64,000 nucleotides of DNA from the NCBI RefSeq assembly GCF_014805525.1, contig NZ_JACFSZ010000005.1, forward strand, positions 1-64,000, given 5' to 3'. Within the stretch, counting starts at the first letter, position 1, and each line of letters begins with the position of its first letter. Source of the stretch: Rhabdothermincola sediminis (GTDB taxonomy: Bacteria > Actinomycetota > Acidimicrobiia > Acidimicrobiales > Acidimicrobilacustridaceae). The notes beneath the pieces are model-generated. The model was not told the DNA's origin. It searched no databases and saw only the letters and a program-made list of their open reading frames with translations. The position numbers and the translations under genes were made by a program. Of this stretch, positions 1 to 64,000 are shown one piece after another.

Positions 1-96
1 GAGATCATCCGCTGCCTCAAGCGCTACCTCATCCGCGAGGTCTACCGGCTGCTGCCCGAACCCTGCTCGACCGCAGAACTCGCGTCAGCCGCGTAG
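1..96 (+). CDS. IS110-family transposase, C-terminal end (cut by window start)
   Basis: The first 31 codons read EIIRCLKRYLIREVYRLLPE and end in TAG at 94-96. This matches the characteristic C-terminus of IS110-family transposases (IIRCLKRYxxREVY). IS110 enzymes are DEDD-type transposases with a C-terminal serine-containing domain; only the extreme tail is visible, so activity cannot be judged. The ORF enters from outside the window. It abuts a fragment of an unrelated IS3 element, so this edge is an insertion-sequence scrapyard. Confidence 0.75.
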   Translation, partial: EIIRCLKRYLIREVYRLLPEPCSTAELASAA

Positions 97-101
97 ACGC
101 G

Positions 102-356
102 CTTGACATCTATAGGAGCTTCAACGCGCTCGCCGAGACCACCAACGGGCTCTACAAGACCGAGCGCGTCTACGGGCCCGACACCCCGAGACCCTGGGAG
201 AACGTCGACGAGCTCGAGCTCGCCACCCTCTCCTGGATGCACTGGTTCAACGAGGACCGGCACCACAGCTACTGCGACGACGTCCCACCAGCAGAGCTCG
301 AAGCAGCCTTCTACGCTGCCCAACAGACCCGACCCGTCGGGGTTGGAAACCAATAG
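102..356 (+). pseudogene. IS3-family transposase OrfB, C-terminal fragment
   Basis: Read in the frame of position 102, the sequence gives NALAETTNGLYKTERVYGPD, then a stretch ending HWFNEDRHHSYCDDVPPAEL, and stops at 354-356. This is the end of the rve integrase core of IS3-family OrfB: the ALAET segment carries the last acidic residue of the DDE triad, and WxxWFNxxRxH plus PPAE are family hallmarks. There is no start codon and everything upstream of the ALAET block, including the two catalytic Asp residues, is gone. Homology begins near position 123, directly behind the IS110 tail, so the element was probably truncated by that neighbour. Non-functional remnant. Confidence 0.8.
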
Positions 357-360
357 CCCG

Positions 361-387
361 AGCCTCCATCAGACCCAGGGCGGTTCA
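361..387. repeat. Probable right terminal inverted repeat of the IS3 remnant
   Basis: Just after the transposase stop, the stretch from AGCCTCC to GGGCGGTTCA resembles the right end of many actinobacterial IS3-family elements, which typically carry CCTCC followed by a CCCGGGGCGGTTCA-like terminus. The matching left end is absent, consistent with loss of the left part. Assigned by resemblance only. Confidence 0.45.
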
Positions 388-483
388 CTAGCGTGGGGCG
401 ACCCCAGTTGGCGCGTGAGCCCGAGGGTGGGGTCACGCCATCAGCTCAGGCGGTGGAAGCCAGGAACTGGAAGGAGCGACCGC

Positions 484-831
484 ATGACCCGACCTCTGCT
501 CGTGGAGCTGTCCTACTTCGAGGGCTGTCCGCACTGGCGGGAGCTCGACGTGATGCTTACCGAGTTGCAGGGTGAGCTCGGCTTCGAGCTCACCCATCGG
601 GTCATCCAGTCACCGGAGGATGCCGATGAGTACGGGTTTCTCGGTTCGCCGTCGGTCCGGGTGAACGGTCGGGACCCCTTTGCCTCGCAGAATGCCCCCG
701 TGGGTCTCGCCTGCCGCACCTACGAGACACCAGACGGTCGAGCAGGCTGCCCGACCCAGGCCCAACTCCGGCACGCCCTGACGGCAGCGGCCGAGGCTGC
801 GGCCACCGAGGAAGGCGATCGGCTCTCGTGA
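484..831 (+). CDS. Thioredoxin-fold protein of the DF-type/alkylmercury-lyase-associated family
   Basis: 115 residues. It starts with a beta strand and the motif YFEGCPHW (residues 9-16), where a thioredoxin CxxC would lie; only the first cysteine of the pair is present. A GSPSVRVNGRDPF segment follows (cis-Pro-like SPSVRVNG loop), then a CRTYETPDG segment with a second cysteine. This pattern is known from small thioredoxin-like proteins often annotated as thioredoxin family or alkylmercury-lyase-like. The start is ATG at 484, preceded by GGAAGGAG. It sits between the insertion-sequence remnants and a convergent antiporter gene. A role in thiol or metal handling is inference; with one active-site Cys it is unlikely to be a classical disulfide oxidoreductase. 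Confidence 0.6.
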   Translation: MTRPLLVELSYFEGCPHWRELDVMLTELQGELGFELTHRVIQSPEDADEYGFLGSPSVRVNGRDPFASQNAPVGLACRTYETPDGRAGCPTQAQLRHALTAAAEAAATEEGDRLS

Positions 832-837
832 GCCACT

Positions 838-2316
838 TCAGCTCGGCGCGGGACCTTCGAGCAGACGGCGAGCGTGGGTGAGGACGTCCTGCTGGGCGAG
901 TAGCAGGACCCGATCGCCCGGCTGGAGGATCGAGGAGCCCTGCGGGAGAACGAAGTCGTCACCTCTGCCGATCAGCACGATCAGCGCCCCCGAAGGAAGA
1001 CCGACATCCACGAGCTGCTTGCCCGCGGCCGCTGCGTCGGCGGCGACGACCAGGTCGTAGAGGTCGGTGGCGTCCCCCGGCGGGCCCACCAGCTCCAGCG
1101 GTGCGGCCGGGCGTTCGGCGGCGGGCACGTCGACCGCGAGCCACGACGCCACCCTGGGGATCGTGGTCCCCTGGATCAGCACCGAGGTCAGCACCACGAA
1201 GAACACGACGTCGAAGATCACCTCCGCCTCGGGCAGGTTCTTCACCAGTGGGAAGGTGGCCAGGATGATCGGCACCGCACCCCGGAGCCCGACCCAGGAG
1301 ACGAGCACGCTCTGGCGGATCCCGTAGCGAGCGGGGAGCAGCAGCGCGAGCACCGCCAGGGGCCGGGCCAGGAACATCAACACCGCGGCGACGAGCAGGC
1401 CCTCGATCGCGATCGGGAGCAGGTCCGACGGGAACACGAGTAGTCCGAGCACGAGGAACATGGAGATCTGCATGAGCCAGGCCAGACCGTCCATGAACCG
1501 CACCAGGCTCCGCTTGTGGACGAACACCGAGTTCCCGAGCACGATCCCGGCCACGTACACCGCTAGGAACCCGCTCCCCCCGAGCAGGCTGGCGAGGCCG
1601 TAGGTGCCGAGCACCAGCGCGATCAGCACCACCGAGTAGAGGCCGTCGTACTCGAGACGCAGCCGGTTCATCACCAGCACCGCCATTCGGGCGAGCACCC
1701 AACCCGCTCCGCCGCCCACCAGCATCTGCAGCACGAACACCGGCACGATCCCCAGCGCCGAGGCGTCCGGGTTCGTCGCCAGCTCGAGGAAAGCGACGGC
1801 CAGGAAGACCGCCATCGGGTCGTTGCTCCCGGACTCGAGCTCGAGCAGCGGTCGTAGCGTTCCCCGCAACCCCACACTGTGGGACCGCAGGACCGAGAAC
1901 ACCGCCGCCGCGTCGGTGGACGAGATGATCGCCCCGACCAGCAGCCCGACCACCACCGGCACGTCGAGGATCACCGCAGCCGACAACCCCACCACGATCG
2001 ACGTGACCAGCACGCCGACGGTCGCCAGGAGCGCACCGAGGCCCACCACCGGGCGGACCTCGGTCCAGGTGGTGTCCAGCCCACCCGCGAACAGGATGAA
2101 CGACAGCGCGATCACCCCGACCGTCTGGGCAAGTTGGTGGTCGTCGAAGGCGATACCCCCGATGCCCTCTGAGCCGGCCAACATCCCGATCGCCAGGAAG
2201 AGCAGCAGCGCCGGCACCCGCAACCGTGATGAGACCTTGCTGGCGAGCACCCCCAAGAACATCAACGCCGCGGTGATGGCCGCGATCCGCGCCGGATCGA
2301 GGCTCCCGCTCATCAT
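838..2316 (-). CDS. nhaP2: Potassium/proton antiporter, CPA1 NhaP2/CvrA type
   Basis: 492 residues. Residues 1-390 form about 12 hydrophobic segments of a Na+/H+-exchanger-like (CPA1) membrane domain, with the acidic substrate-site region SSTDAAAVFSVLRS and ELESGSNDPMAVFLAVAF. Residues about 400-490 are a TrkA-C/RCK-C regulatory domain (LPSGALIVLIGRGDDFVLPQ, LQPGDRVLLLA), which is the architecture of NhaP2/CvrA K+/H+ antiporters. It should export K+ in exchange for protons and help control turgor and cytoplasmic pH. Two adjacent ATGs (2316 and 2313) can start it. It lies 6 bases behind the MFS stop on the same strand, so the two are probably co-transcribed. Confidence 0.85.
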   Translation of the reverse strand: MMSGSLDPARIAAITAALMFLGVLASKVSSRLRVPALLLFLAIGMLAGSEGIGGIAFDDHQLAQTVGVIALSFILFAGGLDTTWTEVRPVVGLGALLATVGVLVTSIVVGLSAAVILDVPVVVGLLVGAIISSTDAAAVFSVLRSHSVGLRGTLRPLLELESGSNDPMAVFLAVAFLELATNPDASALGIVPVFVLQMLVGGGAGWVLARMAVLVMNRLRLEYDGLYSVVLIALVLGTYGLASLLGGSGFLAVYVAGIVLGNSVFVHKRSLVRFMDGLAWLMQISMFLVLGLLVFPSDLLPIAIEGLLVAAVLMFLARPLAVLALLLPARYGIRQSVLVSWVGLRGAVPIILATFPLVKNLPEAEVIFDVVFFVVLTSVLIQGTTIPRVASWLAVDVPAAERPAAPLELVGPPGDATDLYDLVVAADAAAAGKQLVDVGLPSGALIVLIGRGDDFVLPQGSSILQPGDRVLLLAQQDVLTHARRLLEGPAPS

Positions 2317-2322
2317 GCCGGC

Positions 2323-3930
2323 TCACCCTCGGGCGGTTGGCGCCTCGGCGCCGACTTCTTCGGCGTGGTACTGCGCGAGGAGCTGGCGCTCAGCGTCACA
2401 CTTCGGGAACAGGAAGTACACCAGCGCGCCACCGGCGAGCACCCCCACGCTGCCGGCGAGGTAGGCCCAGCGCTGGCCGTCGGCGAAGGCCTGCCGGGCG
2501 CCTTCGATGATCTGGCTCGAGTACTGCGGGTACCGGGCGGCGGTGTCGGCGGCACTCGCGAACGACTTCGTCAGCTCGGCCTGCACCCGGTCGGTGACCT
2601 GCGGCGCGGACGGGCTGCCGGCGATGAGCCTGGAGGCGGTCGCCCCGTAGCCGGCCGTGAGCAGTGCCCCGAAGATCGACTGCATGATCGCCCCGCCGAG
2701 GTCCCGCTGCAGATCGGCGGTGCCTGATGCCATCCCGGCGCGGGCGACCGGCACCGAGCTGGTCAGCGACCGCGAGGCCGGGGTGCCGGCGAAGCCCACG
2801 CCCGCTCCCACGAACGCGTAGCAGACCACGACCGTCCAGACCGACGCGCCTTCCTTCCAGAAGGCCAGCATGGTGAGGAAGCCGGCGAGCACGAACCCGA
2901 CGCCGACGAGCAGCGTGAACCGTGAACCGCGGGAGTCCACGAGCTTGGCCGAGCGCGGGGCGATGAGGACCATGACCACCGTCGCCGGGAGGATGGACAC
3001 CCCGGCGTCGAGGGTCGAGTAACCGAGCACGTTCTGCAAGAACTGCTGGCCGATGAACAACGCACCCATCAGGGAGCCGAAGACGATGATGCCCGCGCAG
3101 GCCGCCACCCAGAACACCCGGCGAGCCGCGATGCGCAGGTCGTAGAGCGGGCTCGGGGTGCGGCGCTGGCGGATCACGAAGCCCACCAGTGCAGCGAGCG
3201 CGACCACCACCAGCCCGGTCACGGTGGCACCCGCGCCGGGGATGGGCACGAAGTTGATCGCCAGGACCGTCGCTCCCACCAGGATGGCGGACAGGATGCC
3301 CCCGAGGTTGTCCACCGGGTCGGAGCTCTCGTTCGCGTGCGCCGGGATGAGCCTGGCGGCCAGCGGCACGCCGAGCGCGACCAGCGGCACGGTGACCAGG
3401 AACACCGACCCCCACCAGTAGCGGCTCAACAGCAGGCCGGCGATGAGCGGCCCCAGCGACGAGATGGCCCCTCCGGTCGCGGACCACAGCGCGATCGCTC
3501 TCGTGCGGGCCGGCCCTGCAGCCCATAGGGCGGTGATCAACGCCAGCGTGGTCGGGTACGCCATGCCCGCTGCGACCCCGCCCGCGATCCTGGCCACCAC
3601 CAGCGTCGTGAGGTCCGGGGGCCACGCCGCCAGCAGGGAGGTGGGCACGGAGATCACCACCCCGGCCAGCAGCATCGACTTCCGCCCGTGACGGTCACCG
3701 AGCGCGCCCAGCCACAGCACCGAGGCGGCCAGGCCGAGGGAGTAGCCGACGGCGACGAGGTTCAGCCCGGTCTGGGAGGCGTCGAAGTGCTGCCCGACGC
3801 TGGGCAACGCCACGTTCGCGGTGGCGAGGGGGAGGTTCGCGATGGCGGCGACGAGGATGAGGGTGGCCAGCACCGCGCCCGCATGAGGGGGAGCGGTCTC
3901 GCGGGCTGCCTCGGGAGTGGTGTCGTTCAT
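2323..3930 (-). CDS. MFS multidrug-type exporter, DHA2 (EmrB/QacA) family
   Basis: 535 residues with about 14 predicted membrane segments, the number typical of DHA2 drug:H+ antiporters. The motif-A region between helices 2 and 3 reads LGALGDRHGRKSMLLAGV (compare GxLaDrxGrkxxxl). A cytoplasmic C-terminal tail ends in a basic/acidic stretch. The start is ATG at 3928-3930 (MNDTTPEAARE); the frame stays open upstream to 4539, but that part is antisense-like sequence over the ATPase gene with no hydrophobic segments, so it was not used. The product should expel an organic compound, identity unknown. It lies 92 bases behind the P-type ATPase and just ahead of the K+/H+ antiporter. Confidence 0.85.
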   Translation of the reverse strand: MNDTTPEAARETAPPHAGAVLATLILVAAIANLPLATANVALPSVGQHFDASQTGLNLVAVGYSLGLAASVLWLGALGDRHGRKSMLLAGVVISVPTSLLAAWPPDLTTLVVARIAGGVAAGMAYPTTLALITALWAAGPARTRAIALWSATGGAISSLGPLIAGLLLSRYWWGSVFLVTVPLVALGVPLAARLIPAHANESSDPVDNLGGILSAILVGATVLAINFVPIPGAGATVTGLVVVALAALVGFVIRQRRTPSPLYDLRIAARRVFWVAACAGIIVFGSLMGALFIGQQFLQNVLGYSTLDAGVSILPATVVMVLIAPRSAKLVDSRGSRFTLLVGVGFVLAGFLTMLAFWKEGASVWTVVVCYAFVGAGVGFAGTPASRSLTSSVPVARAGMASGTADLQRDLGGAIMQSIFGALLTAGYGATASRLIAGSPSAPQVTDRVQAELTKSFASAADTAARYPQYSSQIIEGARQAFADGQRWAYLAGSVGVLAGGALVYFLFPKCDAERQLLAQYHAEEVGAEAPTARG

Positions 3931-4022
3931 GCAGGCAGTGCTCCCCGCGGAGGCGGCCGGGCCCGGGACGAGAGCGCATTCTCCCTCATCCCCGCCCGGA
4001 GCGGTCGATACCGCGCTCCCGC

Positions 4023-6758
4023 TCAGGAGGTCCAGGCCAGCTGCCGCCGGAGGCGCTTGTCGATGGCGACGATGACTGTGGTGGCCGCGGCGACGGCGAA
4101 GATCCGCAGCCAGACCCCCGCGCTGATGGGCGACGTCTGGAACACGGTGTTCATGATCGGCAGGTAGGTGATGGCGATCTGGCCCAGGGCCTGGACGGAA
4201 GCCCCTGCCAGGATCCAGCGGTTGGAGAACACCCCCACGTGCCACACCGAGTGGGTGAGCGACCGGCAGCTGAACAGGTAGAAGGCCTCGACGACCACGA
4301 AGAGGTTGAGGGCTGCGGTGCGGGCCTCCTCCGCGGTGGACCCCGTGGTCTGCTCGAACTCGAAGACCCACCAGGCTCCGCCGATGAGCACGGCCGAGAC
4401 CACCAGGATGCGGATCACCAGCGCCCCGGTGAGCAGCGGCCGCTGCGGGTCCCGGGGTGGTCGCTGCATGATGCCGGCTTCCTTGGGCTCGAAGGCCAGC
4501 ATCAACCCGAGCGCGATGGCGGTGGTCATGTTGATCCACAGGATCTGCACCGGCAGGATCGGCAGGGTGCTGCCGAGCACGATGGCGATGAGGATCACCA
4601 GGCCCTCACCCATGTTCGTTGGCAGCGTCCACACGATGAACTTCGTGAGGTTGTCGAACACCCCGCGGCCCTCCTCGACCGCCGCTTCGATGGTGGCGAA
4701 GTTGTCGTCGGTGAGGACCATGTCGGCCGCTTCCTTGGCTACCTCGGTCCCCCCGAGGCCCATGGCCACACCGATGTCGGCCTGTTGCAGTGCAGGTGCG
4801 TCGTTGACCCCGTCACCGGTCATGGCCACGATGTGATGGCGACCCTGGAGACCCTCCACCAGACGCAGCTTCTGCTCCGGTGACACCCGGGCGAACACGG
4901 ACGCCCGCTCGACGGCGGCGGGATACTCCTCGGGGGTGAGCGAGGCGAGCTCGGTGCCTGTGAGCACCCGACCGGGCTCGTCGCCGGTGAGGATGCCGAG
5001 CTGCTCGGCCACCGCGGTGGCGGTGGCGGCGTGATCGCCGGTGATCATCTTCACGTCGATGCCTGCGGTGTGGCACGACCGCACGGCGTCGATCGCTCCC
5101 GGTCGGGGTGGGTCGAGCATGGCGTGCAGGCCGGTGAACGTGAGCCTGCCGCGGATCGCCTCGACGTCGAAGTCGCCCTCGCTCGCCAGGTGACCGTGCG
5201 CGGTTCCCAGGACCCGCAGGCCGCGGTGGGCGAGATCCTCGGCGGCGGCGAGGATCTGCTCACGGTCGAGTGGCTCGGCTCGACCGGTGGGCCCCATCTG
5301 GTCGGCGCACAGATCGACGATCCGCTCGACAGCCCCCTTCACCAGCGCCACCGCACCGTCGCTGCCGGTGTGCAGGGTGGCCATGTACTTGCGCTCGGAG
5401 TTGAACGGGATCGACGCCACCCGGGGGAGCTCGTCCCGCAGGTTCTTCGGGTCGATCCCGGCCTTGGTGGCGGCGACGAGCATCGCCCCCTCGGTCGGGT
5501 CGCCGAGGACCGCCCAGGTACCGTCGGTGTGGTCGAGCCGGGCGTCGTTGCACAGGGCGCCGGCCACGAGCGTCCAGCGCAGCGCTTGGTCGGTGTCGAG
5601 GGCGGCCGGCGCCCCACCCGAGTCGAGGACGGCGCCGTCCGGCTGGTATCCGGCCCCGGTGACCTCGTAGTGATGGTGGGGAGTCCACAGGGCGCGCACC
5701 GTCATCTGGTTCTCGGTGAGGGTGCCGGTCTTGTCGGAGCACACAACGGTGGTGCTTCCGAGCGTCTCCACCGCGGGCATGCGCCGGATGACCGCCCGGC
5801 GCCGGGCCATGCGGTTCACCCCGATGGCCAGGGTGATGGTGACCGCGGCGGGGAGCCCTTCGGGGATCGCCCCCACCGCGAGCGCCACCGCGGCGGTGAA
5901 CATCTCGGTGGCACGCTCGCCGCGCAGGAGCCCCACCGCGAAGGTGACTGCTGCCAGGCCGAGGATCACCACCGTGAGCAGCTTGCTGAAGGCGGTGAGC
6001 TTGCGGGTCAGGGGAGTGGCCAGGGTCTCCGCGGTGCCGACCAGCCGGTGGATCTCGCCGAGCTCGGTCTCGGCGCCCGTCGCCACCACCACGCCCGTGC
6101 CGGTGCCGCTGGTGACCAGGGTGCCCGAATACAGCATGTTGCGCCGGTCCGCGACCGGGGTGGAGTCGGCCAGGACCACCTCGTCCTTCACCACCGGCAG
6201 CGACTCGCCGGTCAGCGCCGACTCGTCGACCTGCAGCTCGGCGACCTCGATCAGTCGCAGGTCGGCGGGCACCTTGTCGCCGGCCTCGATCAGCGCGATG
6301 TCACCGGGTACCAGCTCCTCGGACGGGATCGTGCGCACCTGGCCGTCACGGCGCACCCGGGCATGGGTGCGGACCATGGACCGGAGCGCGTCCAGCGCCG
6401 CCTCGGCCTTGGATTCCTGGATGAAGCCCACGACGGCGTTGACCAGCACGACGCCGAAGATCACGGCGGAGTCGACCAGCTCGCGCAGCAGGAGCGTCAC
6501 CGTGCCCGCGGCGAGGAGAACGTAGATCAACGGGTGGTTGAGCTGCCGGAGGAACCGGGCGAGCGGTCCCGCGGTGTCGACCACAGGGAGCTGGTTGGGT
6601 CCGTAGCGCTCGAGGCGGTGAGCGGCCTCGGATTCGCTCAGACCGTCGCGGCGGTCGGTCTCGAGCAGCAGCAGCACCTCGTGGGCGGCCAGCGCGTGAT
6701 GCGCGTTGGTCCCGGGAGCCGGAGCCGACCGGGTGGTGTCGGTAGATGGGGTGGCCAC
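4023..6758 (-). CDS. P2-type cation-transporting ATPase
   Basis: 911 residues from GTG at 6756-6758, which has an AAAGGGAG ribosome site 9 bases upstream; an in-frame start at 6863 is also open. N-terminal cation ATPase domain (LSESEAAHRLERYGPNQLP), actuator domain with DESALTGES, membrane motif IPEGLPAAVTITLAIG (PEGL, typical of P2A/P2-type pumps), phosphorylation site CSDKTGTLTENQMTV near residue 340, nucleotide-binding domain, hinge MTGDGVNDAPAL, and a C-terminal block of membrane helices. The family moves Ca2+, Mn2+ or Na+ (SERCA/PMR1-like or ENA-like); the ion cannot be read by eye. It is divergent from the universal stress gene, sharing a 200-base promoter region, which fits a stress-induced ion homeostasis set. 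Confidence 0.85.
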   Translation of the reverse strand: MATPSTDTTRSAPAPGTNAHHALAAHEVLLLLETDRRDGLSESEAAHRLERYGPNQLPVVDTAGPLARFLRQLNHPLIYVLLAAGTVTLLLRELVDSAVIFGVVLVNAVVGFIQESKAEAALDALRSMVRTHARVRRDGQVRTIPSEELVPGDIALIEAGDKVPADLRLIEVAELQVDESALTGESLPVVKDEVVLADSTPVADRRNMLYSGTLVTSGTGTGVVVATGAETELGEIHRLVGTAETLATPLTRKLTAFSKLLTVVILGLAAVTFAVGLLRGERATEMFTAAVALAVGAIPEGLPAAVTITLAIGVNRMARRRAVIRRMPAVETLGSTTVVCSDKTGTLTENQMTVRALWTPHHHYEVTGAGYQPDGAVLDSGGAPAALDTDQALRWTLVAGALCNDARLDHTDGTWAVLGDPTEGAMLVAATKAGIDPKNLRDELPRVASIPFNSERKYMATLHTGSDGAVALVKGAVERIVDLCADQMGPTGRAEPLDREQILAAAEDLAHRGLRVLGTAHGHLASEGDFDVEAIRGRLTFTGLHAMLDPPRPGAIDAVRSCHTAGIDVKMITGDHAATATAVAEQLGILTGDEPGRVLTGTELASLTPEEYPAAVERASVFARVSPEQKLRLVEGLQGRHHIVAMTGDGVNDAPALQQADIGVAMGLGGTEVAKEAADMVLTDDNFATIEAAVEEGRGVFDNLTKFIVWTLPTNMGEGLVILIAIVLGSTLPILPVQILWINMTTAIALGLMLAFEPKEAGIMQRPPRDPQRPLLTGALVIRILVVSAVLIGGAWWVFEFEQTTGSTAEEARTAALNLFVVVEAFYLFSCRSLTHSVWHVGVFSNRWILAGASVQALGQIAITYLPIMNTVFQTSPISAGVWLRIFAVAAATTVIVAIDKRLRRQLAWTS

Positions 6759-6959
6759 GATGGAGCGCTCCCTTTGACGAGATCCGCGACTGAAACGTTC
6801 GCCGACCAGGCTTCCCGGCGCGCCGCATGCCACGATAGGCGAGCGCTCGTGCAGCGGGAGCATCGGAGCCCGTCACCCGATGGGATCGATGGGATGCCGG
6901 CTCCCACCGAGGGTGTGATCGTTGCTCACTCGTCGCCACTCCAATCAAGGGTTCTGCTG

Positions 6960-7811
6960 ATGATGATCCTGGTCGCGGTCGATGGCTCGGAGGGGTCGGC
7001 GGCAGCGCTGCGATGGGCCCGTCGCTTCGCCGATCAGATGGGTGCGTCGATGGGTGCGATTCGGGCGTGGGAGTACCCGGCCTCGGCGGTGTTGCCCGGT
7101 GGGCCGTCCTTGCGGGGGCAGGACGAGGTCACCGCCGAGGTCACCTCGGAGCTCACCCGCTTCCTCCGTGACGAGCTGGCGGAGGGCGCCGAGGGCGTCG
7201 AGGCGATCGTCGAGCCGGGCGTCGCGGACGTCGCGGTGCTGCGGGCGGCCGAGCGCTGGCGAGCCGACCTGATCGTGGTAGGGCGGCGCGGGCTCGGAGC
7301 CGTCGCGAGCCGGCTGCTCGGCTCGGTGAGCCGGCGGGTCGTGGAAGGCGCCACGTGCCCCGTGGCTGTGATCCCCTCACCCCTCGGGGCCCACGAGGGG
7401 CCGGTGGTGGTCGGGGTGGACGGATCGGCGAGCGCGACCGCCGCCGTCGAATGGGCCACCGAGGTGGCGCTGGCGCTCTCCAGCCCGATGGTGGTGGTGC
7501 ACGCGGTGTCCTACGAGCTGCCGGGCTCCCCGTACTCGTTCGGCGACGCGATGGACCGCGCCGGCCAGGCCCTCGCCGAGGAGCAGTCACGCCCCCCGCG
7601 CGAGGCCGGTGTCGAGGTGCGCACGGTGGTCAGAGCCCTCGATCCGCGGGCGCTCATCCCCGAGACCGCGGACGAGCTCGATGCCCGACTGGTCGTGGTC
7701 GGGTCACGGGGCACGGGGCCGATCGCCTCGCTGTTGATGGGTAGCACCGCCAGCTACCTCGCGGAGCAATGCGACCATCCGACTGTCGTCGTTCCCCGAC
7801 CGGCGCCGTGA
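6960..7811 (+). CDS. Universal stress protein with two UspA domains
   Basis: 283 residues made of two tandem UspA domains (about 1-140 and 145-283). Each starts with the VAVDGS or VVVGVDGSASA strand-loop and each carries the ATP-binding G-2x-G-9x-G(S/T) motif: GRRGLGAVASRLLGS in the first and GSRGTGPIASLLMGS in the second. The protein therefore probably binds ATP like the mycobacterial tandem Usp proteins. ATGs at 6960 and 6963 can both start it; the frame is open far upstream, but that part is antisense to the ATPase gene. It is divergent from the cation ATPase. Cytoplasmic; stress-tolerance role inferred from the family. Confidence 0.88.
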   Translation: MMILVAVDGSEGSAAALRWARRFADQMGASMGAIRAWEYPASAVLPGGPSLRGQDEVTAEVTSELTRFLRDELAEGAEGVEAIVEPGVADVAVLRAAERWRADLIVVGRRGLGAVASRLLGSVSRRVVEGATCPVAVIPSPLGAHEGPVVVGVDGSASATAAVEWATEVALALSSPMVVVHAVSYELPGSPYSFGDAMDRAGQALAEEQSRPPREAGVEVRTVVRALDPRALIPETADELDARLVVVGSRGTGPIASLLMGSTASYLAEQCDHPTVVVPRPAP

Positions 7812-7855
7812 CGATCGGTCTCGGGTGAACCGGGACCGGGCTGCTCAGCCGCCGC

Positions 7856-8179
7856 TCAGCCGGCGTCGCCCGATCCCCGGGCCAGCGCCAGCAGCAGCTC
7901 GGCGTGCTCGGGGTCCACGTCCGGACCGTAGGCGGAGACCACGATCCCCCGTCGGCCCCAGTCGGGGCAGGTGACCCCGAGCACGATCGCCTCGTCGCTG
8001 GGATCGCTCGGGCCCTCGAAGCGGAACGTGTAGTCGACCGTCGCGCTCTCCAGCGTGTGCGGATCCACCTCCACGGCGGTGGTCAGGCCGGTCGCCGAGA
8101 GCTCGAAGTCGTCGGTGTACCCCAGGGACCGCAGCAGCTCGACAGCCTCGGTCACGGTCTCGGGAGCGTCCATGGTCAT
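7856..8179 (-). CDS. Conserved small protein (type often mislabelled phosphoribosylpyrophosphate synthetase)
   Basis: 107 residues. The layout is EAVELLRSLGYTDDFEL near the N-terminus, then YTFRFEGPSDPSDEAIVLGV and IVVSAYGPDVDPEHAELL. The combination of a Gly-Tyr-Thr-x-Asp-Phe segment, YxFEGxSxPxDExI and an AYGxxxDP motif recalls a widespread roughly 100-residue family that databases have sometimes called phosphoribosylpyrophosphate synthetase, although it lacks PRPP synthetase signatures. Function unknown; cytoplasmic, no signal peptide. ATG at 8177-8179, convergent with the universal stress gene. Assignment rests on remembered motif resemblance. Confidence 0.6.
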   Translation of the reverse strand: MTMDAPETVTEAVELLRSLGYTDDFELSATGLTTAVEVDPHTLESATVDYTFRFEGPSDPSDEAIVLGVTCPDWGRRGIVVSAYGPDVDPEHAELLLALARGSGDAG

Positions 8180-8273
8180 CGCAGGGAGACAGGGGTGATC
8201 ACGTCGACCGCAGCCTAGGCCCGTCTCCAGCCCCGCATCGACGCCAGAGCGCCAGCCGGCCTCGCGGCGGCCG

Positions 8274-9659
8274 TCAGCGGGCGGGATGGCAGAGCTTCGC
8301 CTTGCGCCCGCTGCCGCACGGACAGGGATCGTTCCGCCCCGCCGCGGCCAGCACCGCTCGCACGTCGCTCGCTGGTCGCCCGGCGCGCAGCAGGCCCCCC
8401 ATGAGCCGCATCAGGCCGTCGATGTGCTCGAAGAAGGCCTTGTAGCCCGGGCAGAGGTAGTTGAGACCGGGTTCGCCGTCGGGGGTCAGGACGAAGCGGT
8501 TCTTCGGACACTCGCCGTGGCAGGCGAAGCGCACCTCGCAACGCCGGCAGTACGCGGGCAGGCTGGCGCGCTTGGCCTCACCGAACCGGCGTTGCCGGGG
8601 TGAGCCCGCGAGCTCGACCAGGTGGGTGGTGGTGATGTTGCCGAGCAGGTGGTCGGGTTCGACGAAGTGGTCACAGGAGTACACGTCCCCGTTGTGCTCG
8701 AGGGCCAGCGCGTCGCCACAGGTCTCCCGGAAGATGCACAGGGCAGGGGGGATGCCGAGCCAGGAGGCGAGGGCGGCGTCGAAGTGGCTGACGAAGACCT
8801 CCCCGACGTCGCCGGTGACCCACTCGTCGAACACCGTCATCAGGAACCGTCCCCAGGAGTGCGGATCGACCGACCGGTCGGTGACCGTGTCCCCTTCCTG
8901 GAAGCCTGTCGTGTTGTCACGCTCGACGATGGGGATGAACTGGACGTGCCGGAGCCCCAGCTCGTCGCGGAAGAACCGGTAGACCTCGATCGGATAGTCC
9001 TGATTGGCGGCGTGCACGGTGCACAGCACGTTGACCTCGACCCCGTGGGCGAGCAGCAGGTCCAGGCCTCGCAGCACCCTGTCGAACGTCGGAGCGCCGC
9101 GCTTGTCGAGCCGGTAGGCGTCGTGCAGCTCCCTCGGGCCGTCGATGCTGATGCCGACCAGGAACTGGTGGTCGGCGAGCAGCTCACACCACTCGTCGGT
9201 GAGCAGGGTGCCGTTCGTCTGGATGGTGTGGGTGATGCGTTGGCCCGGGCGCCGGTGTCGCTCGACCGCGTCGAGGGAGCGGCGGATGAACTCCACCCCC
9301 ATCAGCGTCGGCTCGCCGCCCTGCCAGGCGATCGTGACCTCGGGTGCCTGGTGGGCTTCGAGGAGTTGGCGGATGTAGGTGTCGAGCACCTCGTCGCTCA
9401 TGCGGAAGCGATCGCCGGGGTAGAGCGCTTCTTTGGCCAGGAAGTAGCAGTACCGGCAGTCGAGGTTGCAGATAGCGCCGGTGGGCTTCGCCAGCACGTG
9501 GAACGCCGCTGGGGCGGTCGCGGTCCGGTCGTCGCCGATGGTCTCCTCCACGGCCTCGACCGTGTGGGGCGAGCTGGCCTCCCGGTGCGGGTGGCCGGCG
9601 CCCCGCACGGGCACGCTGGCGCGGGTCTGGTGGCGGATGGCGACCTCCTTGCTGGCCAT
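8274..9659 (-). CDS. Radical SAM maturase of the anaerobic sulfatase-maturating (anSME) type, with SEC-C tail
   Basis: 461 residues from ATG 9657-9659 (MASKEVAIRHQ); an open 59-codon extension upstream has no similarity to the family. The radical SAM CxxxCxxC motif is CNLDCRYC near residues 64-71, followed by AWQGGEPTLMG, which helps bind SAM. A SPASM-type twitch region follows (CGDALALEHNGDVYSCDHFV, CRRCEVRFACHGECPKN) for two auxiliary 4Fe-4S clusters. The order matches anSME/SPASM enzymes, which oxidise an active-site Cys or Ser of sulfatases to formylglycine. The last 22 residues, GRNDPCPCGSGRKAKLCHP, are an SEC-C zinc motif. No sulfatase gene lies in the window. It is divergent from a Rieske oxygenase, with an operator-like element between them. 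Confidence 0.85.
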   Translation of the reverse strand: MASKEVAIRHQTRASVPVRGAGHPHREASSPHTVEAVEETIGDDRTATAPAAFHVLAKPTGAICNLDCRYCYFLAKEALYPGDRFRMSDEVLDTYIRQLLEAHQAPEVTIAWQGGEPTLMGVEFIRRSLDAVERHRRPGQRITHTIQTNGTLLTDEWCELLADHQFLVGISIDGPRELHDAYRLDKRGAPTFDRVLRGLDLLLAHGVEVNVLCTVHAANQDYPIEVYRFFRDELGLRHVQFIPIVERDNTTGFQEGDTVTDRSVDPHSWGRFLMTVFDEWVTGDVGEVFVSHFDAALASWLGIPPALCIFRETCGDALALEHNGDVYSCDHFVEPDHLLGNITTTHLVELAGSPRQRRFGEAKRASLPAYCRRCEVRFACHGECPKNRFVLTPDGEPGLNYLCPGYKAFFEHIDGLMRLMGGLLRAGRPASDVRAVLAAAGRNDPCPCGSGRKAKLCHPAR

Positions 9660-9738
9660 CGCAGTGGCTCGGATGCAGGCGCTGCGTGCAAGGTACCTGC
9701 TGGGCCGAACGGCAGGTGTGCTCCAGCCGAACGTGACG

Positions 9739-9759
9739 AGACAGATTCTGAGAGCGTCT
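9739..9759. promoter_or_regulatory. Operator-like 21-base element, copy 1
   Basis: The element begins AGACA and ends GCGTCT, with AGAC and GTCT separated by 13 bases. It lies between the divergent maturase (start 9659) and Rieske oxygenase (start 9864). Aligned by hand, it matches the reverse complement of copy 3 (12809-12829) at 17 of 21 positions and copy 2 (11716-11736) at 14 of 21. Recurrence at three promoters around a TetR gene suggests that repressor's binding site. Confidence 0.55.
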
Positions 9760-9863
9760 TGTGACCTCGGGGCGGCGGTGCTAGAACCTCGCGGGAGCGG
9801 TGTCCCACCGGCGATGACCACCACGGCGCCGGTCACCCGGAGGTCTTCTGCGATGAGGAGTCG

Positions 9864-11003
9864 ATGAGCGAGGAGTCCGACCCGCCGGCCGCGTCGCCCG
9901 CCGCGGAGGCGGTCGCTGCCGGCAGCCCTGGAGATCAGCTCTACGGGCGGATCAACGGCATCGCGCTCCCGGATCTCGGACGGGTCCGGGAGGCGCTGGC
10001 GGGGGGCGGTCCGCGCCGACGCCGCCGCATCGAGTCGTCACTGCCTCCCCGGTCTCACGTGTTGCCCGTCCCCAACGGCTGGTACGCCATCGTCGCCAGC
10101 GACGAGCTCGCCGCGGGCGATCTGGTGTCGATCCGGCTGGTGGATCGGGAGCTCGTGGTGGCGCGCGACGAGTTCGGGCGAGCGAGCGTGCTCGACGCTC
10201 ACTGCCCGCACATGGGCGCCCACCTCGGCGGCGGCAGGGTGATCGGGGAGCGGGTCAAGTGCCCGTACCACGGGTGGGAGTTCGGGGCTGACGGCCGCTG
10301 CGTGCGCATCCCCTACTCCGATTCCCGCATCCCCTCCCGAGCTCGGGTGCGCAGCTACCCGGTGCACGAGGCCGACGGCCTCGTCTACTTCTGGTACCAC
10401 GCCGCTGACGCGCCGCCGAACTTCGAGATCCCGGCCGTACCGGAGGCCTCCGACCCGTCGTGGAGCGAGGCGTACCCCTGGCGCTTCGAGCTGGTCGCCG
10501 CGCTCCAGGAGATGGCGGAGAACAACGTCGACTACGCGCACTTCCGCTACGTCCACGGCAAGGACGTGATCCCGCGCGACATCTCCGCGTTCCACTTCGA
10601 CGGGCCATGCTCCTGGGTCGAGGAGTCGCTCGGTGACGGCGTGTCGTTCACCCGGCACTCCTACGGGCCCGGGGTGGCGATCCTGCGGTTCCCGTCGCTG
10701 ATGACCATCGTGGCCGCGACCACCCCCATCGACCGGGGGAACTGCCGCCTGCTGTGGCACTTCTACTTCCCCCGCGAGCTCGAAGCAGCCGCGGAGGACC
10801 TGATCGTGCAGGTCACCGGTCCTTACGGCCTGCAGGCCGACGTGCCCATCTGGCGTGACCTCTCCTACCGCGAGCGCCCGGTCCTGGTGAAGGGAGACGG
10901 GCCGATCGCCGAGTTCCGGCGGTGGTATGCGCAGTTCTACGAGGGCAACGGATCACGAGATCGCCCTGGTCACCCCGACGGGCCCCCAGAGGAAAGCGCG
11001 TGA
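9864..11003 (+). CDS. Rieske non-heme iron oxygenase, terminal oxygenase subunit (KshA-like)
   Basis: 379 residues, ATG at 9864 preceded by GAGGAG. Rieske 2Fe-2S ligands are clear: CPHMGAHL (Cys about 114, His about 116) and, 16 residues on, CPYHGWEF (Cys about 133, His about 136). The catalytic domain has ALQEMAENNVDYAHFRYVHG, carrying the Asn/Asp-x2-His-x4-His pattern of the mononuclear iron site. The architecture resembles single-component-type terminal oxygenases such as 3-ketosteroid 9-alpha-hydroxylase or other sterol/aromatic hydroxylases; substrate unknown. No ferredoxin or reductase partner is nearby. The first 55 residues are low-complexity and Arg-rich. Neighbours (thioesterase, SDR, CoA ligase, crotonase) suggest a catabolic role. 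Confidence 0.85.
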   Translation: MSEESDPPAASPAAEAVAAGSPGDQLYGRINGIALPDLGRVREALAGGGPRRRRRIESSLPPRSHVLPVPNGWYAIVASDELAAGDLVSIRLVDRELVVARDEFGRASVLDAHCPHMGAHLGGGRVIGERVKCPYHGWEFGADGRCVRIPYSDSRIPSRARVRSYPVHEADGLVYFWYHAADAPPNFEIPAVPEASDPSWSEAYPWRFELVAALQEMAENNVDYAHFRYVHGKDVIPRDISAFHFDGPCSWVEESLGDGVSFTRHSYGPGVAILRFPSLMTIVAATTPIDRGNCRLLWHFYFPRELEAAAEDLIVQVTGPYGLQADVPIWRDLSYRERPVLVKGDGPIAEFRRWYAQFYEGNGSRDRPGHPDGPPEESA

Positions 11004-11034
11004 CGGCGAGCGAGGCCGACCGAGCCCACCAGCG

Positions 11035-11679
11035 CTAGGAGGAGGCGCCGGTGTCCCTGCGCGACCTTCGATCGGTCGCGAGCAGCGCTGGCACCAGCAT
11101 CAGCTCGAGGAGGCGCACCAGCTCCGCACGCTCGGGAACGATCTCCGGTGAGCGGGCCAGCCCCGCAGCCACGATCTGCAGCCACCAGGTGGCATCCTCG
11201 GGGCTGACCCCCTCCCGGAGGATGCCCTGCTCGGCGGCGCGCTCGAACACGGGATCCACGAGCGGGCGGAGGCCGGAGGTCAGCGCCTTCCCCCCGGCGC
11301 GGGCCAGCGCTTCGCTGGCCGACGGTGACAGCAGCGACCGGTGTACGGGGTCGGTGGCCACCTCGGCGATGGCCATCGCCAGACCCTCGCCCAGGAAGCG
11401 CTCCAGCGGTGCGTCGCGGCCCAGCTTGCGCACCACCTTCCTGCGGACCTGCAGGGAGGAGCGGGCCACGACCGCGGTCAGCAGCTCTTCTTTCGATCCG
11501 AAGTAGCGGTAGACGGAGGAGCGGTGAAGCCCCGCGACCTCGGCGACGGAATCGAGGCGCAGCGCCCTCACCCCGCGGTCGCGGACGATCGACTCCGCCG
11601 CATCGACCAGCCGGGCCCGCACCGCCTCGTACTCGGGGCCTCCGGGGCGCGCCTTCCAATCCGGGACCGCCTCGCTCAC
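11035..11679 (-). CDS. TetR/AcrR-family transcriptional regulator
   Basis: 214 residues if started at GTG 11677-11679 (VSEAVPDWKARPGG); the open frame continues to 11721 but would then overlap the operator-like element. The N-terminal helix-turn-helix is typical: RLVDAAESIVRDRGVRALRL, then SVAEVAGLHRSSVYRYFGSKEELL (residues about 40-65). The C-terminal half is the variable ligand-binding domain. It is divergent from an alpha/beta hydrolase, with an AGAC...GTCT element between the two starts, so it probably regulates itself and the hydrolase. Two further copies of the element lie at neighbouring promoters, which makes this protein the best candidate regulator of the local catabolic genes. Ligand unknown. 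Confidence 0.85.
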   Translation of the reverse strand: MSEAVPDWKARPGGPEYEAVRARLVDAAESIVRDRGVRALRLDSVAEVAGLHRSSVYRYFGSKEELLTAVVARSSLQVRRKVVRKLGRDAPLERFLGEGLAMAIAEVATDPVHRSLLSPSASEALARAGGKALTSGLRPLVDPVFERAAEQGILREGVSPEDATWWLQIVAAGLARSPEIVPERAELVRLLELMLVPALLATDRRSRRDTGASS

Positions 11680-11715
11680 CGCCCCATGCCTAGCCGCGGC
11701 CCGGAAGCGGACACA

Positions 11716-11736
11716 AGACACTCCTCGAGGGCGTCT
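11716..11736. promoter_or_regulatory. Operator-like 21-base element, copy 2
   Basis: AGACA at the left and GCGTCT at the right, with a CTCGAG core. It lies in the 101-base gap between the TetR gene (start 11679) and the alpha/beta hydrolase (start 11781), the usual place for an autoregulatory TetR operator. Ends are shared with the elements at 9739 and 12809. Confidence 0.6.
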
Positions 11737-11780
11737 CGTCCTGCTGAGGTGATGGTGAGCTGCGTTACCGTGCCTGGGCG

Positions 11781-12722
11781 ATGCCGATCGATCCCCGACT
11801 GTCGCTGCTGATCCGGATCGCCAAGCTCCGCCCTGACGATCGGTCGGTGCCGATGGCGGCCCGCCGGGAGCAGGCGGCGCGCCTGTCGTACCGGGGCGCG
11901 GGTCTGCTGATCGCGCCGGAGGCGAGTCCCGCCGCGATCGGGCACGTCGCGGTGCCCGTGGCCGGTGGGCGGATCAGGGTCCGGCTGTACCGCCCGCACG
12001 GCGCCGGACCGTTCCCGCTCTACGTGTTCCTCCACGGCGGTGGCTTCTGCATGGGGACCCTCGACGAGCGGGAGCAGCGCTGCCGGGCGGTGTCCGCGGG
12101 CGCCCGGTGTGTCGTGGCCTCCGTCGACTACCGCCTGGCCCCCGAGAACCAGTACCCGACCCCGCCCGAGGACTGCTACGCCGCGCTCGAGTGGCTCGTG
12201 GAGCATGCCGGCCGGCTCGACGTCGACCCCGGTCGGGTGGCGATCGGTGGCGAGTCCGCCGGAGCGAACCTGGCGGCGGTGGCCTGCCTGATGAGCCGCG
12301 ATCGAAACGGTCCCCGCCTCGTGCACCAATGGCTCGACGTACCGACCACCGACGCGACCTGCTCGCAATCGGGATTCCGGGAGGTGCCCGACGGCTACCT
12401 GCTCGACCGTGCCGCCATCGACGACTACCTCGAGCACTACCTGGCTCACCCGGCCCAGGCGAGCGAGCCCTATTGCTCCCCGCTGCTGGCCGACGACCAT
12501 CGGGGCCTGCCGCCGGCGTGGATCATGACCGCCGAGTACGACAAGCTGCGAGGGGACGGCGAGGCCTACGCCTCGGCGCTCGCCGCGGCCGGTGTGCCGG
12601 CGACGCACGTGCGCCTCGACGGCCACATCCACCCGTCGTTCGCCTTCACCCGCCTGCTCCCGTCGGCCCGGGCCTACCAGGATCAGGCCATCGCGGCTCT
12701 GCGCTCGGCGTTCGAGGGCTGA
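11781..12722 (+). CDS. Alpha/beta hydrolase, hormone-sensitive-lipase (HSL) family
   Basis: 313 residues. HSL-family signature: oxyanion-hole motif HGGGF near residue 84, nucleophile elbow GESAG (Ser about 158), the block VDYRLAPENQYPTPPEDCYA, catalytic Asp in TAEYDKLRGDGEAYA, and His in DGHIHPSF. No signal peptide, so it is cytoplasmic. It should hydrolyse a carboxylic ester, substrate unknown. ATG at 11781 with no clear ribosome site close upstream. Divergent from the TetR gene with the shared operator-like element 45 bases upstream; probably releases an acid that feeds the CoA-dependent genes downstream. Confidence 0.85.
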   Translation: MPIDPRLSLLIRIAKLRPDDRSVPMAARREQAARLSYRGAGLLIAPEASPAAIGHVAVPVAGGRIRVRLYRPHGAGPFPLYVFLHGGGFCMGTLDEREQRCRAVSAGARCVVASVDYRLAPENQYPTPPEDCYAALEWLVEHAGRLDVDPGRVAIGGESAGANLAAVACLMSRDRNGPRLVHQWLDVPTTDATCSQSGFREVPDGYLLDRAAIDDYLEHYLAHPAQASEPYCSPLLADDHRGLPPAWIMTAEYDKLRGDGEAYASALAAAGVPATHVRLDGHIHPSFAFTRLLPSARAYQDQAIAALRSAFEG

Positions 12723-12808
12723 CCCCACAGGCTGGCGAACCGGCTTCCCGCGGGATCGAACACCTGGCCCTCTCCGCAGGTCCCACTCACCCCGCGATCC
12801 GGTTGCCA

Positions 12809-12829
12809 GGACACTCTTAGAATATGTCT
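12809..12829. promoter_or_regulatory. Operator-like 21-base element, copy 3
   Basis: Begins GGACAC and ends ATGTCT on the + strand. Its reverse complement matches copy 1 at 17 of 21 positions. It lies 58 bases upstream of the thioesterase start and 87 bases behind the hydrolase stop, so it would control the thioesterase separately from the hydrolase. Confidence 0.55.
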
Positions 12830-12874
12830 TGCATCCGGCGCCGGACCGGTGCTAGCCCTGTCGGCATGTCTCGA

Positions 12875-12880
12875 AGGAGG
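12875..12880 (+). promoter_or_regulatory. Shine-Dalgarno site fixing the thioesterase start
   Basis: A full AGGAGG lies 6 bases before the in-frame GTG at 12887. It lies within the coding frame if the upstream ATG at 12866 were used, so the GTG is the preferred start. Confidence 0.6.
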
Positions 12881-12886
12881 GTGCCC

Positions 12887-13351
12887 GTGGTCGAGTCCCA
12901 ACCAGCCGCCATCGACGAGATCCCCCTGCACCGCATGCTGGCGCTCGACTATGAGCCCCCCACGCCGGGGGAGGGACGGGCGCAGGTCCGAATGCCCGTG
13001 AAGGCCGAGGCGCTCGGCTCCACCGGCAGCCTGCACGGTGGCGCGATCGCCACCATGGTGGACCTCGCCTGTGCGCTGGCTGCCGTGGGGAGCAGTGGGT
13101 TCGATCCTTCCCGGGAGTCGCTCGTCACCGTGGACATGCACATCCGCTACCTTGGTCGGGCCCGCACCGATACCGTGCTGGCCAGAGCCGAGGTCATCCG
13201 GAGAGGCAGCCAGCTGATCGTGGTCGGCTGTGAGGTGGTCGACGAGCAGGGTCACCTCGTCGCAGTGGCCGACTTCTCCATGATGATCGTTGCGCTGCGC
13301 ACGCCGCTGGTCGACAACGCGGTGCTCGTTGCCGGGGGGTCGGAGGTGTGA
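12887..13351 (+). CDS. PaaI-type hot-dog fold thioesterase
   Basis: 154 residues from GTG 12887, chosen for the AGGAGG 6 bases upstream. The hot-dog core has the PaaI-like motif GSLHGGAIATMVDLACALAA (HGG-helix with the acidic residue), then TVDMHIRYLGRARTDTVLA and a C-terminal strand set. The family hydrolyses acyl-CoA or aromatic-acyl-CoA thioesters, often releasing CoA from dead-end intermediates. Cytoplasmic, likely tetrameric as in the family. It is preceded by an operator-like element and followed by the convergent SDR gene 13 bases on. Confidence 0.8.
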   Translation: MVESQPAAIDEIPLHRMLALDYEPPTPGEGRAQVRMPVKAEALGSTGSLHGGAIATMVDLACALAAVGSSGFDPSRESLVTVDMHIRYLGRARTDTVLARAEVIRRGSQLIVVGCEVVDEQGHLVAVADFSMMIVALRTPLVDNAVLVAGGSEV

Positions 13352-13364
13352 TCCCGCCGTCCCC

Positions 13365-14216
13365 TCAGTGCCGCGCGGCCGGCTCGGCTCCGGTGGGCCC
13401 GTTCGCAGGCGCCAGCCGGTCGAGGAGCCGGCCCACGAGGCCTGACCGGCCCGGCAGGACCCGCGCCACCAGGTCCACGGCGCGCGCGTCGGGTCCCACC
13501 ACCACTCGAGCCTGGTTCTTCTCGATAGCCCGCACGATCCGACGGGCGACGGCTTCCGGGGGGCGGAGGGCGAGGGGCGCGAGCCTCGAGGCTCCCATCC
13601 GCGCCAGGCGGTCGGCTTCCGCGCCTCGGGCCCCGAACATGATGTTGGTGCGGATCGCTCCCGGGAGCACCACCGTGACACCGATCGACGTGGAGACCAG
13701 TTCGGCTCGGAGGGCTTCGCTGAAGGAGCGCACCGCCCCCTTGGTGAGGGAGTAGGACGCGTTCTGGGGAAGCCCCAGGAGGCCGACCATGCTCGAGAGG
13801 TTCACGATGTGGGCCTCGTCCATCCGGCGGAGCACCGGCAGGAAGGCCCGGCAACCGTGCACGACTCCCCACACGTTGATGCCGACGATCCAGTCCAGGT
13901 CGTCGATCGCCTCCGCGTCGAACCGTCCGGCGGCCGTGACGCCGGCGTTGTTCACGAGCACGTGGCAGGCGCCGTGCGCATCGAGCACCTCGGCGGGTAA
14001 CTCGGCCATCCGGTCCGCGTCGGCGACATCGGCGAGGTGAGTCGTGGCGGTGCGGCCCGCGGCGCGAACCAGCGCGGCAGTCTCCTCCAGCCCCTCCGGG
14101 CGGAGGTCCACCAGCGCGAGGTCGAGGCCATGGCGGGCCAGCAGCACGCTCGTCGCCCGCCCGATGCCGCTGCCAGCACCGGTCACCACCGCGACCCGGT
14201 CAAGGAGTCGTCGCAT
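13365..14216 (-). CDS. Short-chain dehydrogenase/reductase
   Basis: 283 residues from ATG 14214-14216. Classical SDR: cofactor motif GAGSGIG at residues about 13-19, NNAG (LVNNAGVTAAG), catalytic Ser in NLSSMVG, and YxxxK as YSLTK near residue 155. The acidic residue after the second strand (LALVDLRPEG) suggests NAD(H) rather than NADP(H). C-terminal extension of about 50 residues after the core. It oxidises or reduces a hydroxyl/carbonyl on an unknown substrate; context suggests lipid or steroid catabolism. Divergent from the acyl-CoA ligase across 147 bases. Confidence 0.85.
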   Translation of the reverse strand: MRRLLDRVAVVTGAGSGIGRATSVLLARHGLDLALVDLRPEGLEETAALVRAAGRTATTHLADVADADRMAELPAEVLDAHGACHVLVNNAGVTAAGRFDAEAIDDLDWIVGINVWGVVHGCRAFLPVLRRMDEAHIVNLSSMVGLLGLPQNASYSLTKGAVRSFSEALRAELVSTSIGVTVVLPGAIRTNIMFGARGAEADRLARMGASRLAPLALRPPEAVARRIVRAIEKNQARVVVGPDARAVDLVARVLPGRSGLVGRLLDRLAPANGPTGAEPAARH

Positions 14217-14362
14217 GAGCCGGGCATCCTCGCAGGTCCGAGTCGGGCAGACCAGTCCTCTCGACACGGCGACGGTTGCCCTACTGTCTGGGGCGCTGAG
14301 CGTGCCCTGCGGCTGCCCACCGGCTCGCTGCTCGGGCGAGTTGACCGTCGGGGGGAGACCAC

Positions 14363-15922
14363 ATGATCCACCGCAGCCCGTTCCCGGAGATCGACATCCC
14401 CGAGACCCCGCTGACACCCTTCGTGCTCGAGCGGGTCGCGGAGCTGGATGCCAAGCCCGCATTCATCGACGGGCCGAGCGGGCGGGTGCTCACCTACCGC
14501 CAGCTCGACGAGCAGGTCCGGGTCCTCGCAGGCGGGCTCGCGGGCCGAGGGTTCGGCCCGGGAGACGTGCTGGCGATCATGGCTCCCAACGTCCCCGAGT
14601 ACGCGACGGTCTTCCACGGTGCGGCCATGGCCGGTGGCACCGTCACCACCGTGAACCCGACGTACACCGCCCGCGAGGTGCACCACCAGCTCGCGGATTC
14701 GCGGGCTTCGGTGCTGGTGACCGTCCCGCCGTTCCTCGCCACCGCGCGGGAGGCAGCCACGGGTACCACGGTCGAGGAGATCGTCGTGCTCGGCGACCGC
14801 ACGCACGACGCACCCTCGGTGCTCGAGCTCGCCGGCCCACCGCTGGCCGAGCAGGTGGAGGTCGACCCGGATGACGTGGTGGTGCTCCCGTACTCGTCGG
14901 GGACGACCGGGCTCTCCAAGGGGGTGATGCTCACCCACCGCAACCTGGTCGCCAACATCGCGCAGGTGCTCGAGCCCACAGGCATGGGTGAGGACGATGT
15001 CGTGATGGCCGTGCTGCCCTTCTTCCACATCTACGGCATGCAGGTCCTGATGAACACCGGGCTGCGCGCTGGCGCCACCATCGTCACCCTGCCCCGGTTC
15101 GACCTCGAGCAGTTCCTGGCAGCCCACCAGGACCACAAGATCACCCGGTCGTTCGTGGCACCGCCGATCGTGGTCGCGCTGGCCAAGCATCCGATCGTCG
15201 AGGACTTCGACCTGTCGAAGGTGAAGCAGGTGTTCTCGGGTGCAGCGCCACTCTCCGCGGAACTGGCGGCCGAGGCCGGTGCGAGGCTGGGGTGCGAAGT
15301 GGTGCAGGGCTACGGCATGACCGAGCTGTCGCCGGTCAGCCACCTCACCCCGGAGGGGATGGGCAAGCCTGGCTCGGTGGGGTTGACCGTGCCCAACACC
15401 GAGGTGCAGATCGTCGACCCGATCAGTGGCGAGTCGCTCGGCGTCGATGCGGACGGCGAGGTCTGGATCCGGGGCCCGCAGGTGATGAAGGGCTACCTGA
15501 ACAACGCGCGAGCCACTGCCGAGACGATCGACGCCGATGGCTGGCTGCACACCGGCGACATCGGCCACATCGACCGTGACGGTCACCTGTACGTGGTGGA
15601 TCGCTTGAAGGAGCTCATCAAGTACAAGGGCTTCCAGGTTCCTCCGGCCGAGCTGGAGGCGCTGTTGTTGACCCATCCGGCGGTGGCCGACGCGGCGGTG
15701 ATCGGTGTTCCCGACGAGGAGGCTGGCGAGATCCCTGTCGGCTACGTGGTGCTGAAGCCGGGGCACGAGGCGACGACCGAGGAGCTCACGCAGTACGTGG
15801 CGGATCGGGTCGCCCATTACAAGCAGATCCGCCGGCTCACGCTGGTCGAGGAGATCCCCAAGTCCGCGTCGGGCAAGATCCTCCGGCGGGTGCTCCGGGA
15901 ACGGGCGGCAGGATCGAGCTGA
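14363..15922 (+). CDS. Acyl-CoA ligase, 4-coumarate--CoA ligase-like (AMP-forming)
   Basis: 519 residues, ATG 14363 preceded by GGGGGAG. ANL superfamily motifs are intact: P-loop YSSGTTGLSKGVMLTHRN, adenylate-binding GYGMTELSP, the hinge region DRLKELIKYKGFQVPPAELE, and the C-terminal catalytic lysine in PKSASGKILRR. It activates a carboxylic acid to an adenylate and then to a CoA thioester. The sequence style is closest to 4-coumarate-CoA ligase/FadD-type enzymes; substrate not predictable by eye. It lies with an SDR, a crotonase and a thioesterase, suggesting a beta-oxidation-like route. Confidence 0.88.
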   Translation: MIHRSPFPEIDIPETPLTPFVLERVAELDAKPAFIDGPSGRVLTYRQLDEQVRVLAGGLAGRGFGPGDVLAIMAPNVPEYATVFHGAAMAGGTVTTVNPTYTAREVHHQLADSRASVLVTVPPFLATAREAATGTTVEEIVVLGDRTHDAPSVLELAGPPLAEQVEVDPDDVVVLPYSSGTTGLSKGVMLTHRNLVANIAQVLEPTGMGEDDVVMAVLPFFHIYGMQVLMNTGLRAGATIVTLPRFDLEQFLAAHQDHKITRSFVAPPIVVALAKHPIVEDFDLSKVKQVFSGAAPLSAELAAEAGARLGCEVVQGYGMTELSPVSHLTPEGMGKPGSVGLTVPNTEVQIVDPISGESLGVDADGEVWIRGPQVMKGYLNNARATAETIDADGWLHTGDIGHIDRDGHLYVVDRLKELIKYKGFQVPPAELEALLLTHPAVADAAVIGVPDEEAGEIPVGYVVLKPGHEATTEELTQYVADRVAHYKQIRRLTLVEEIPKSASGKILRRVLRERAAGSS

Positions 15923-16024
15923 CAGCCGACTGACCGGTGGGTGGGATGTGCGGGCCGGGGCGATCGAGCAGAAACCTGTCGGCCCGTGCGGTGGGAGCTC
16001 GGATCTCTCGGTAGGTTCGAGTGG

Positions 16025-16267
16025 ATGGACACCACCCCCGACGAGCGACCGCGGCCACCCGAGGATCTGGAAGCACCTGAGGTGGATGCAGTGGAGCAGC
16101 AACTCCCACCGGCAGGTGAGAGTCCCGAGGAGGAGCTGCCGGCGACGGTGCGATCGCTGACCGTGCCGGACGAGGCTCCCGAGGCCGATGTCTTCGAGCA
16201 GTCGATACCGGCTGGGCCCAGCGACGAGGACGACTGGCCCCGAGCCGGCGACGCCGAGCAGGAGTAG
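16025..16267 (+). CDS. Small acidic repeat protein of unknown function
   Basis: 80 residues from ATG 16025, no cysteine, very rich in Glu, Asp and Pro. Two related segments are visible, PEVDAVEQQLPPAG and PEADVFEQSIPAGPSDEDDW, so it looks like an internal duplication of a P-E-x-D-x-x-E-Q unit. Small actinobacterial proteins with similar EADxxEQ segments and acidic tails are familiar, but no function is established to my knowledge. Likely unstructured and cytoplasmic. It sits 14 bases before the crotonase on the same strand and may be co-transcribed with it. Confidence 0.55.
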   Translation: MDTTPDERPRPPEDLEAPEVDAVEQQLPPAGESPEEELPATVRSLTVPDEAPEADVFEQSIPAGPSDEDDWPRAGDAEQE

Positions 16268-16281
16268 GCGGGGACACAGTC

Positions 16282-17190
16282 GTGGACCGGTACACGACGC
16301 TGCGGACGGAGACCTCCGCTGGCGTGCGGTCCATCTGGCTGGCGCGCCCGGAGGAGTACAACACGATCACACCGGCGCTGAGGGACGAGCTCTCCCACGC
16401 CATCGACGCCGCTGATGCCGACCCGCAGGTGCGAGTCATCCTCCTGCGGGCGGAGGGCCCCGCGTTCTGCGCCGGCTACGGCCTCGACTGGGCGACCGAA
16501 GCTCAGGCGTCGCGGGAGTCTCGACCGGCCGACCGCTCGACGCCCGCCGGGCAGCGCGAGGCACCGTGGCGGGCGAGCGACGGTGACCGGGTCTGGGATT
16601 CGGTCTCCGACTATCGGTTCATGAAGAGCTTCGTCGATGCCTACCTGAAGCTGTGGTACGCGGCCAAGCCCACCGTCGCCGCGGTGCAGGGGTGGTGCAT
16701 CGGCGGCGGCACCGATCTCGTGCTCTGCGCGGACCTGATCATCGCCGGGGAGAGCGCCCGTTTCGGGTACCCGCCGTCGCGGGTGTGGGGGACGCCGACG
16801 ACCGCCATGTGGGTGTATCGCTTGGGCCTCGAGCGGGCGAAGCGCTACCTGCTGACCGGGGACGAGATCCCCGCGGCCGACGCAGCCGGCATGGGCATGA
16901 TCCTCGAAGCGGTCCCGGATGAGGATCTGCAGGAGCGCGCCGAGGCTCTGGCGGCGAGGATCGCTCTCGTGCCGGCCAGCCAGCTCGTGATGCTGAAGCT
17001 GCTGTGCAACCAGACTGCCGAGAACATGGGGATGGCCTCGAGCCGGCTACTCGGCACCCTGTTCGACGGCATCGCCCGCCACACCCAGGAAGGTCTCGAC
17101 TTCGTCGATCGTTCGATGGCCATCGGCTTCCGGGAGGCGGTGCGCGAGCGTGATGACCCCTTCGGCGACTACGGATCGCGTCCCCGCTGA
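16282..17190 (+). CDS. Crotonase/enoyl-CoA hydratase family protein
   Basis: 302 residues from GTG 16282. Crotonase fold: LARPEEYNTITPALRDEL, oxyanion-hole segment GPAFCAGYGLDW, and the second one VQGWCIGGGTDLVLCADLII. An insert of about 35 residues (about 75-110, Arg/Ser-rich) separates the first oxyanion segment from the central helices and is longer than usual. The position of the classical second Glu is not obvious, so hydratase versus another crotonase activity (isomerase, hydrolase) is open. Its last 144 bases overlap, in antisense, the end of the GT4 gene. Confidence 0.8.
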   Translation: MDRYTTLRTETSAGVRSIWLARPEEYNTITPALRDELSHAIDAADADPQVRVILLRAEGPAFCAGYGLDWATEAQASRESRPADRSTPAGQREAPWRASDGDRVWDSVSDYRFMKSFVDAYLKLWYAAKPTVAAVQGWCIGGGTDLVLCADLIIAGESARFGYPPSRVWGTPTTAMWVYRLGLERAKRYLLTGDEIPAADAAGMGMILEAVPDEDLQERAEALAARIALVPASQLVMLKLLCNQTAENMGMASSRLLGTLFDGIARHTQEGLDFVDRSMAIGFREAVRERDDPFGDYGSRPR

Positions 17191-18282
17191 GCTCACCGGG
17201 TCAAGATCCGGTTCAGCGCGCTCGCTGGAACCCGTTCGCTCTGCGGTGCCCCGCTCGCCGGCTCTGCACGCCACCGCCTGGTACAGCTCTAGGTGCTCCT
17301 GGACCATCCGGCGGGTCGAGAACCGGGTCTCGACGGCACGGCGGCAGGCCGCTCGGTCGAGCCGGTCGGTGCGATGGAGGGCTCGCACCAGCGCCGGCTC
17401 GTCGGCGCACAGCCAGCCGGTGCGACCGTCATCGATGATCTCCGGCGCCGACCCGCGGGCGAAGGCGACGACCGGCGTACCGCAGGCGAGGGCCTCGACC
17501 ATGACCATGCCGAACGGCTCCCGCCAGCGGAGCGGGTTGAGGAGGGCGCGTGCCCGGCGGAGCAACTCCAGCTTTGCCGGTCGCTCGAGCTCGCCGAGGT
17601 ACTCCACCTCCCCACCGAGCAGTGGGCGCACGCAGGTCTCGAAGTACTCGACCTCTGCCGGCTCGCGCATCTTGGCTGCGATCAACAGCGGTATGCCCGC
17701 TTCTCGTGCTGCTCGTATCGCGAGGTCGACCCCCTTCGCCGGTGCCATCCGGCCGAGGAAGGCCACGTACCCGCCGTCGCCCTGCCCGACCGGGTAGGCA
17801 CCCGGATCCACTCCGTGGTGGATGACCCGCGCGATCGGGGTGCTGCCAGCCGATCGAGCCTGGTCCCTCGAGATGGCGATGATGGAGACGCGGGTCGCGA
17901 TCTCCGAATAGATGGCAGCCAGTTCGTGGTCGAACGGGCCGTGCGCCGTCGTGAGCACGTTCGGGCGCCCCTCGGCGGCGGCGCGGACAGGGCCCACCAG
18001 CGTGTGATCGTGGACCACGTCAGCCCCCTCCGCGTCGATCCGGCGGTAGGCATGCAGCAGGTGCCGGAGCTCGACAGCCGCGTCGCCCATCCGCGGGGCC
18101 TGCGACTGCTCGTACACCCACGCGGTGGGCACCGGGCAGGCGCTGTCGCCCGTGGTGTGCAGCACCACCTCGTGGCCGGCCTCGGACAGGCCTCGGGCCA
18201 GCTGATCCAGCACGGTCTCGGTGCCGCCGTACGCCGGTGGGGGGACGGGGAGCCACGGCGGGGCGATGAGGGCGATGCGCAT
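17047..18282 (-). CDS. GT4-family glycosyltransferase
   Basis: 411 residues from ATG 18280-18282 (MRIALIAPPWLPVPPPAYGG). GT-B fold: N-terminal GGTETVLDQLARGL motif, HDHTL, and C-terminal domain with VAFLGRMAPAKGVDLAIRAA, NPLRWREPFGMVMVEALACG and GTPVVAFARGSAPEIIDD (the E-x7-E donor-binding motif). It transfers a sugar from a nucleotide-sugar donor; acceptor unknown. The last 60 residues are low in similarity to the family and run antisense into the crotonase gene. It lies directly after the glycogen-debranching-type gene on the same strand, a pairing that suggests an alpha-glucan or compatible-solute glycoside pathway. Confidence 0.82.
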   Translation of the reverse strand: MRIALIAPPWLPVPPPAYGGTETVLDQLARGLSEAGHEVVLHTTGDSACPVPTAWVYEQSQAPRMGDAAVELRHLLHAYRRIDAEGADVVHDHTLVGPVRAAAEGRPNVLTTAHGPFDHELAAIYSEIATRVSIIAISRDQARSAGSTPIARVIHHGVDPGAYPVGQGDGGYVAFLGRMAPAKGVDLAIRAAREAGIPLLIAAKMREPAEVEYFETCVRPLLGGEVEYLGELERPAKLELLRRARALLNPLRWREPFGMVMVEALACGTPVVAFARGSAPEIIDDGRTGWLCADEPALVRALHRTDRLDRAACRRAVETRFSTRRMVQEHLELYQAVACRAGERGTAERTGSSERAEPDLDPVSSAGTRSVVAEGVITLAHRLPEADGHRTIDEVETFLGVAGDAVEQGAE

Positions 18283-18388
18283 CAGCGACAGTCTGTGCAC
18301 AGGAATGCCCTCGACGCGGGGTCGAGCGCGGTGATCGTCGGTCGGCCGCGGCGCGCCCGGCTCGCGCCTCGGGTGAGGGGGCGATGGC

Positions 18389-20581
18389 TCAGGAATCGTG
18401 GACCGGCGGGCGCGGTGTCGCCAGGAGATCCAGGCTGCCGAGGCCGTCGACGGTCAGCTCGCCTCGCTCCCAGCGGATGTCCAGCGTCCGGTCCCCTACG
18501 TGGACGCCGTGCAGTTCCAGGCGGGTCATGCCCTGCGGCATGGTCGGCGCGAGGTTGACCTGCTGGCGGTGGGCCGACGGGTCGAGCCGGAGCATGGTCC
18601 GCAGGAGCAGCAGCGGAGATGCCGCGGCCCACGCCTGTGGCGAGCACGACGTGGGATAGGCCGCGGGAACGGAGAGGTCGCGGCGGTCGAGGCCCGCGAA
18701 CAGCTCGGGTAGGCGGCCGCCCAGGAGGTGGGCGACCTCGAGTAGGGCCTCGATCACGGTGGTGGCGTGGTCGACGAAGCCGTAACGCATGAGACCGGCG
18801 GCGCAGATCGCGGTGTCGTGCGGCCAGACCGATCCGTTGTGGTAGCTGATGGGGTTGTACCGGGCCATCGAGCTGGCGAGGGTCCTGATGCCCCACCCCG
18901 TGAACATCTCGGGTGACAGGAGGTGGTCCGCGACCTGTGCTGCCTTGTCCTCGTCGACGATCCCCGTCCAGAGACAGTGGCCGATGTTGGAGGACAGCGC
19001 GTCGATGGGCTCCTTGGCGGCGTCGAGGCCGATCGCGAACCAGCCACGATCGTCCAGCCAGAAATCCCGGTTGAACGCCTCTTTGAGCGTTGTTGCCTTG
19101 CTGTCGTAGAGCTCGGCGGTCGCGAGGTCTCCGACCTCGGCCGCAAGGTGGGCCCGCGCCCGGTAGGCGGCGTACACGTAGCCCTGCACCTCGCACAACG
19201 CGATGGGTGGATCGGCGATCCGCCCGTCGGCGTGGCTCACCCCGTCCCAGGAGTCCTTCCACCCCTGGTTCACCAGGCCCGAGGGGTTCCGTCGCTGGTA
19301 CTCCACGTAGCCGTCGCCGTCACGGTCGCCCCAGCCCTCGATCCATGCCAGGGCGTGATCGAGGTGGGGCACGAGACCGTCGATGACGTCGGTGGCCACC
19401 CCCCAGCGGCGCAGCTCGCCGGCGAGCATCACGAACAGCGCCGTGGCGTCCGCGGTGCCGTAGTAGGTGGCGCCACCTCCCAGGGCGAGCGATGCAGCCT
19501 TCTCGAAGCGGACTTCGTGGAGGATGCGCCCGGGCTCTTCCTCGGTGGCGTCGTCGACCCGTGTCCCCTGGAGGCGGGCCAGCGTCTGGAGGACGCCGAG
19601 GGCGAGGGACGGTTCGAAGAGCAGCGCCATCCACCCGGTGATCAGGGAATCACGACCGAACAGGGTCATGAACCAAGGGGCGCCGGCCGCGATCACGGGG
19701 AGCTCGGGGTGCTCGGGATCGAAGATGCGCAACGCCCCGAGGTCCTCGATCGCCCTGGTGACTGCTTGACCGAGTGCTGGATGGTCGGTCTCCAGCACGG
19801 GTGTCCCGGCACGCCAGGCCGTGTGCCGGCGGGTGGGTTCGGCGTGCTCGTCGGGCTGCCCGCACCGGAACCGGGGCTCGATGAGGTGGTCACCCACTGC
19901 CAGGTCCAGTTCCAGGCAGAGCTCCGATTGACCACGGGCCGGGATGTCGAGGGCCCAGGAGAGCCGGCCGGGCTCGGTGGTGGCGGCTCGAGACAGGTGC
20001 AGGGCCACCGCCTTGGTGAGCCCCTCGGCTTCGAGCACCGATCGCCATTCGGTGGGCGTGCACGTGATCGAATAGGACTCACGACGGCAGACCCGTGACT
20101 CCTTGACCTCGAAGACGTCGGCGAAGTCGCTGTCGAGCTCGATCGCGACCTCGATCCGAGCAGGGTTCGTGCCGAAGTTGTGGATGGTCAACCGCTCGCG
20201 CATGCCATGTCCCACGTGCCGCCGGCGGAAGACCAGCAGCTCGCTGTCGGCTTGCTGGCGGCCGGGATGGACCCGGCCGACGAAGGTGGCTTCGAACGGT
20301 GCGTCGGAGGCGACCGTCAGCGGCTCGAGGGGGTGGCCATCGACGGTGAGCTCCCAGCGCGAAAGGCACCGCGTGTCCAGGACGAACAGGCCATGGGGCA
20401 GGTCGGCCAGGATGTCACCGCTTCGGCCGGACACACAGAAGCTGGAGCCCTCGACGATGGTGACGAGCCCGGTCTCGGTGACCAGCGAGGCGACGGGGCC
20501 GGCGGGGGCCCACGGAGAAGGAGTGCCTGGCCCTCCGGGCCCGGGCTGCAGCGTGGTCCGGTCTGGTTCGGTTGCGGGCAT
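18389..20581 (-). CDS. Glycogen-debranching-type enzyme (amylo-alpha-1,6-glucosidase family)
   Basis: 730 residues. An N-terminal beta-rich domain (about 35-240; GDILADLPHGLFVLDTRCLS, RERLTIHNFGTNPARIEV) matches the glycogen debranching enzyme N-terminal domain family. The remainder is an alpha/alpha-barrel glucosidase-like domain (PWFMTLFGRDSLITGWMALL, GWKDSWDGVSHADG, YNPISYHNGSVWPHDTAI, CSPQAWAAASPLLLL), as in amylo-alpha-1,6-glucosidases of clan GH-L. It lacks a signal peptide. Bacterial members of this type act on alpha-glucans or on glucosylated or mannosylated osmolytes; the exact substrate is not established here. Same strand and directly upstream of the GT4 gene. Confidence 0.82.
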   Translation of the reverse strand: MPATEPDRTTLQPGPGGPGTPSPWAPAGPVASLVTETGLVTIVEGSSFCVSGRSGDILADLPHGLFVLDTRCLSRWELTVDGHPLEPLTVASDAPFEATFVGRVHPGRQQADSELLVFRRRHVGHGMRERLTIHNFGTNPARIEVAIELDSDFADVFEVKESRVCRRESYSITCTPTEWRSVLEAEGLTKAVALHLSRAATTEPGRLSWALDIPARGQSELCLELDLAVGDHLIEPRFRCGQPDEHAEPTRRHTAWRAGTPVLETDHPALGQAVTRAIEDLGALRIFDPEHPELPVIAAGAPWFMTLFGRDSLITGWMALLFEPSLALGVLQTLARLQGTRVDDATEEEPGRILHEVRFEKAASLALGGGATYYGTADATALFVMLAGELRRWGVATDVIDGLVPHLDHALAWIEGWGDRDGDGYVEYQRRNPSGLVNQGWKDSWDGVSHADGRIADPPIALCEVQGYVYAAYRARAHLAAEVGDLATAELYDSKATTLKEAFNRDFWLDDRGWFAIGLDAAKEPIDALSSNIGHCLWTGIVDEDKAAQVADHLLSPEMFTGWGIRTLASSMARYNPISYHNGSVWPHDTAICAAGLMRYGFVDHATTVIEALLEVAHLLGGRLPELFAGLDRRDLSVPAAYPTSCSPQAWAAASPLLLLRTMLRLDPSAHRQQVNLAPTMPQGMTRLELHGVHVGDRTLDIRWERGELTVDGLGSLDLLATPRPPVHDS

Positions 20582-20632
20582 GTGGTGATTCTGCCAGCAC
20601 GGTGGTCGGGGACCGCCGAGCCGGCGAGCGCT

Positions 20633-21280
20633 TCAGTCCCCACTCCCGCGACGGGCCTGCTGCTCGGCAGCATCGGTGGCGGCGTCCGCTTGGTCGAGCC
20701 GGGCTGTGACATCGGGGGTGCCGCGATGGCGGCTGATCGACGTCGCGTCGTCGGACAGCCGTTCAGCCAGCTCACGGGCGACCTGCCCCGCCGGTGAGCC
20801 GGCCAGCCCGGTCGCCTCCTGGTGGAGGTCCATCACCCGTCCGAGCTCGAGGAAGTCGTCGGCGAGTGCCTGGAGCTGGGTGGGGATCTCCGACTCCGCG
20901 CTATCGACGCCTTCGGCCCGGTCGCGCTCCCAGGACACACGCACCCGGCGGACCTGCTCGGAGAGGCGGGCCGGTTCGGTGGTGATGTTCCGCTGCCAGG
21001 GGACTTCCTCGATGTCCCGGATGACCGCGTCGGGCACCACCTCCAACAGCCCGGGGAGCCCCGCGAGCCGTCGCAGCGCGCGGATGAACGCGGCGCGCAG
21101 GGTCTCGATGTTCTCGGCCTCTTCCACGAGGAGGGTGGTCCAGCCGGGGCTCAGCTCCCGGCCACAGCCGGGACAGCGACCGGTGCGCTCGATCGCGAGG
21201 GACTCGAGGGTGAATGAGGTCGTGCACGCCCGACACCTCGCCATCAACCGGTTCGGGCTGCCGTCGGGGGTCTGCGTCAT
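20633..21280 (-). CDS. Zinc-ribbon protein with long helical tail
   Basis: 215 residues from ATG 21278-21280 (MTQTPDGSPNRLMARCRACT). Two knuckles, CRAC and CPGC, 20 residues apart near the N-terminus form a rubredoxin-like zinc ribbon (residues about 16-40). The remaining 170 residues are strongly charged and predicted helical, with two likely coiled-coil segments. Function not recognised. No membrane segment. The frame continues upstream to 21490, but that part is Arg-rich and unlike a protein start. It is divergent from the small DUF1269-like gene. Confidence 0.6.
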   Translation of the reverse strand: MTQTPDGSPNRLMARCRACTTSFTLESLAIERTGRCPGCGRELSPGWTTLLVEEAENIETLRAAFIRALRRLAGLPGLLEVVPDAVIRDIEEVPWQRNITTEPARLSEQVRRVRVSWERDRAEGVDSAESEIPTQLQALADDFLELGRVMDLHQEATGLAGSPAGQVARELAERLSDDATSISRHRGTPDVTARLDQADAATDAAEQQARRGSGD

Positions 21281-21415
21281 CGCGTCGGGATCGTCGTCAC
21301 TCGAGCTCGCTCGGGGCTGGCGGGACGGGCTCCATGTTCGCCGCCGGTCTGGAGAGCCGACAAGCAGGGGAGGGTGGCGCGTGCGCCCGTGCTCGTCGTC
21401 GGCGGTCTCCGGCCC

Positions 21416-21424
21416 GGAGGAGGT
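21416..21424 (+). promoter_or_regulatory. Strong Shine-Dalgarno site deciding a GTG start
   Basis: GGAGGAGGT lies 7 bases before the in-frame GTG at 21432. It is the best ribosome site seen for any small gene in the window and favours the GTG over the downstream ATG at 21474. Confidence 0.55.
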
Positions 21425-21431
21425 GCGGTCC

Positions 21432-21680
21432 GTGAACGTGGCTCGACCCCTGCGCCGAACGATCGGCGGAAGCATGGCGGACCTCATCACCTTGACATTC
21501 GACAGCCCCTACGGTGCGCAGGCGGCGCTCAACGCCGTGCGAGCCCGCGAAGACCTGCCCTGCGCGTGGATCGACGACGTGGCCGTCGTGGAGAAGCACC
21601 ACTCCGGCCGGGTGTCGCTGCACACCCCGCACGGCCAGCTGCCCGCTGACCGAAGCGCTGGGCTCGCAGTCCCCACCTGA
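21432..21680 (+). CDS. DUF1269-like protein, short form lacking the glycine-zipper part
   Basis: 82 residues from GTG 21432, or 68 from ATG 21474. The sequence ADLITLTFDSPYGAQAALNA followed by IDDVAVVEKHHSGRVSLHTP matches the N-terminal domain of DUF1269-type membrane-associated proteins. In those (usually about 150-180 residues) the domain is followed by a Gly-rich membrane-inserting region. Here the protein stops after a short QLPADRSAGLAVPT tail, so that region is missing. Either a stand-alone variant or a remnant truncated at its 3' end. Stop at 21678-21680, 32 bases before the convergent carotenoid oxygenase stop. Confidence 0.55.
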   Translation: MNVARPLRRTIGGSMADLITLTFDSPYGAQAALNAVRAREDLPCAWIDDVAVVEKHHSGRVSLHTPHGQLPADRSAGLAVPT

Positions 21681-21711
21681 GTATGACGTGCGCTCGCGAC
21701 GGTGCGCGGTC

Positions 21712-23256
21712 TCAATCAGACGCTGCCGGCACCCACACCCCGTGGAAGCCGTAGGGCACCCGCACCGGGAGGTGCACCCGGGCCACGGGTCCGCTCGCCA
21801 GATCGAGCGCGTCGAGCACGACGAGGTCGCTGGCTCCCCGTTCCCTGTCCCACGCATAGCTGAGCAGCCAGCCCTCACCCTCGCCATCGCCGCTGGCGAC
21901 GACGAAACCTTCGTTCAGGCGGTAGCTGCCTCCGGGTGCGTAGCGGTCCAGCTCCCCGGTCGTCTCGTCACGATGAGCGAGGCCGGCGAACTCGATCGGG
22001 AAGTCCCCGTCGGCCTCGGTCATCAGGTACCAGCCGTGGCGGCTGCGGCGACCGGTGAAGCGCCGATCGACGGCCGGGAGGTCCATCGGGACGTCGCTCA
22101 AGGGCTCGTCCGACACGGTGAGCTGCGGGCCCGCTGTGTTCACCAGCCAACGGTGGGGTCGAGACGATCCCGTGTCACCACCCTCGCGGAAGATGTGTGG
22201 CAGGCGGCACGCGTCGATCACCACCTCGTCGCCCCTGCGGTACGCGTTGACCCCGTGGAAGATGTAGCAGGGCTCGATCTCGACCCAGCGGATGGCGGAG
22301 GTCGGTCCCTCGAGCGGCATGATGCCGAGGCGGGCCCCGTAGCTCTCGTCCCAGCGGAACGGGAATGCCGTGCTCTCACCGCTGACCAGCTTCATCGCCA
22401 GATCGAGGTCGAAGACCACGGGTAGCTCCCAGAACACCGCATCGCGCTCGGTGATGGCGAAGTCGTGGATCATGGTGGGGCCGGCCACCTCGATGTCACC
22501 CGTGTAGACGAGCTCACCGTCGGCCGAGGCCACGTGATACGTGAGGTAGGGCGGGACGAACCCGTACCCGAAGAAGTGCATCCGGCCGGTGACGGGATCG
22601 ATCTTGGGATGCGCGGTCATGGAGGTCGTGAGACGGCCGGCGTAGTCGTAGGGGCCATTCGTCGACAGGTCGGTCGTCGAGAGCTCGTAGGGGAGCCCGA
22701 CCTCTCCCGAGCTGAGGAGCCGACCGGCGTGGTGGAAGACGCTCACGTTGCTCTGGTTGCGCGCCCCGCCGGGAGCCGAGCTCCCGAGGAGGCCGGTGCC
22801 TTCCCGCAGCAGTGGGGTGTCGACGTAGCGGTTTCGGTACCACTGCGCCCTGCCAGCCGCCAGTCGGACACCGTGCACCATCCCGTCGCCGAGGAACCAG
22901 TGAGGTGACGGTCCGCTCGCCGGGTTGGAGCCGTTGCGGACGTACAGGCCGTCGAGCTCGGGGGGCAGAGCTCCAGAGACCTCGAGATCGAACGCCTCCA
23001 CCTGATCGTGGACAGGAGCGAACCCGCCTTGCATCCAGTAGGGGAGTGCCGGGTCGTAGGGCAGGGTCGGGGGTGGGGACGTGCTCGGCGAGATGGCCGG
23101 GTCGGTCGATCGCGGCGAAGAGGAGCAGGCGGCCAGGAGCGACGGTGCGCCACCGAGGGCGAGGGCGGCAGCGGCGACCCGCTCGATGAACTGGCGGCGG
23201 TCCCACTGGACGTGGGCGACGAGGGGATGGGCCGGGGGGACACGTGCTGGCGTCAC
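21712..23256 (-). CDS. Exported carotenoid cleavage oxygenase (RPE65 family)
   Basis: 514 residues from GTG 23254-23256; an 18-codon longer start is possible. Residues about 19-45 read WDRRQFIERVAAAALALGG and then LLAACSSS: a twin-arginine-type signal (RRQFI) ending in a lipobox, so the enzyme is probably Tat-exported and lipid-anchored. The beta-propeller core follows, with the four iron-ligand histidines recognisable in TAHPKID, MIHDFAI, IFHGVNAY and GFHGVWVP. The family cleaves carotenoids, stilbenes or lignin-type alkenes with Fe(II) and O2. No carotenoid biosynthesis genes lie nearby, which fits use of an external substrate. Confidence 0.85.
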   Translation of the reverse strand: MTPARVPPAHPLVAHVQWDRRQFIERVAAAALALGGAPSLLAACSSSPRSTDPAISPSTSPPPTLPYDPALPYWMQGGFAPVHDQVEAFDLEVSGALPPELDGLYVRNGSNPASGPSPHWFLGDGMVHGVRLAAGRAQWYRNRYVDTPLLREGTGLLGSSAPGGARNQSNVSVFHHAGRLLSSGEVGLPYELSTTDLSTNGPYDYAGRLTTSMTAHPKIDPVTGRMHFFGYGFVPPYLTYHVASADGELVYTGDIEVAGPTMIHDFAITERDAVFWELPVVFDLDLAMKLVSGESTAFPFRWDESYGARLGIMPLEGPTSAIRWVEIEPCYIFHGVNAYRRGDEVVIDACRLPHIFREGGDTGSSRPHRWLVNTAGPQLTVSDEPLSDVPMDLPAVDRRFTGRRSRHGWYLMTEADGDFPIEFAGLAHRDETTGELDRYAPGGSYRLNEGFVVASGDGEGEGWLLSYAWDRERGASDLVVLDALDLASGPVARVHLPVRVPYGFHGVWVPAASD

Positions 23257-23380
23257 AGGCTGACCTCGCTGAACGTTGTAAAGCCGCCACGCTACACGCT
23301 CGCGGGCCACGGATCCGGCCCACCGCTCCCACCGGAGCGATCCTGGACCGGCGTCAGCGACCGTTATCGTCTACGAGGCC

Positions 23381-25690
23381 ATGCCACCTGACGCGGCCGA
23401 CACCGTCCACCAGGAGGGACCCGGGCTGACCCCGTCGGGGCGGGACGGGTTCCTCGACCTGATCCGGGCGGTGGCGACGCTGCGGGTGATCGTGTGGCAC
23501 GCGTTCGGTGCGGCCGTGATCACCTACGTCATCGCGGCGATGCCAGCCATGTTCTTCGTCACCGGCTCGCTCTTCGCGCGGTCGGCGGACCGGCACGGAG
23601 CCCGAACCACGATCGCGGACCGGCTCCGGCGGATCGCGCCGTCGCTTTGGGTGTTCGCGGCAGTCGCGTGGACGGCGATGTGGGTGGGTGCCAGCCGGAG
23701 TGGCACAGGCCTCGACTGGCGACACGTGGTGCTGTGGATCGTCCCCATCTCGGACCCCGCAGGCTCGCCGTGGGAAGGCGGCTGGCTGGCGACCCCGCTG
23801 TGGTACCTGCGGACCCTCCTGTGGATCTTCCTGCTCGCGCCGCTCGCCATCAGGGCGGTGCGTCGCTGGCCGGTGCGAACCTTCGCCGTGTCCGGGCTCG
23901 CGGTCGTGGCGCTCGACCTCGCCGATCGGGCCGGCTGGCTCCGGCCCGCGTTCGCCGACCGTCTCGTCTGGCAGCTCGGCGACCTCGCGCTCTACGGCAC
24001 CTTCTTCCTCTTCGGCGTCCGCGTCGCGGACGGTTCGTTCGACCGGGTCCGCCCACGCAACTGGGCGCTGGTCGCGTCGGTGGCCACGATTGGCGCCGTC
24101 GCCTGGTGGCTGACCCAGCCCGTCCCCTCAGGCGTGGTCAACAACTCGCACCCGATGCACCTGCTCGTCGGTACGGTCTGGCTCGCCCTGGCCCTCGCGT
24201 CCGTCCCCGCTCTGCGCCGGCTGGCGGACCACCACCTGGCCCGACCGGTCGTGCGGTTCCTCGGGCAGCGGTCCCTCACCGTCTACCTCTGGCACACGTC
24301 GGCGATCGTCGTAGCTCTGTGGATCCTCGACCACCAGGGCCGGTCCCCGCGCCTGGGGTGGGGGTTGAGCTACGTCGTGCTCATCGCCGGCGGTGTGGTG
24401 GTGGCATGCGTGCTGTTCGGGTGGATCGAAGACCTCGGTGCGAAACGACCTCCCAAGCTCTGGCCGCTGCCGACCGCCCCTGCCCGGCGCCGACATGCTC
24501 CGGTGGCTGTGGCGTCGGCGCTGCTGGTCACCGTCCTCACGGTCTGGGTGGTGATGCCCCGGGCTGGAGACCCGACCTCGGAGGAGCGATCGTTCCGTCC
24601 CGGGGTGCCCTCCCAGGCGCCTCCCAAGCCGACGTTCGACCCCGTCGACGCCCGCTACGAGATGGTGGCGGGCGAGAGCGGCACCGCTCGTGCCCCCGTG
24701 GCGCTCGGCCAGGCGCTCGACGAGGATGGCGTGCACCAGCTGGTGGCCGTCTGGGCCCTCGAGCACGGCGTTCCCGGTGTGGCCGTGGGGTTGGCCTTCC
24801 CGGATGGGCCTGCATGGGTCACGGCCCTCGGGGTCGACGAAGAGGGCCGTGCTCGTGACGCGGCTGATCGCATCGACGTGATGTCGATCACCAAGCTGTT
24901 CACCGCGAACCTCGTGTTCCGCGCGGCGGAAGCAGGCCTGCTGGAGCTCGACGAGCCGCTGCCCGGGCTCGGCGCCTACCCGGCGCTGCCACGCCCGATC
25001 ACGGTCCGGGAGCTGCTGACCCATCGATCCGGGTTGCTGAACTACTGGGAATCGGAGCAGTACGTCGCCGATCCCGAGTCGCTGACCTCCCCGCTCGACG
25101 CGCTCGCCATCGCCGCGGCGTCGCCCCTGCAGTTCGAACCGGGCTCCGAGAGCCGCTACTCGAGCACGAACTACATCGTCCTCGGAGTGCTCCTGGAGCA
25201 GGTCACCGGCCAGCCGTTCGACGTGCTGGTGGACGAGCAGCTGCTCCGGCCCTTGGGCCTCGAGTCGGCCGCGATCCTGCCGCCCCAGGCCGGGTTGCCC
25301 CGCACCGGTGCTGCTGGGATCGTCACGGATCTCGCCGACCTCGGCCGGGGGGTGCTCGCGCTGCTCCGGGACCACGTCGGCATCAGTGATGCGTCCTACC
25401 GGGCGATGACCGACATCGACCGCGACTCCGCCATGGGCGCAGGGGTGAACGGGTTCTGCCCGTGCCGTACGGATCCAGACGGTGGGGCCCACTGGTTCGG
25501 CATGGGGTACGCCGGTGGGCACACGCTGGCTCTCTACCTGCCGACCTCCGACGTGGTGGTCACCGTCGACGTGACCGGCAGCTTCTGGGAGGACGACCGC
25601 TTCGCGCAGGTGATGGAACTGGTGGAGCGGATCGACGCCCACCTCTGGCAGCATTCGCAAGAGTTCGACGGCGAGCACGCCCCGCTCTGA
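23381..25690 (+). CDS. Fusion: membrane acyltransferase-3 domain plus class C beta-lactamase-like domain
   Basis: 769 residues, ATG 23381. Residues about 15-390 are an acyltransferase-3/OatA-like membrane domain (about 10 hydrophobic segments; FLDLIRAVATLRVIVWHAFG with the conserved R and H, and FLGQRSLTVYLWHTSAIVV). Residues about 440-769 are a serine beta-lactamase/DD-peptidase-like domain: SITK (Ser about 502), YSSTN (Y-x-N motif region), and GYAGGHT near the C-terminus in place of KTG. Topology should place the lactamase domain outside. A plausible role is acylation/deacylation of a wall polymer or lipid; not demonstrated. Starts 70 bases after a TATCGT box and is followed 1 base later by alkB. 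Confidence 0.82.
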   Translation: MPPDAADTVHQEGPGLTPSGRDGFLDLIRAVATLRVIVWHAFGAAVITYVIAAMPAMFFVTGSLFARSADRHGARTTIADRLRRIAPSLWVFAAVAWTAMWVGASRSGTGLDWRHVVLWIVPISDPAGSPWEGGWLATPLWYLRTLLWIFLLAPLAIRAVRRWPVRTFAVSGLAVVALDLADRAGWLRPAFADRLVWQLGDLALYGTFFLFGVRVADGSFDRVRPRNWALVASVATIGAVAWWLTQPVPSGVVNNSHPMHLLVGTVWLALALASVPALRRLADHHLARPVVRFLGQRSLTVYLWHTSAIVVALWILDHQGRSPRLGWGLSYVVLIAGGVVVACVLFGWIEDLGAKRPPKLWPLPTAPARRRHAPVAVASALLVTVLTVWVVMPRAGDPTSEERSFRPGVPSQAPPKPTFDPVDARYEMVAGESGTARAPVALGQALDEDGVHQLVAVWALEHGVPGVAVGLAFPDGPAWVTALGVDEEGRARDAADRIDVMSITKLFTANLVFRAAEAGLLELDEPLPGLGAYPALPRPITVRELLTHRSGLLNYWESEQYVADPESLTSPLDALAIAAASPLQFEPGSESRYSSTNYIVLGVLLEQVTGQPFDVLVDEQLLRPLGLESAAILPPQAGLPRTGAAGIVTDLADLGRGVLALLRDHVGISDASYRAMTDIDRDSAMGAGVNGFCPCRTDPDGGAHWFGMGYAGGHTLALYLPTSDVVVTVDVTGSFWEDDRFAQVMELVERIDAHLWQHSQEFDGEHAPL

Positions 25691-25691
25691 G

Positions 25692-26399
25692 ATGGCGGAT
25701 CCCATCCTCGTGACAGCCGTTCCCGCCGAGTGCCCGCCTCGCCTCGCTCCGCAGGTCGAGGTGCAGCGCATCGAGCTCGACGAGCAGTGTTGGGTGGACC
25801 TGGCTCGAGGCTGGCTGCAGGGGGCCAGCGCGCTCTTCGAGATGCTCACCGCGCAGGTCCCGTGGTCACAGGGCCGGGTCTTCCGCTACGAGCGCTACCT
25901 GGACGAGCCCCGGCTCGGCGCCTGGTACCCGGCCGGAGCACCGCCTCATGCGGTGCTGGACGAGGCGCGGGACTGGCTCCAGCACCGCTACCGGGTCCGG
26001 TTCGACGGCTGCGCACTCGCCTGGTACCGGGACGGCGGTGACGGGGTCGCGTTCCATCGCGATCGCGAGATGCGCTGGCTCGACGAGACGATCATCGCGG
26101 TCCTGACCCTGGGGGCGCGGCGGCCGTTCCTGTTGCGGCCTCGCACCGAGCGATGGGGGCAGCACGCACCGGGTGGTGGGGCGACCCACGACCTCGCTCC
26201 GGGTGCCGGGGACCTGATCGTGATGGGCGGGCGTTGCCAGGTGGCTTGGGAGCACTCGGTGCCCCGGGTGCCTGGTCTGGTGGCTGGTCGGGTGTCGGTG
26301 CAGTGGCGCTGGACCTCCCGGCGCGGTGCGCGCGACCGGGGGCCCTCCTACCGCGTGCCGCGGGTCTTCTCGCGGGAGGGCCGGCGCCCGGCGACCTGA
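25692..26399 (+). CDS. alkB: AlkB-like Fe(II)/2-oxoglutarate dioxygenase
   Basis: 235 residues, ATG 25692, one base after the stop of the fusion gene. Iron ligands: HRDRE (His about 122, Asp about 124) and the distal His in WEHSVPRV; the 2-oxoglutarate-binding Arg pair lies in GRVSVQWRW. The order and the final R-x-S-x-x-x-R match AlkB-type enzymes that demethylate alkylated bases in DNA or RNA. The N-terminal 60 residues carry VPWSQGRVFRYERYLDEPRL, the nucleotide-recognition lid of the ALKBH family. Its last 52 bases overlap the ATP-grasp gene tail-to-tail. Confidence 0.8.
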   Translation: MADPILVTAVPAECPPRLAPQVEVQRIELDEQCWVDLARGWLQGASALFEMLTAQVPWSQGRVFRYERYLDEPRLGAWYPAGAPPHAVLDEARDWLQHRYRVRFDGCALAWYRDGGDGVAFHRDREMRWLDETIIAVLTLGARRPFLLRPRTERWGQHAPGGGATHDLAPGAGDLIVMGGRCQVAWEHSVPRVPGLVAGRVSVQWRWTSRRGARDRGPSYRVPRVFSREGRRPAT

Positions 26400-27559
26400 C
26401 GTAGCCGGGCTCCGGTCGTGGCGGCGAGTGCGTGGAGCAGGGGGAGCGGGTCGTCCCGATCCCAGAAGGCCCACGCGTCACACGTACGGGCCCATCGGGC
26501 CCAGGTGCGCAGGGGTTGGCCGGACCGGCGTGCCGCGACCGCGTCGAGTGGATGCACCCATCGCAGCCCCGGCCGGGAGGTCGTGGGCGGACCGGGGGCA
26601 CCGGCGAGATCGGCGTGCATGACGGCCGGGAAGTTGACCCCGGCACGGGCCGCAGGATGGTGCCAGAGGCTGCAGCGGGCGTTCACCTCGAGCAGGACGA
26701 GCCGGCCGTCAGGTGCTCGCTTGAAGTCGAGCTTCGCCATCCCCCGCAGGTCGAGTCGTTCCACGATGGCCCGACCACAGCACGAGACGTCCTGGCGGGC
26801 GGTCACCACCAGCGAGGTGGTGTGCCCGTTGACGAGCGGCAACGTCCGGATCTTGCGTCCTGTCATCTCCGCCAGGGTCGCGCCCTGCCGATCCCGGTAG
26901 ACGTGGTAGCTCTCCACCCGGCTCTCGGGCCCTGGGATGTGCTCCTGGATCACGAGCGCCGTGCAGGCCCCCGTGATCCGTGACCACAGTGACCGCAGTG
27001 CTGCGTCGTCCTCGATCACACACGCTTTGGCATCGATCACCTCGTGCCAGCTCGGACTGCGCCAGTGAGGCTTCACGACCACCGGGAAGCGGAGGCACGA
27101 CACATCCGGAGGTGGACCGGCGGATGGCTCGATGACCACGGTCCTCGGTACGGGAAGGTCGAATCGCTCGGCGACGGTGGTGAACCTGGCCTTGTCGACG
27201 AGTGCCTCGACCAGCTCGACCGGAGGGAGGTTGAGCTCGAAGCCGCCGGCCAGCGGGTCGCGGTGGCGGGAGCAGAAGAGCAACGCCTCGTCGCTGGTGG
27301 AGAGCAACGGTGGGGGCGTGGGCTGCCGCGCCGCGAAGGCCAGGAGGGCCTCGACGAGAGGAGTCTCCTCCATCACCGATCGCCGCGCTGGCCAGTCCCA
27401 GGTCGTGATGCTCGCGGCGTGCCGGGAGCGGCTCGTGGGATCACACGGGGGGGCGACGATGGCGGCGTCGATCCCCGCCAGGGAGAGCGACCGCACGACC
27501 TCGATGAGGTTGACGCCGGCCCCCAGCACCACGGCAGGCGAGGCCGGCTGCCGCCTCAC
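26348..27559 (-). CDS. ATP-grasp domain protein (carboxylate-amine ligase type)
   Basis: 403 residues from GTG 27557-27559, whose GTGA overlaps the stop of the upstream metallophosphoesterase remnant. An N-terminal Rossmann-like part (SPAVVLGAGVNLIEVVRSLS) is followed by ATP-grasp features: DKARFTTVAERFDLPVPRTV, FPVVVKPHWRS, TALVIQEHIPG, and the metal-binding end LDFKRAPDGRLVLLEVNARC (E and N). Such enzymes join a carboxylate to an amine or thiol via an acylphosphate. Substrate unknown. It is divergent from a FemAB-like acyltransferase, so peptide-bond formation on a cell-wall or surface component is possible. The 3' end overlaps alkB by 52 bases. Confidence 0.8.
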   Translation of the reverse strand: MRRQPASPAVVLGAGVNLIEVVRSLSLAGIDAAIVAPPCDPTSRSRHAASITTWDWPARRSVMEETPLVEALLAFAARQPTPPPLLSTSDEALLFCSRHRDPLAGGFELNLPPVELVEALVDKARFTTVAERFDLPVPRTVVIEPSAGPPPDVSCLRFPVVVKPHWRSPSWHEVIDAKACVIEDDAALRSLWSRITGACTALVIQEHIPGPESRVESYHVYRDRQGATLAEMTGRKIRTLPLVNGHTTSLVVTARQDVSCCGRAIVERLDLRGMAKLDFKRAPDGRLVLLEVNARCSLWHHPAARAGVNFPAVMHADLAGAPGPPTTSRPGLRWVHPLDAVAARRSGQPLRTWARWARTCDAWAFWDRDDPLPLLHALAATTGARLRQVAGRRPSREKTRGTR

Positions 27560-27943
27560 GCTGGGCCACCCCGCCACCAACGGCGGGCCTGCTGCGACCA
27601 GACCCGCGAGAGCCGGGGCTCGAGGTGGATGCTGGCGGGGGGCAGGCCGTGATGAGTGAGTGCTTCGAGGCATCCCTCGACGTCGTAACGGACGGCGAAG
27701 AGCTCGACCGAGCGGTCGCCGGTGTCGATCAAGGCGAACCGGGCCAGCGGTCGCGGCTCGCGCTGGCGGGACTGGCCGACGCTCCCGGGGTTCACCAGTA
27801 CCCGGTCGCCGGGTGGGATCCCCGTACCCGACGATGTCGCCGGGGCACAGCCAGCCGTCGACGCCGCGACCCTCCAGGGTGGCCACGGCGGCGCGGAGCG
27901 CATGGAGGTTGCCGTGAATGTCCGAGACGACCCCGTAGCGCAT
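27556..27943 (-). pseudogene. Metallophosphoesterase with internal deletion and frameshift
   Basis: The start is intact: ATG 27941-27943 gives MRYGVVSDIHGNLHALRAAV and LCPGDIVGYG, the first two metal-binding motifs (DxH, GDxxG) of YfcE/MJ0936-type phosphodiesterases. At about 27825 the frame changes and the sequence resumes with GDRVLVNPGSVGQSRQREPR and YDVEGCLEALTHHGLP, which is the C-terminal part. The roughly 115 residues between them, including GNHD and the later His motifs, are missing, and the remaining length is not a multiple of three. The C-terminal frame ends at 27556-27558, overlapping the ATP-grasp start. Not expected to be active. Confidence 0.75.
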
Positions 27944-28179
27944 CGGTCAACGTTCTCTGCGGGGCGCGATCGCCGTCACGGGCCGGGCCGCGAGCGGGAT
28001 CCCGCCTTCGGTGAGCAGGTCAGCACCATCGAGTCCGCTCACTACCCGTGGTGGGCCAGCGCAGAACGCTCGCTTGCCGCCGGCGTGCCGGTGCCCCCTC
28101 GGGTCTCGCCGCGGAGCTCATGTGACGGTTTCCGCGCGAACTGTATGCCGTGGGGGGGAGCTGGGTACCGCAAGCGCAG

Positions 28180-29223
28180 ATGCTGATCGAGGGAGTGGAC
28201 CCGTTCACGGATTCGCGGTGGCGTGATCTGATGGGGCGCGCGGGCGCCATGCTGTTCCACACACCGGAATGGGGGCGGGTCCTGGTGGACACCTACGGGT
28301 TGGAGATCAGGGCGACACTGGCGACCGACGAGTCGGGTGAGGTCATCGGCAGCGTGCCTTGGGTCCAGGTGGACGGCCTGCGGTCGTCGCGCCTGGTCTC
28401 GCTGCCGTTCTCGGACGTCTGCCCGCCCCTGCTCGTCGACCCGCGCGCCTGGCCTCCGCTGCGTGACGCGCTCATGGCTCGAGGCCTGCCCATCACGATC
28501 CGCACCCTGGGGACACCGATGGTCGTCACGGACCCGGCATTCGTCGTGTCGAGCCGTGCCCGGTGGCACGGGCTCACCTTGACGGACGGGCCGCACAAGC
28601 ACTTCGACGCGTTCGCGCCGTCGGTGCGGCGTGCGATCCGCAAGGCCGTCGGCTTGGGGGTGACGGTGAAACAGGTCGCCGACGAGGTGTTCATTCCGGC
28701 GTTCATGGGGATGCACCGGGGCGTTCGCCGGCACAAGTACGGCCTGCTCGCCCAACCCGACCGATTCATCGAGTCGATGAGAGATCAGTTCCGGGCCATC
28801 GAGGGCTGGTACCCGCTCCTCGCGCTCTACGACGGTGAGCCGATCGCGGCCACCATCTACCTTCGCCACGGTGATGCGCTGTACTACAAGTTCAATGCGT
28901 CGCGCCCGGATGCGTTGCCGCTACGACCGAACAACCTGCTGATCTGGGAGGGCGTGCGCCTGGGCTGCGAGCTCGGTTGTCGGCTCCTCGACTTCGGGGC
29001 CAGCGATGACGACCAACCCGGCCTGGTGCGGTTCAAGCGTTCCTTCGGCACGGACGAGCGAGAGATCGTCCGGCTGCAGTACGTGCCCGCCGATCGCGAC
29101 CGCTCGATCGACATGGCCGAGGAGGAGCTGTTGGCGGAGCTCACCGGACTGTTCACCGCTCCAGGGGTGCCCGATGAGATCGCGGCCCGGGCCGGGGCGC
29201 TCCTGTACCGGTACTTCGCCTGA
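28180..29223 (+). CDS. FemAB/GNAT-type acyltransferase
   Basis: 347 residues from ATG 28180; a GTG at 28150 is also in frame. The C-terminal half is a GNAT fold as found in FemAB-like proteins: DAFAPSVRRAIRKAVGLGVT, FMGMHRGVRRHKYGLLAQPD, YDGEPIAATIYLRHGDALYY, NNLLIWEGVRLGCELGCRLL, DFGASDDDQPGLVRFKRSFG. The last block (DFGxS...GxxxFKxxFG) is typical of FemAB-like enzymes in surface polysaccharide or exosortase regions. The family moves an amino-acyl or acyl group to a peptide or glycan. Soluble. Divergent from the ATP-grasp gene cluster; both may act on the same product. Confidence 0.78.
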   Translation: MLIEGVDPFTDSRWRDLMGRAGAMLFHTPEWGRVLVDTYGLEIRATLATDESGEVIGSVPWVQVDGLRSSRLVSLPFSDVCPPLLVDPRAWPPLRDALMARGLPITIRTLGTPMVVTDPAFVVSSRARWHGLTLTDGPHKHFDAFAPSVRRAIRKAVGLGVTVKQVADEVFIPAFMGMHRGVRRHKYGLLAQPDRFIESMRDQFRAIEGWYPLLALYDGEPIAATIYLRHGDALYYKFNASRPDALPLRPNNLLIWEGVRLGCELGCRLLDFGASDDDQPGLVRFKRSFGTDEREIVRLQYVPADRDRSIDMAEEELLAELTGLFTAPGVPDEIAARAGALLYRYFA

Positions 29224-29269
29224 CGATCGTCATGGCGGCCGAGGGCGATCCTTCTCCGTTCGGGGGCGC

Positions 29270-29605
29270 TCAGCGCAGGTGAGCCCACGTGACGGCATTG
29301 ACGAAGACGACCATCAGGTAGACCCCGACGATCGTCCAGATCGCGGCCACGTGGATGACGTCGATGCGAGCTCGTGTCCGGCGACGCAACGCGGCCAGCA
29401 GCACCAGCGTCGGAACCGAGAACTTGATGCCGTAGGCGAGAGCACCGTGCTCGATGAACGATCGGGAGATCGGGTTGAGCTCCGAGGCGCCGGCCGCGAT
29501 CGCTGCCCGTGTCAGCACCACGTCAGCCACGTTCAGCACGACGAGCACCGCCGCCGCGGCGACGTAGGTCCGTTGCACCCGCTCGATGGCCGAGCCCGCT
29601 TCCAC
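29270..29605 (-). CDS. Small membrane protein, DUF5658-like
   Basis: 111 residues if begun at GTG 29603-29605 (VEAGSAIERVQRTYV). Three to four hydrophobic helices are visible: VAAAAVLVVLNVADVVLTRA, GIKFSVPTLVLLAAL and IDVIHVAAIWTIVGVYLMVV. The segment NVADVVLTRAAIAAGASELN resembles the conserved D-x-x-x-T-x...ELNP core of DUF5658 proteins. Function unknown. The longer open frame to 29851 runs antisense to the kinase gene with Arg/Pro-rich sequence and was not used. Lies downstream of the RsbW-like gene on the same strand. Confidence 0.6.
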   Translation of the reverse strand: MEAGSAIERVQRTYVAAAAVLVVLNVADVVLTRAAIAAGASELNPISRSFIEHGALAYGIKFSVPTLVLLAALRRRTRARIDVIHVAAIWTIVGVYLMVVFVNAVTWAHLR

Positions 29606-29739
29606 GTCGTCGGTCCTACCCAGGGATCTGTGGCCTGACGCGCCCTGCCGGGCAGGGCGCTGGGGTTTCGGGCGGTGGTGCCGAGGACGGCTACGGAGAG
29701 CGAGTGAGGTGGCGAGATGTGCGACGGAAGCGTGCGGGG

Positions 29740-30174
29740 TCAGGCGCGATCTCCGTTGTGGATCGGATCGCCGGCACGTGGTCCGGGGCGTCCGTCGAAG
29801 CCGACCTCGAACCACACGGTCTTGCCGTCGTGGTCCACCTCGACGCCCCACCGGTCGGCGAGATGGTCGATGATCTGCAGACCCCGCCCGGTCACCGCCT
29901 GCGGGCCGTAGTCCTTCAGGACGGGCAACGTTCGCGCTCCGTCATGACATTCGACCCGGAGAACGTGGTTGGCCTCATCGTGATCGACCCGGATCGTGAA
30001 CGGCGTACAGGCGTGGAGGATCACGTTCGAGGCCAGCTCAGACACCATCAACTCGACCTCGTTCTCGCTGCCATGGTCGAGACCCACGACCGAGAGCACG
30101 AAACGGCGCGCAGCCCGCGCGCTACCGAGGTCGGGCGGAAAATCGGCTTCGAACCGCCTCGGTGTCGTGGTCAT
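29740..30174 (-). CDS. RsbW-like anti-sigma factor kinase (HATPase_c)
   Basis: 144 residues, ATG 30172-30174. GHKL ATPase features: N-box ELMVSELASNVILHA (Glu and Asn for Mg-ATP), G1 box DYGPQAVTGRGLQIIDHLAD and the final strand. RsbW/SpoIIAB-like single-domain kinases bind a sigma factor and phosphorylate an anti-anti-sigma protein; stand-alone actinobacterial copies are also common. No sigma factor or STAS-domain gene is in the window. It lies 223 bases downstream of a frameshifted SpoIIE-type phosphatase on the same strand, which would have been the opposing enzyme in a partner-switching module. Confidence 0.8.
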   Translation of the reverse strand: MTTTPRRFEADFPPDLGSARAARRFVLSVVGLDHGSENEVELMVSELASNVILHACTPFTIRVDHDEANHVLRVECHDGARTLPVLKDYGPQAVTGRGLQIIDHLADRWGVEVDHDGKTVWFEVGFDGRPGPRAGDPIHNGDRA

Positions 30175-30397
30175 GTCGATCGCACCCGCTTCGTGTCCTT
30201 CTGGGCTCTGGTCCCACGGGTGCCTGCCGAGGGCCAGCTCCGGACGCGCACTCTAGGTTCGTCTCGGTGGTGCCGTCGCCTCGGAACCCGGATGTGACCA
30301 GGGACCCGCCCCGGGCCTGGTTGGCCCGTCGTGCCGGGGCCGGTCCCGACCGGGCTACGGTCCCGGCGGGGCTCCCCGCCGATCGACGGTGGGGAGC

Positions 30398-32917
30398 TCA
30401 CTCAGGCACGCCGACCACGACGAGAGCGAGGTCGTCCCGATCCGCTGAGGCGTCGAACGCCTCCACCGCGGCGATGACGCCTTCCGCGATCGCCTCCACG
30501 CTCTCACCCCTGCTCGCCTCGACGGCCTCCCGCAGCCCCTCGAGACCGAAGAACTCGACACCCCGCCGGGCTTCGGTGATGCCATCGGTGTAGAGGACCA
30601 TGAGATCACCGGGCCCGAGGAGGAGCTCGCGCTCGTCGAGGCGGATGTCCTCGAAGACGCCGAGAAGCGTTCCCTTGGCCCTCAGCGCACGGAGGGGGCC
30701 GCCGCCCTGGGAGACCAAGAGCGGTGGGTGGCCGGCCGACGCCCAGCGAACCCGCACCCCGCCCGATCCCACGGCCAGCCGAGCCAGCACTACCGAGCAG
30801 AACCGGCCGGTGGGGTCGCTGCTCCGCAGGGAGTCGTTCAACGCCATCAGTACGCTCGCCGGGGAGCGGTTCATGATCGACGCGGTGTGCATGCCATGGC
30901 GGGCCAGAGCCGTGAGGGTCGCGGCCTCGGGCCCCTTTCCGCAGACGTCGCCGATGGACAGACCCCATTCGTCCTCGGCCAGCGGGAACAGGTCGTAGAA
31001 GTCCCCACCGACCTCCTCGCTCCCCGGCCGGTAGCGCGCTGCGAGCGACAGCCCTGGGATCTCGGGCAACCGGGGAGGGAGCAGCTCCAGCGCCTCGTCG
31101 AGCGGGGCTCGGCGGTAGCACTCCAGGACTCCCACCAGCTCGCCGGCGACATGGATGGGGTGGGCGACGCCGCCACGGAGCCCGGCTGCCAGCGCTGCGG
31201 GTGCGCGGAGGAAGGTGGGATCGTGGCTGGCATCGGTCACGGTCTCCATGCGGCCGGATTCCCACACCTGTCCCGGGAGGCCCGTCCCTCGGGTGAAGTG
31301 GACCTGCTCGGAGGCCTTCACGAAAGAGGCGTACGCACTCGGGGAGGAGGTCCAGCCGTGCTCGCGGACCAGCGAGCCCCCCTCGCCTTCGAGCCAGAGC
31401 TGGGTGAGGTCCCACCCGAGATGCTCACCGATGGCTTCGAGGATGAGCGGCAGCGTGTCGACGATCGGTGGCTTCTCGGCGAGGACCTTGGTCACCGCCA
31501 GCTCGGCTCGCGTCCGGCGCTCGCTGTGCACCCGGTCGGTGATGTCCGAGCAGACGCCAGCCATGCCGATGAGCGCTCCGGACTCGTCGAGGATCGGCTG
31601 CCCTGCCCCTTCGAGCCAGCGGAGGTGCCCGTCGAGGCGAACGATCGGGTACCGGTACTCGAAGGTGCGCGGCTCCGCCACCGCGCGCTCGATCGCTTCG
31701 ATGGCCGCAGCGCGGTGGTCCGGATGGATCCGCTCCACGTAGGTCTCGAAGGTCCCGGGGAACGAGCCTGGCTCGAATCCGTAGATCGTCCAGCGCCGGC
31801 GACCACGAGACCTCACCGGTGGCCATGTTCCAGGTCCAGTTCCCGGCCTTCGCGGCGGCGAGCGCGACCTCGAGATGGGTGTGGGCCCGCCGGAGCTCGC
31901 TCGCGAGGACCCGTTCGGCCTCGAGGGACCGAGCGTTGGCGATGGCGACCGCCGCCTGGCGGCTGATCCCGATCGCGAGTCGCTGGTCGTCGCGCGTGAA
32001 TCGGCCGGGCTCGACGTGCCAGAGCACGACCGCCCCCACGACGGTCCCGTCCGCGAGGCTGACGGGCACGCCGAGAAAGCTCCGAACCGGTGGGTCCCCG
32101 GACGATTCCCGGTGGGGTGCCATCGAGCCGTTCGGCGGGGAGGTCGTGACGTCCTCGTGGCAGACCAGCTCATCGGTGGTGAAGACCTCGGCGAGCAGCG
32201 GGGTCATCCAGGCCGGGTCGGGCGCCCCGACCACCGCGGCTGCGCCTGTCGAGAGGGTCGGCTCGGGCGGCGCGTCGTCTCCGCGGAAGAAGAAGGCACC
32301 GGACGCCGTGCCCGTGAGGGTCGTGGCGGCGTCGGTGGCCATCTGGATGATCTCGTGGAGATCGAGCTGGCGGCTGATGGCCTGCCCGACCGCCCAGAGC
32401 GACTCGACGATGCACCGCTCGCGTTCGAGCTCCCGACGCGTCCGGCGCTCACGTTCGAGCAGCTCACGTGACTGATCGTGGCCGACGCGATCTGCCCCAG
32501 CATGGTGAGCAGGCGCTCGTCATCCGGAGAGAACCACGCTGACCGATCCCGCTTGCCGGCGAGGCGGATCACCCCCATGCACGTGCCGTCTCCCCGCAAC
32601 AGCGGTGCTTCAAGAACGGGCTCCCCTTCGGGTTCTCGGGACACGACGGAGGAGGACCGCCAGAGGTTCGAGCCGCCGGTGAGGTGCCGGACCTCGGCCT
32701 CGCGGGAACCGATGAGCTCCCGGGCCAGCTCGGCGAGGACACCGAGCAGCTCGTCGGGCGTCCCGGTCTCGGCGATCGCCCGCGACGCCGTAGCCAGGTC
32801 GGCCAGGTCGTCGGAGCCGGTCACCACCGTGAGTCTAAGAAGCCGATGCCCGTAGTCGGCCGCGTCGAAGGCCTCATCGTCGAGCTGTTCGGCGGCATCC
32901 TGCTCGTCGGGGCTCAT
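30398..32917 (-). pseudogene. GAF-GAF-PAS-GAF-SpoIIE phosphatase, two frameshifts and a likely deletion
   Basis: Three consecutive frames carry one protein. From ATG 32915-32917: MSPDEQDAAEQLDDEAFDAA and a first GAF domain, to about 32475. Then a second frame: ELLERERRTRRELERER, IVESLWAVGQAISRQLDLHE and a second GAF, to about 31790. Then a third frame: IYGFEPGSFPGTFETYVERI (PAS), another GAF and the PP2C/SpoIIE domain (SEEVGGDFYDLF, LSIGDVCGKGPEAA, GDLMVLYTDGITEAR), to the stop at 30398. Full length would be about 840 residues. The join LECYRRAPLDEALELLPPRL also lacks the usual 60-80 residue linker before the phosphatase domain. Either a decayed gene or sequencing errors. The phosphatase part alone is intact. 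Confidence 0.75.
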
Positions 32918-33047
32918 GCGAGCACGTGATCCACCCCAACCTGCCGCGATCTGAACCGGCCCGGCTTCCTCGCCGTTCCGGGGCAGGCCGGCATGGTCCC
33001 GGTATGAGCTGGGTAGGCAGGCGGCATCGCGTTGGGGGAGGTGTTGC

Positions 33048-33383
33048 ATGGAGCACGAGTGCTTGCGGCTGTCCCATGAGGAGGAGCGGCTCCTCGATGA
33101 CATCGCGGCCCACCTGCAGGACGACCCGGACCCACTCACCGTCACGGAGCGGCGCACCGCGGCACGGCGGCTGGTGGCGGGGGCGAGCGCGGTGCTGGCG
33201 GGGGCCCCGATGACGGTCGGACTCCTGCCGATCGCCGTGGCCGCGGCCTTCGTCGGCTATCTGGTGATGCTGCTCGGCGCGATCCTGCTGGCCGACACCG
33301 TGGTGGAGCTCGAGCGGCGGCGGCGCTTCGGTCTCGGCAACTGGTGGCGCCAGATCGACTGGCGCCGGTCGTCCCGGCCGTGA
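33048..33383 (+). CDS. DUF3040 family membrane protein
   Basis: 111 residues, ATG 33048 with GGGGGAG 8 bases upstream. The N-terminus LRLSHEEERLLDDIAAHLQD matches DUF3040 (LSEHEQRxLxxIExxLxxDDP). Two adjacent hydrophobic segments follow (about residues 48-66 and 68-84), then a basic tail. Found mainly in actinobacteria; function unknown. Its stop overlaps the GTG of the next gene (GTGA), so the two are translationally coupled. Confidence 0.75.
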   Translation: MEHECLRLSHEEERLLDDIAAHLQDDPDPLTVTERRTAARRLVAGASAVLAGAPMTVGLLPIAVAAAFVGYLVMLLGAILLADTVVELERRRRFGLGNWWRQIDWRRSSRP

Positions 33384-33919
33384 CGGTCCGGGCAGGTGTG
33401 AGAGCCGAGCCCTTCGGGGAGCTGCGCCGGCTCCAGGACGACGCGTTGGCGCGCCTGGCCGTGGCGTGCAGCGAGGACCCGCCCACTGATGACGAGTGGC
33501 ATGAGGTCAGCGCGGCGGTGGAGCGGTACCTGCAGGTGGAAGAGCGAGCAGTGTTGAGCGCGCACGAGCGTTCGGTCCCCTTCGGTCGGGAGCAGGCGCG
33601 CTGGGCTCGCGAACGACATCACGAGATCCGCTCGGCGCTCCTGGCCCGGCAGAGCGAGCACGACGAGGGTGCCAGCATGGGTCATGTGGTCGCAGCGCTG
33701 CGCCAGCACGTCGACATCATGAACGCCGAGGTGTACCCACGGTTGTGGCGCAAGCTCGACCGGGATCAGCTGTTCGCCCTCGAGCGCCGAGCCCGCGCGG
33801 GCGTCGATCCGGAGGGCATCGATCCGGAGGGTGATCACCCAGCCGGGGGCGACGGCCTGGAACTCCGTCTCCGCGTTCCCCGGACCGCGTCCGGGGAACC
33901 GGACATCCCCGCGTGCTGA
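33380..33919 (+). CDS. Helical protein, possibly hemerythrin-like
   Basis: 179 residues from GTG 33380, which overlaps the DUF3040 stop. Mostly helical with spaced His and Glu residues: QVEERAVLSAHERS, RHHEIRSALLARQSEH and VVAALRQHVDIMNAEVYPRL. The last segment resembles the H-x4-E-x3-P end of hemerythrin HHE domains (HVxxxExxVYPxL), which bind a di-iron site. Not every ligand can be placed with confidence. A disordered acidic/Pro-rich tail follows (residues about 145-179). Coupling to a DUF3040 protein suggests a membrane-linked role. Confidence 0.55.
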   Translation: MTVRAGVRAEPFGELRRLQDDALARLAVACSEDPPTDDEWHEVSAAVERYLQVEERAVLSAHERSVPFGREQARWARERHHEIRSALLARQSEHDEGASMGHVVAALRQHVDIMNAEVYPRLWRKLDRDQLFALERRARAGVDPEGIDPEGDHPAGGDGLELRLRVPRTASGEPDIPAC

Positions 33920-33927
33920 ATCGAACC

Positions 33928-34212
33928 TCAGCCGGGCAGCCGGTCGTGCAGGTGCCGTTCGAGGTGGGCGAGCATCGGGAGGATCTCACCGGCAGCGAGC
34001 AGGCGGCGGTGGCTCACGGCGGCCAAGTGCTCATCGACGATCTCGACGATCCGGTGGCTGCCACGTGCTGTCCGCAGGTCGAGCAGGAGGTCGACGACGG
34101 GCTCGACGGGGTTGTACGGGGCGAGGGTCTCTCGGGTGGCGGTGATCCGCACGAGCAGCTCGGCGCTGACGTCCAGGTCCTCCAGCTCGCCCATCTCACG
34201 CAACTCGCCCAT
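33928..34212 (-). CDS. Small helical protein of unknown function
   Basis: 94 residues from ATG 34210-34212, with GAGGGAG 6 bases upstream. Sequence is helical and charged (LDVSAELLVRITATRETLAP, LLAAGEILPMLAHLERHLHD). The His-rich C-terminus (HLERHLHD) recalls the end of hemerythrin-like proteins, but too little is there for assignment. The start lies in an imperfect tandem repeat of 18 bases (CTCGCCCATCTCACG twice), which gives MGELREMGELED. Convergent with the preceding gene. Confidence 0.45.
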   Translation of the reverse strand: MGELREMGELEDLDVSAELLVRITATRETLAPYNPVEPVVDLLLDLRTARGSHRIVEIVDEHLAAVSHRRLLAAGEILPMLAHLERHLHDRLPG

Positions 34213-34481
34213 CTCACGCTCCCTCGACCAGGCCGGTGCATCGGGTCTGTCACGGACCGGACACCTGTGCGGAGGCACTTACCCCGTCGGGTTCGAAGTA
34301 GTAGCCGGCCCGCACGCCCGGCAGGGTCGCGTCAGACCGTCCCGGCGGTGATGGGATGGGGCGCGTCGAGGACGGGCGTGAGACGCCGGTGGTTCCGGTG
34401 GCGCACCTACACTGCTGAGGGGTGAGCCGGGAAGCCTGGTCGGCGTCAGCTCGCCGCGACTGAGGAGGCCCACCACTGTTC

Positions 34482-36761
34482 GTGCTTCTCGCCGCCCATC
34501 TGCTCGGCGTCGCCGTGCTTCCGGCGGTGGCCCGCCGCCTCGGCTCCCGAGTGTTCCTCGCGGGAGCGATCGTCCCCGCAGCTGTGCTGGTCTGGGCTGC
34601 GGTGCAGGCACCGTCCATCGCGGACGGCGGATCGCTGGTGCAGGCTGTCGAGTGGGTCCCCGGTCTCGGCCTCGACCTCCGGCTGCGGCTGGACGGCTTC
34701 GCGCTGCTCTTCGTCTTCCTGATCTCGGGGATCGGGCTGGCGGTCTTCGTGTACAGCCGGTGGTATATGCGGACCGATCCTGCGAACGGCCGGCTCGCGG
34801 CCACACTCCTCGCCTTCGCGGGAGCGATGATCGGGTTGGTCGTCTCGGACAACCTGCTGGCCCTGTTCGTCTTCTGGGAGCTCACCACCGTCACCTCGTT
34901 CCTCCTCATCGGCAGCCAGGACACCGATGCAGATGCGCGCTCTGCGGCCCTGCAGGCACTGCTCACGACAGGGGTGGGTGGGTTGGCGATGCTGGCGGGC
35001 TTCATCCTGCTCGGCTTGCAGGCCGGGACCTTCACGCTCTCCGAGCTGCTGGCGAAGCCACCGTCTGGGGTGGTGACGAGCGTGGCGCTGGTCCTTGTGC
35101 TGGCGGGAGCGCTCACCAAGTCGGCCCAGGTGCCGTTCCACAGCTGGTTGCCGCGGGCCATGGCGGCACCCACACCGGTGAGCGCATACCTGCACTCCGC
35201 GACGATGGTGAAGGCGGGGGTCTTCGTGATCGCCCGGTTCGCGCCGGTGTTCGGGGAGGTGGCGGTGTGGCGACCGATCGTCGTCACTGCCGGGCTGGCC
35301 AGCATGTTCGTGGGCGGGTACCGAGCGCTCCGCCAGCACGACCTGAAGCTCCTGCTCGCTTTCGGGACAGTGAGCCAGCTGGGGCTGTTGGTGGTGCTGT
35401 TCGGCCTCGGGACTCCACAGGCCACGTTCGCGGGTTGCGCGTTGCTGCTGGCCCATGCCGCCTTCAAAGCCGGGCTCTTCCTCACGGTAGGTGTGGTCGA
35501 CCATCAGGCGAAGACCCGTGACCTGCGCCTGCTCGACGGAATGGCCCGTAAGATGCCCGCCCTGTCGGTGGCCGCGGGGATCTGTGCGGCATCCATGGCC
35601 GGCGTCCCGCCCTTGTTGGGGTTCGTGGCCAAAGAGCTCGCCCTGGAAGGTGTGGTGGCGCCCGATGCGCCTCAGCGGGTGCTGATTGGGGCTCTGGTGG
35701 TCGTGGGGGCGATGCTCACCGTCGCCTACAGCGCACGCTTCCAGCTAGGGGCGTTCGGCCGCGGCCGACCGGGACCGGACCGTCCTGTCGATCGACCGCC
35801 GCGACCATTCGTGGCCCCGGTGGCGATCCTCGCGGCCATCACGGTCGTGTGCGGACTCTTCCCCGCCACGCTCGACTGGCTCGTACAGGCGGCGGCCGGA
35901 TCGCTGGGTGCCGTGCCCGACTCCTACCTCGCGCTCTGGCACGGCGTGAACCTCCCCCTCCTGCTCTCGGCGGTCTCCCTCGCGGGGGGCGCGGTCCTGA
36001 TCGCCGTGCGGGCGCGGCTCGAGGCCGCGCAGGACGCGATGCCGACCGTCCCGAGCGCCGATCGGGCCTACGACGGCCTCGTCGATGGGCTGCTTCGCCG
36101 TGCCGCGGACGCCACCGGGCTGATGCAGAACGGCTCGCTGCCGGTGTACCTGGCAGTGATCCTGCTCACGGTCGTGACGGTGCCCGCCGCGGCACTGCTC
36201 CTGGATCCCCGATGGCCGCAGGCGCTGGCCCTGGCCCACACCCCGCTCCAGGGCTTCGTCGGCGCCGTCGCGGCGGTCGCCGCGATCGTCGCCTGCCGCC
36301 AGGGGCGGAGGTTCTCCGCCGTCCTGCTCCTGGGGGTCGTCGGCTACGCGATGGCTGGGCTCTTCGTCATTCACGGTGCCCCCGACCTCGCGCTCACCCA
36401 GCTCGTGATCGAGACCCTGCTCGTGGTGGTGTTCATGCTGGTCCTGCGCCGGCTGCCGGACGAGTTCCCGCCCCGCAACCGCCACAGCTCGCTCGTCGCC
36501 GCGAGCGTGGCGCTGGTCGTCGCGGCCTTCGTGTTCGTGTTCAGCCTGCTGTCGACCGCTTCACGCAGCACCCCGCCGGTGTCCGACGCCTACCTCGAGC
36601 GCGCTCAACCCGAAGCGGGAGGCCGCAACGTGGTCAACGTGGTGCTCGTCGACTTCCGCGGACTCGACACCTTGGGGGAGATCACGGTGCTGGCCGTCGC
36701 CGCCGTGGGCGTGGTGATGCTGGTCCGCGGTCGTCGCCACGAGGACGTGGGGCAGCCGTGA
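34482..36761 (+). CDS. mnhA: Na+/H+ antiporter subunit A (MrpA/MnhA)
   Basis: 759 residues from GTG 34482. The first 480 residues are a NuoL-like proton-channel domain (YSRWYMRTDPANGRLAATLL, HSWLPRAMAAPTPVSAYLHS, ATMVKAGVFVIARFAP). The C-terminal third has the DUF4040/MbhD-like and MbhE-like helices (APDLALTQLVIETLLVVVFM, VNVVLVDFRGLDTLGEITVL) that are part of MrpA. AGGAGG at 34463-34468 is 13 bases before the GTG but 7 bases before an in-frame CTG at 34476, so a CTG start (giving FVLLAAHLLG) is possible. First gene of a seven-gene operon for Na+ export and pH homeostasis in the membrane. Confidence 0.92.
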   Translation: MLLAAHLLGVAVLPAVARRLGSRVFLAGAIVPAAVLVWAAVQAPSIADGGSLVQAVEWVPGLGLDLRLRLDGFALLFVFLISGIGLAVFVYSRWYMRTDPANGRLAATLLAFAGAMIGLVVSDNLLALFVFWELTTVTSFLLIGSQDTDADARSAALQALLTTGVGGLAMLAGFILLGLQAGTFTLSELLAKPPSGVVTSVALVLVLAGALTKSAQVPFHSWLPRAMAAPTPVSAYLHSATMVKAGVFVIARFAPVFGEVAVWRPIVVTAGLASMFVGGYRALRQHDLKLLLAFGTVSQLGLLVVLFGLGTPQATFAGCALLLAHAAFKAGLFLTVGVVDHQAKTRDLRLLDGMARKMPALSVAAGICAASMAGVPPLLGFVAKELALEGVVAPDAPQRVLIGALVVVGAMLTVAYSARFQLGAFGRGRPGPDRPVDRPPRPFVAPVAILAAITVVCGLFPATLDWLVQAAAGSLGAVPDSYLALWHGVNLPLLLSAVSLAGGAVLIAVRARLEAAQDAMPTVPSADRAYDGLVDGLLRRAADATGLMQNGSLPVYLAVILLTVVTVPAAALLLDPRWPQALALAHTPLQGFVGAVAAVAAIVACRQGRRFSAVLLLGVVGYAMAGLFVIHGAPDLALTQLVIETLLVVVFMLVLRRLPDEFPPRNRHSSLVAASVALVVAAFVFVFSLLSTASRSTPPVSDAYLERAQPEAGGRNVVNVVLVDFRGLDTLGEITVLAVAAVGVVMLVRGRRHEDVGQP

Positions 36762-37207
36762 AACGCAGCGTGATCCTCGACCGGTGCGTGAGAGCCGAGT
36801 TCCACACGCTGGTGCTCATCTCGCTCTTCCTGCTGTTCGCAGGGCACAACCAGCCGGGAGGCGGCTTCGTGGGCGGGCTCGTCGCAGGTGCCGCGCTCGG
36901 ATTGCGCTTCCTGGCCGGCGGGATCGACGAGGTCCAGCAGGCCGCCCGCTTCCATCCGTTCGCGATCATCGGCGCCGGTCTGCTCCTGGGAGCAGCGACC
37001 GCGCTGGTGCCCCTCGCCATAGGCGACCAGCTCCTCCGATCGGCGAAGGCGACCGTCGACCTCCCAGTCGTCGGATCGGTCCATCTGAGCAGCTCGCTCG
37101 TCTTCGACGCCGGTGTGTACCTGGTGGTCGTCGGTTTGGTCCTGCTGATGCTCCGGGCACTCGGTGAACCCGACGACGGCGGGTCTGACCGGGAGGTCGT
37201 GGGGTGA
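36758..37207 (+). CDS. mnhB: Na+/H+ antiporter subunit B (MnhB)
   Basis: 149 residues from GTG 36758, overlapping the mnhA stop by 4 bases. Contains the MnhB signature HTLVLISLFLLFAGHNQPGG followed by GFVGGLVAGAALGLRFLAGG, with four membrane helices. Structural/proton-path subunit of the Mrp complex. Its stop overlaps the next start by 4 bases. Confidence 0.92.
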   Translation: MKRSVILDRCVRAEFHTLVLISLFLLFAGHNQPGGGFVGGLVAGAALGLRFLAGGIDEVQQAARFHPFAIIGAGLLLGAATALVPLAIGDQLLRSAKATVDLPVVGSVHLSSSLVFDAGVYLVVVGLVLLMLRALGEPDDGGSDREVVG

Positions 37208-37652
37208 GCGTCATCATGGCCGCCACCATCGCCGTGCTCTTCGGCGCGGGGACCTATCTGCTGTTGCAGCGGGCACTCACGCGCGTCGTGCTCGGATTGG
37301 CGCTGATAGCGCACGCCGCGAACCTGCTGCTGCTGGAGGCGGGCGGGCCGCCCGGCGCACCGGCCCTCATCGGAACGACCGACGAAGCGGAGATGTCAGA
37401 CCCGCTTCCGCAGGCACTCGCTCTGACCGCGGTCGTCATCAGCTTCGGCATGACCGTGTTCCTGCTGGCCCTCGCGTACCGGAGCTGGAAGCTCACCGGC
37501 GACGACGAGGTCGAAGACGACGTCGAGGATCGCCGGATCGCACGGCTGGCGGCAGACGAGCGTCACCGGCACGACCATGCCCACGGCGGCAAGGATCAGG
37601 TGGTCATCGATCAGCAGACCGAGTGGGGCGCGTCGAGTCGGGAGACAGGGTG

Positions 37653-37653
<1 letters not shown>
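37204..37653 (+). CDS. mnhC: Na+/H+ antiporter subunit C (MnhC, NuoK-like)
   Basis: 149 residues from GTG 37204 (GTGA overlap with mnhB). Three NuoK-like helices: ATIAVLFGAGTYLLLQRALT, VVLGLALIAHAANLLLLEAG and DPLPQALALTAVVISFGMTV. After the last helix there is a charged tail of about 50 residues including ERHRHDHAHGGKD, longer and more His-rich than usual for MnhC; it may bind metal or simply be disordered. Functions in the proton path with subunits A and D. Confidence 0.92.
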
Positions 37654-39124
<1,471 letters not shown>

Positions 39125-39128
<4 letters not shown>

Positions 39129-39646
39129 GGCCCTCGGCCGGCGGTGGGCTCAGGCGGACACCGACGTGGATGGGGGCCGCTGGCGTCGTGGCGTGGCTCG
39201 TCCTCGTCTGGCTCGCACTCTGGGGCGAGGTCAGTCTCGCGAACCTCCTGTCGGGGGTCCTGGTGGCAGCGGGACTGCTGATCGCCCTTCCGCTCGGGAG
39301 CAGACTGGCGCCGGTCCACATCCGTCCGCTGGCGACGGCCAAGCTGGCTGCGGCGTTCGCCTGGGCACTGGTGGTCTCCACGCTGGAGGTCGCGCTCCTC
39401 GTGCTCCGGCCCGGCCCCGCGCACCAAGGCGTCGTGGCCGTTCCACTGCGCACCAGGTCCTCGGTGGTGCTGTTCATCGTGGCGAACATCACGAGCCTCA
39501 CGCCCGGAACTCTCACCGTCGATGTCGACGAGCCGTCTGCCACGCTGTTCGTCCACGCGTTGACCGCTCGGGAGACGATCGACGTGCGGGCGCGTGTGCA
39601 GCGATTCGAGCACCTGGTCAGGCGAGCCGTGGGGGAGGAGCGATGA
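39125..39646 (+). CDS. mnhE: Na+/H+ antiporter subunit E (MnhE)
   Basis: 173 residues from ATG 39125 (ATGA overlap with mnhD). Two N-terminal hydrophobic helices, then the MnhE core: VVAVPLRTRSSVVLFIVANI, TSLTPGTLTVDVDEPSATLF, VHALTARETIDVRARVQRFE. The TPGT segment is the family hallmark. Essential for assembly of the Mrp complex in characterised systems. Confidence 0.92.
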
Positions 39647-39903
39647 CGTTGGCGGCGAACCTCTCGTTCGGTCTGCTCACGCTGGCGGCCTCGCTGGCCA
39701 TGGTACGGCTGGTGCGCGGCCCCAGCCTCGCGGACCGCATCGTCGCGACGGACCTGCTGATCACCATCCTGGCGCTCGGCTTGGCCGTCGAAGCAGCTCG
39801 CACCAATTCGGGCGCGTTCCTCTCGGTGATGCTGGTCGTGGCGGTGCTCGGCTTCCTGGGTACGACCACCGTGGCGCGATTCATCGAACGGCGAGGAGCC
39901 TGA
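39643..39903 (+). CDS. mnhF: Na+/H+ antiporter subunit F (MnhF)
   Basis: 86 residues from ATG 39643, overlapping mnhE by 4 bases, with GGGGGAGGAG just upstream. Three helices and the MnhF motif VRGPSLADRIVATDLLITIL. It is required for function in characterised Mrp systems. Confidence 0.9.
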   Translation: MTLAANLSFGLLTLAASLAMVRLVRGPSLADRIVATDLLITILALGLAVEAARTNSGAFLSVMLVVAVLGFLGTTTVARFIERRGA

Positions 39904-39904
39904 G

Positions 39905-40264
39905 ATGATCGAGATCGTTGCCGGGGTAGCGATGGTCCTCGGTTCGGTGCTCGCCCTGATCGCCGCGATCGGCGTCGTACGGTTGGGTGACCTGTTCTCC
40001 CGGATGCATGCGGCCACGAAGCCGGCGACCCTCGGCCTGGTGCTCGTTGCTGGTGGCGCGGCGCTGGTGGTGTCGGATCTCTCCGACGCCGCTCGGCTCC
40101 TGCTCGTCGTCGCGCTGCAGTTCCTCACCGCGCCGGTCGGCGTCCACATGGTCGGCCGGGCTGCGTACCACACACCCAGCACACGCTCGCGGCAGATGGT
40201 CGTCGACGAGCTGGCGGAGTTCGAGCGACGGGAACATCGTCTGCCGCGCTCGGGTGGTGACTGA
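39905..40264 (+). CDS. mnhG: Na+/H+ antiporter subunit G (MnhG)
   Basis: 119 residues from ATG 39905, one base after the mnhF stop. Three helices with the MnhG core GVVRLGDLFSRMHAATKPAT and LQFLTAPVGVHMVGRAAY. Last gene of the operon; its stop lies 3 bases before the convergent crotonase stop, leaving no room for separate terminators. Confidence 0.92.
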   Translation: MIEIVAGVAMVLGSVLALIAAIGVVRLGDLFSRMHAATKPATLGLVLVAGGAALVVSDLSDAARLLLVVALQFLTAPVGVHMVGRAAYHTPSTRSRQMVVDELAEFERREHRLPRSGGD

Positions 40265-40267
40265 TCG

Positions 40268-41092
40268 TCATTCGCTGGTCGGTCCCGTGAACCGCGGAGC
40301 CCGCTTCTCACGATGGGCCGCGAGGCCTTCAGCTGCGTCTGGACCGGCGAAGCCGTAGAACTCGTACGCGAGCGATGCGTCGAAGACTGGGCCGAGCATC
40401 CGGTACCAGTGATTCAGCGTGTGCTTCGTCCAACGGATCGCGCTCTGCGCACCCAGAGCCATCGAGGTCGCGATCTCGATCGCCCGATCGTGGAGCTTCT
40501 CGTCGTCGACGCACAGTGACACCAACCCGATGCGCTCGGCCTCTTCACCGGTCAGCGGTTCGCACGTCAGGAGGTGGTACTTCGCCTTCGCCATGCCGCA
40601 CAGCAGTGGCCAGCAGATCGCGGCGTGATCACCGGCGGCAACGCCCAGCCGGGTGTGCCCGTCGATGATCTTGGCAGTGCGGGCGGCCACGCTGATGTCG
40701 GCGAGCAACGCCACGACCAGGCCCGCGCCGACTGCGGGCCCCTGGATCGCCGAGACGATCGGTTTCGAGCAGTTGATCACGTTGAACACGATGTCCCGGG
40801 CCTCGCGCAGGACCCGAGTCCGCGCGGCGTAGTCCTCGAGCAACGACTCGACGAGGTCGAAGCTCCCCCCGGCGGAGAAGGCCCGCCCGGCACCCTCGAC
40901 GAGCACGACCCTGGTGTCGGGGTCGCGATCGACGGTGATCCAGACGTCGGCGAGCTCCCGATGCATGGCGGGGCCGACCGCGTTGAGGTTCGGGGCATCG
41001 AGGACGATGCGCAGGACCCCGTCGACGGGGCGCTCGAAGCGCAGTGTCCGAAACGTGTCGTAGCCAGCTCCGGCAGTGCTCGGTGTGGTCAT
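40268..41092 (-). CDS. Crotonase/enoyl-CoA hydratase family protein
   Basis: 274 residues, ATG 41090-41092. Crotonase motifs: [20 protein letters not shown], first oxyanion segment [15 protein letters not shown] and second [20 protein letters not shown]. In place of the usual Glu in the second active-site region there is [20 protein letters not shown], so a hydratase is not assured. The C-terminal helix ([20 protein letters not shown], then HREKRAPRF) matches the family's end. It has its own upstream gap of 150 bases to the methyltransferase stop and is probably a single transcription unit. Confidence 0.8.
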
Positions 41093-41241
41093 CGTCAGCC
41101 TCGGGTCGCGGGATCGTCACGGACACTAGGTGATGGTGGGGTGTTCTGTGGCCCCCGCATCGGGGTGGATCTCGCCTCGAGGCGAGAGGGTCGGGTGCCG
41201 TCGGGCTCCGGCCTTCGACGCGCCCCGGTGTCTCCCCGCAC

Positions 41242-42042
41242 TCATCCCGGCGCTCGGGCGACCAGGAACACCACGAGGGGGCGGTACGGGGACATGACCT
41301 CCCTCGCGGCGGCGGTGGCCTCAGCCACCAGACGATGCCTGGAGGAGCGTGGCAGCCCGGCGACGAAGGGGGCGAGATGTGCCTGGCCGAGTCGGTAGGC
41401 GACCAATCGCTCGGGCTCTTCCAGACCGATGTCGACCTCGGTGTCCTCGACCCCGAGCACGTCGAGGCCGGCATCCCGAGCGGCCTGCTCCATGTGACCG
41501 GCAGAGCCGAGCAAGGGGGCTGCCGACTCCTTGAGGGCCACGTACCAGCGGGGAGGTTCCCATCCCGCCGCCACCGCGACGGCGTCGATGGCATCCCGTG
41601 CCTCGTGGTGTGATCGGGAGGAGAACACGTCGGCCAGCACGGCACCGCCCGGCCGTACGGCTCGCCGCAGCTCGACGAGGCCGGCCTGCGGGTCGTCGAG
41701 GTGGTTGAGCACGAAGGCCGCGAACACCGCGTCGAGGGCCCGTGACCGGATGGGCAGCGCTCGCACGTCGGCAACCGTGGCAGGCGGCCGCCGGCTCGGC
41801 GCGATGCGGAGCATGTCTTCGCTGAAGTCGGTCGCGATCACCCTCGCTCCTGAGGAGAGGAGCACGTCGGTGCACGCGCCGGTGCCGGTGCCCACATCGG
41901 CGACCAGGCGGTCGACGAGCGGGTCGGGGCATCGGGTCACGAGGGCCTCGGCGAGTGGGCGATAGACCAGCGAGGCGCCTTCCGACCATGCCCGGGCCGC
42001 GACGCTCCCGTAGTGATCGGGGCGGAGGCCCAAACCGGTCAC
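41242..42042 (-). CDS. Class I SAM-dependent methyltransferase
   Basis: 266 residues from GTG 42040-42042, overlapping the phosphotransferase stop (GTGA). Motif I is VADVGTGTGACTDVLL, followed by RVIATDFSEDMLRIA (acidic end of strand 2), FAAFVLNHLDDPQAGLVELR (motif III/post) and VRPGGAVLADVFSS. The layout is that of UbiE/COQ5-like small-molecule methyltransferases. The C-terminal part ends SPYRPLVVFLVARAPG. Substrate unknown; co-translation with the phosphotransferase suggests both modify the same small molecule, perhaps an alcohol or antibiotic-like compound. Confidence 0.8.
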   Translation of the reverse strand: MTGLGLRPDHYGSVAARAWSEGASLVYRPLAEALVTRCPDPLVDRLVADVGTGTGACTDVLLSSGARVIATDFSEDMLRIAPSRRPPATVADVRALPIRSRALDAVFAAFVLNHLDDPQAGLVELRRAVRPGGAVLADVFSSRSHHEARDAIDAVAVAAGWEPPRWYVALKESAAPLLGSAGHMEQAARDAGLDVLGVEDTEVDIGLEEPERLVAYRLGQAHLAPFVAGLPRSSRHRLVAEATAAAREVMSPYRPLVVFLVARAPG

Positions 42043-43055
42043 CGTAGCCACCGGGTACCCCGGCGGGCGGCCGCCTCCCACCAGCGCAGCTCGGCTTCCT
42101 CCCCGACGGCCTTCTCCCACGCGAATGTCGCCATGATGGCCAGGAGGCTCAGGTCGAGCTGTGCGTCGAACCATCCCGCCGTCACGATGCCCTGCCGCTC
42201 GAGTGCGTCCCGGAAGACGCTGATCGCTTCGTCCTTGGTCTGAGGAAGACGCGCTCGGTTGAGCGCCAGGTACCAGGCAAGGTCGTAGCAGGCCGGGCCC
42301 GAGCCCGGATAGGCCCAATCGAGCAGGATCGTCCGACCGTCGGGATGGGAACCGAGGTTGCCCATCTTCCAGTCCCCGTGCAGGAAGGTCGAGGGCGTCT
42401 GCCGCAAGGCCGCGGCGAGCGGCCCGGGATCGTCGTGGATCGCTCGCACCAGCTCGTGGAGCTGCGGCGCCCGCCGACGGAGCTGCTCCCAGCCCTGTGC
42501 AGCGACCCGGAGCGGGACCGGGACCTGCGGCCGTGTCAGCTCAGGGGCGATGTTGTCCGGTGCGAAGAAGCGGAAGCGGTGCTCCAGCGGCGTCAGCCCG
42601 ATGTGGTCCTGCCAGCCCCAGAAGGTCGCCGAGAACTCGGCGAGGTGATGCAGGAACCCGAGGTGCTGGGTGAGCGCCACTGGACCGTCGCCCTCCGGCA
42701 CGAGCCATCGACCGACGTCGTGCATGAGGATCGTGAGCTCGCACGCCTCGCCTTCGCCGTCGATCGCCATGCCCACCACGGTGTGGTCGATGCTCGCAGG
42801 GGCCGCGGCCATGATCCCGTGTCGCCAGATGAGCAGTGGACGGTGGTCGCGATCACCGGTGACCCGCATGATCCAGTCGCGCTCGTGGGAGAGCGACTTC
42901 ACGAAGTAGGGCCGGCCATCGATCACCACCCGCTCGAAGCGCGACCCGGACTTGCCGTCGCTCGGATCGAGAGGAGTGCGTCGTGTCGCGCCGGTGAGGA
43001 GCTCCTCGGCGGACGACGCCACCCACGGCGTGCTCTGCGTACCCATGCGCCGCAT
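42039..43055 (-). CDS. Phosphotransferase of the aminoglycoside phosphotransferase (APH) family
   Basis: 338 residues from ATG 43053-43055; a second ATG at 43044-43046. Kinase-like fold: Brenner-type catalytic loop TFLHGDWKMGNLGSHPDG (H-G-D-x-x-x-x-N) and the metal-binding LLDWAYPGSGPACYDLAWYL (D-W). Between them the sequence follows APH/choline-kinase-like proteins. The nucleotide-binding Lys may be VKSLSHERD. Substrate unknown; such genes are often non-resistance small-molecule kinases. Upstream lies the HU gene terminator-like stem. Confidence 0.8.
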   Translation of the reverse strand: MRRMGTQSTPWVASSAEELLTGATRRTPLDPSDGKSGSRFERVVIDGRPYFVKSLSHERDWIMRVTGDRDHRPLLIWRHGIMAAAPASIDHTVVGMAIDGEGEACELTILMHDVGRWLVPEGDGPVALTQHLGFLHHLAEFSATFWGWQDHIGLTPLEHRFRFFAPDNIAPELTRPQVPVPLRVAAQGWEQLRRRAPQLHELVRAIHDDPGPLAAALRQTPSTFLHGDWKMGNLGSHPDGRTILLDWAYPGSGPACYDLAWYLALNRARLPQTKDEAISVFRDALERQGIVTAGWFDAQLDLSLLAIMATFAWEKAVGEEAELRWWEAAARRGTRWLR

Positions 43056-43090
43056 GCCCCCTTCATTCGCCGCCGGGATGCCGCCGTGAT

Positions 43091-43137
43091 CGTCGTCCTC
43101 GCCGGCTGCAAGCGGTTTGCAGCCGGCGAGGACGACG
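43091..43137 (-). terminator. Perfect 21-bp stem-loop downstream of the HU gene
   Basis: Arms 43091-43111 and 43117-43137 are perfectly complementary, enclosing a 5-base loop GCGGT. The stem begins 60 bases past the HU stop. On the transcribed strand no run of U follows the stem, a feature of many actinobacterial terminators. It also separates HU from the phosphotransferase gene, whose start is at 43055. Confidence 0.65.
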
Positions 43138-43196
43138 GATGACCGTGCGGGGCGGCCGTTTCGAGCGCTCTGAGAGACGGCCCCCTACCGGCCTGG

Positions 43197-43595
43197 TCAG
43201 CGGCGGCGAGCTGCGGTCTTCTTGGCGGGTGCCTTCTTGGCAGGTGCCTTCTTGGCAGGTGCCTTCTTGGCCGCCGCCCGCTTCGCTGGTGCCTTCTTGG
43301 CGGCCTTCTTCACCACCTTGCCGGTGTTGACGGCGTCCTTGAAGGCCTTCAGAGGCGTGATCCGCGCTTTGCGGGAGGCCTTGATGCGGATCGTCTCGCC
43401 GGTCGCGGGGTTGCGACCCATGCGGGCGGGGCGGTCGACCCGAGCGAACTTCGCGAAGCCCGGGATGGAGACCGGCTCGCCGGTCGCGACCGTCTCGGTG
43501 ACCACATCGACGAAGGAAGCGAGGAACGCCTCTGCGGTCTTGCGGTCGGTGTCGTTGCGCTCGGCGAGTGCGAGCACGAGTTCCCTGCGATTCAT
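43197..43595 (-). CDS. hup: HU-type nucleoid protein with lysine-rich tail
   Basis: 132 residues, ATG 43593-43595 with GGAGGT ribosome site. Residues 1-90 are the HU/IHF core (MNRRELVLALAERNDTDRKT, IPGFAKFARVDRPARMGRNP, GETIRIKASRKARITPLKAF). Residues 91-132 are a low-complexity Lys/Ala/Pro tail (AAKKAPAKKAPAKKAPAKKT), as in mycobacterial HupB and Streptomyces HupS. Binds DNA without strong sequence preference and compacts the nucleoid; the tail adds non-specific DNA contacts. Divergent from the DUF7065-like gene across 233 bases. Confidence 0.92.
   Translation of the reverse strand: MNRRELVLALAERNDTDRKTAEAFLASFVDVVTETVATGEPVSIPGFAKFARVDRPARMGRNPATGETIRIKASRKARITPLKAFKDAVNTGKVVKKAAKKAPAKRAAAKKAPAKKAPAKKAPAKKTAARRR
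43216..43275. repeat. 15-base tandem repeats encoding the PAKKA tail
   Basis: Four consecutive 15-base units, the two central ones identical (CTTCTTGGCAGGTGC) and the outer ones with one or more changes. Each encodes AKKAP. Such repeats are prone to length change by slippage, so tail length may vary between strains. Confidence 0.8.
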
Positions 43596-43828
43596 TGGAC
43601 CTCCGTCGTGCTGTGTTGCAGGCGGGCGCCAGCCTTGCACCCCGGCGGGCGGGGATGTGGGATCTTCCCGCCGTCCGCCCATTCTTTCCTGTCCGTCGCA
43701 CACCGTCGAACACGAGGGTGCCGATCGCGGGGTTGTCGCCGTCCCGGTGCACTCCTTGCGACCCGGCTCCGGTTCCTGGTCGACTTGTCGCTGCACGCTG
43801 AGGACGCGCCATCGCCCGAGGAGACCCG

Positions 43829-44926
43829 ATGCTCTCAGCCGCCGACGACTATCCGATCCACCAGATCGCCGAGCCGGTCCGCTACGCGGGCACCAGCGAC
43901 CGCAACTTCTACGACCGCTACTACTTCAACCTCCACGCCTCGAGCGGAGAGCTGTTCATGGTGATGGGGATGGGGCAGTATCCCAACCTCGCGGTGCAGG
44001 ACGCGTTCTGCCTGCTGCGACGGGGCACCGAGCACCGGGTCGTGCGGGCGTCGAGGGAGCTCGGCGATCGCATGGACACCACGGTCGGGCCCTTCCGGAT
44101 CGAGGTGCTCGAACCGCTGCACCGGCTGCGCTTCGTGCTCGAACCGAACGAGTGGGGTCTCGCCGCCGATCTCATCTGGGAGGGCGCCATTCCGGCCTTC
44201 GAGGAGCCGCGCCATCACATCAGGCTCCACGGCCGCGTCCTGTTCGACACCATGCGCCTGGCACAGACGGGACGCTGGAGCGGCATCCTCCACGTCGACG
44301 GGGAGGACATCCCGGTGACCCCTGACCGGTGGAAGGGCACCAGGGATCGCTCATGGGGAGTGCGCCCGGTCGGTGAGCCCGAGCCAGCGGGCATCCGTGC
44401 TGACCAGCCGCTGTTCTTCAACCTCTGGAACTACGCGCCCATGCAGTTCGACGACCACTCGATCCTCTACATCGTGCAGGAGTGGGCCGACGGCCAGCGC
44501 GTCATGGACGAGGCGGTTCGGGTGTGGGCCGATCCTGCTCGGGAGCCGGAGTGGTTGGGTCGCCCGGAGCACGAGCTGTCGATCAGGCCCGGCACCCGGG
44601 AGGTCGACTCCGCGGTCATCTCCTTCCCTCAGGCACCAGGGGGAGCGTTCGATGTCCGCGTCACCCACTTGCTCGAGGCACACATCGGCATCGGGACCGG
44701 GTACGGCTTCGACGCCGACTGGCGCCACGGCATGTGGCAGGGGCCCCTCGTCGTGCAGGGGGTCTCGCTCGACGTGGAGGCTGATCGCGATCGCTTCTTC
44801 GGGATCGTGGACTGCGTGGCCCGCTTCGAGTCGTCGACCGGCGAGGTTGGGTACGGCCTGCACGAGTACTTGTTCCTCGGTCCTCACGAGAAGTACGGCT
44901 TCACGAGCTTCATGGACGTGCCCTGA
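43829..44926 (+). CDS. Uncharacterised protein, DUF7064/7065-like (lipocalin-like double domain)
   Basis: 365 residues, ATG 43829 with GAGGAG 7 bases upstream. Rich in beta strands and aromatic residues: FYDRYYFNLHASSGELFMVM, LRFVLEPNEWGLAADLIWEG, RWKGTRDRSWGVRPVGEPEP and LFFNLWNYAPMQFDDHSILY. The GTRDRSWG...W...P pattern is typical of the two-domain families around DUF7064/7065, related in style to AttH/CrtC-like lipocalin folds. No signal peptide. Function not known; such genes often lie near lipid or steroid catabolism genes. Monocistronic; 222 bases separate it from the regulator gene. Confidence 0.65.
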   Translation: MLSAADDYPIHQIAEPVRYAGTSDRNFYDRYYFNLHASSGELFMVMGMGQYPNLAVQDAFCLLRRGTEHRVVRASRELGDRMDTTVGPFRIEVLEPLHRLRFVLEPNEWGLAADLIWEGAIPAFEEPRHHIRLHGRVLFDTMRLAQTGRWSGILHVDGEDIPVTPDRWKGTRDRSWGVRPVGEPEPAGIRADQPLFFNLWNYAPMQFDDHSILYIVQEWADGQRVMDEAVRVWADPAREPEWLGRPEHELSIRPGTREVDSAVISFPQAPGGAFDVRVTHLLEAHIGIGTGYGFDADWRHGMWQGPLVVQGVSLDVEADRDRFFGIVDCVARFESSTGEVGYGLHEYLFLGPHEKYGFTSFMDVP

Positions 44927-44972
44927 GACTGCTCCGCCCTCTCCGGCCGCTGAGGCGCGCCCCGGTGCTTGA

Positions 44973-45000
44973 TGCCTCATGATGGTTGCGTCATGAAGGT
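44973..45000 (+). promoter_or_regulatory. Two 14-base direct repeats upstream of the TPR/winged-helix gene
   Basis: TGCCTCATGATGGT is followed directly by TGCGTCATGAAGGT (12 of 14 identical). An AT-rich hexamer, ATAAAA at 45011-45016, starts 11 bases after the repeats and could belong to the promoter. Direct repeats of short units near the -35 region are the known binding pattern of SARP-type regulators, and the downstream gene encodes a protein with a related DNA-binding domain. Confidence 0.45.
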
Positions 45001-45148
45001 TGGCGGGGTTATAAAACGTCGTTCAACCAGCGGCTCCGGCGACGTCCAGGGCCGGCTGGCAGCGCACCGTGGGGCCCGTGGACAGTGCGCGGTAGTCATC
45101 GGGGAAACGAGGTGGCACGCGCCTCGACGGAGGAGACGGGATCACGAC

Positions 45149-46756
45149 ATGGCGAAGGTGCCGTCCGCGACCACGGCCGGAGGGTCCGACGAACCGGCGA
45201 TGGTCCTCGAGCAGATGGCAGTCGAGGTGCTGACCACCGGCGCTCCCCGGTCGCTCGCACCACAGCTCGACGAGCTGCTGGGTCTGGAACTCGAGGAGCG
45301 ACCCTTCGCCGGCCTGCTCGTCGCTGCCGCCTACCACGACGTCTACCGGGGTCACCCCCGGGTCGTCGAGCTCGTGGAGGCAGCCTGGGAGCAGTTGCTC
45401 CGCCAGCAAGACGAGCAGGGCCTCGGAGTGGCTGCCAACGTGCGAGCCAACATCGCCTTCGCTCGCGGTGACCTGGACGAGGCACTGGCCTGGTGGAGGC
45501 GGTGCCTGGATCTGCTCGATGGCGGCGTGCCGCTGGGCGCGACCGCGCTCGCACACCTCTCCGTGGAGGCGTACCGCAGGGGTGACCTCCATGGCGCCAT
45601 CGCCCGGGCTGAGGAAGCCAGGTCGAAGCTGATGGCTGCGGGCGACCGGCCGGCGCAGCTCGTCCCGCTCGTCTATCTCGTGCTGTACGACCTCAACCTC
45701 GGCGATTTCGCCCGAGCCGAGATAGAGCTCGATCGAGCCGACGGCATCTGGAAGGAGATCGCGAGCGTAGGAGTACGCAACGACGGTCCGCTGCTGAGTG
45801 CGCTGCGAGGAGTCCTCGAGGCGCTCCGAGGTCACCGGGGGGAGTCGGACGCCGCGTTCGCGCAGGCGCTGGCAAGGGCTGACGAGCTGTCGGCCCCCTG
45901 GTACGCGGTGATGGCCCGGTGCATGCGTGGCGAGTTCACCGCTGCATGGGAGCCCGAGCGCTCGCTCGCTGACGGTCACCGGGCCCGTGAGGAGGCCCTG
46001 GCGATCGGTGACCGCTGGTGGACCAGCCTCAGCGTGCTGGCCGAGGCATCCGCCTTGCGTGAGCTCGCACGCTTCGAAGAGGCGATCGAGCGGTACGGCC
46101 ACGCGGCCGAGGACCTCTCGAACCCCCTCGAACGGGCGCGAGCCCTGGTCGGGATGGGGGAGACCCATCTGCGATCGGGCGACCGTCCTGCGGCACGGGC
46201 GGCGTTCGAGGAGGCGTTGGGCCTCGTCGAACCCGCGGACGCCCGCTACTGGGTCGCGAGGGTGTGCGCGGGTCTGGCCGCAGCGGAGCGAGACCGGGGA
46301 CAACGGTGGATCGCCCGGGCCCGGGCATGCAGCGACGCTGACCCCGCCTACGACTTCCTCCGCCCGAGCGACACGCTGCGCATCGAGCTCACCGGCCGGC
46401 CCTCGGTGCACCTCGGCGGTCAGCGGGTGGTCTTCCTGACCAGGCACGCCGAGGTCTCGGTCCAAGCGCTCGCCCTTGCGGGGGAGCGGGGGGTGGAGGC
46501 GAGGGTGCTGGCCGAGGCGCTCTGGCCCGCAGCCGCACCCACGCGGCGCAACCACCGACTTCGTACGCTGCTCTGGCAGGTCCGCAACGGACTGGGCTCG
46601 CAGGCCTGGCGAGTGGCGCGGCGAGGCGAACGCCTCGTACTCGACCTGTCAGGGGTGGAGATCGTGGGTGACGCCACGACGCTCGATGACCGCGCGACGG
46701 GGACCGGCCTCCTCCTGCGCGACGTGCTCGCCGAGCTGGACCTCACGGGCAGGTAG
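45149..46756 (+). CDS. TPR protein with C-terminal winged-helix domain (putative regulator)
   Basis: 535 residues, ATG 45149 with GGAGGAGACGGG upstream. Residues about 20-430 are helical repeats of the TPR type (for example LAHLSVEAYRRGDLHGAIAR, ALVGMGETHLRSGDRPAARA, AFEEALGLVEPADARYWVAR). Residues about 445-520 form a winged-helix-like domain (LTGRPSVHLGGQRVVFLTRH, VLAEALWPAAAPTRRNHRLR, TLLWQVRNGLGSQAWRVARR), close to the OmpR-type DNA-binding domain of SARP regulators. In SARPs that domain is at the N-terminus; here it is at the end. It leads a unidirectional cluster with the NTF2-like, DUF6351 and wecB genes. Confidence 0.7.
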   Translation: MAKVPSATTAGGSDEPAMVLEQMAVEVLTTGAPRSLAPQLDELLGLELEERPFAGLLVAAAYHDVYRGHPRVVELVEAAWEQLLRQQDEQGLGVAANVRANIAFARGDLDEALAWWRRCLDLLDGGVPLGATALAHLSVEAYRRGDLHGAIARAEEARSKLMAAGDRPAQLVPLVYLVLYDLNLGDFARAEIELDRADGIWKEIASVGVRNDGPLLSALRGVLEALRGHRGESDAAFAQALARADELSAPWYAVMARCMRGEFTAAWEPERSLADGHRAREEALAIGDRWWTSLSVLAEASALRELARFEEAIERYGHAAEDLSNPLERARALVGMGETHLRSGDRPAARAAFEEALGLVEPADARYWVARVCAGLAAAERDRGQRWIARARACSDADPAYDFLRPSDTLRIELTGRPSVHLGGQRVVFLTRHAEVSVQALALAGERGVEARVLAEALWPAAAPTRRNHRLRTLLWQVRNGLGSQAWRVARRGERLVLDLSGVEIVGDATTLDDRATGTGLLLRDVLAELDLTGR

Positions 46757-46789
46757 CGGCCTCTGCATGCCTGCGCAAGACTCCTCGAC

Positions 46790-47257
46790 ATGGGTCGATG
46801 GAGCCGGGACGAGATCGAGCAGGCGTTCGAGGAGTACCAGCGGGCAGCACTCGTCGCCGGCACCACAGGTGACTGGAACGGTTGGGCGGACCTGTTCACC
46901 GAGGACGCCACCTACGTCGAGCACCACTACGGCACGATGGGTGGGAGGGAGGCGATCCGGCGATGGATCACCGAGACCATGTCGTCGTTCCCCGGCCGGG
47001 AGATGCCTCACTTCCCGGTCGAGTGGTACGTGATCGACGAGGAGCGGGGTTGGGTGGTGTGCCAGGTGTGGAACCGCATGGCCGACCCGGGTGACGGATC
47101 CCTGCACCAGGCGTACAACTTCACGCTGCTGAAGTACGCGGGGCACGGCAAGTGGTCCTACGAGGAAGACGTCTACAACCCGGCGCACTTCGCGACCATG
47201 GTCCAGGGCTGGATGGAGGCCAGGGAGCGGCTCGATCGGCAGACGACCGATGGGTGA
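46790..47257 (+). CDS. SnoaL/NTF2-like protein
   Basis: 155 residues, ATG 46790, 33 bases after the regulator stop. NTF2-like cone fold: EIEQAFEEYQRAALVAGTTG, WADLFTEDATYVEHHYGTMG, GREAIRRWITETMSSFPGRE and a beta sheet ending YNFTLLKYAGHGKWSYEEDV. Members act as small isomerases, dehydratases or lipid-binding proteins, including SnoaL polyketide cyclases and steroid isomerase-like enzymes; the exact role is open. Overlaps the next gene by 8 bases. Confidence 0.75.
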   Translation: MGRWSRDEIEQAFEEYQRAALVAGTTGDWNGWADLFTEDATYVEHHYGTMGGREAIRRWITETMSSFPGREMPHFPVEWYVIDEERGWVVCQVWNRMADPGDGSLHQAYNFTLLKYAGHGKWSYEEDVYNPAHFATMVQGWMEARERLDRQTTDG

Positions 47258-49262
47258 CCGCCGCCGAGACCGCCGCTGGCCGGCGGTCGTGGTGTCCGCG
47301 CTGGCCCTCGCCGGTTGCACGAGCGGGTCAGGTGGCGCGGGATCGGTGGGCGCCGATGTCGCCGACTCGAGCCCGCTGCGGATCGAGGCCCTCTCGACCC
47401 GACCTGAGTACGTGACCGGCGGTGACGTCCTGGTCGCCGTCCGGGCAGGCGATGAGGATCTCGGCGGCGTCGCCGTCGAGGTGGACGGCCGTGACGTGAC
47501 CGCCGCCTTCGCCTTCGACGGTGACCAGCTCGTCGGGCTGGTCGCCGGCCTACCCGAAGGCGACAGCACGATCCGTGCCACTCGCGGGCGTGATCGCGCC
47601 GAACTGGTGGTGACCAGCCATTCCACCACTGGGCCGTTGTTCTCGGGGCCGTTGCTCGAACCCTTCGTATGCACGACCGTGCAGAACGGGCTCGGGCCAC
47701 CCACCGACGCCGCCTGCTCGGCGCCGGCTCAGGTGACCCAGGAGGAGGTCGGTGGGGTGGCCACCACTGTCGAGCGGGGCGTCCTCGGGCGCTCCGCTTA
47801 CACGATCGCGGTTCCCCGTGAGGGCTGGAACCGCAGGCTGGTCTACCGCTTCGGCGGGGGTTGCGGGAGCACCTACAGCCAGGGTCGCTCGCTGGTCGAG
47901 GCGACAGATCCGAGCCTGCTGTCCAGGGGCTATGCGGTGGTGACGTCGAGCCTCAACACCTTCCAGAACCTCTGCAACTCGGTGGTGTCCGCGGAGGTGG
48001 CGCTGATGGTGAAAGAGCACTTCATCGAGCGTTACGGCTTGCCGCGGTTCACGATCGGCGAGGGAGGATCCGGTGGCGCGATCCAGCAACTCCAGATCGC
48101 GCAGAACTATCCCGGAATCCTCGATGCGCTCGCGCCCACCGTCCCGTTCCCGGATGCCGCGAGCATCGCGCCGGGGGTCACGGACTGCGGGTTGCTCGAC
48201 CGCTACTACCGCACGGCCGAAGGTGCTCGCCTCAGCGAGACGCAGCGCGCCGCGATCAACGGTCACCGAACGACCGGAACCTGCGAGCTGTGGGTGAACA
48301 CGTTCCTCCAGCTCCTCGACCCCACCCGTGGCTGCTCGGCCGAGCTGGATCCGAGCAAGATCTACGACCGCGACCGCAACCCCGGCGGGGTCCGCTGCAC
48401 CTTCCAGGACAGCAACGTCAACATCTACGGCCGCGATCCCGTCACCGGCTTCGCCCGCCGCCCGCTCGACAACACCGGCGTCCAGTACGGCCTCGAGGCC
48501 CTGCGTGACGGAGCGATAACCGTCGATGAGTTCATCGACCTCAACGAGTACATCGGAGGCTACGACATCGATGGTCGGATCGTGCCTCAGCGCATGGCCG
48601 CGACCGAGGAAGACATGCGAGTCGCCTACGCGACCGGTCAGGTGTTGCACGGCCAGGGCCTGTGGGGCGTGCCGATCATCCTCACCGACGTCTACACCGA
48701 CGACCAGGGCGACATCCACGACCGGCAGCGGCTCTTCGCCATCCGGGAGCGGCTCCGTGGTCCCGACGGTGCCTTGGACCCCAACCTGGTGCTCTGGACC
48801 GTGCCCGGCATGGGCGCGTTGGCCCAGACGCTGATCGGAGCCGTCAGTCAGGGTGCCGACGCGGTCGGTGTGTTGGATGAGTGGCTGACGAAGGCGGCGG
48901 GCGACACCTCCGGACGATCGTGGTCCGAGAAGCTGGCCGCCAACCGGCCGACCGGCGCGGTGGACAGCTGCGTGCTGCCAGATGGCGAGCGACTCAGCGG
49001 TCCTGGCGTCAACGACGAGGACAACGCGTGCACCCGTGCCTATCCGGTCAAGGGTGATCCACGGCGTGCTGCGGGTGCACCGCTGGTCAACGACATCGGG
49101 AAGTGCCGCCTCGTACCCATCGATCCCGGCTCCTACGGCGTCACGCTCAGCGAAGGCCAGCGCCGGAGGCTGGAGGTCATCTTCCCCGATGGGGTGTGCG
49201 ACTGGAGTCACCCCGGCGTCGGTCAAGTGCCGATCGACGGCACGTGGTTGCGGTTCGGTTGA
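47250..49262 (+). CDS. Lipoprotein of the DUF6351 family, alpha/beta-hydrolase-like
   Basis: 670 residues, ATG 47250. The N-terminus WPAVVVSALALAGCTSG is a short lipobox signal (ALAGC), so the protein is secreted and lipid-anchored. After a low-complexity linker and a beta domain (TTVERGVLGRSAYTIAVPRE, YRFGGGCGSTYSQGRSLVEA), a nucleophile-elbow-like FTIGEGGSGGAIQQLQIAQN occurs near residue 275 (GGSGG). Overall it fits the DUF6351 family of large extracellular hydrolase-like proteins; substrate unknown. Several Cys pairs suggest disulfides. The wecB start follows one base after the stop. Confidence 0.7.
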   Translation: MGDRRRDRRWPAVVVSALALAGCTSGSGGAGSVGADVADSSPLRIEALSTRPEYVTGGDVLVAVRAGDEDLGGVAVEVDGRDVTAAFAFDGDQLVGLVAGLPEGDSTIRATRGRDRAELVVTSHSTTGPLFSGPLLEPFVCTTVQNGLGPPTDAACSAPAQVTQEEVGGVATTVERGVLGRSAYTIAVPREGWNRRLVYRFGGGCGSTYSQGRSLVEATDPSLLSRGYAVVTSSLNTFQNLCNSVVSAEVALMVKEHFIERYGLPRFTIGEGGSGGAIQQLQIAQNYPGILDALAPTVPFPDAASIAPGVTDCGLLDRYYRTAEGARLSETQRAAINGHRTTGTCELWVNTFLQLLDPTRGCSAELDPSKIYDRDRNPGGVRCTFQDSNVNIYGRDPVTGFARRPLDNTGVQYGLEALRDGAITVDEFIDLNEYIGGYDIDGRIVPQRMAATEEDMRVAYATGQVLHGQGLWGVPIILTDVYTDDQGDIHDRQRLFAIRERLRGPDGALDPNLVLWTVPGMGALAQTLIGAVSQGADAVGVLDEWLTKAAGDTSGRSWSEKLAANRPTGAVDSCVLPDGERLSGPGVNDEDNACTRAYPVKGDPRRAAGAPLVNDIGKCRLVPIDPGSYGVTLSEGQRRRLEVIFPDGVCDWSHPGVGQVPIDGTWLRFG

Positions 49263-49263
49263 C

Positions 49264-50343
49264 GTGAAGGTCCTGTGCGTCGCCGCGGCGCGCCCGAACT
49301 TCATGAAGGTCAAGCCGGTGCTCGACGCGCTCGAAGCTCGCGGCATCGGTGTGCACCTGGTCCACACGGGGCAGCACTATGACCCCTTGCTGAGCGACGT
49401 CTTCTTCGAGGAGCTGGGTCTGCGGGCGCCGGATCTGCACCTCGGCGTCGGCTCGGGTACCCATGCGCAGCAGACCGCGGGGGTGATGGTGGCCCTGGAG
49501 CCGGTGGTGGCGGAGCTGGCGCCGGAGATGATGGTCGTGGTCGGCGACGTGAACTCCACCATGGCCGCGGCGCTCGTCTCGGCCAAGGCGAGGGTGCGTC
49601 TGGCACACGTCGAAGCCGGCTTGCGCAGCGGCGATCGATCGATGCCCGAGGAGATCAACCGGATCGTCACCGACCGGTTGAGCGACGTGCTGTTCGCGCC
49701 CTCTCCCGATGCGGTCGACAACCTCCGCGCCGAGGGTCACCCGCCAGCGCAGATCCATCTGGTCGGCAACGTGATGATCGATACCCTGCTCGGGAATCTC
49801 GATCGCGCGCTCGACCGGCCGGTGCTCGACCGGCTTCGCCTGGACCGCGGGGGCTACGCGCTGGTCACGCTGCACCGCCCGGCGAACGTCGACGACCCGG
49901 ACGTGCTGCGCGGGCTCCTCGCCGCGTTGGCGAGCGTGTCGAGGCAGCTGCCTGTCGTGTTCCCGGTCCATCCCCGGGCCCGTTCGGTGGTCGACGCGCT
50001 CGGGGTGGGCCCCGGCATCCGGGTCCTCGACCCGCTCGGCTACCTGGATTTCGTGGCCCTCGAGGCGGGTGCCGCAGTGGTCCTCACGGACTCGGGCGGG
50101 GTGCAGGAGGAGACGACGGTGCTCGGTGTGCCATGCCTCACCCTGCGAGACAGCACCGAGCGGCCGATCACGGTCGAGGAGGGCACCAACCGGGTCATCG
50201 GGCGTGGACCACAGGTGATCGTGGCCGAGGTGGACCGGGTGCTGCGCCACGGGGTGCCGGCACGATGCCCGGCGTTGTGGGACGGGCATGCCGCCGAGCG
50301 CATCGCGGAGGTCGTGCTCACCGAGCTCACCGGCGAGCGCTGA
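49264..50343 (+). CDS. wecB: UDP-N-acetylglucosamine 2-epimerase (non-hydrolysing)
   Basis: 359 residues from GTG 49264, one base after the DUF6351 stop. GT-B-like epimerase: AAARPNFMKVKPVLDAL, VHTGQHYDPLLSDVFFEELG, GDVNSTMAAALVSAKARVRL, HVEAGLRSGDRSMPEEINR, VLTDSGGVQEETTVLGVPCL and LRDSTERPITVEEGTN. These are the catalytic and UDP-binding motifs of WecB/MnaA. It interconverts UDP-GlcNAc and UDP-ManNAc, supplying ManNAc for surface polysaccharides. First sugar-nucleotide gene of the polysaccharide locus. Confidence 0.92.
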   Translation: MKVLCVAAARPNFMKVKPVLDALEARGIGVHLVHTGQHYDPLLSDVFFEELGLRAPDLHLGVGSGTHAQQTAGVMVALEPVVAELAPEMMVVVGDVNSTMAAALVSAKARVRLAHVEAGLRSGDRSMPEEINRIVTDRLSDVLFAPSPDAVDNLRAEGHPPAQIHLVGNVMIDTLLGNLDRALDRPVLDRLRLDRGGYALVTLHRPANVDDPDVLRGLLAALASVSRQLPVVFPVHPRARSVVDALGVGPGIRVLDPLGYLDFVALEAGAAVVLTDSGGVQEETTVLGVPCLTLRDSTERPITVEEGTNRVIGRGPQVIVAEVDRVLRHGVPARCPALWDGHAAERIAEVVLTELTGER

Positions 50344-50367
50344 GGAGCCCTGGCGGGACTGGGGATG

Positions 50368-50892
50368 TCAGGGCTTGTCGGCGCGCAGGTAGAGATCGCC
50401 GCGATCGAGCGCCACTTCGAGGGACCAGCGGCTCGTCCGCCACGTGTCGAGCAGCGCCCGCAGTTGGGCCGGCGAGACGTTCTCGTACCACTCGCCCTCC
50501 CGCAGCGCCCAGCCGTCGATCGCGCTGTGAGGCGGGCGGGGGTCCGTCGCGCAGGTGACGATCAGCCTCCCGCCGGCGGCGAGCGCTTCCCACGCGTTCG
50601 ACAGGATGTCGCGCCAGCGAGCTGCGTGCTCGAGCACCTCGGTGGTCACGACCACGTCGAAGCGTCCTGGAGCCCGCCAGTCCGCGGCGTCTGCCACCTC
50701 GTCGACCCCCGCGCCCGGGGCGAGGTCCACGCCGTGGTAGCTGTGGGCACCGGCGAAGAGGGGACGCACACTTCCATTGACGTCGAGGCTGCCGAGCTCG
50801 AGGACCCGTGCGCCCGCCGTCCCCGCCGCGTGGCGGGCGACGAAGTCGTAGGCCTGGACGTGCACGTTCAGCGTGCTCCGGCGGCTGGCCAC
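50368..50892 (-). CDS. SAM-dependent methyltransferase (small)
   Basis: 174 residues from GTG 50890-50892 (VASRRSTLNVHVQAYDFV); later in-frame GTGs are also possible. Motif I GARVLELGSLDVNGSVRPLF is followed by YHGVDLAPGAGVDEVADAAD, FDVVVTTEVLEHAARWRDIL and GGRLIVTCAT. Overlaps the acyltransferase gene by 25 bases, so it is translated behind it. Likely methylates a sugar or other precursor of the surface polymer; unproven. Confidence 0.75.
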   Translation of the reverse strand: MASRRSTLNVHVQAYDFVARHAAGTAGARVLELGSLDVNGSVRPLFAGAHSYHGVDLAPGAGVDEVADAADWRAPGRFDVVVTTEVLEHAARWRDILSNAWEALAAGGRLIVTCATDPRPPHSAIDGWALREGEWYENVSPAQLRALLDTWRTSRWSLEVALDRGDLYLRADKP

Positions 50893-53684
50893 ACCAGGTC
50901 GATGAGGTGTGGCGCGAGCCAGTCGGCGATGGCACGCCCCCCGTCGGGAGTGAGGCCCACACCGTCCGCGCGCATCCGGGCGTCGAACTCGCCGCCGGGC
51001 CACGACCGTGCCTGCTCCGCGTAGTCGAGCACGGTCACGAAGTCGCGTTTGGCCGCCACCTCGCGTAGGAGGTCGTTGAGACGGTCGATCCGCTCCGGCT
51101 CCGAGGCCGGTCGCGCGCCCGGCGTGCCATCTGCCGCCCGGCCCGGATCGACGTGCGGGGTGAGGAGCCAGACGACACGGGCTCCGTTCACGTGCAGGCG
51201 ATCCGACGCGGCGAGCAGCTCACCGAGCAGGTAGAGGTCGTAGGTGTCGTCGTTGATCGTCCGCCACACGCCGGGGTCGAGGCTGCGGTCGACCACGTCC
51301 CACAGTCCTGTGTGCGCGACGACGACGTCCGCAGGGGTGCCGGCGAGCACCAGGGGGAAGCGGTCTTCCCAGTTGGTGCAGTCGGCCGGTAGCGCCTCCT
51401 CGGCGTTGGTCACCGGATCGCGCCGGGTTCCTTGCCGGCCGATGCCGCAGGTCGGGGCACCCGAGTAGCGCACCGTGATGCCACCGTTGGCCTCCGCCCA
51501 GCCGCTCAGACCCCCCGCGATCTGCTCGGCGGTTCCGTCGCCGACCACGACCACCGAGACGGCGGCGGCCGGTGTGGGGGTCTGCGTGGTCTCGGGAGAT
51601 GGTTGGGCCTCGCTCTCCTGGCGTGCTTCCCACCAGCCTCGCCAGGCGTCGATGATCGCGCCGGCGATGAACGAGTCAGCGGCCTCCCGGGAGGTGTCCA
51701 TCGTGAGGTGGATCCCGTCCGGCCGGAGCCGGGCGTCCTCCTCCTCGCTCAGCGAGCCAAACCAGTCGGCCAGGTCGACCACCCTGACCTTGCCGGGCCG
51801 CCGGTCCGGCAACCGGTCGATGATCGCGTTCAACGCCTTCATACGCGCGGTCGCGTCCCATCCGGGCTTGTCATCGATGGTCGCCGCCCGCCCGGGCAGC
51901 GGGCTGGTGAGCCAGACCACCAACGCTCCCTGCCCTGAGAGGACGTCAACGGCATGCGCCATCTCGGAGAGCGCGAACTCGTCGAAGCGGGGATCACCCG
52001 GGGATCGCCAGCCGTCGGCACCGGGCACCTTGCGATCGGCGATGTCCCAGGGTCCGATCTGCACGACAGCGACGTCGGGCTTGCCCTGAGCGATCTTCTC
52101 GCCCCAGAGATGCTCCCAGTCGAGGCAGTTCGGCCTCGAGCGGTCGACGACGCCTTCGATGCGCCGCTCGTCGGTGCGGATCACACTGCAGCCGAGCCCC
52201 GCGTAGCCTTCGACGTTGCTGCCGGCCCCGGTCGCCTGGAGATAGGCGCCGACTCCCCACCCGGTCGTGATGGCGGTCGAGTCACCGAAGAAGGCCACGC
52301 TGGGCAGTGGTGGCGTCGTTGCTGCCGGGTGCCGCCCGTCGCGCGCCGCGGCGGTGTCGTAGTCGAACGGGACGGTCCCGAAGTCGAGGGTCGACTTGGG
52401 GGCCGTGAGGCTCACGGTGAGGACCACGACCACGATCATGGGCACCAAGTAGGGCACCAGCCGGACCGGCCGTACATCGAGCAGCCCCCGTCCTTCGCGG
52501 ATCGGGGTCTCGAGATAGCGGAACGACAGCTCGGCCATCACCAGCGTGATGGCCACGCTCAACGCGAACCGGGGCCAGAGCCCGAGGGTCGTCTCCTGCC
52601 GGACCCAGAGGAAGACCGGCCAGTGGTAGAGGTACACGCCGTAGGAGATGCGACCGAGGTGCCGGATCGGCGCGATCGCGAGCAGCTTCGGGACGGGTCC
52701 CGCCGGGAGGATCGCAGCCAGGACCACCAACGCCGAGATCCCCGCGTAGAGGGTGAAGCCGCCCTCGTACAGCCAGCTGCTGGTCTGAGGTGTACGGACC
52801 CACAGCACGGCCATGGCGATGAGTGCCAGGATCCCGAAGCCGGCCGCCGCCGAGCGCACCGCGCCTGGCCGAGCCAGGCGGGCGGTGACCGGGGCGTGGA
52901 ACAGCACCGCGGCGAGAAGGCCACCGACCAGCAGCTCGCTGGCCCGGGTGTCGGTCCCGAAGTAGATCCGGTCGACACTGAAGCCGCCGAAGCGGACCAG
53001 GCAGAACGACACCACGGCGAGTGCGCCGATGACCCCCGCCGTGAGCCCTCGGTAGTAGTGCCGGATCCTCATCAGCCAGTAACGGCGTCTGGGGTCCTCG
53101 GAGGTCTTGGCCATCGCTCCGAGCGTGTACAGCCCACCCAACAGCACGGGCAGGACCAGGTAGAACTGCTCCTCGATCGCGATGCTCCAGAAGTGCAGCA
53201 CCGGGGAGGGCGCGGCGAACAGGTCGGCATAGGAGCTGTCCGCGAGGATGAATCGCCAGTTCGCGACGTACGCCAACGCCGACAACTCGTCGCCTGCGAG
53301 GTTGCGCCGCTGCGTAGCGTCTGCGGCGAAGACACCGAAGAGGATGACGAACGCGAGGCAGGCCAGCGCAGCTGGCATCAACCGGCGGAAGCGGCGGGCC
53401 CAGAAGGCCCGGAGGTCGAGCACGCCGCGGCCGCCGCGCTCCGCCAGCAGCAGCGAGGTGATCAGGAACCCCGAGAGGGTGAAGAACGTCGACACCCCGA
53501 GGAAGCCGCCGACCATCCAGCTGAAGCCTCCGTGGAAGGCCAGCACCGCGGCGACGGCCAACCCTCGGAGCCCGTCGAGCGCGGGGAAGTAGGGGAGCTG
53601 TGCTCGCCTCGGTGCCGCGCCGGTGGCGGGTTCACGCCCCGGTCGTGGTCGCTCTGGCGGGGCCTCGACCTCAGCGAGCGCCAC
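50868..53684 (-). CDS. Acyltransferase-3 membrane domain fused to two SGNH domains, the second apparently inactive
   Basis: 938 residues. Residues about 30-420 are an acyltransferase-3 (OatA-like) membrane domain (YFPALDGLRGLAVAAVLAFH, GRISYGVYLYHWPVFLWVRQ). Residues about 465-680 are an SGNH hydrolase-like domain with GDSTA (catalytic Ser) and DGIHLT (Asp/His). After a Pro/Thr-rich linker (SPETTQTPTPAAA), residues about 700-930 repeat the fold, but the nucleophile motif is GDGTA and the last block is DGVGLT, so Ser and His are both replaced by Gly. Both share a G-x-WD-x-x-DR signature (QIGPWDIADR, HTGLWDVVDR). Likely acetylates a secreted polysaccharide. Confidence 0.82.
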   Translation of the reverse strand: MALAEVEAPPERPRPGREPATGAAPRRAQLPYFPALDGLRGLAVAAVLAFHGGFSWMVGGFLGVSTFFTLSGFLITSLLLAERGGRGVLDLRAFWARRFRRLMPAALACLAFVILFGVFAADATQRRNLAGDELSALAYVANWRFILADSSYADLFAAPSPVLHFWSIAIEEQFYLVLPVLLGGLYTLGAMAKTSEDPRRRYWLMRIRHYYRGLTAGVIGALAVVSFCLVRFGGFSVDRIYFGTDTRASELLVGGLLAAVLFHAPVTARLARPGAVRSAAAGFGILALIAMAVLWVRTPQTSSWLYEGGFTLYAGISALVVLAAILPAGPVPKLLAIAPIRHLGRISYGVYLYHWPVFLWVRQETTLGLWPRFALSVAITLVMAELSFRYLETPIREGRGLLDVRPVRLVPYLVPMIVVVVLTVSLTAPKSTLDFGTVPFDYDTAAARDGRHPAATTPPLPSVAFFGDSTAITTGWGVGAYLQATGAGSNVEGYAGLGCSVIRTDERRIEGVVDRSRPNCLDWEHLWGEKIAQGKPDVAVVQIGPWDIADRKVPGADGWRSPGDPRFDEFALSEMAHAVDVLSGQGALVVWLTSPLPGRAATIDDKPGWDATARMKALNAIIDRLPDRRPGKVRVVDLADWFGSLSEEEDARLRPDGIHLTMDTSREAADSFIAGAIIDAWRGWWEARQESEAQPSPETTQTPTPAAAVSVVVVGDGTAEQIAGGLSGWAEANGGITVRYSGAPTCGIGRQGTRRDPVTNAEEALPADCTNWEDRFPLVLAGTPADVVVAHTGLWDVVDRSLDPGVWRTINDDTYDLYLLGELLAASDRLHVNGARVVWLLTPHVDPGRAADGTPGARPASEPERIDRLNDLLREVAAKRDFVTVLDYAEQARSWPGGEFDARMRADGVGLTPDGGRAIADWLAPHLIDLVWPAAGAR

Positions 53685-53824
53685 GGCTATCCCGACTCAT
53701 CGTGTGCAGATCCTCCGCAGCGGTGCAGTGCGAACTCGTGGTGTGGGGCAGCCCGTACGGGCAGCCCAGTCTGACACCTGGGACGAGCACCCCGCCTTCA
53801 CCGGGGGCTCTGCGCCTCACCCGG

Positions 53825-56170
53825 TCAACGCCGGCGGAAGCCGGCCCGCAACCAGTGATCCGCCGACCAGGTCAGCTCGCCCGAGGCGGAGCCATCGCGG
53901 ATCTCCAGGCCTTCCCCCTCCCGGACCCCGAAGGCTCCGTCGGCAGAGCTGACCCGAACGCGCAGGAGATCGGGGTGGGCGAGCGGCTGGCTGAGCGCCG
54001 CGAGATGGTAGGTCGTCCCGCCGGGCAGCTGGCCCTCGAGCTGGAACCGGAGGGTCGTCCGGCTCTGCGGGGGCACCGAGACCAATGCCGACCAGACCGT
54101 TCCCCCCAGCTCCCTCTGCGGTTCGAGGGCCAGCGGCCGGCCATCGATGGTGGCCCCGACCACCAGGGACGGGGTGTAGAGGGACAGGTAGGTGGTGTTG
54201 GTTCCGGGTGGTTCACCTCGATGGTTGCCGATGACGTATGGGGGCAGGCCCGAGCCCGGTGAGTCGTTGACCAGCTCCACCGTCAGCGTCGCCGAGAGCT
54301 GGCCCGTGCCGGGATCGAATCTCACGTCGTAGTCGATGATCCGGTGCAGGTACGCGTCGATCTTGTTGGCGTTGGCGTTCGCGACCCGTACCGACAGGTA
54401 GTCGCTCTGGTCGGGGGGGCTGAAACGCCCGGCGGCACCCAGGTGCTCGAGGAACGCCTGCTCGGCATCGTCGAAGGTCCACACCAGCAGCCGCTTCTGC
54501 TCGACCATCGGGCCGAGCACGTCGCCGAGTCGGCGGGGTCCGGGGAGATCGGCTTCGAGGAGGGCGTCGAAGGTCGCTCGGGCCGCGGCGGCCAAGCGAT
54601 CGCGGCGCGCGTCGAGATCGCCTTCGAAGCGCTGGTACTGGCCTTCGAGCAGGTAGCGGGCGGCGTTGGTCGGATCGAGGGGGGTGTCGAGTCCCTCCAC
54701 CGGAACCGGACCGGTGAGCTCGAGGAGCGCGGCGATCGCGAACGGGTCGGCCACGATCACCCCATCGATGGGCTCCCCTCCGGGTGTCTGGGGGAACACG
54801 GCGCGGGCGAGAGCGGCGTCGGTCGGCAGGTCGGGCGACACGGTGAGGTTCTGCACGAACCGTTGTGGCTGGTACCTGCCGTACCGGACGAGGGTCTCCT
54901 CGAAGCCCTCCAGATGGAACTCGTCGCCGGGCCCGGCGCTCAGCTCCGCCGACGCACCCGAGCGCTCGAGGGTCAACTCCCCATCGAGCGCGGTGAGCAC
55001 GCCGTAGGAGCCCACGAAGCCCCCGAGGAACCGGGTCTCGGCCGGGCTGGTGAACAGGAGGAGATACCGCCGGCGCCCCTCCCCGCCGAGCAGGCGCGGC
55101 GCGACCCGCAGGCCCTCCGACGCCAGCTCGGCTTGCGGCAACGACCGGTCGAGGTCCGAGGCGAACTCGTCGAGCTCGGAGCCGATCGGCGGGACCAGCC
55201 ACGGGGATCGCACCGACGCCACCCGCTCTCGGGCCGACCGCAGCGCCTCGGTCGAGTCCTCGACGGGCTGCTGCATGGCCCGCACGAGCTCCAGGTCGAT
55301 GGTGCCCCGTTTGGCGCGTAGCTGGTGGTATGGGGCGCTGGTGGCCATCCGCGAGGCCGAGCGCGCCAGCTCGCCACCTGCTTCGGACATCCCGACCAGG
55401 GCGTCGACCTGCTGGGAGACGAGCGGGAGCGCTCGGGCGGGCTGGCTCCATGGCGAGGAGAGGGCGTCGTGCGCGGACGTGAACGCGGAGGCGGCGCGCT
55501 CGAAGCGGGCGGCGGCCTGCTCGTGATCACCGGCACGGATCATCTCCAGGCCTGTCCGTGCCGAGGACACCCCGCGCTGGAGCTCGTTGCGGGCGCTGAT
55601 CGTGGCGATCGCCAGGCCGACGAGGAGCACGAACACCACCAGCGCGCTCCCGGCGAGGGCTCGGAGGATCCGCTGTTGCGCCGACAGCTGGCTGCGGTCG
55701 TAGCCCGACCACAGCGCTGGCGCGACGGCCGACGCCGTCACCAGTGCGGTCAGGCCGTGGAAGCCGAGGTCGGGGAGCCGGAGCAGGGCTTGGATCGTGA
55801 GCGCCCCGATGCATGCTCCGAGCACCCGGTTGCGGCGATCCTGGAAGACCCCGAGGAGTGCCAGGAGGAGCGCGGCCGAGCTGGGGATCAGGGCAGGGGA
55901 GCCGACCGCGGCGGCACTGGCGAGCCCGGCCATCCACAACCAGGACCACCGGCGTGATCGGGACGCAGCGGCGGTGACCACCGCTGCCAGGGCGGCCCGC
56001 CACAGCGCGTCGACCACCGCGAGCCCGGTGGCCTCGCCACCGGCGGCGACCGCGGCGAGCGCCGCAGCCGCGGTGACCGCACGTACGATCCGGCGGTCCA
56101 GGGACCGACGTCGGGATCGGACGATCGACGTCCGGTCGGTGGCGGTGGCCGTTGCCGTGGGCGGCGCCAT
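53825..56170 (-). CDS. DUF4012 membrane protein
   Basis: 781 residues. The N-terminal 210 residues hold five to six hydrophobic segments; the last one (ALVVFVLLVGLAIATIS) is followed by a long helical/coiled region (RFERAASAFTSAHDALSS). Residues about 370-560 match DUF4012: RRYLLLFTSPAETRFLGGFV, GSYGVLTALDGELTLERSG, FPQTPGGEPIDGVIVADPFA, IAALLELTGPVPVEGLDTPL and YLLEGQYQRF. DUF4012 proteins are common in actinobacterial polysaccharide loci and resemble LCP-like extracellular domains, but no activity is established. A C-terminal beta-rich tail follows. Lies 140 bases downstream of nothing transcribed: the acyltransferase starts at 53684. Confidence 0.8.
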   Translation of the reverse strand: MAPPTATATATDRTSIVRSRRRSLDRRIVRAVTAAAALAAVAAGGEATGLAVVDALWRAALAAVVTAAASRSRRWSWLWMAGLASAAAVGSPALIPSSAALLLALLGVFQDRRNRVLGACIGALTIQALLRLPDLGFHGLTALVTASAVAPALWSGYDRSQLSAQQRILRALAGSALVVFVLLVGLAIATISARNELQRGVSSARTGLEMIRAGDHEQAAARFERAASAFTSAHDALSSPWSQPARALPLVSQQVDALVGMSEAGGELARSASRMATSAPYHQLRAKRGTIDLELVRAMQQPVEDSTEALRSARERVASVRSPWLVPPIGSELDEFASDLDRSLPQAELASEGLRVAPRLLGGEGRRRYLLLFTSPAETRFLGGFVGSYGVLTALDGELTLERSGASAELSAGPGDEFHLEGFEETLVRYGRYQPQRFVQNLTVSPDLPTDAALARAVFPQTPGGEPIDGVIVADPFAIAALLELTGPVPVEGLDTPLDPTNAARYLLEGQYQRFEGDLDARRDRLAAAARATFDALLEADLPGPRRLGDVLGPMVEQKRLLVWTFDDAEQAFLEHLGAAGRFSPPDQSDYLSVRVANANANKIDAYLHRIIDYDVRFDPGTGQLSATLTVELVNDSPGSGLPPYVIGNHRGEPPGTNTTYLSLYTPSLVVGATIDGRPLALEPQRELGGTVWSALVSVPPQSRTTLRFQLEGQLPGGTTYHLAALSQPLAHPDLLRVRVSSADGAFGVREGEGLEIRDGSASGELTWSADHWLRAGFRRR

Positions 56171-56370
56171 GGGAACCAGGACGCTAGCAGTGGGGTCCCG
56201 CCGGCCGGGGACGCATGGTGGGGGTCGGCCCGGACGCGTCTGGTGGACGTGACCTGCCGGCTCGAGCTGTCGGATTGGAGCCGTCCAGCTCGTCCCCTAC
56301 GGTGTTGGCGGTCCGCGTGCACGGCACATCGATCGGAGGGTCTCGGCCAGAGACCGAGGAAGGGGGCAGC

Positions 56371-57609
56371 GTGTTCGAGTGGAGCGACGAGCAGCTGATG
56401 CTGCGCGATGCGGTCCGCCAGTTCATCGAGAAGGAGATCGTGCCCGTGCACGATCAGCTCGAACATGGTGACCTCCCGCCCTACGCCATCCTCCGCAAGC
56501 TGTTCTCCACCTTCGGGATGGACGTCGTCGCTCGCGAGAACTTCAAGAAACGGATCGACTTCGAGCGCCGGGTCGAGGAGGCCCGGGCCAAGGGCGAGCC
56601 GGTGCCGGAGAAGCCGGCGCGCGACGGGGGCACCGACCCGTCGTTCACCATGATCCCGATCATCGAGCTGTGCCGCTACTCACCCGGCATGGTCACGGCC
56701 ATGGGGGTGTCGATGGGTCTCACCGCGGCAGCTATCAGCAGCCGGGGCACCATCCGCCAGAAGGAGCGCTGGGTGCCCGAGCTGCTCACGCTGGAGAAGG
56801 TGGGCGCCTGGGCGATCACGGAGCCCAACTCCGGTTCGGACGCGTTCGGTTCGATGAAGTCGACCGCCCGCCGCGACGGCTCGGAGTACGTGTTGAACGG
56901 TTCGAAGACGTTCATCACCAACGGTCCCTACGCGGACACGATCGTGTTCATCTGTAAGCTCGACGAGGGCAACCCGCCCGAGGAGCGCAAGATCCTCTCG
57001 TTCGTGCTCGACCGTGGCATGCCTGGTCTCGAGCAGTCCAAGCCCCTCCGCAAGATGGGGCTGCACAGCTCTCCGACCGGCGAGCTGTTCCTCTCGGACG
57101 TGCGGGTGGGCACCGACCGGCTCATCGGTGAGACCGAGGACGTGCCTTCCGGGGGACGTGAAGGGGCGAAGGACACCTTCTCCATGGAACGCTCCGGGGT
57201 GGCGGCAATGGCCCTCGGGATCATCGAGCAGTGCCTCGAGGTGTCGGTGGAGTACGCGAAGAACCGCGTGCAGTTCGGCCAGCCGATCGGGAACTTCCAG
57301 CTCATCCAGGAGAAGCTGGCCCGCATGGAGGTCCACCGGCTCAACGTGCAGAACCTCGTGTTCCGCTACATCGAGATGAGCCAGGCGGGACGCGGGCTCA
57401 CGCTGGCCGAGGCCTCGGCGATGAAGCTGTACGCGGCGCGCGCCGCGGTGGAGGTGGCGATGGAGGCGGTGCAGCTCTTCGGCGGCAACGGCTACATGGC
57501 CGAGTTCAAGGTGGAGCAGCTGGCCCGGGATGCCAAGGTCCTGCAGATCTACGCCGGCACCGACGAGATCCAGATCACCCACATCGCCAAGGACCTCCTC
57601 CGCCGCTGA
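56371..57609 (+). CDS. Acyl-CoA dehydrogenase
   Basis: 412 residues from GTG 56371, preceded by GAGGAAGGGGG. Acyl-CoA dehydrogenase fold: MLRDAVRQFIEKEIVPVHDQ, ITEPNSGSDAFGSMKSTARR (FAD-binding), NGSKTFITNGPYADTIVFIC, and the C-terminal QLFGGNGYMAEFKVEQLARD, IYAGTDEIQITHIAKDLLRR. An inserted charged segment near residues 60-90 (RRVEEARAKGEPVPEK) is longer than in typical short-chain enzymes. FAD-dependent alpha,beta-dehydrogenation of an acyl-CoA; substrate unknown. Its position inside the polysaccharide locus is unexplained. Confidence 0.85.
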   Translation: MFEWSDEQLMLRDAVRQFIEKEIVPVHDQLEHGDLPPYAILRKLFSTFGMDVVARENFKKRIDFERRVEEARAKGEPVPEKPARDGGTDPSFTMIPIIELCRYSPGMVTAMGVSMGLTAAAISSRGTIRQKERWVPELLTLEKVGAWAITEPNSGSDAFGSMKSTARRDGSEYVLNGSKTFITNGPYADTIVFICKLDEGNPPEERKILSFVLDRGMPGLEQSKPLRKMGLHSSPTGELFLSDVRVGTDRLIGETEDVPSGGREGAKDTFSMERSGVAAMALGIIEQCLEVSVEYAKNRVQFGQPIGNFQLIQEKLARMEVHRLNVQNLVFRYIEMSQAGRGLTLAEASAMKLYAARAAVEVAMEAVQLFGGNGYMAEFKVEQLARDAKVLQIYAGTDEIQITHIAKDLLRR

Positions 57610-57636
57610 CCGGCGGCTGCTCGGCGGAGGGTGTGG

Positions 57637-58152
57637 TCAGGCGTCGCTGCCGACCGTGGCCCCGGCACGCTTGCGGGTGGCGAGGACCAGCAGGCCACCG
57701 GCGGCGACCAGCAGGACCCCGGCTCGGAGCAGGTTGCCGTTGTCGGAGCCCGTCCGAGGCAGCGTCGTCGTGCCCGTGGTCTGCACCGTGGTGCCGCCGA
57801 TGGTGATCGACACGCTGAGGACGGTGGTGCCGTCGCTGGCCTGGATGACGACGGTCCCGGCCGTGCACGGCTCGGCGATCGTCCACACGAAGGAGAAGGT
57901 CCCGCTGGCATCGGTGGTGACCGTGCCGATGGCGCCACCGCCCTCCTGGGTCAAGGTCACCGGGGCGTTGGGCTTGAAGCCCGTGCCCGTCAACGTGACC
58001 GAGCTACCGCAGGCCGGTGCAGGGTTGCTGACCGTGAGGGTCGCGCCGCCGGCGTAGCCCTGCTGCGCCTGCACCACCGGGGCAGCGGCGACGACGATCA
58101 GGCCTGCGAGGAACGTCGCCAAGAGGAGACGGGTGGTCCGCAGAGCTCGCAT
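57637..58152 (-). CDS. LPXTG-anchored surface protein, small
   Basis: 171 residues, ATG 58150-58152 with GGAGG 10 bases upstream. A Sec signal peptide occupies residues 1-30 (TTRLLLATFLAGLIVVAAAP, then VVQAQ). A bacterial immunoglobulin-like beta domain follows (LTGTGFKPNAPVTLTQEGG). The C-terminus is a sortase sorting signal: LPRTG at about 131, then a hydrophobic stretch (LLRAGVLLVAAGGLLVLAT) and a basic tail RKRAG. It should be displayed on the cell wall. No sortase gene is in the window. Convergent with the acyl-CoA dehydrogenase; divergent from the flippase. Confidence 0.75.
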   Translation of the reverse strand: MRALRTTRLLLATFLAGLIVVAAAPVVQAQQGYAGGATLTVSNPAPACGSSVTLTGTGFKPNAPVTLTQEGGGAIGTVTTDASGTFSFVWTIAEPCTAGTVVIQASDGTTVLSVSITIGGTTVQTTGTTTLPRTGSDNGNLLRAGVLLVAAGGLLVLATRKRAGATVGSDA

Positions 58153-58410
58153 CTGGGTGTTGTCCTCCGTCTGTCGGGCGGTTCCGTCGCGTCCCGCCGG
58201 TGACACGAACTTCACCAGTGTGACCTGCCGATGGCGTCATGTCCAGCCTTTCCGTGGTCGACCGACCCGCCACGGTGCGGATGGGAGCCGGGAGCGAGAC
58301 CCGCCGGAGCGGGGCCGGAGCCCTGCTACGGTCTCGCCGATGCCGGCCGGAGCCCCTCTCGGGACGGTGGCGTGGTCAGCGAGCCAGCCCGGCGGATGGG
58401 GCGGTGCCCG

Positions 58411-59730
58411 ATGAAGGGTGGTGCCCGTCTCGGTGTGGGCGTTACCGCTGCGGCGAACGTGACCCTCGCCGGGCTCAACGCCGCCAGCGGGGTCCTGCTG
58501 GCCAGATCGCTCGGACCGACCGGTCGCGGTGAGGTGGCCGCGATCCAGCTCTGGGGCTTCCTGCTGGCGACCGTTGCCGTACTCGGCACCACCGATGCCG
58601 TGGTCTACTTCTCCGCCCGGCGATCCGAGCGAGCGGGCACCTTCGCCACCTCTGCCGCGGCGCTCACCATGCTGGCAGCCCTTCCCGTGGTGGCCGCCGG
58701 CTGGGTGGCGATGCCCGTGCTCCTCGCCTCGCAATCGCCGGACACGGTGCGCCTGGCGCGGCTGTTCCTGCTGTTCGTCCCGCTCTACGCCGTGGCCAAC
58801 CAGCCTGGCCAGGCGCTCCGAGGCCTGTCGAGCTTCACCCGTTGGAATGTCGTGCGCCTCCTGCCTTCGGTGCTGTGGGTCGTCGTGGTCGTGTCCGCCA
58901 TCGCGACCGGCAACCGGTCACCTGGCTTCGTCACCGTCGGGTTCCTGTTGGGGTGGGTGCTGAGCTTCGGGGTCTCGGTGGGCATGGCTCGCCCGGTCGT
59001 GCGCCCGCCCTACCGGGTGGATGTCACCTCATGGGGCCCGATGTTGCGCTACGGCCTGCCGCTGATGCTGGCGTCGATCCCGCAGTGGTTGAACGTTCGG
59101 CTCGATCAGCTCCTGCTGGCGGCGTTCGTCCCCAGCGAGGAGCTCGGCCTGTACGTCGTGGCCGTCGCCTGGGCCGGGCTCGTCACGCCGCTGGTCAACG
59201 CTCTCGGCGTGGTGCTGTTCCCACGCCTGGCGGCAGAGCAGGATGAGCAGGCCCGTGAGCAGGTGCTGTTCCTCGGCATCCGGGTCACGGTGCTGGTCAC
59301 CGCCGGCCTCGTGCTCGCCGTCGGGGTGCTCACGCCGCTCGCGGTGCCGCTCTTCTTCGGGGGAGCGTTCGCCGCCGCGATCGGTCCGGCAGCCATCCTG
59401 GTGGCCGGCAGCGGCCTGCTGGCCACCAACTTCGTGCTCGAGGAGGGCTTCCGTGGCCTCGGGCGGCCCGGTGACGTCCTGCGGGCCGAGCTCGGCGGGC
59501 TGGCGGCGACCGCGGTGCTCCTGGCAGCGCTGCTGCCCCGCCTCGGCATCCTCGGTGCGGCCCTCGCGTCGCTCGGTGGCTACCTGATGACGACGCTGCT
59601 GCTCCTGCACGGGCTCCGCCGCACGGTCACCGGCGGGGTGCTCAGCCGGTGCGTGCCCCACCGCCAGGACGTCCGTGAGCTGGTGGCCGGTGTCGCCTCG
59701 CTGGCCCGGCTGCGTCCCGCTCAGGGTTGA
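58411..59730 (+). CDS. Polysaccharide flippase (MOP/Wzx family)
   Basis: 439 residues from ATG 58411; in-frame GTG codons about 45 bases upstream are possible starts. Twelve to fourteen membrane helices, with the Wzx-like N-terminal block NAASGVLLARSLGPTGRGEV and the internal QWLNVRLDQLLLAAFVPSEE. It should flip lipid-linked repeat units across the membrane during surface-polymer synthesis. It overlaps the tail of the tyrosine-kinase gene by 10 bases in antisense. Confidence 0.8.
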   Translation: MKGGARLGVGVTAAANVTLAGLNAASGVLLARSLGPTGRGEVAAIQLWGFLLATVAVLGTTDAVVYFSARRSERAGTFATSAAALTMLAALPVVAAGWVAMPVLLASQSPDTVRLARLFLLFVPLYAVANQPGQALRGLSSFTRWNVVRLLPSVLWVVVVVSAIATGNRSPGFVTVGFLLGWVLSFGVSVGMARPVVRPPYRVDVTSWGPMLRYGLPLMLASIPQWLNVRLDQLLLAAFVPSEELGLYVVAVAWAGLVTPLVNALGVVLFPRLAAEQDEQAREQVLFLGIRVTVLVTAGLVLAVGVLTPLAVPLFFGGAFAAAIGPAAILVAGSGLLATNFVLEEGFRGLGRPGDVLRAELGGLAATAVLLAALLPRLGILGAALASLGGYLMTTLLLLHGLRRTVTGGVLSRCVPHRQDVRELVAGVASLARLRPAQG

Positions 59731-61403
59731 GCGGTCGCCTCCGGGAAGCGCTCCGCATGGTCGCCGTGGCCGTTGCCATCGACGGGGCGGGCGCGCCGGG
59801 TCGACCGCCGCTGGCGGCGGTCGAGCTCGCTCGAGTAGCCGTACCCGTAGCCGTACCCCCGTTCGGCGGGCCCGGCGTTCATGACCACCCCGATCACCGG
59901 CGCGTCCACCTGGCGGAGGAGCTCGAAGGCGCGTTGCGCCTCCTTCTTGGTCGTCGAACCCGCCGCCACCACGACGATCACCGCATCGATCACATCGGAG
60001 AGCACCAGCGCGTCCGACACCGGCAGCACCGGCGGGGTGTCGATCACGACGATGTCGCAGGCCTCCTTGATCGAGTTGATCAACTCGACCGCTCGCCGGG
60101 TCGAGAGCAGCTCGGAGGGGTCTGCCGGTGTGGGGCCCGATGCCAGGACCCGCAGGCGATCGAGCCCGGGGACGGCCTGCGTGGCGTTCACCAAGGGGAC
60201 ATCGCCAACCAGCACGGAGGTGAACCCCACGGCGTTCGACAGTCCGAAGAAGTCGTGGACCCGTGGACGCCGCAGATCGCAGTCGATGAGGATCACCCGT
60301 TGACCGGCCCGGGCCAGGGCGACCGCCAGGTTGGTGGCCGTGGTCGACTTGCCGTCCTGGGAACGCGGGCTGGTGACCTGCAGGGTTCGCAACGGCCGAT
60401 CCAGGCCCGCGAACTGCACGGAGGTGCGCAAGGTGCGGTAGGCCTCGGCGGTTGGTGAGGACGGGTGCTCGAGCGAGACGAGCATCGCGTCGGAGCGGTT
60501 GCGCCAATCCGGGACGCGGGGAATGACGGCGAGCACCGCGGCGCCACCGGTCACCGCCGCGACCTCCGCTTCCCCCTTGATCGAGTCGTCGAGGTACTCG
60601 AGGAGCAGGGCGGCCGCGACGCCGAGGAGCACACCGAGGAACAGGCCTCCGAGAGCGTCACGGGGTGGGTTGGGACGGAACGGGCGCTCGGGCGGGGTCG
60701 CGGGAGCGACGATCTCGGGACCCCCGCCGCGGGCGAGGTCTGCGCCGACCTCGACCTCGTCGAGGCTCTTCTCCAGGGCCGCCTTCTGGGTGATGAGCGA
60801 GTCGCGCCGGACCCGCAGGCTCGCGGCCTCGGCGGATTGACCGTCGCGATCGGAGCTCGACGGCAGGCGGGCGAGCTGGGCGTCCAACTCTTCGATCTTG
60901 GCGTCGAGGTCGGCGACCTTGCCCTGGATAGCCTCGGCGGTCGCCAGGTACTCGCGCAGCATGCCCTCACGGCGAGCGTCGATGTAGGCCTGGGCGTACG
61001 CATTGGCGATCTCCGCGGCCCGTTGAGCGTCGGCACTCACCGCCCGGACCTGTAGGACCGCGCCCCGACCGATCACGGACGCCGACGCGGTCGCCGGGAA
61101 GCCGAGTCGGTCACGAGCGAGGTCCCGAACAGCCTGACCATTGAAGAACTGCTGCTCGATCTCACCGGCGAGATCCGGCGTGATCCGCCCGCTCGATTGC
61201 TCGAAGCCGGTCGACAGGGACTGCTTCTGGATGAGGATCTTCGCCGTGGCGGCATAGAGGGGAGTCTGGAGGAAGGACAGCACCAGCGCCGCCGCCGTGC
61301 AGACGGCCGTCACGATGATGATGACGAGCTTGCGACGCTGGAGGATGCGCAGGTAGTCGCGGAGCTCGAGATGCGCGGCGCCGCTCGGGACGTTCGAGGC
61401 CAT
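59721..61403 (-). CDS. Wzc/CpsD-like polysaccharide co-polymerase with BY-kinase domain
   Basis: 560 residues, ATG 61401-61403. Residues 1-260 form a Wzz-type chain-length domain with helices near 31-50 and 235-255 (RKLVIIIVTAVCTAAALVLS, ALGGLFLGVLLGVAAALLLE) and a periplasmic coiled coil (about 150-220). Residues about 290-510 are the BY-kinase: VTSPRSQDGKSTTATNLAVA (Walker A, with Gln-Asp where Gly-Glu is usual), VILIDCDLRRPR (Walker A') and CDIVVIDTPPVLPVSDAL (Walker B). The tail has YGYGYGY, the kind of Tyr cluster that BY-kinases autophosphorylate, then a basic end. Controls polymer length and export. Confidence 0.88.
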   Translation of the reverse strand: MASNVPSGAAHLELRDYLRILQRRKLVIIIVTAVCTAAALVLSFLQTPLYAATAKILIQKQSLSTGFEQSSGRITPDLAGEIEQQFFNGQAVRDLARDRLGFPATASASVIGRGAVLQVRAVSADAQRAAEIANAYAQAYIDARREGMLREYLATAEAIQGKVADLDAKIEELDAQLARLPSSSDRDGQSAEAASLRVRRDSLITQKAALEKSLDEVEVGADLARGGGPEIVAPATPPERPFRPNPPRDALGGLFLGVLLGVAAALLLEYLDDSIKGEAEVAAVTGGAAVLAVIPRVPDWRNRSDAMLVSLEHPSSPTAEAYRTLRTSVQFAGLDRPLRTLQVTSPRSQDGKSTTATNLAVALARAGQRVILIDCDLRRPRVHDFFGLSNAVGFTSVLVGDVPLVNATQAVPGLDRLRVLASGPTPADPSELLSTRRAVELINSIKEACDIVVIDTPPVLPVSDALVLSDVIDAVIVVVAAGSTTKKEAQRAFELLRQVDAPVIGVVMNAGPAERGYGYGYGYSSELDRRQRRSTRRARPVDGNGHGDHAERFPEATAQP

Positions 61404-61488
61404 GCACGTGTCAGCGTAGTCTGTGGCATTCCCCCCGGAAGCGGCCCGCGGAGCGTCGAGGATCGTCGGTGATCGTCTCAGCGATGGT

Positions 61489-62553
61489 GTGGTGAGCGGG
61501 GCGCCCCGCATCCTCTTCATCGGCTCCGACCTGCACGGGGTCGGGGGCATCCAGCGGTACTCGAGCTGGATGATCGATGCGCTCGATCGGGTCGGACCGT
61601 GCGAGATCGTGGATCTCGAGCTGGAGCCGACCGGGGGGACGCCGAGGTCGAAGGGGAGGGCGGCCGCCCGGGCGCTCGCCACGTGGCGCCGGATCCGGCC
61701 GCAGGTCGTGGTGCTCGGCCACCTCTCGTTCGCTCCCCTGGCGTTGCCCCAGCGGCTTCGCGGCCGGCCGGCGGTCGCCGTCGCGTACGGGATCGAGGTG
61801 TGGGGGGCATCGTCGCCGGTCGCCCGCGGCACGTGGCGGGCACTCAGCGAGGTGTGGCCGATCTCGTCGTTCACCGCCACGGAGCTGCGTCGGATCGAGC
61901 CTGGTGCCCGGGTGGGGCCGGTGCTCGGCGGAGGGCTCGACGACTCGTTCTTCACCGGCCGGCGCCTCGAGCGGGAGGGCTCGCGCCTGCGGATCGTCGT
62001 CGTGGCCCGCCTCGACGACCTGGCCTACAAGGGCATCGACACCTGCATCGAGGCCACCGAGCGGGCCGCAGCCAGCATCGACGTCGAGCTGCGGCTGATC
62101 GGTGACGGTCCGGCACGCCGCCAGCTCGACGCCCTCGTGCAGCAGCGGGGTCTCACCTCGATCGTGCGCTGCCTGGGGCCACTCGACGACGATGCCCTGC
62201 GCCGCGAGTACGCGGAGGCCGGAGTGGTCGTGAGCGTCAGCCGGTTCCGTCGCGGCGACCCGCCGCAGGGGGAGGGCTTGGGCATCGTGGCGCTGGAGGC
62301 CGGGGCCGCGGGGGTCCCGGCGATCGTCTCCTCCGTGGGAGGGGCGGTCGACACCGTCATCGACGGCACGACTGGGCTGCTGGTCCCGGCTGGTGACGCC
62401 GATGCCCTCACCCGGGCCCTCGTCGAGCTGGGTCGGGACCCGACTCGGCGGGCGAGGATGGGCCGGGCGGCGCGAGCCTTCGTGCACGAGGTGCACGGGC
62501 GGGATGCGTTCCGAGCCCGGGTCCGCGAGGCGGTGCACGGGGTGGTGGGCTAA
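61489..62553 (+). CDS. GT4-family glycosyltransferase
   Basis: 354 residues from GTG 61489; GTG 61492 and a GTG at 61423 are alternative starts with equally weak ribosome sites. GT-B fold: LFIGSDLHGVGGIQRYSSWM, the donor-side block VVARLDDLAYKGIDTCIEAT, and GLGIVALEAGAAGVPAIVSS, with the E-x7-E motif shifted to the GEGLGIVALE region. Divergent from the Wzc-like gene. Probably adds one sugar of the repeat unit. Its stop TAA is immediately followed by the GTG of asnB. Confidence 0.8.
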   Translation: MVSGAPRILFIGSDLHGVGGIQRYSSWMIDALDRVGPCEIVDLELEPTGGTPRSKGRAAARALATWRRIRPQVVVLGHLSFAPLALPQRLRGRPAVAVAYGIEVWGASSPVARGTWRALSEVWPISSFTATELRRIEPGARVGPVLGGGLDDSFFTGRRLEREGSRLRIVVVARLDDLAYKGIDTCIEATERAAASIDVELRLIGDGPARRQLDALVQQRGLTSIVRCLGPLDDDALRREYAEAGVVVSVSRFRRGDPPQGEGLGIVALEAGAAGVPAIVSSVGGAVDTVIDGTTGLLVPAGDADALTRALVELGRDPTRRARMGRAARAFVHEVHGRDAFRARVREAVHGVVG

Positions 62554-64000
62554 GTGTGCGGCATCGCGGGCGTCCTCGACACCGATGGTCGAGGGGTCGA
62601 GCTGGTGGAGCGGATGAACCGCGCCCAGACCCGGCGGGGTCCCGACCACGCCTCGGTGGCACGCGCCGGACCCTTCGTCCTCGGGAACACCCGGCTGGCG
62701 ATCAGGGACCTGACGCCGGCGGGGAACCAGCCTTTCACCAGCCCGGACGGCTCGATCACCGCAGTGTTCAACGGCGAGATCTACAACTTCCGCCAGCTGG
62801 CCACCGCACACGGCATCGAGCTGCGCTCCGGCTGCGACGGCGAGATCATCCCCGCGCTCTGGGCGCGTGAGGGCCCCGCGTGCCTGGCCCGGTTCCGTGG
62901 GATGTTCGCCATCGCACTGGTCGACCAGCGTGCCGGCCGGCTGTTCCTCGCTCGCGATCCGTTCGGCATCAAGCCGCTGCACTGGAGGCGGGAGGGCGCC
63001 ACGGTCGCGTTCGCCTCCGACGTGCGGGTGCTGGAGTCCTTCGGTGCCCCGCCCGACCTCGACCCTGCCGCTCTGTGGTCCTTCCTGCGGTTCGGCAGCA
63101 TCCCTGCTGACCGCTCACCGTTCGTCGGGGTCGAGGCGGTGGCGCCGGGAGCGTGTATCAGTATCGGCGCTGACGCGCAGGTGCGGGACGAGGGGCGAGT
63201 ACCCGCCATGGAGCCATCCCTCGACGGGAGTGGCATCACCGCGGCGCGAGCACTCGGCGAGTCCATCCGATTGCACCTCGAGGCCGATGTCCCGACCGCG
63301 CTGCTCCTCTCCGCCGGTGTCGACTCCTCGCTGCTGGCGGCGGTAGCGGCCCGGCTCGGCCGGCGGCTGCACTGCCTGACCGTGTCCGGCTTGGGGTCTG
63401 CGGACGAGAGCGCGATCGCCCGCGCCACCGCTCAGTACCACGGCCACCGGCACACCACCGTCCGGGCCGAGATCGACGAGGGCACCGTCGACGAGTTCCT
63501 CGCGTCGATGCAGCGACCGAGCATCGATGGGCTGAACACCTTCCTGGTCTGCCGAGCTGTGCGGGGAGCCGGGTACAAGGTCGCCCTGTCGGGGCTCGGC
63601 GCGGACGAGGCGGTGGGCGGCTACCGCCTGGCGGCGTCGTTGCGATGGCTGCCGGCGCTGCGGTCCCTCGACCGGGTGCCCGCTGCTGCGGCCATGCGTG
63701 ACCGGGTCGTGCGGGCGGCGCGGTCGCGTTCGCTGATCGGGGACAAGGCGGTCGGACTGTTGCTGTCGGGTGGGCCGAGGTCCCCGGAAGGGTTGGTGCG
63801 CCTCCAGCGGGAGCTGTTCCCCGTGGCCACCGTGGAGGCCCTCCTCGGGCCGCCGTACGGCGCCGAGGATCTGGACGAGCGCGCGCGAGTGGTCCATTCG
63901 GAGCGGCCGGGACCGCGTGACGGCTACGCGCGGATGGCGGCCGCCGAGCTCACCACCTATCTGCAACCGATGCTGCTCGCTGATGCGGACGCGTTCTCGA
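62554..64000 (+). CDS. asnB: Asparagine synthetase B, glutamine-hydrolysing (cut by window end)
   Basis: 482 codons are visible from GTG 62554, and no stop occurs before the window ends. After the initiator, Cys2 starts the glutaminase domain (CGIAGVLDTDGRG), with RRGPD, GNTRLAIRDLTPAGNQPF, FNGEIYNFRQL and ARDPFGIKPLHW. The synthetase PP-loop is LLLSAGVDSSLLAAVAARLG (SAG instead of the usual SGG), and LSGLGADEAVGGY is the second ATP-site motif. Such AsnB homologues in polysaccharide clusters often amidate sugar acids or peptides rather than aspartate. Start follows the GT4 stop directly, so both are co-transcribed. Confidence 0.88.
   Translation, partial: MCGIAGVLDTDGRGVELVERMNRAQTRRGPDHASVARAGPFVLGNTRLAIRDLTPAGNQPFTSPDGSITAVFNGEIYNFRQLATAHGIELRSGCDGEIIPALWAREGPACLARFRGMFAIALVDQRAGRLFLARDPFGIKPLHWRREGATVAFASDVRVLESFGAPPDLDPAALWSFLRFGSIPADRSPFVGVEAVAPGACISIGADAQVRDEGRVPAMEPSLDGSGITAARALGESIRLHLEADVPTALLLSAGVDSSLLAAVAARLGRRLHCLTVSGLGSADESAIARATAQYHGHRHTTVRAEIDEGTVDEFLASMQRPSIDGLNTFLVCRAVRGAGYKVALSGLGADEAVGGYRLAASLRWLPALRSLDRVPAAAAMRDRVVRAARSRSLIGDKAVGLLLSGGPRSPEGLVRLQRELFPVATVEALLGPPYGAEDLDERARVVHSERPGPRDGYARMAAAELTTYLQPMLLADADAFS

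Follow-up and report, generated by a model that had tools for sequence, protein, structure and literature searches.

A palindromic element at three predicted promoters around a TetR-family gene in Rhabdothermincola sediminis

Genes and elements of the locus

The stretch of DNA analysed here, referred to as the window, comprises 64,000 nucleotides of Rhabdothermincola sediminis and harbours a gene for a TetR-family regulator that lies among genes for a Rieske oxygenase, an esterase, a thioesterase and a radical SAM/SPASM protein (Table 1). The Rieske gene and tetR are convergent, and genes for an SDR, an acyl-CoA ligase and an enoyl-CoA hydratase are also present in the neighbourhood. The regulator carries an N-terminal helix-turn-helix domain matched by TetR_N (PF00440) with an E-value of 5e-11, above the gathering cut-off, and its AlphaFold model predicts an all-helical TetR fold of ten helices (mean pLDDT 83.5), with the C-terminal ligand-binding domain usual for the family, whose top structure matches are TetR-family proteins. 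The radical SAM protein bears a C-terminal SEC-C motif; its gene has no sulfatase among its annotated neighbours, and five Sulfatase (PF00884) matches are found elsewhere in the genome. Further along the window, an RPE65-type carotenoid cleavage oxygenase is encoded at 21712-23310, followed at 23381-25690 by a single frame of 769 aa that fuses an Acyl_transf_3 membrane acyltransferase and a Beta-lactamase-type domain.

Table 1. Positions of genes, putative operators and predicted promoters in the window.
Feature	Position	Strand	Description
Radical SAM/SPASM protein, anaerobic sulfatase maturase family	8274..9659	-	TIGR03942 above cut-off; divergent from Rieske
Operator 1 (putative)	9737..9761	+	25 bp, CGAGACAGATTCTGAGAGCGTCTTG, directed at Rieske gene
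Predicted Rieske promoter	9759..9787	+	-35 TTGTGA 9759-9764, 17-base spacer, -10 TAGAAC 9782-9787
Rieske oxygenase, KshA-like	9864..11003	+	379 aa; Pfam Rieske + KshA_C
TetR-family regulator	11035..11679	-	214 aa, GTG start; Pfam TetR_N
Predicted tetR promoter	11687..11716	-	-35 TTGTGT, 18-base spacer, -10 TAGGCA; start site predicted
Operator 2 (putative)	11714..11738	-	25 bp, CGAGACGCCCTCGAGGAGTGTCTTG, directed at tetR; GC-richest copy
Hormone-sensitive-lipase-type alpha/beta hydrolase (esterase)	11781..12722	+	Pfam Abhydrolase_3; divergent from tetR
Operator 3 (putative)	12807..12831	+	25 bp, CAGGACACTCTTAGAATATGTCTTG, directed at thioesterase gene
Predicted thioesterase promoter	12829..12858	+	-35 TTGCAT, 18-base spacer, -10 TAGCCC; start site predicted
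Hotdog-fold (PaaI-like) thioesterase	12866..13351	+	Pfam 4HBT, TIGR00369

A preliminary description of this DNA had reported three 21-base elements at 9739-9759, 11716-11736 and 12809-12829, and they are located exactly there. The recounted identities agree as well, with 17/21 between copy 1 and the reverse complement of copy 3 and 14/21 between copies 1 and 2 in the better orientation, to which 14/21 for copies 2 and 3 can be added. At its full length the element comprises 25 bases and forms a near-palindrome with the consensus CAAGACA-N11-TGTCTTG, in which core and arms represent two nested repeats. That nothing similar occurs elsewhere in the window also held, as every match lies inside three intergenic gaps spanning 3.1 kb. 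The motif RGAC-N13-GTCT alone is not significant, with 5 window matches on both strands versus 6.4 expected from shuffles; the weight thus rests on context and conservation, the bare motif being no rarer than chance.

In the whole 3.29-Mb genome, the 21-mer pattern derived from the three copies is found without mismatch only at the three places in the window, a result that shows the absence of further copies and, given the origin of the pattern, not an independent significance. The looser RGACRN11YGTCY is useless alone (25 places in the genome versus 34 for the reversed control), and the five further genome matches to GACR-N11-YGTCTTG include none (0/5) with a TAG at promoter distance. Conversely, GTCTTG-N(16-21)-TAG occurs at 19 genome places, and only the three in the window coincide with a match to either of these two operator patterns.

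Promoter geometry at the three elements

When oriented toward one neighbour gene, each copy terminates in GTCTTG and is followed by TAG 20 or 21 bases on. Within the window, GTCTTG-N(17-20)-CTAG is found 3 times, always at the elements, against 0.07 expected and with 0/100 shuffles reaching 3, figures that are descriptive since the arrangement was noticed on the copies themselves. If TTG is taken as the start of a -35 box and TAG as that of a -10 box, the spacers measure 17, 18 and 18 bases, which is normal spacing for sigma-70 promoters, and the -35 of the predicted Rieske promoter overlaps operator 1. A scan for consensus promoters returned none, and because the three predicted promoters are non-consensus their assignment rests on position and conservation. 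The tetR and thioesterase transcripts are probably leaderless, the predicted starts falling at or beside the start codon; for the thioesterase, the start is taken as the ATG at 12866, just past the predicted promoter.

This geometry supports the assignment of element 1 to the Rieske oxygenase, element 2 to tetR and element 3 to the thioesterase. The opposite flanks of elements 1 and 2, where the radical SAM maturase and the esterase respectively lie, show no -35/-10 geometry of this kind. The preliminary description had proposed a catabolic TetR regulon in which maturase, Rieske oxygenase, esterase and thioesterase are the targets. The operator part of that proposal is well supported by the relatives described below, and the list of four genes needs correction: by geometry the Rieske oxygenase and the thioesterase stay, tetR itself is added, and the maturase and the esterase lack such support. 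Control of these two genes is nonetheless possible, and a bound repressor might still affect both.

Sites in close and distant relatives

Close orthologues of the window TetR are few, namely those in G417/L086 (68-69% identical), G278/L081 (65%), G418/L089 (59%), G008/L061 (58%) and G379/L082 (48-49%), so that conservation is judged on about six genomes, within a set of comparison assemblies that are mostly fragmented and incomplete. The preliminary description had called for a comparison of orthologous regions, and a matrix built from the three window copies only does find intergenic sites beside TetR orthologues (L086, L270, L082). It detects them, too, at the Rieske gene of L227 (67% identical) and ahead of the TetR gene of L091 (33% identical). 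At these five loci the scores range from 21 to 29 and exceed 100/100 shuffles per locus, compared with a maximum of 16.0 over 37 control sequences, some of them overlapping, taken around Rieske relatives that lack this TetR. The matrix scan of the relatives is an independent test of the elements. L268 and L269 also pass, but as loci first picked up through a pattern search they do not count as independent, whereas L081 and L061 fail, the former having a longer spacer and the latter no site by tetR. Among the Rieske relatives of family f20 without this TetR, which were used as negative control, the operator is absent.

No variation is seen in GAC and GTCTTG over 12 sites, some of which were found by a pattern that included GTCTTG, and the core tends to TTTCCAGGA. 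A TA is present 20 or 21 bases past GTCTTG at 10/12 sites and at the variant in G278, versus a background of 9/164 GTCTTG. An inverted repeat at the regulator's own promoter is likewise kept in the orthologues, with the exception of G008, which has no site beside tetR.

The genes that accompany the site differ among genomes. In G379, a Rieske gene (62% identical) and, after it, tetR form one operon on the same strand; the site, CACGACAAATTCAACAAATGTCTTG, precedes the start of the Rieske gene by ~57 bases. The site of G417 has an Amidohydro_2-SDR pair on one side and, on the other, a gene called VOC-like by its sequence, with no Pfam match, which is followed by tetR; that of G418 precedes Amidohydro_2-SDR-P450, with tetR past the far end on the opposite strand. 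The variant of G278 (L081, 5738-5762) is found between Amidohydro_2-P450-tetR and an SDR gene and has 12 spacer bases instead of 11; it retains the promoter distance, here to TACAAA. In G002, a genome of the window's family, one site precedes the 67%-identical Rieske gene and another an ADC-like/SDR pair, each with a TAGAAC spaced as in the window; two more sites by Amidohydro_2 genes bring the good sites to four. No close orthologue of the window TetR was found in this 95%-complete assembly. In G008 both sites are on the same contig, one immediately ahead of a P450 gene, and tetR lies on a different contig.

Clustering of some of these genes is also seen where no operator is found. In G334 (L228, G334:C104), homologues of the Rieske, thioesterase-like and maturase genes (58%, 54% and 73% identical, respectively) are grouped at 4668-7250, with no operator there. 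Because the three genes cluster in G334 too, it is plausible that the maturase is functionally tied to the module, independently of this TetR.

More distant TetRs, ~31-37% identical, have AGACR-N11-YGTCT just upstream in L060, L084, L085 and L091, and share with the window protein the recognition-helix pattern R(S/A)(S/T)xYR. In L060, L084 and L085 the regulator faces an Amidohydro_2 gene; in L085, an ADC-like and then an SDR gene come after it. L091, a proteobacterial contig, carries at 4319-4374 two tandem near-perfect copies, CAAGACAAAATACAAATATGTCTTG and CAAGACAAATTTATAATCTGTCTTG, immediately ahead of its TetR gene (33% identical); sulfotransferase genes lie downstream. The window-only matrix gives a clear result for L091; it does not separate L060, L084 and L085 from shuffles, and these three cases therefore rest on position and palindrome. 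Judging from these sequences, the palindrome seems to travel with the regulator and not with any single set of genes.

A putative autoregulated switch and its alternatives

Collectively, the sites observed in the window, their absence from the rest of the genome and their co-occurrence in relatives with one TetR branch and with catabolic genes make it highly likely that the TetR repressor encoded between the three elements uses them as operators and controls its own gene; it would block promoters and be released by a ligand. In particular, one or two repressor dimers would bind the 25-bp imperfect palindrome, whose promoter-side half-site would cover the -35 box of the Rieske, tetR and thioesterase promoters. 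The bound repressor would then block RNA polymerase, including at its own gene, and release by a substrate or pathway intermediate would switch the genes on. Against this reading stand the four sites of G002, where no close TetR orthologue was found, the lack of a site beside tetR in G008, the longer spacer in G278 and the non-consensus character of the predicted promoters. Joint induction by one ligand, as the preliminary description had it, is something we infer from this arrangement. The locus very probably encodes a small self-regulated degradation pathway for some compound, that is, an ordinary kind of system, not described before.

It could also be argued that the elements are operators of a different regulator, a TetR paralogue or a member of another family, and that the adjacent tetR is merely one of its targets. 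This would account for G002, where sites are present and no close orthologue of the window TetR is found, and for G008, where sites and tetR lie on separate contigs. We regard it as improbable, since in the window, G379, G417 and G278 the sites adjoin tetR or fall within its operon, in more distant members they precede tetR itself, and they are missing from the Rieske relatives that lack this TetR. Still less probable is that the shared sequence marks the promoter class of a particular sigma factor, with a likeness confined to -35 and -10. Indeed, GTCTTG-N(17-20)-CTAG is common to all three promoters, but the invariant GAC half lies beyond the -35, where sigma has no need of it, L060, L084 and L085 keep the palindrome while TTG becomes TCA, and the sites keep to a single TetR branch, with no more than three of them in the genome. 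A chance resemblance of short motifs, to which the chance-level frequency of bare RGAC-N13-GTCT might point, has a negligible probability, being contradicted by the promoter context, the lack of other genome copies and the sites in relatives predicted by the matrix.

An autoregulated TetR switch at such a locus recalls known systems. KstR is the TetR repressor of the actinobacterial cholesterol catabolism regulon, which includes a KshA-like Rieske oxygenase, and the likeness lies in the type of repressor, the catabolic regulon and this oxygenase. The KstR operator, TnnAACnnGTTnnA, is unlike that of the window, and KstR itself is excluded as an identity of the window TetR, which scores 30.7 bits with NF033703 against a cut-off of 280. 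Of the described systems found, Rv3160c-Rv3161c of Mycobacterium tuberculosis comes nearest, with a like mode of action: there, a TetR represses the adjacent gene for a Rieske-type oxygenase via a promoter-covering palindrome, Rieske gene and tetR forming one operon and the palindrome consisting of nested inner and outer inverted repeats (PMC7810876). By comparison with that description, tetR adjoins the Rieske gene in the window as well and shares one operon with it in G379, and nested repeats are present here too, whereas the putative operators of the window stand at three separate places and its Rieske gene and tetR converge. No description of this operator sequence, nor of a TetR regulon of this kind from Acidimicrobiia, came up in a literature search.

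Among solved structures, SmeT (2w53) is the best sequence-profile match of the window TetR, and the folds nearest to its model include those of acyl-CoA-binding FadR proteins. With identities of 16-26% and TM-scores of ~0.4-0.6, the likeness to SmeT and FadR-type repressors says TetR fold, not ligand. The structure search returned generic TetR folds only, with acyl-CoAs, aromatics and drugs among their known ligands, and does not name the ligand. Because of the SDR, acyl-CoA ligase and enoyl-CoA hydratase neighbours and the FadR-type fold neighbours, a CoA thioester or another hydrophobic compound may be considered, which is no more than a guess.

Exact putative operators and predicted promoters make this a regulon open to testing, in a bacterial group whose members are largely uncultured. 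Because relatives carry the same switch at oxygenase modules, it can reveal which genes act together, and the repressor's ligand could show what these modules degrade. On a broader scale, the chances are roughly even that an undescribed TetR branch of Acidimicrobiia and relatives keeps one operator locked to the -35 while the enzymes under its control, namely Rieske or P450 oxygenases, Amidohydro_2, ADC-like and SDR enzymes and thioesterase, are swapped between lineages. Regulator and switch would in that case be the signature of an entire class of degradation modules.

At several loci of genus g12 (L053, L054, L043 and others), ~30%-identical TetRs are preceded by AGACA-N13-TGTCT, a palindrome of 23 bases that possibly reflects spacer drift within the same operator family.
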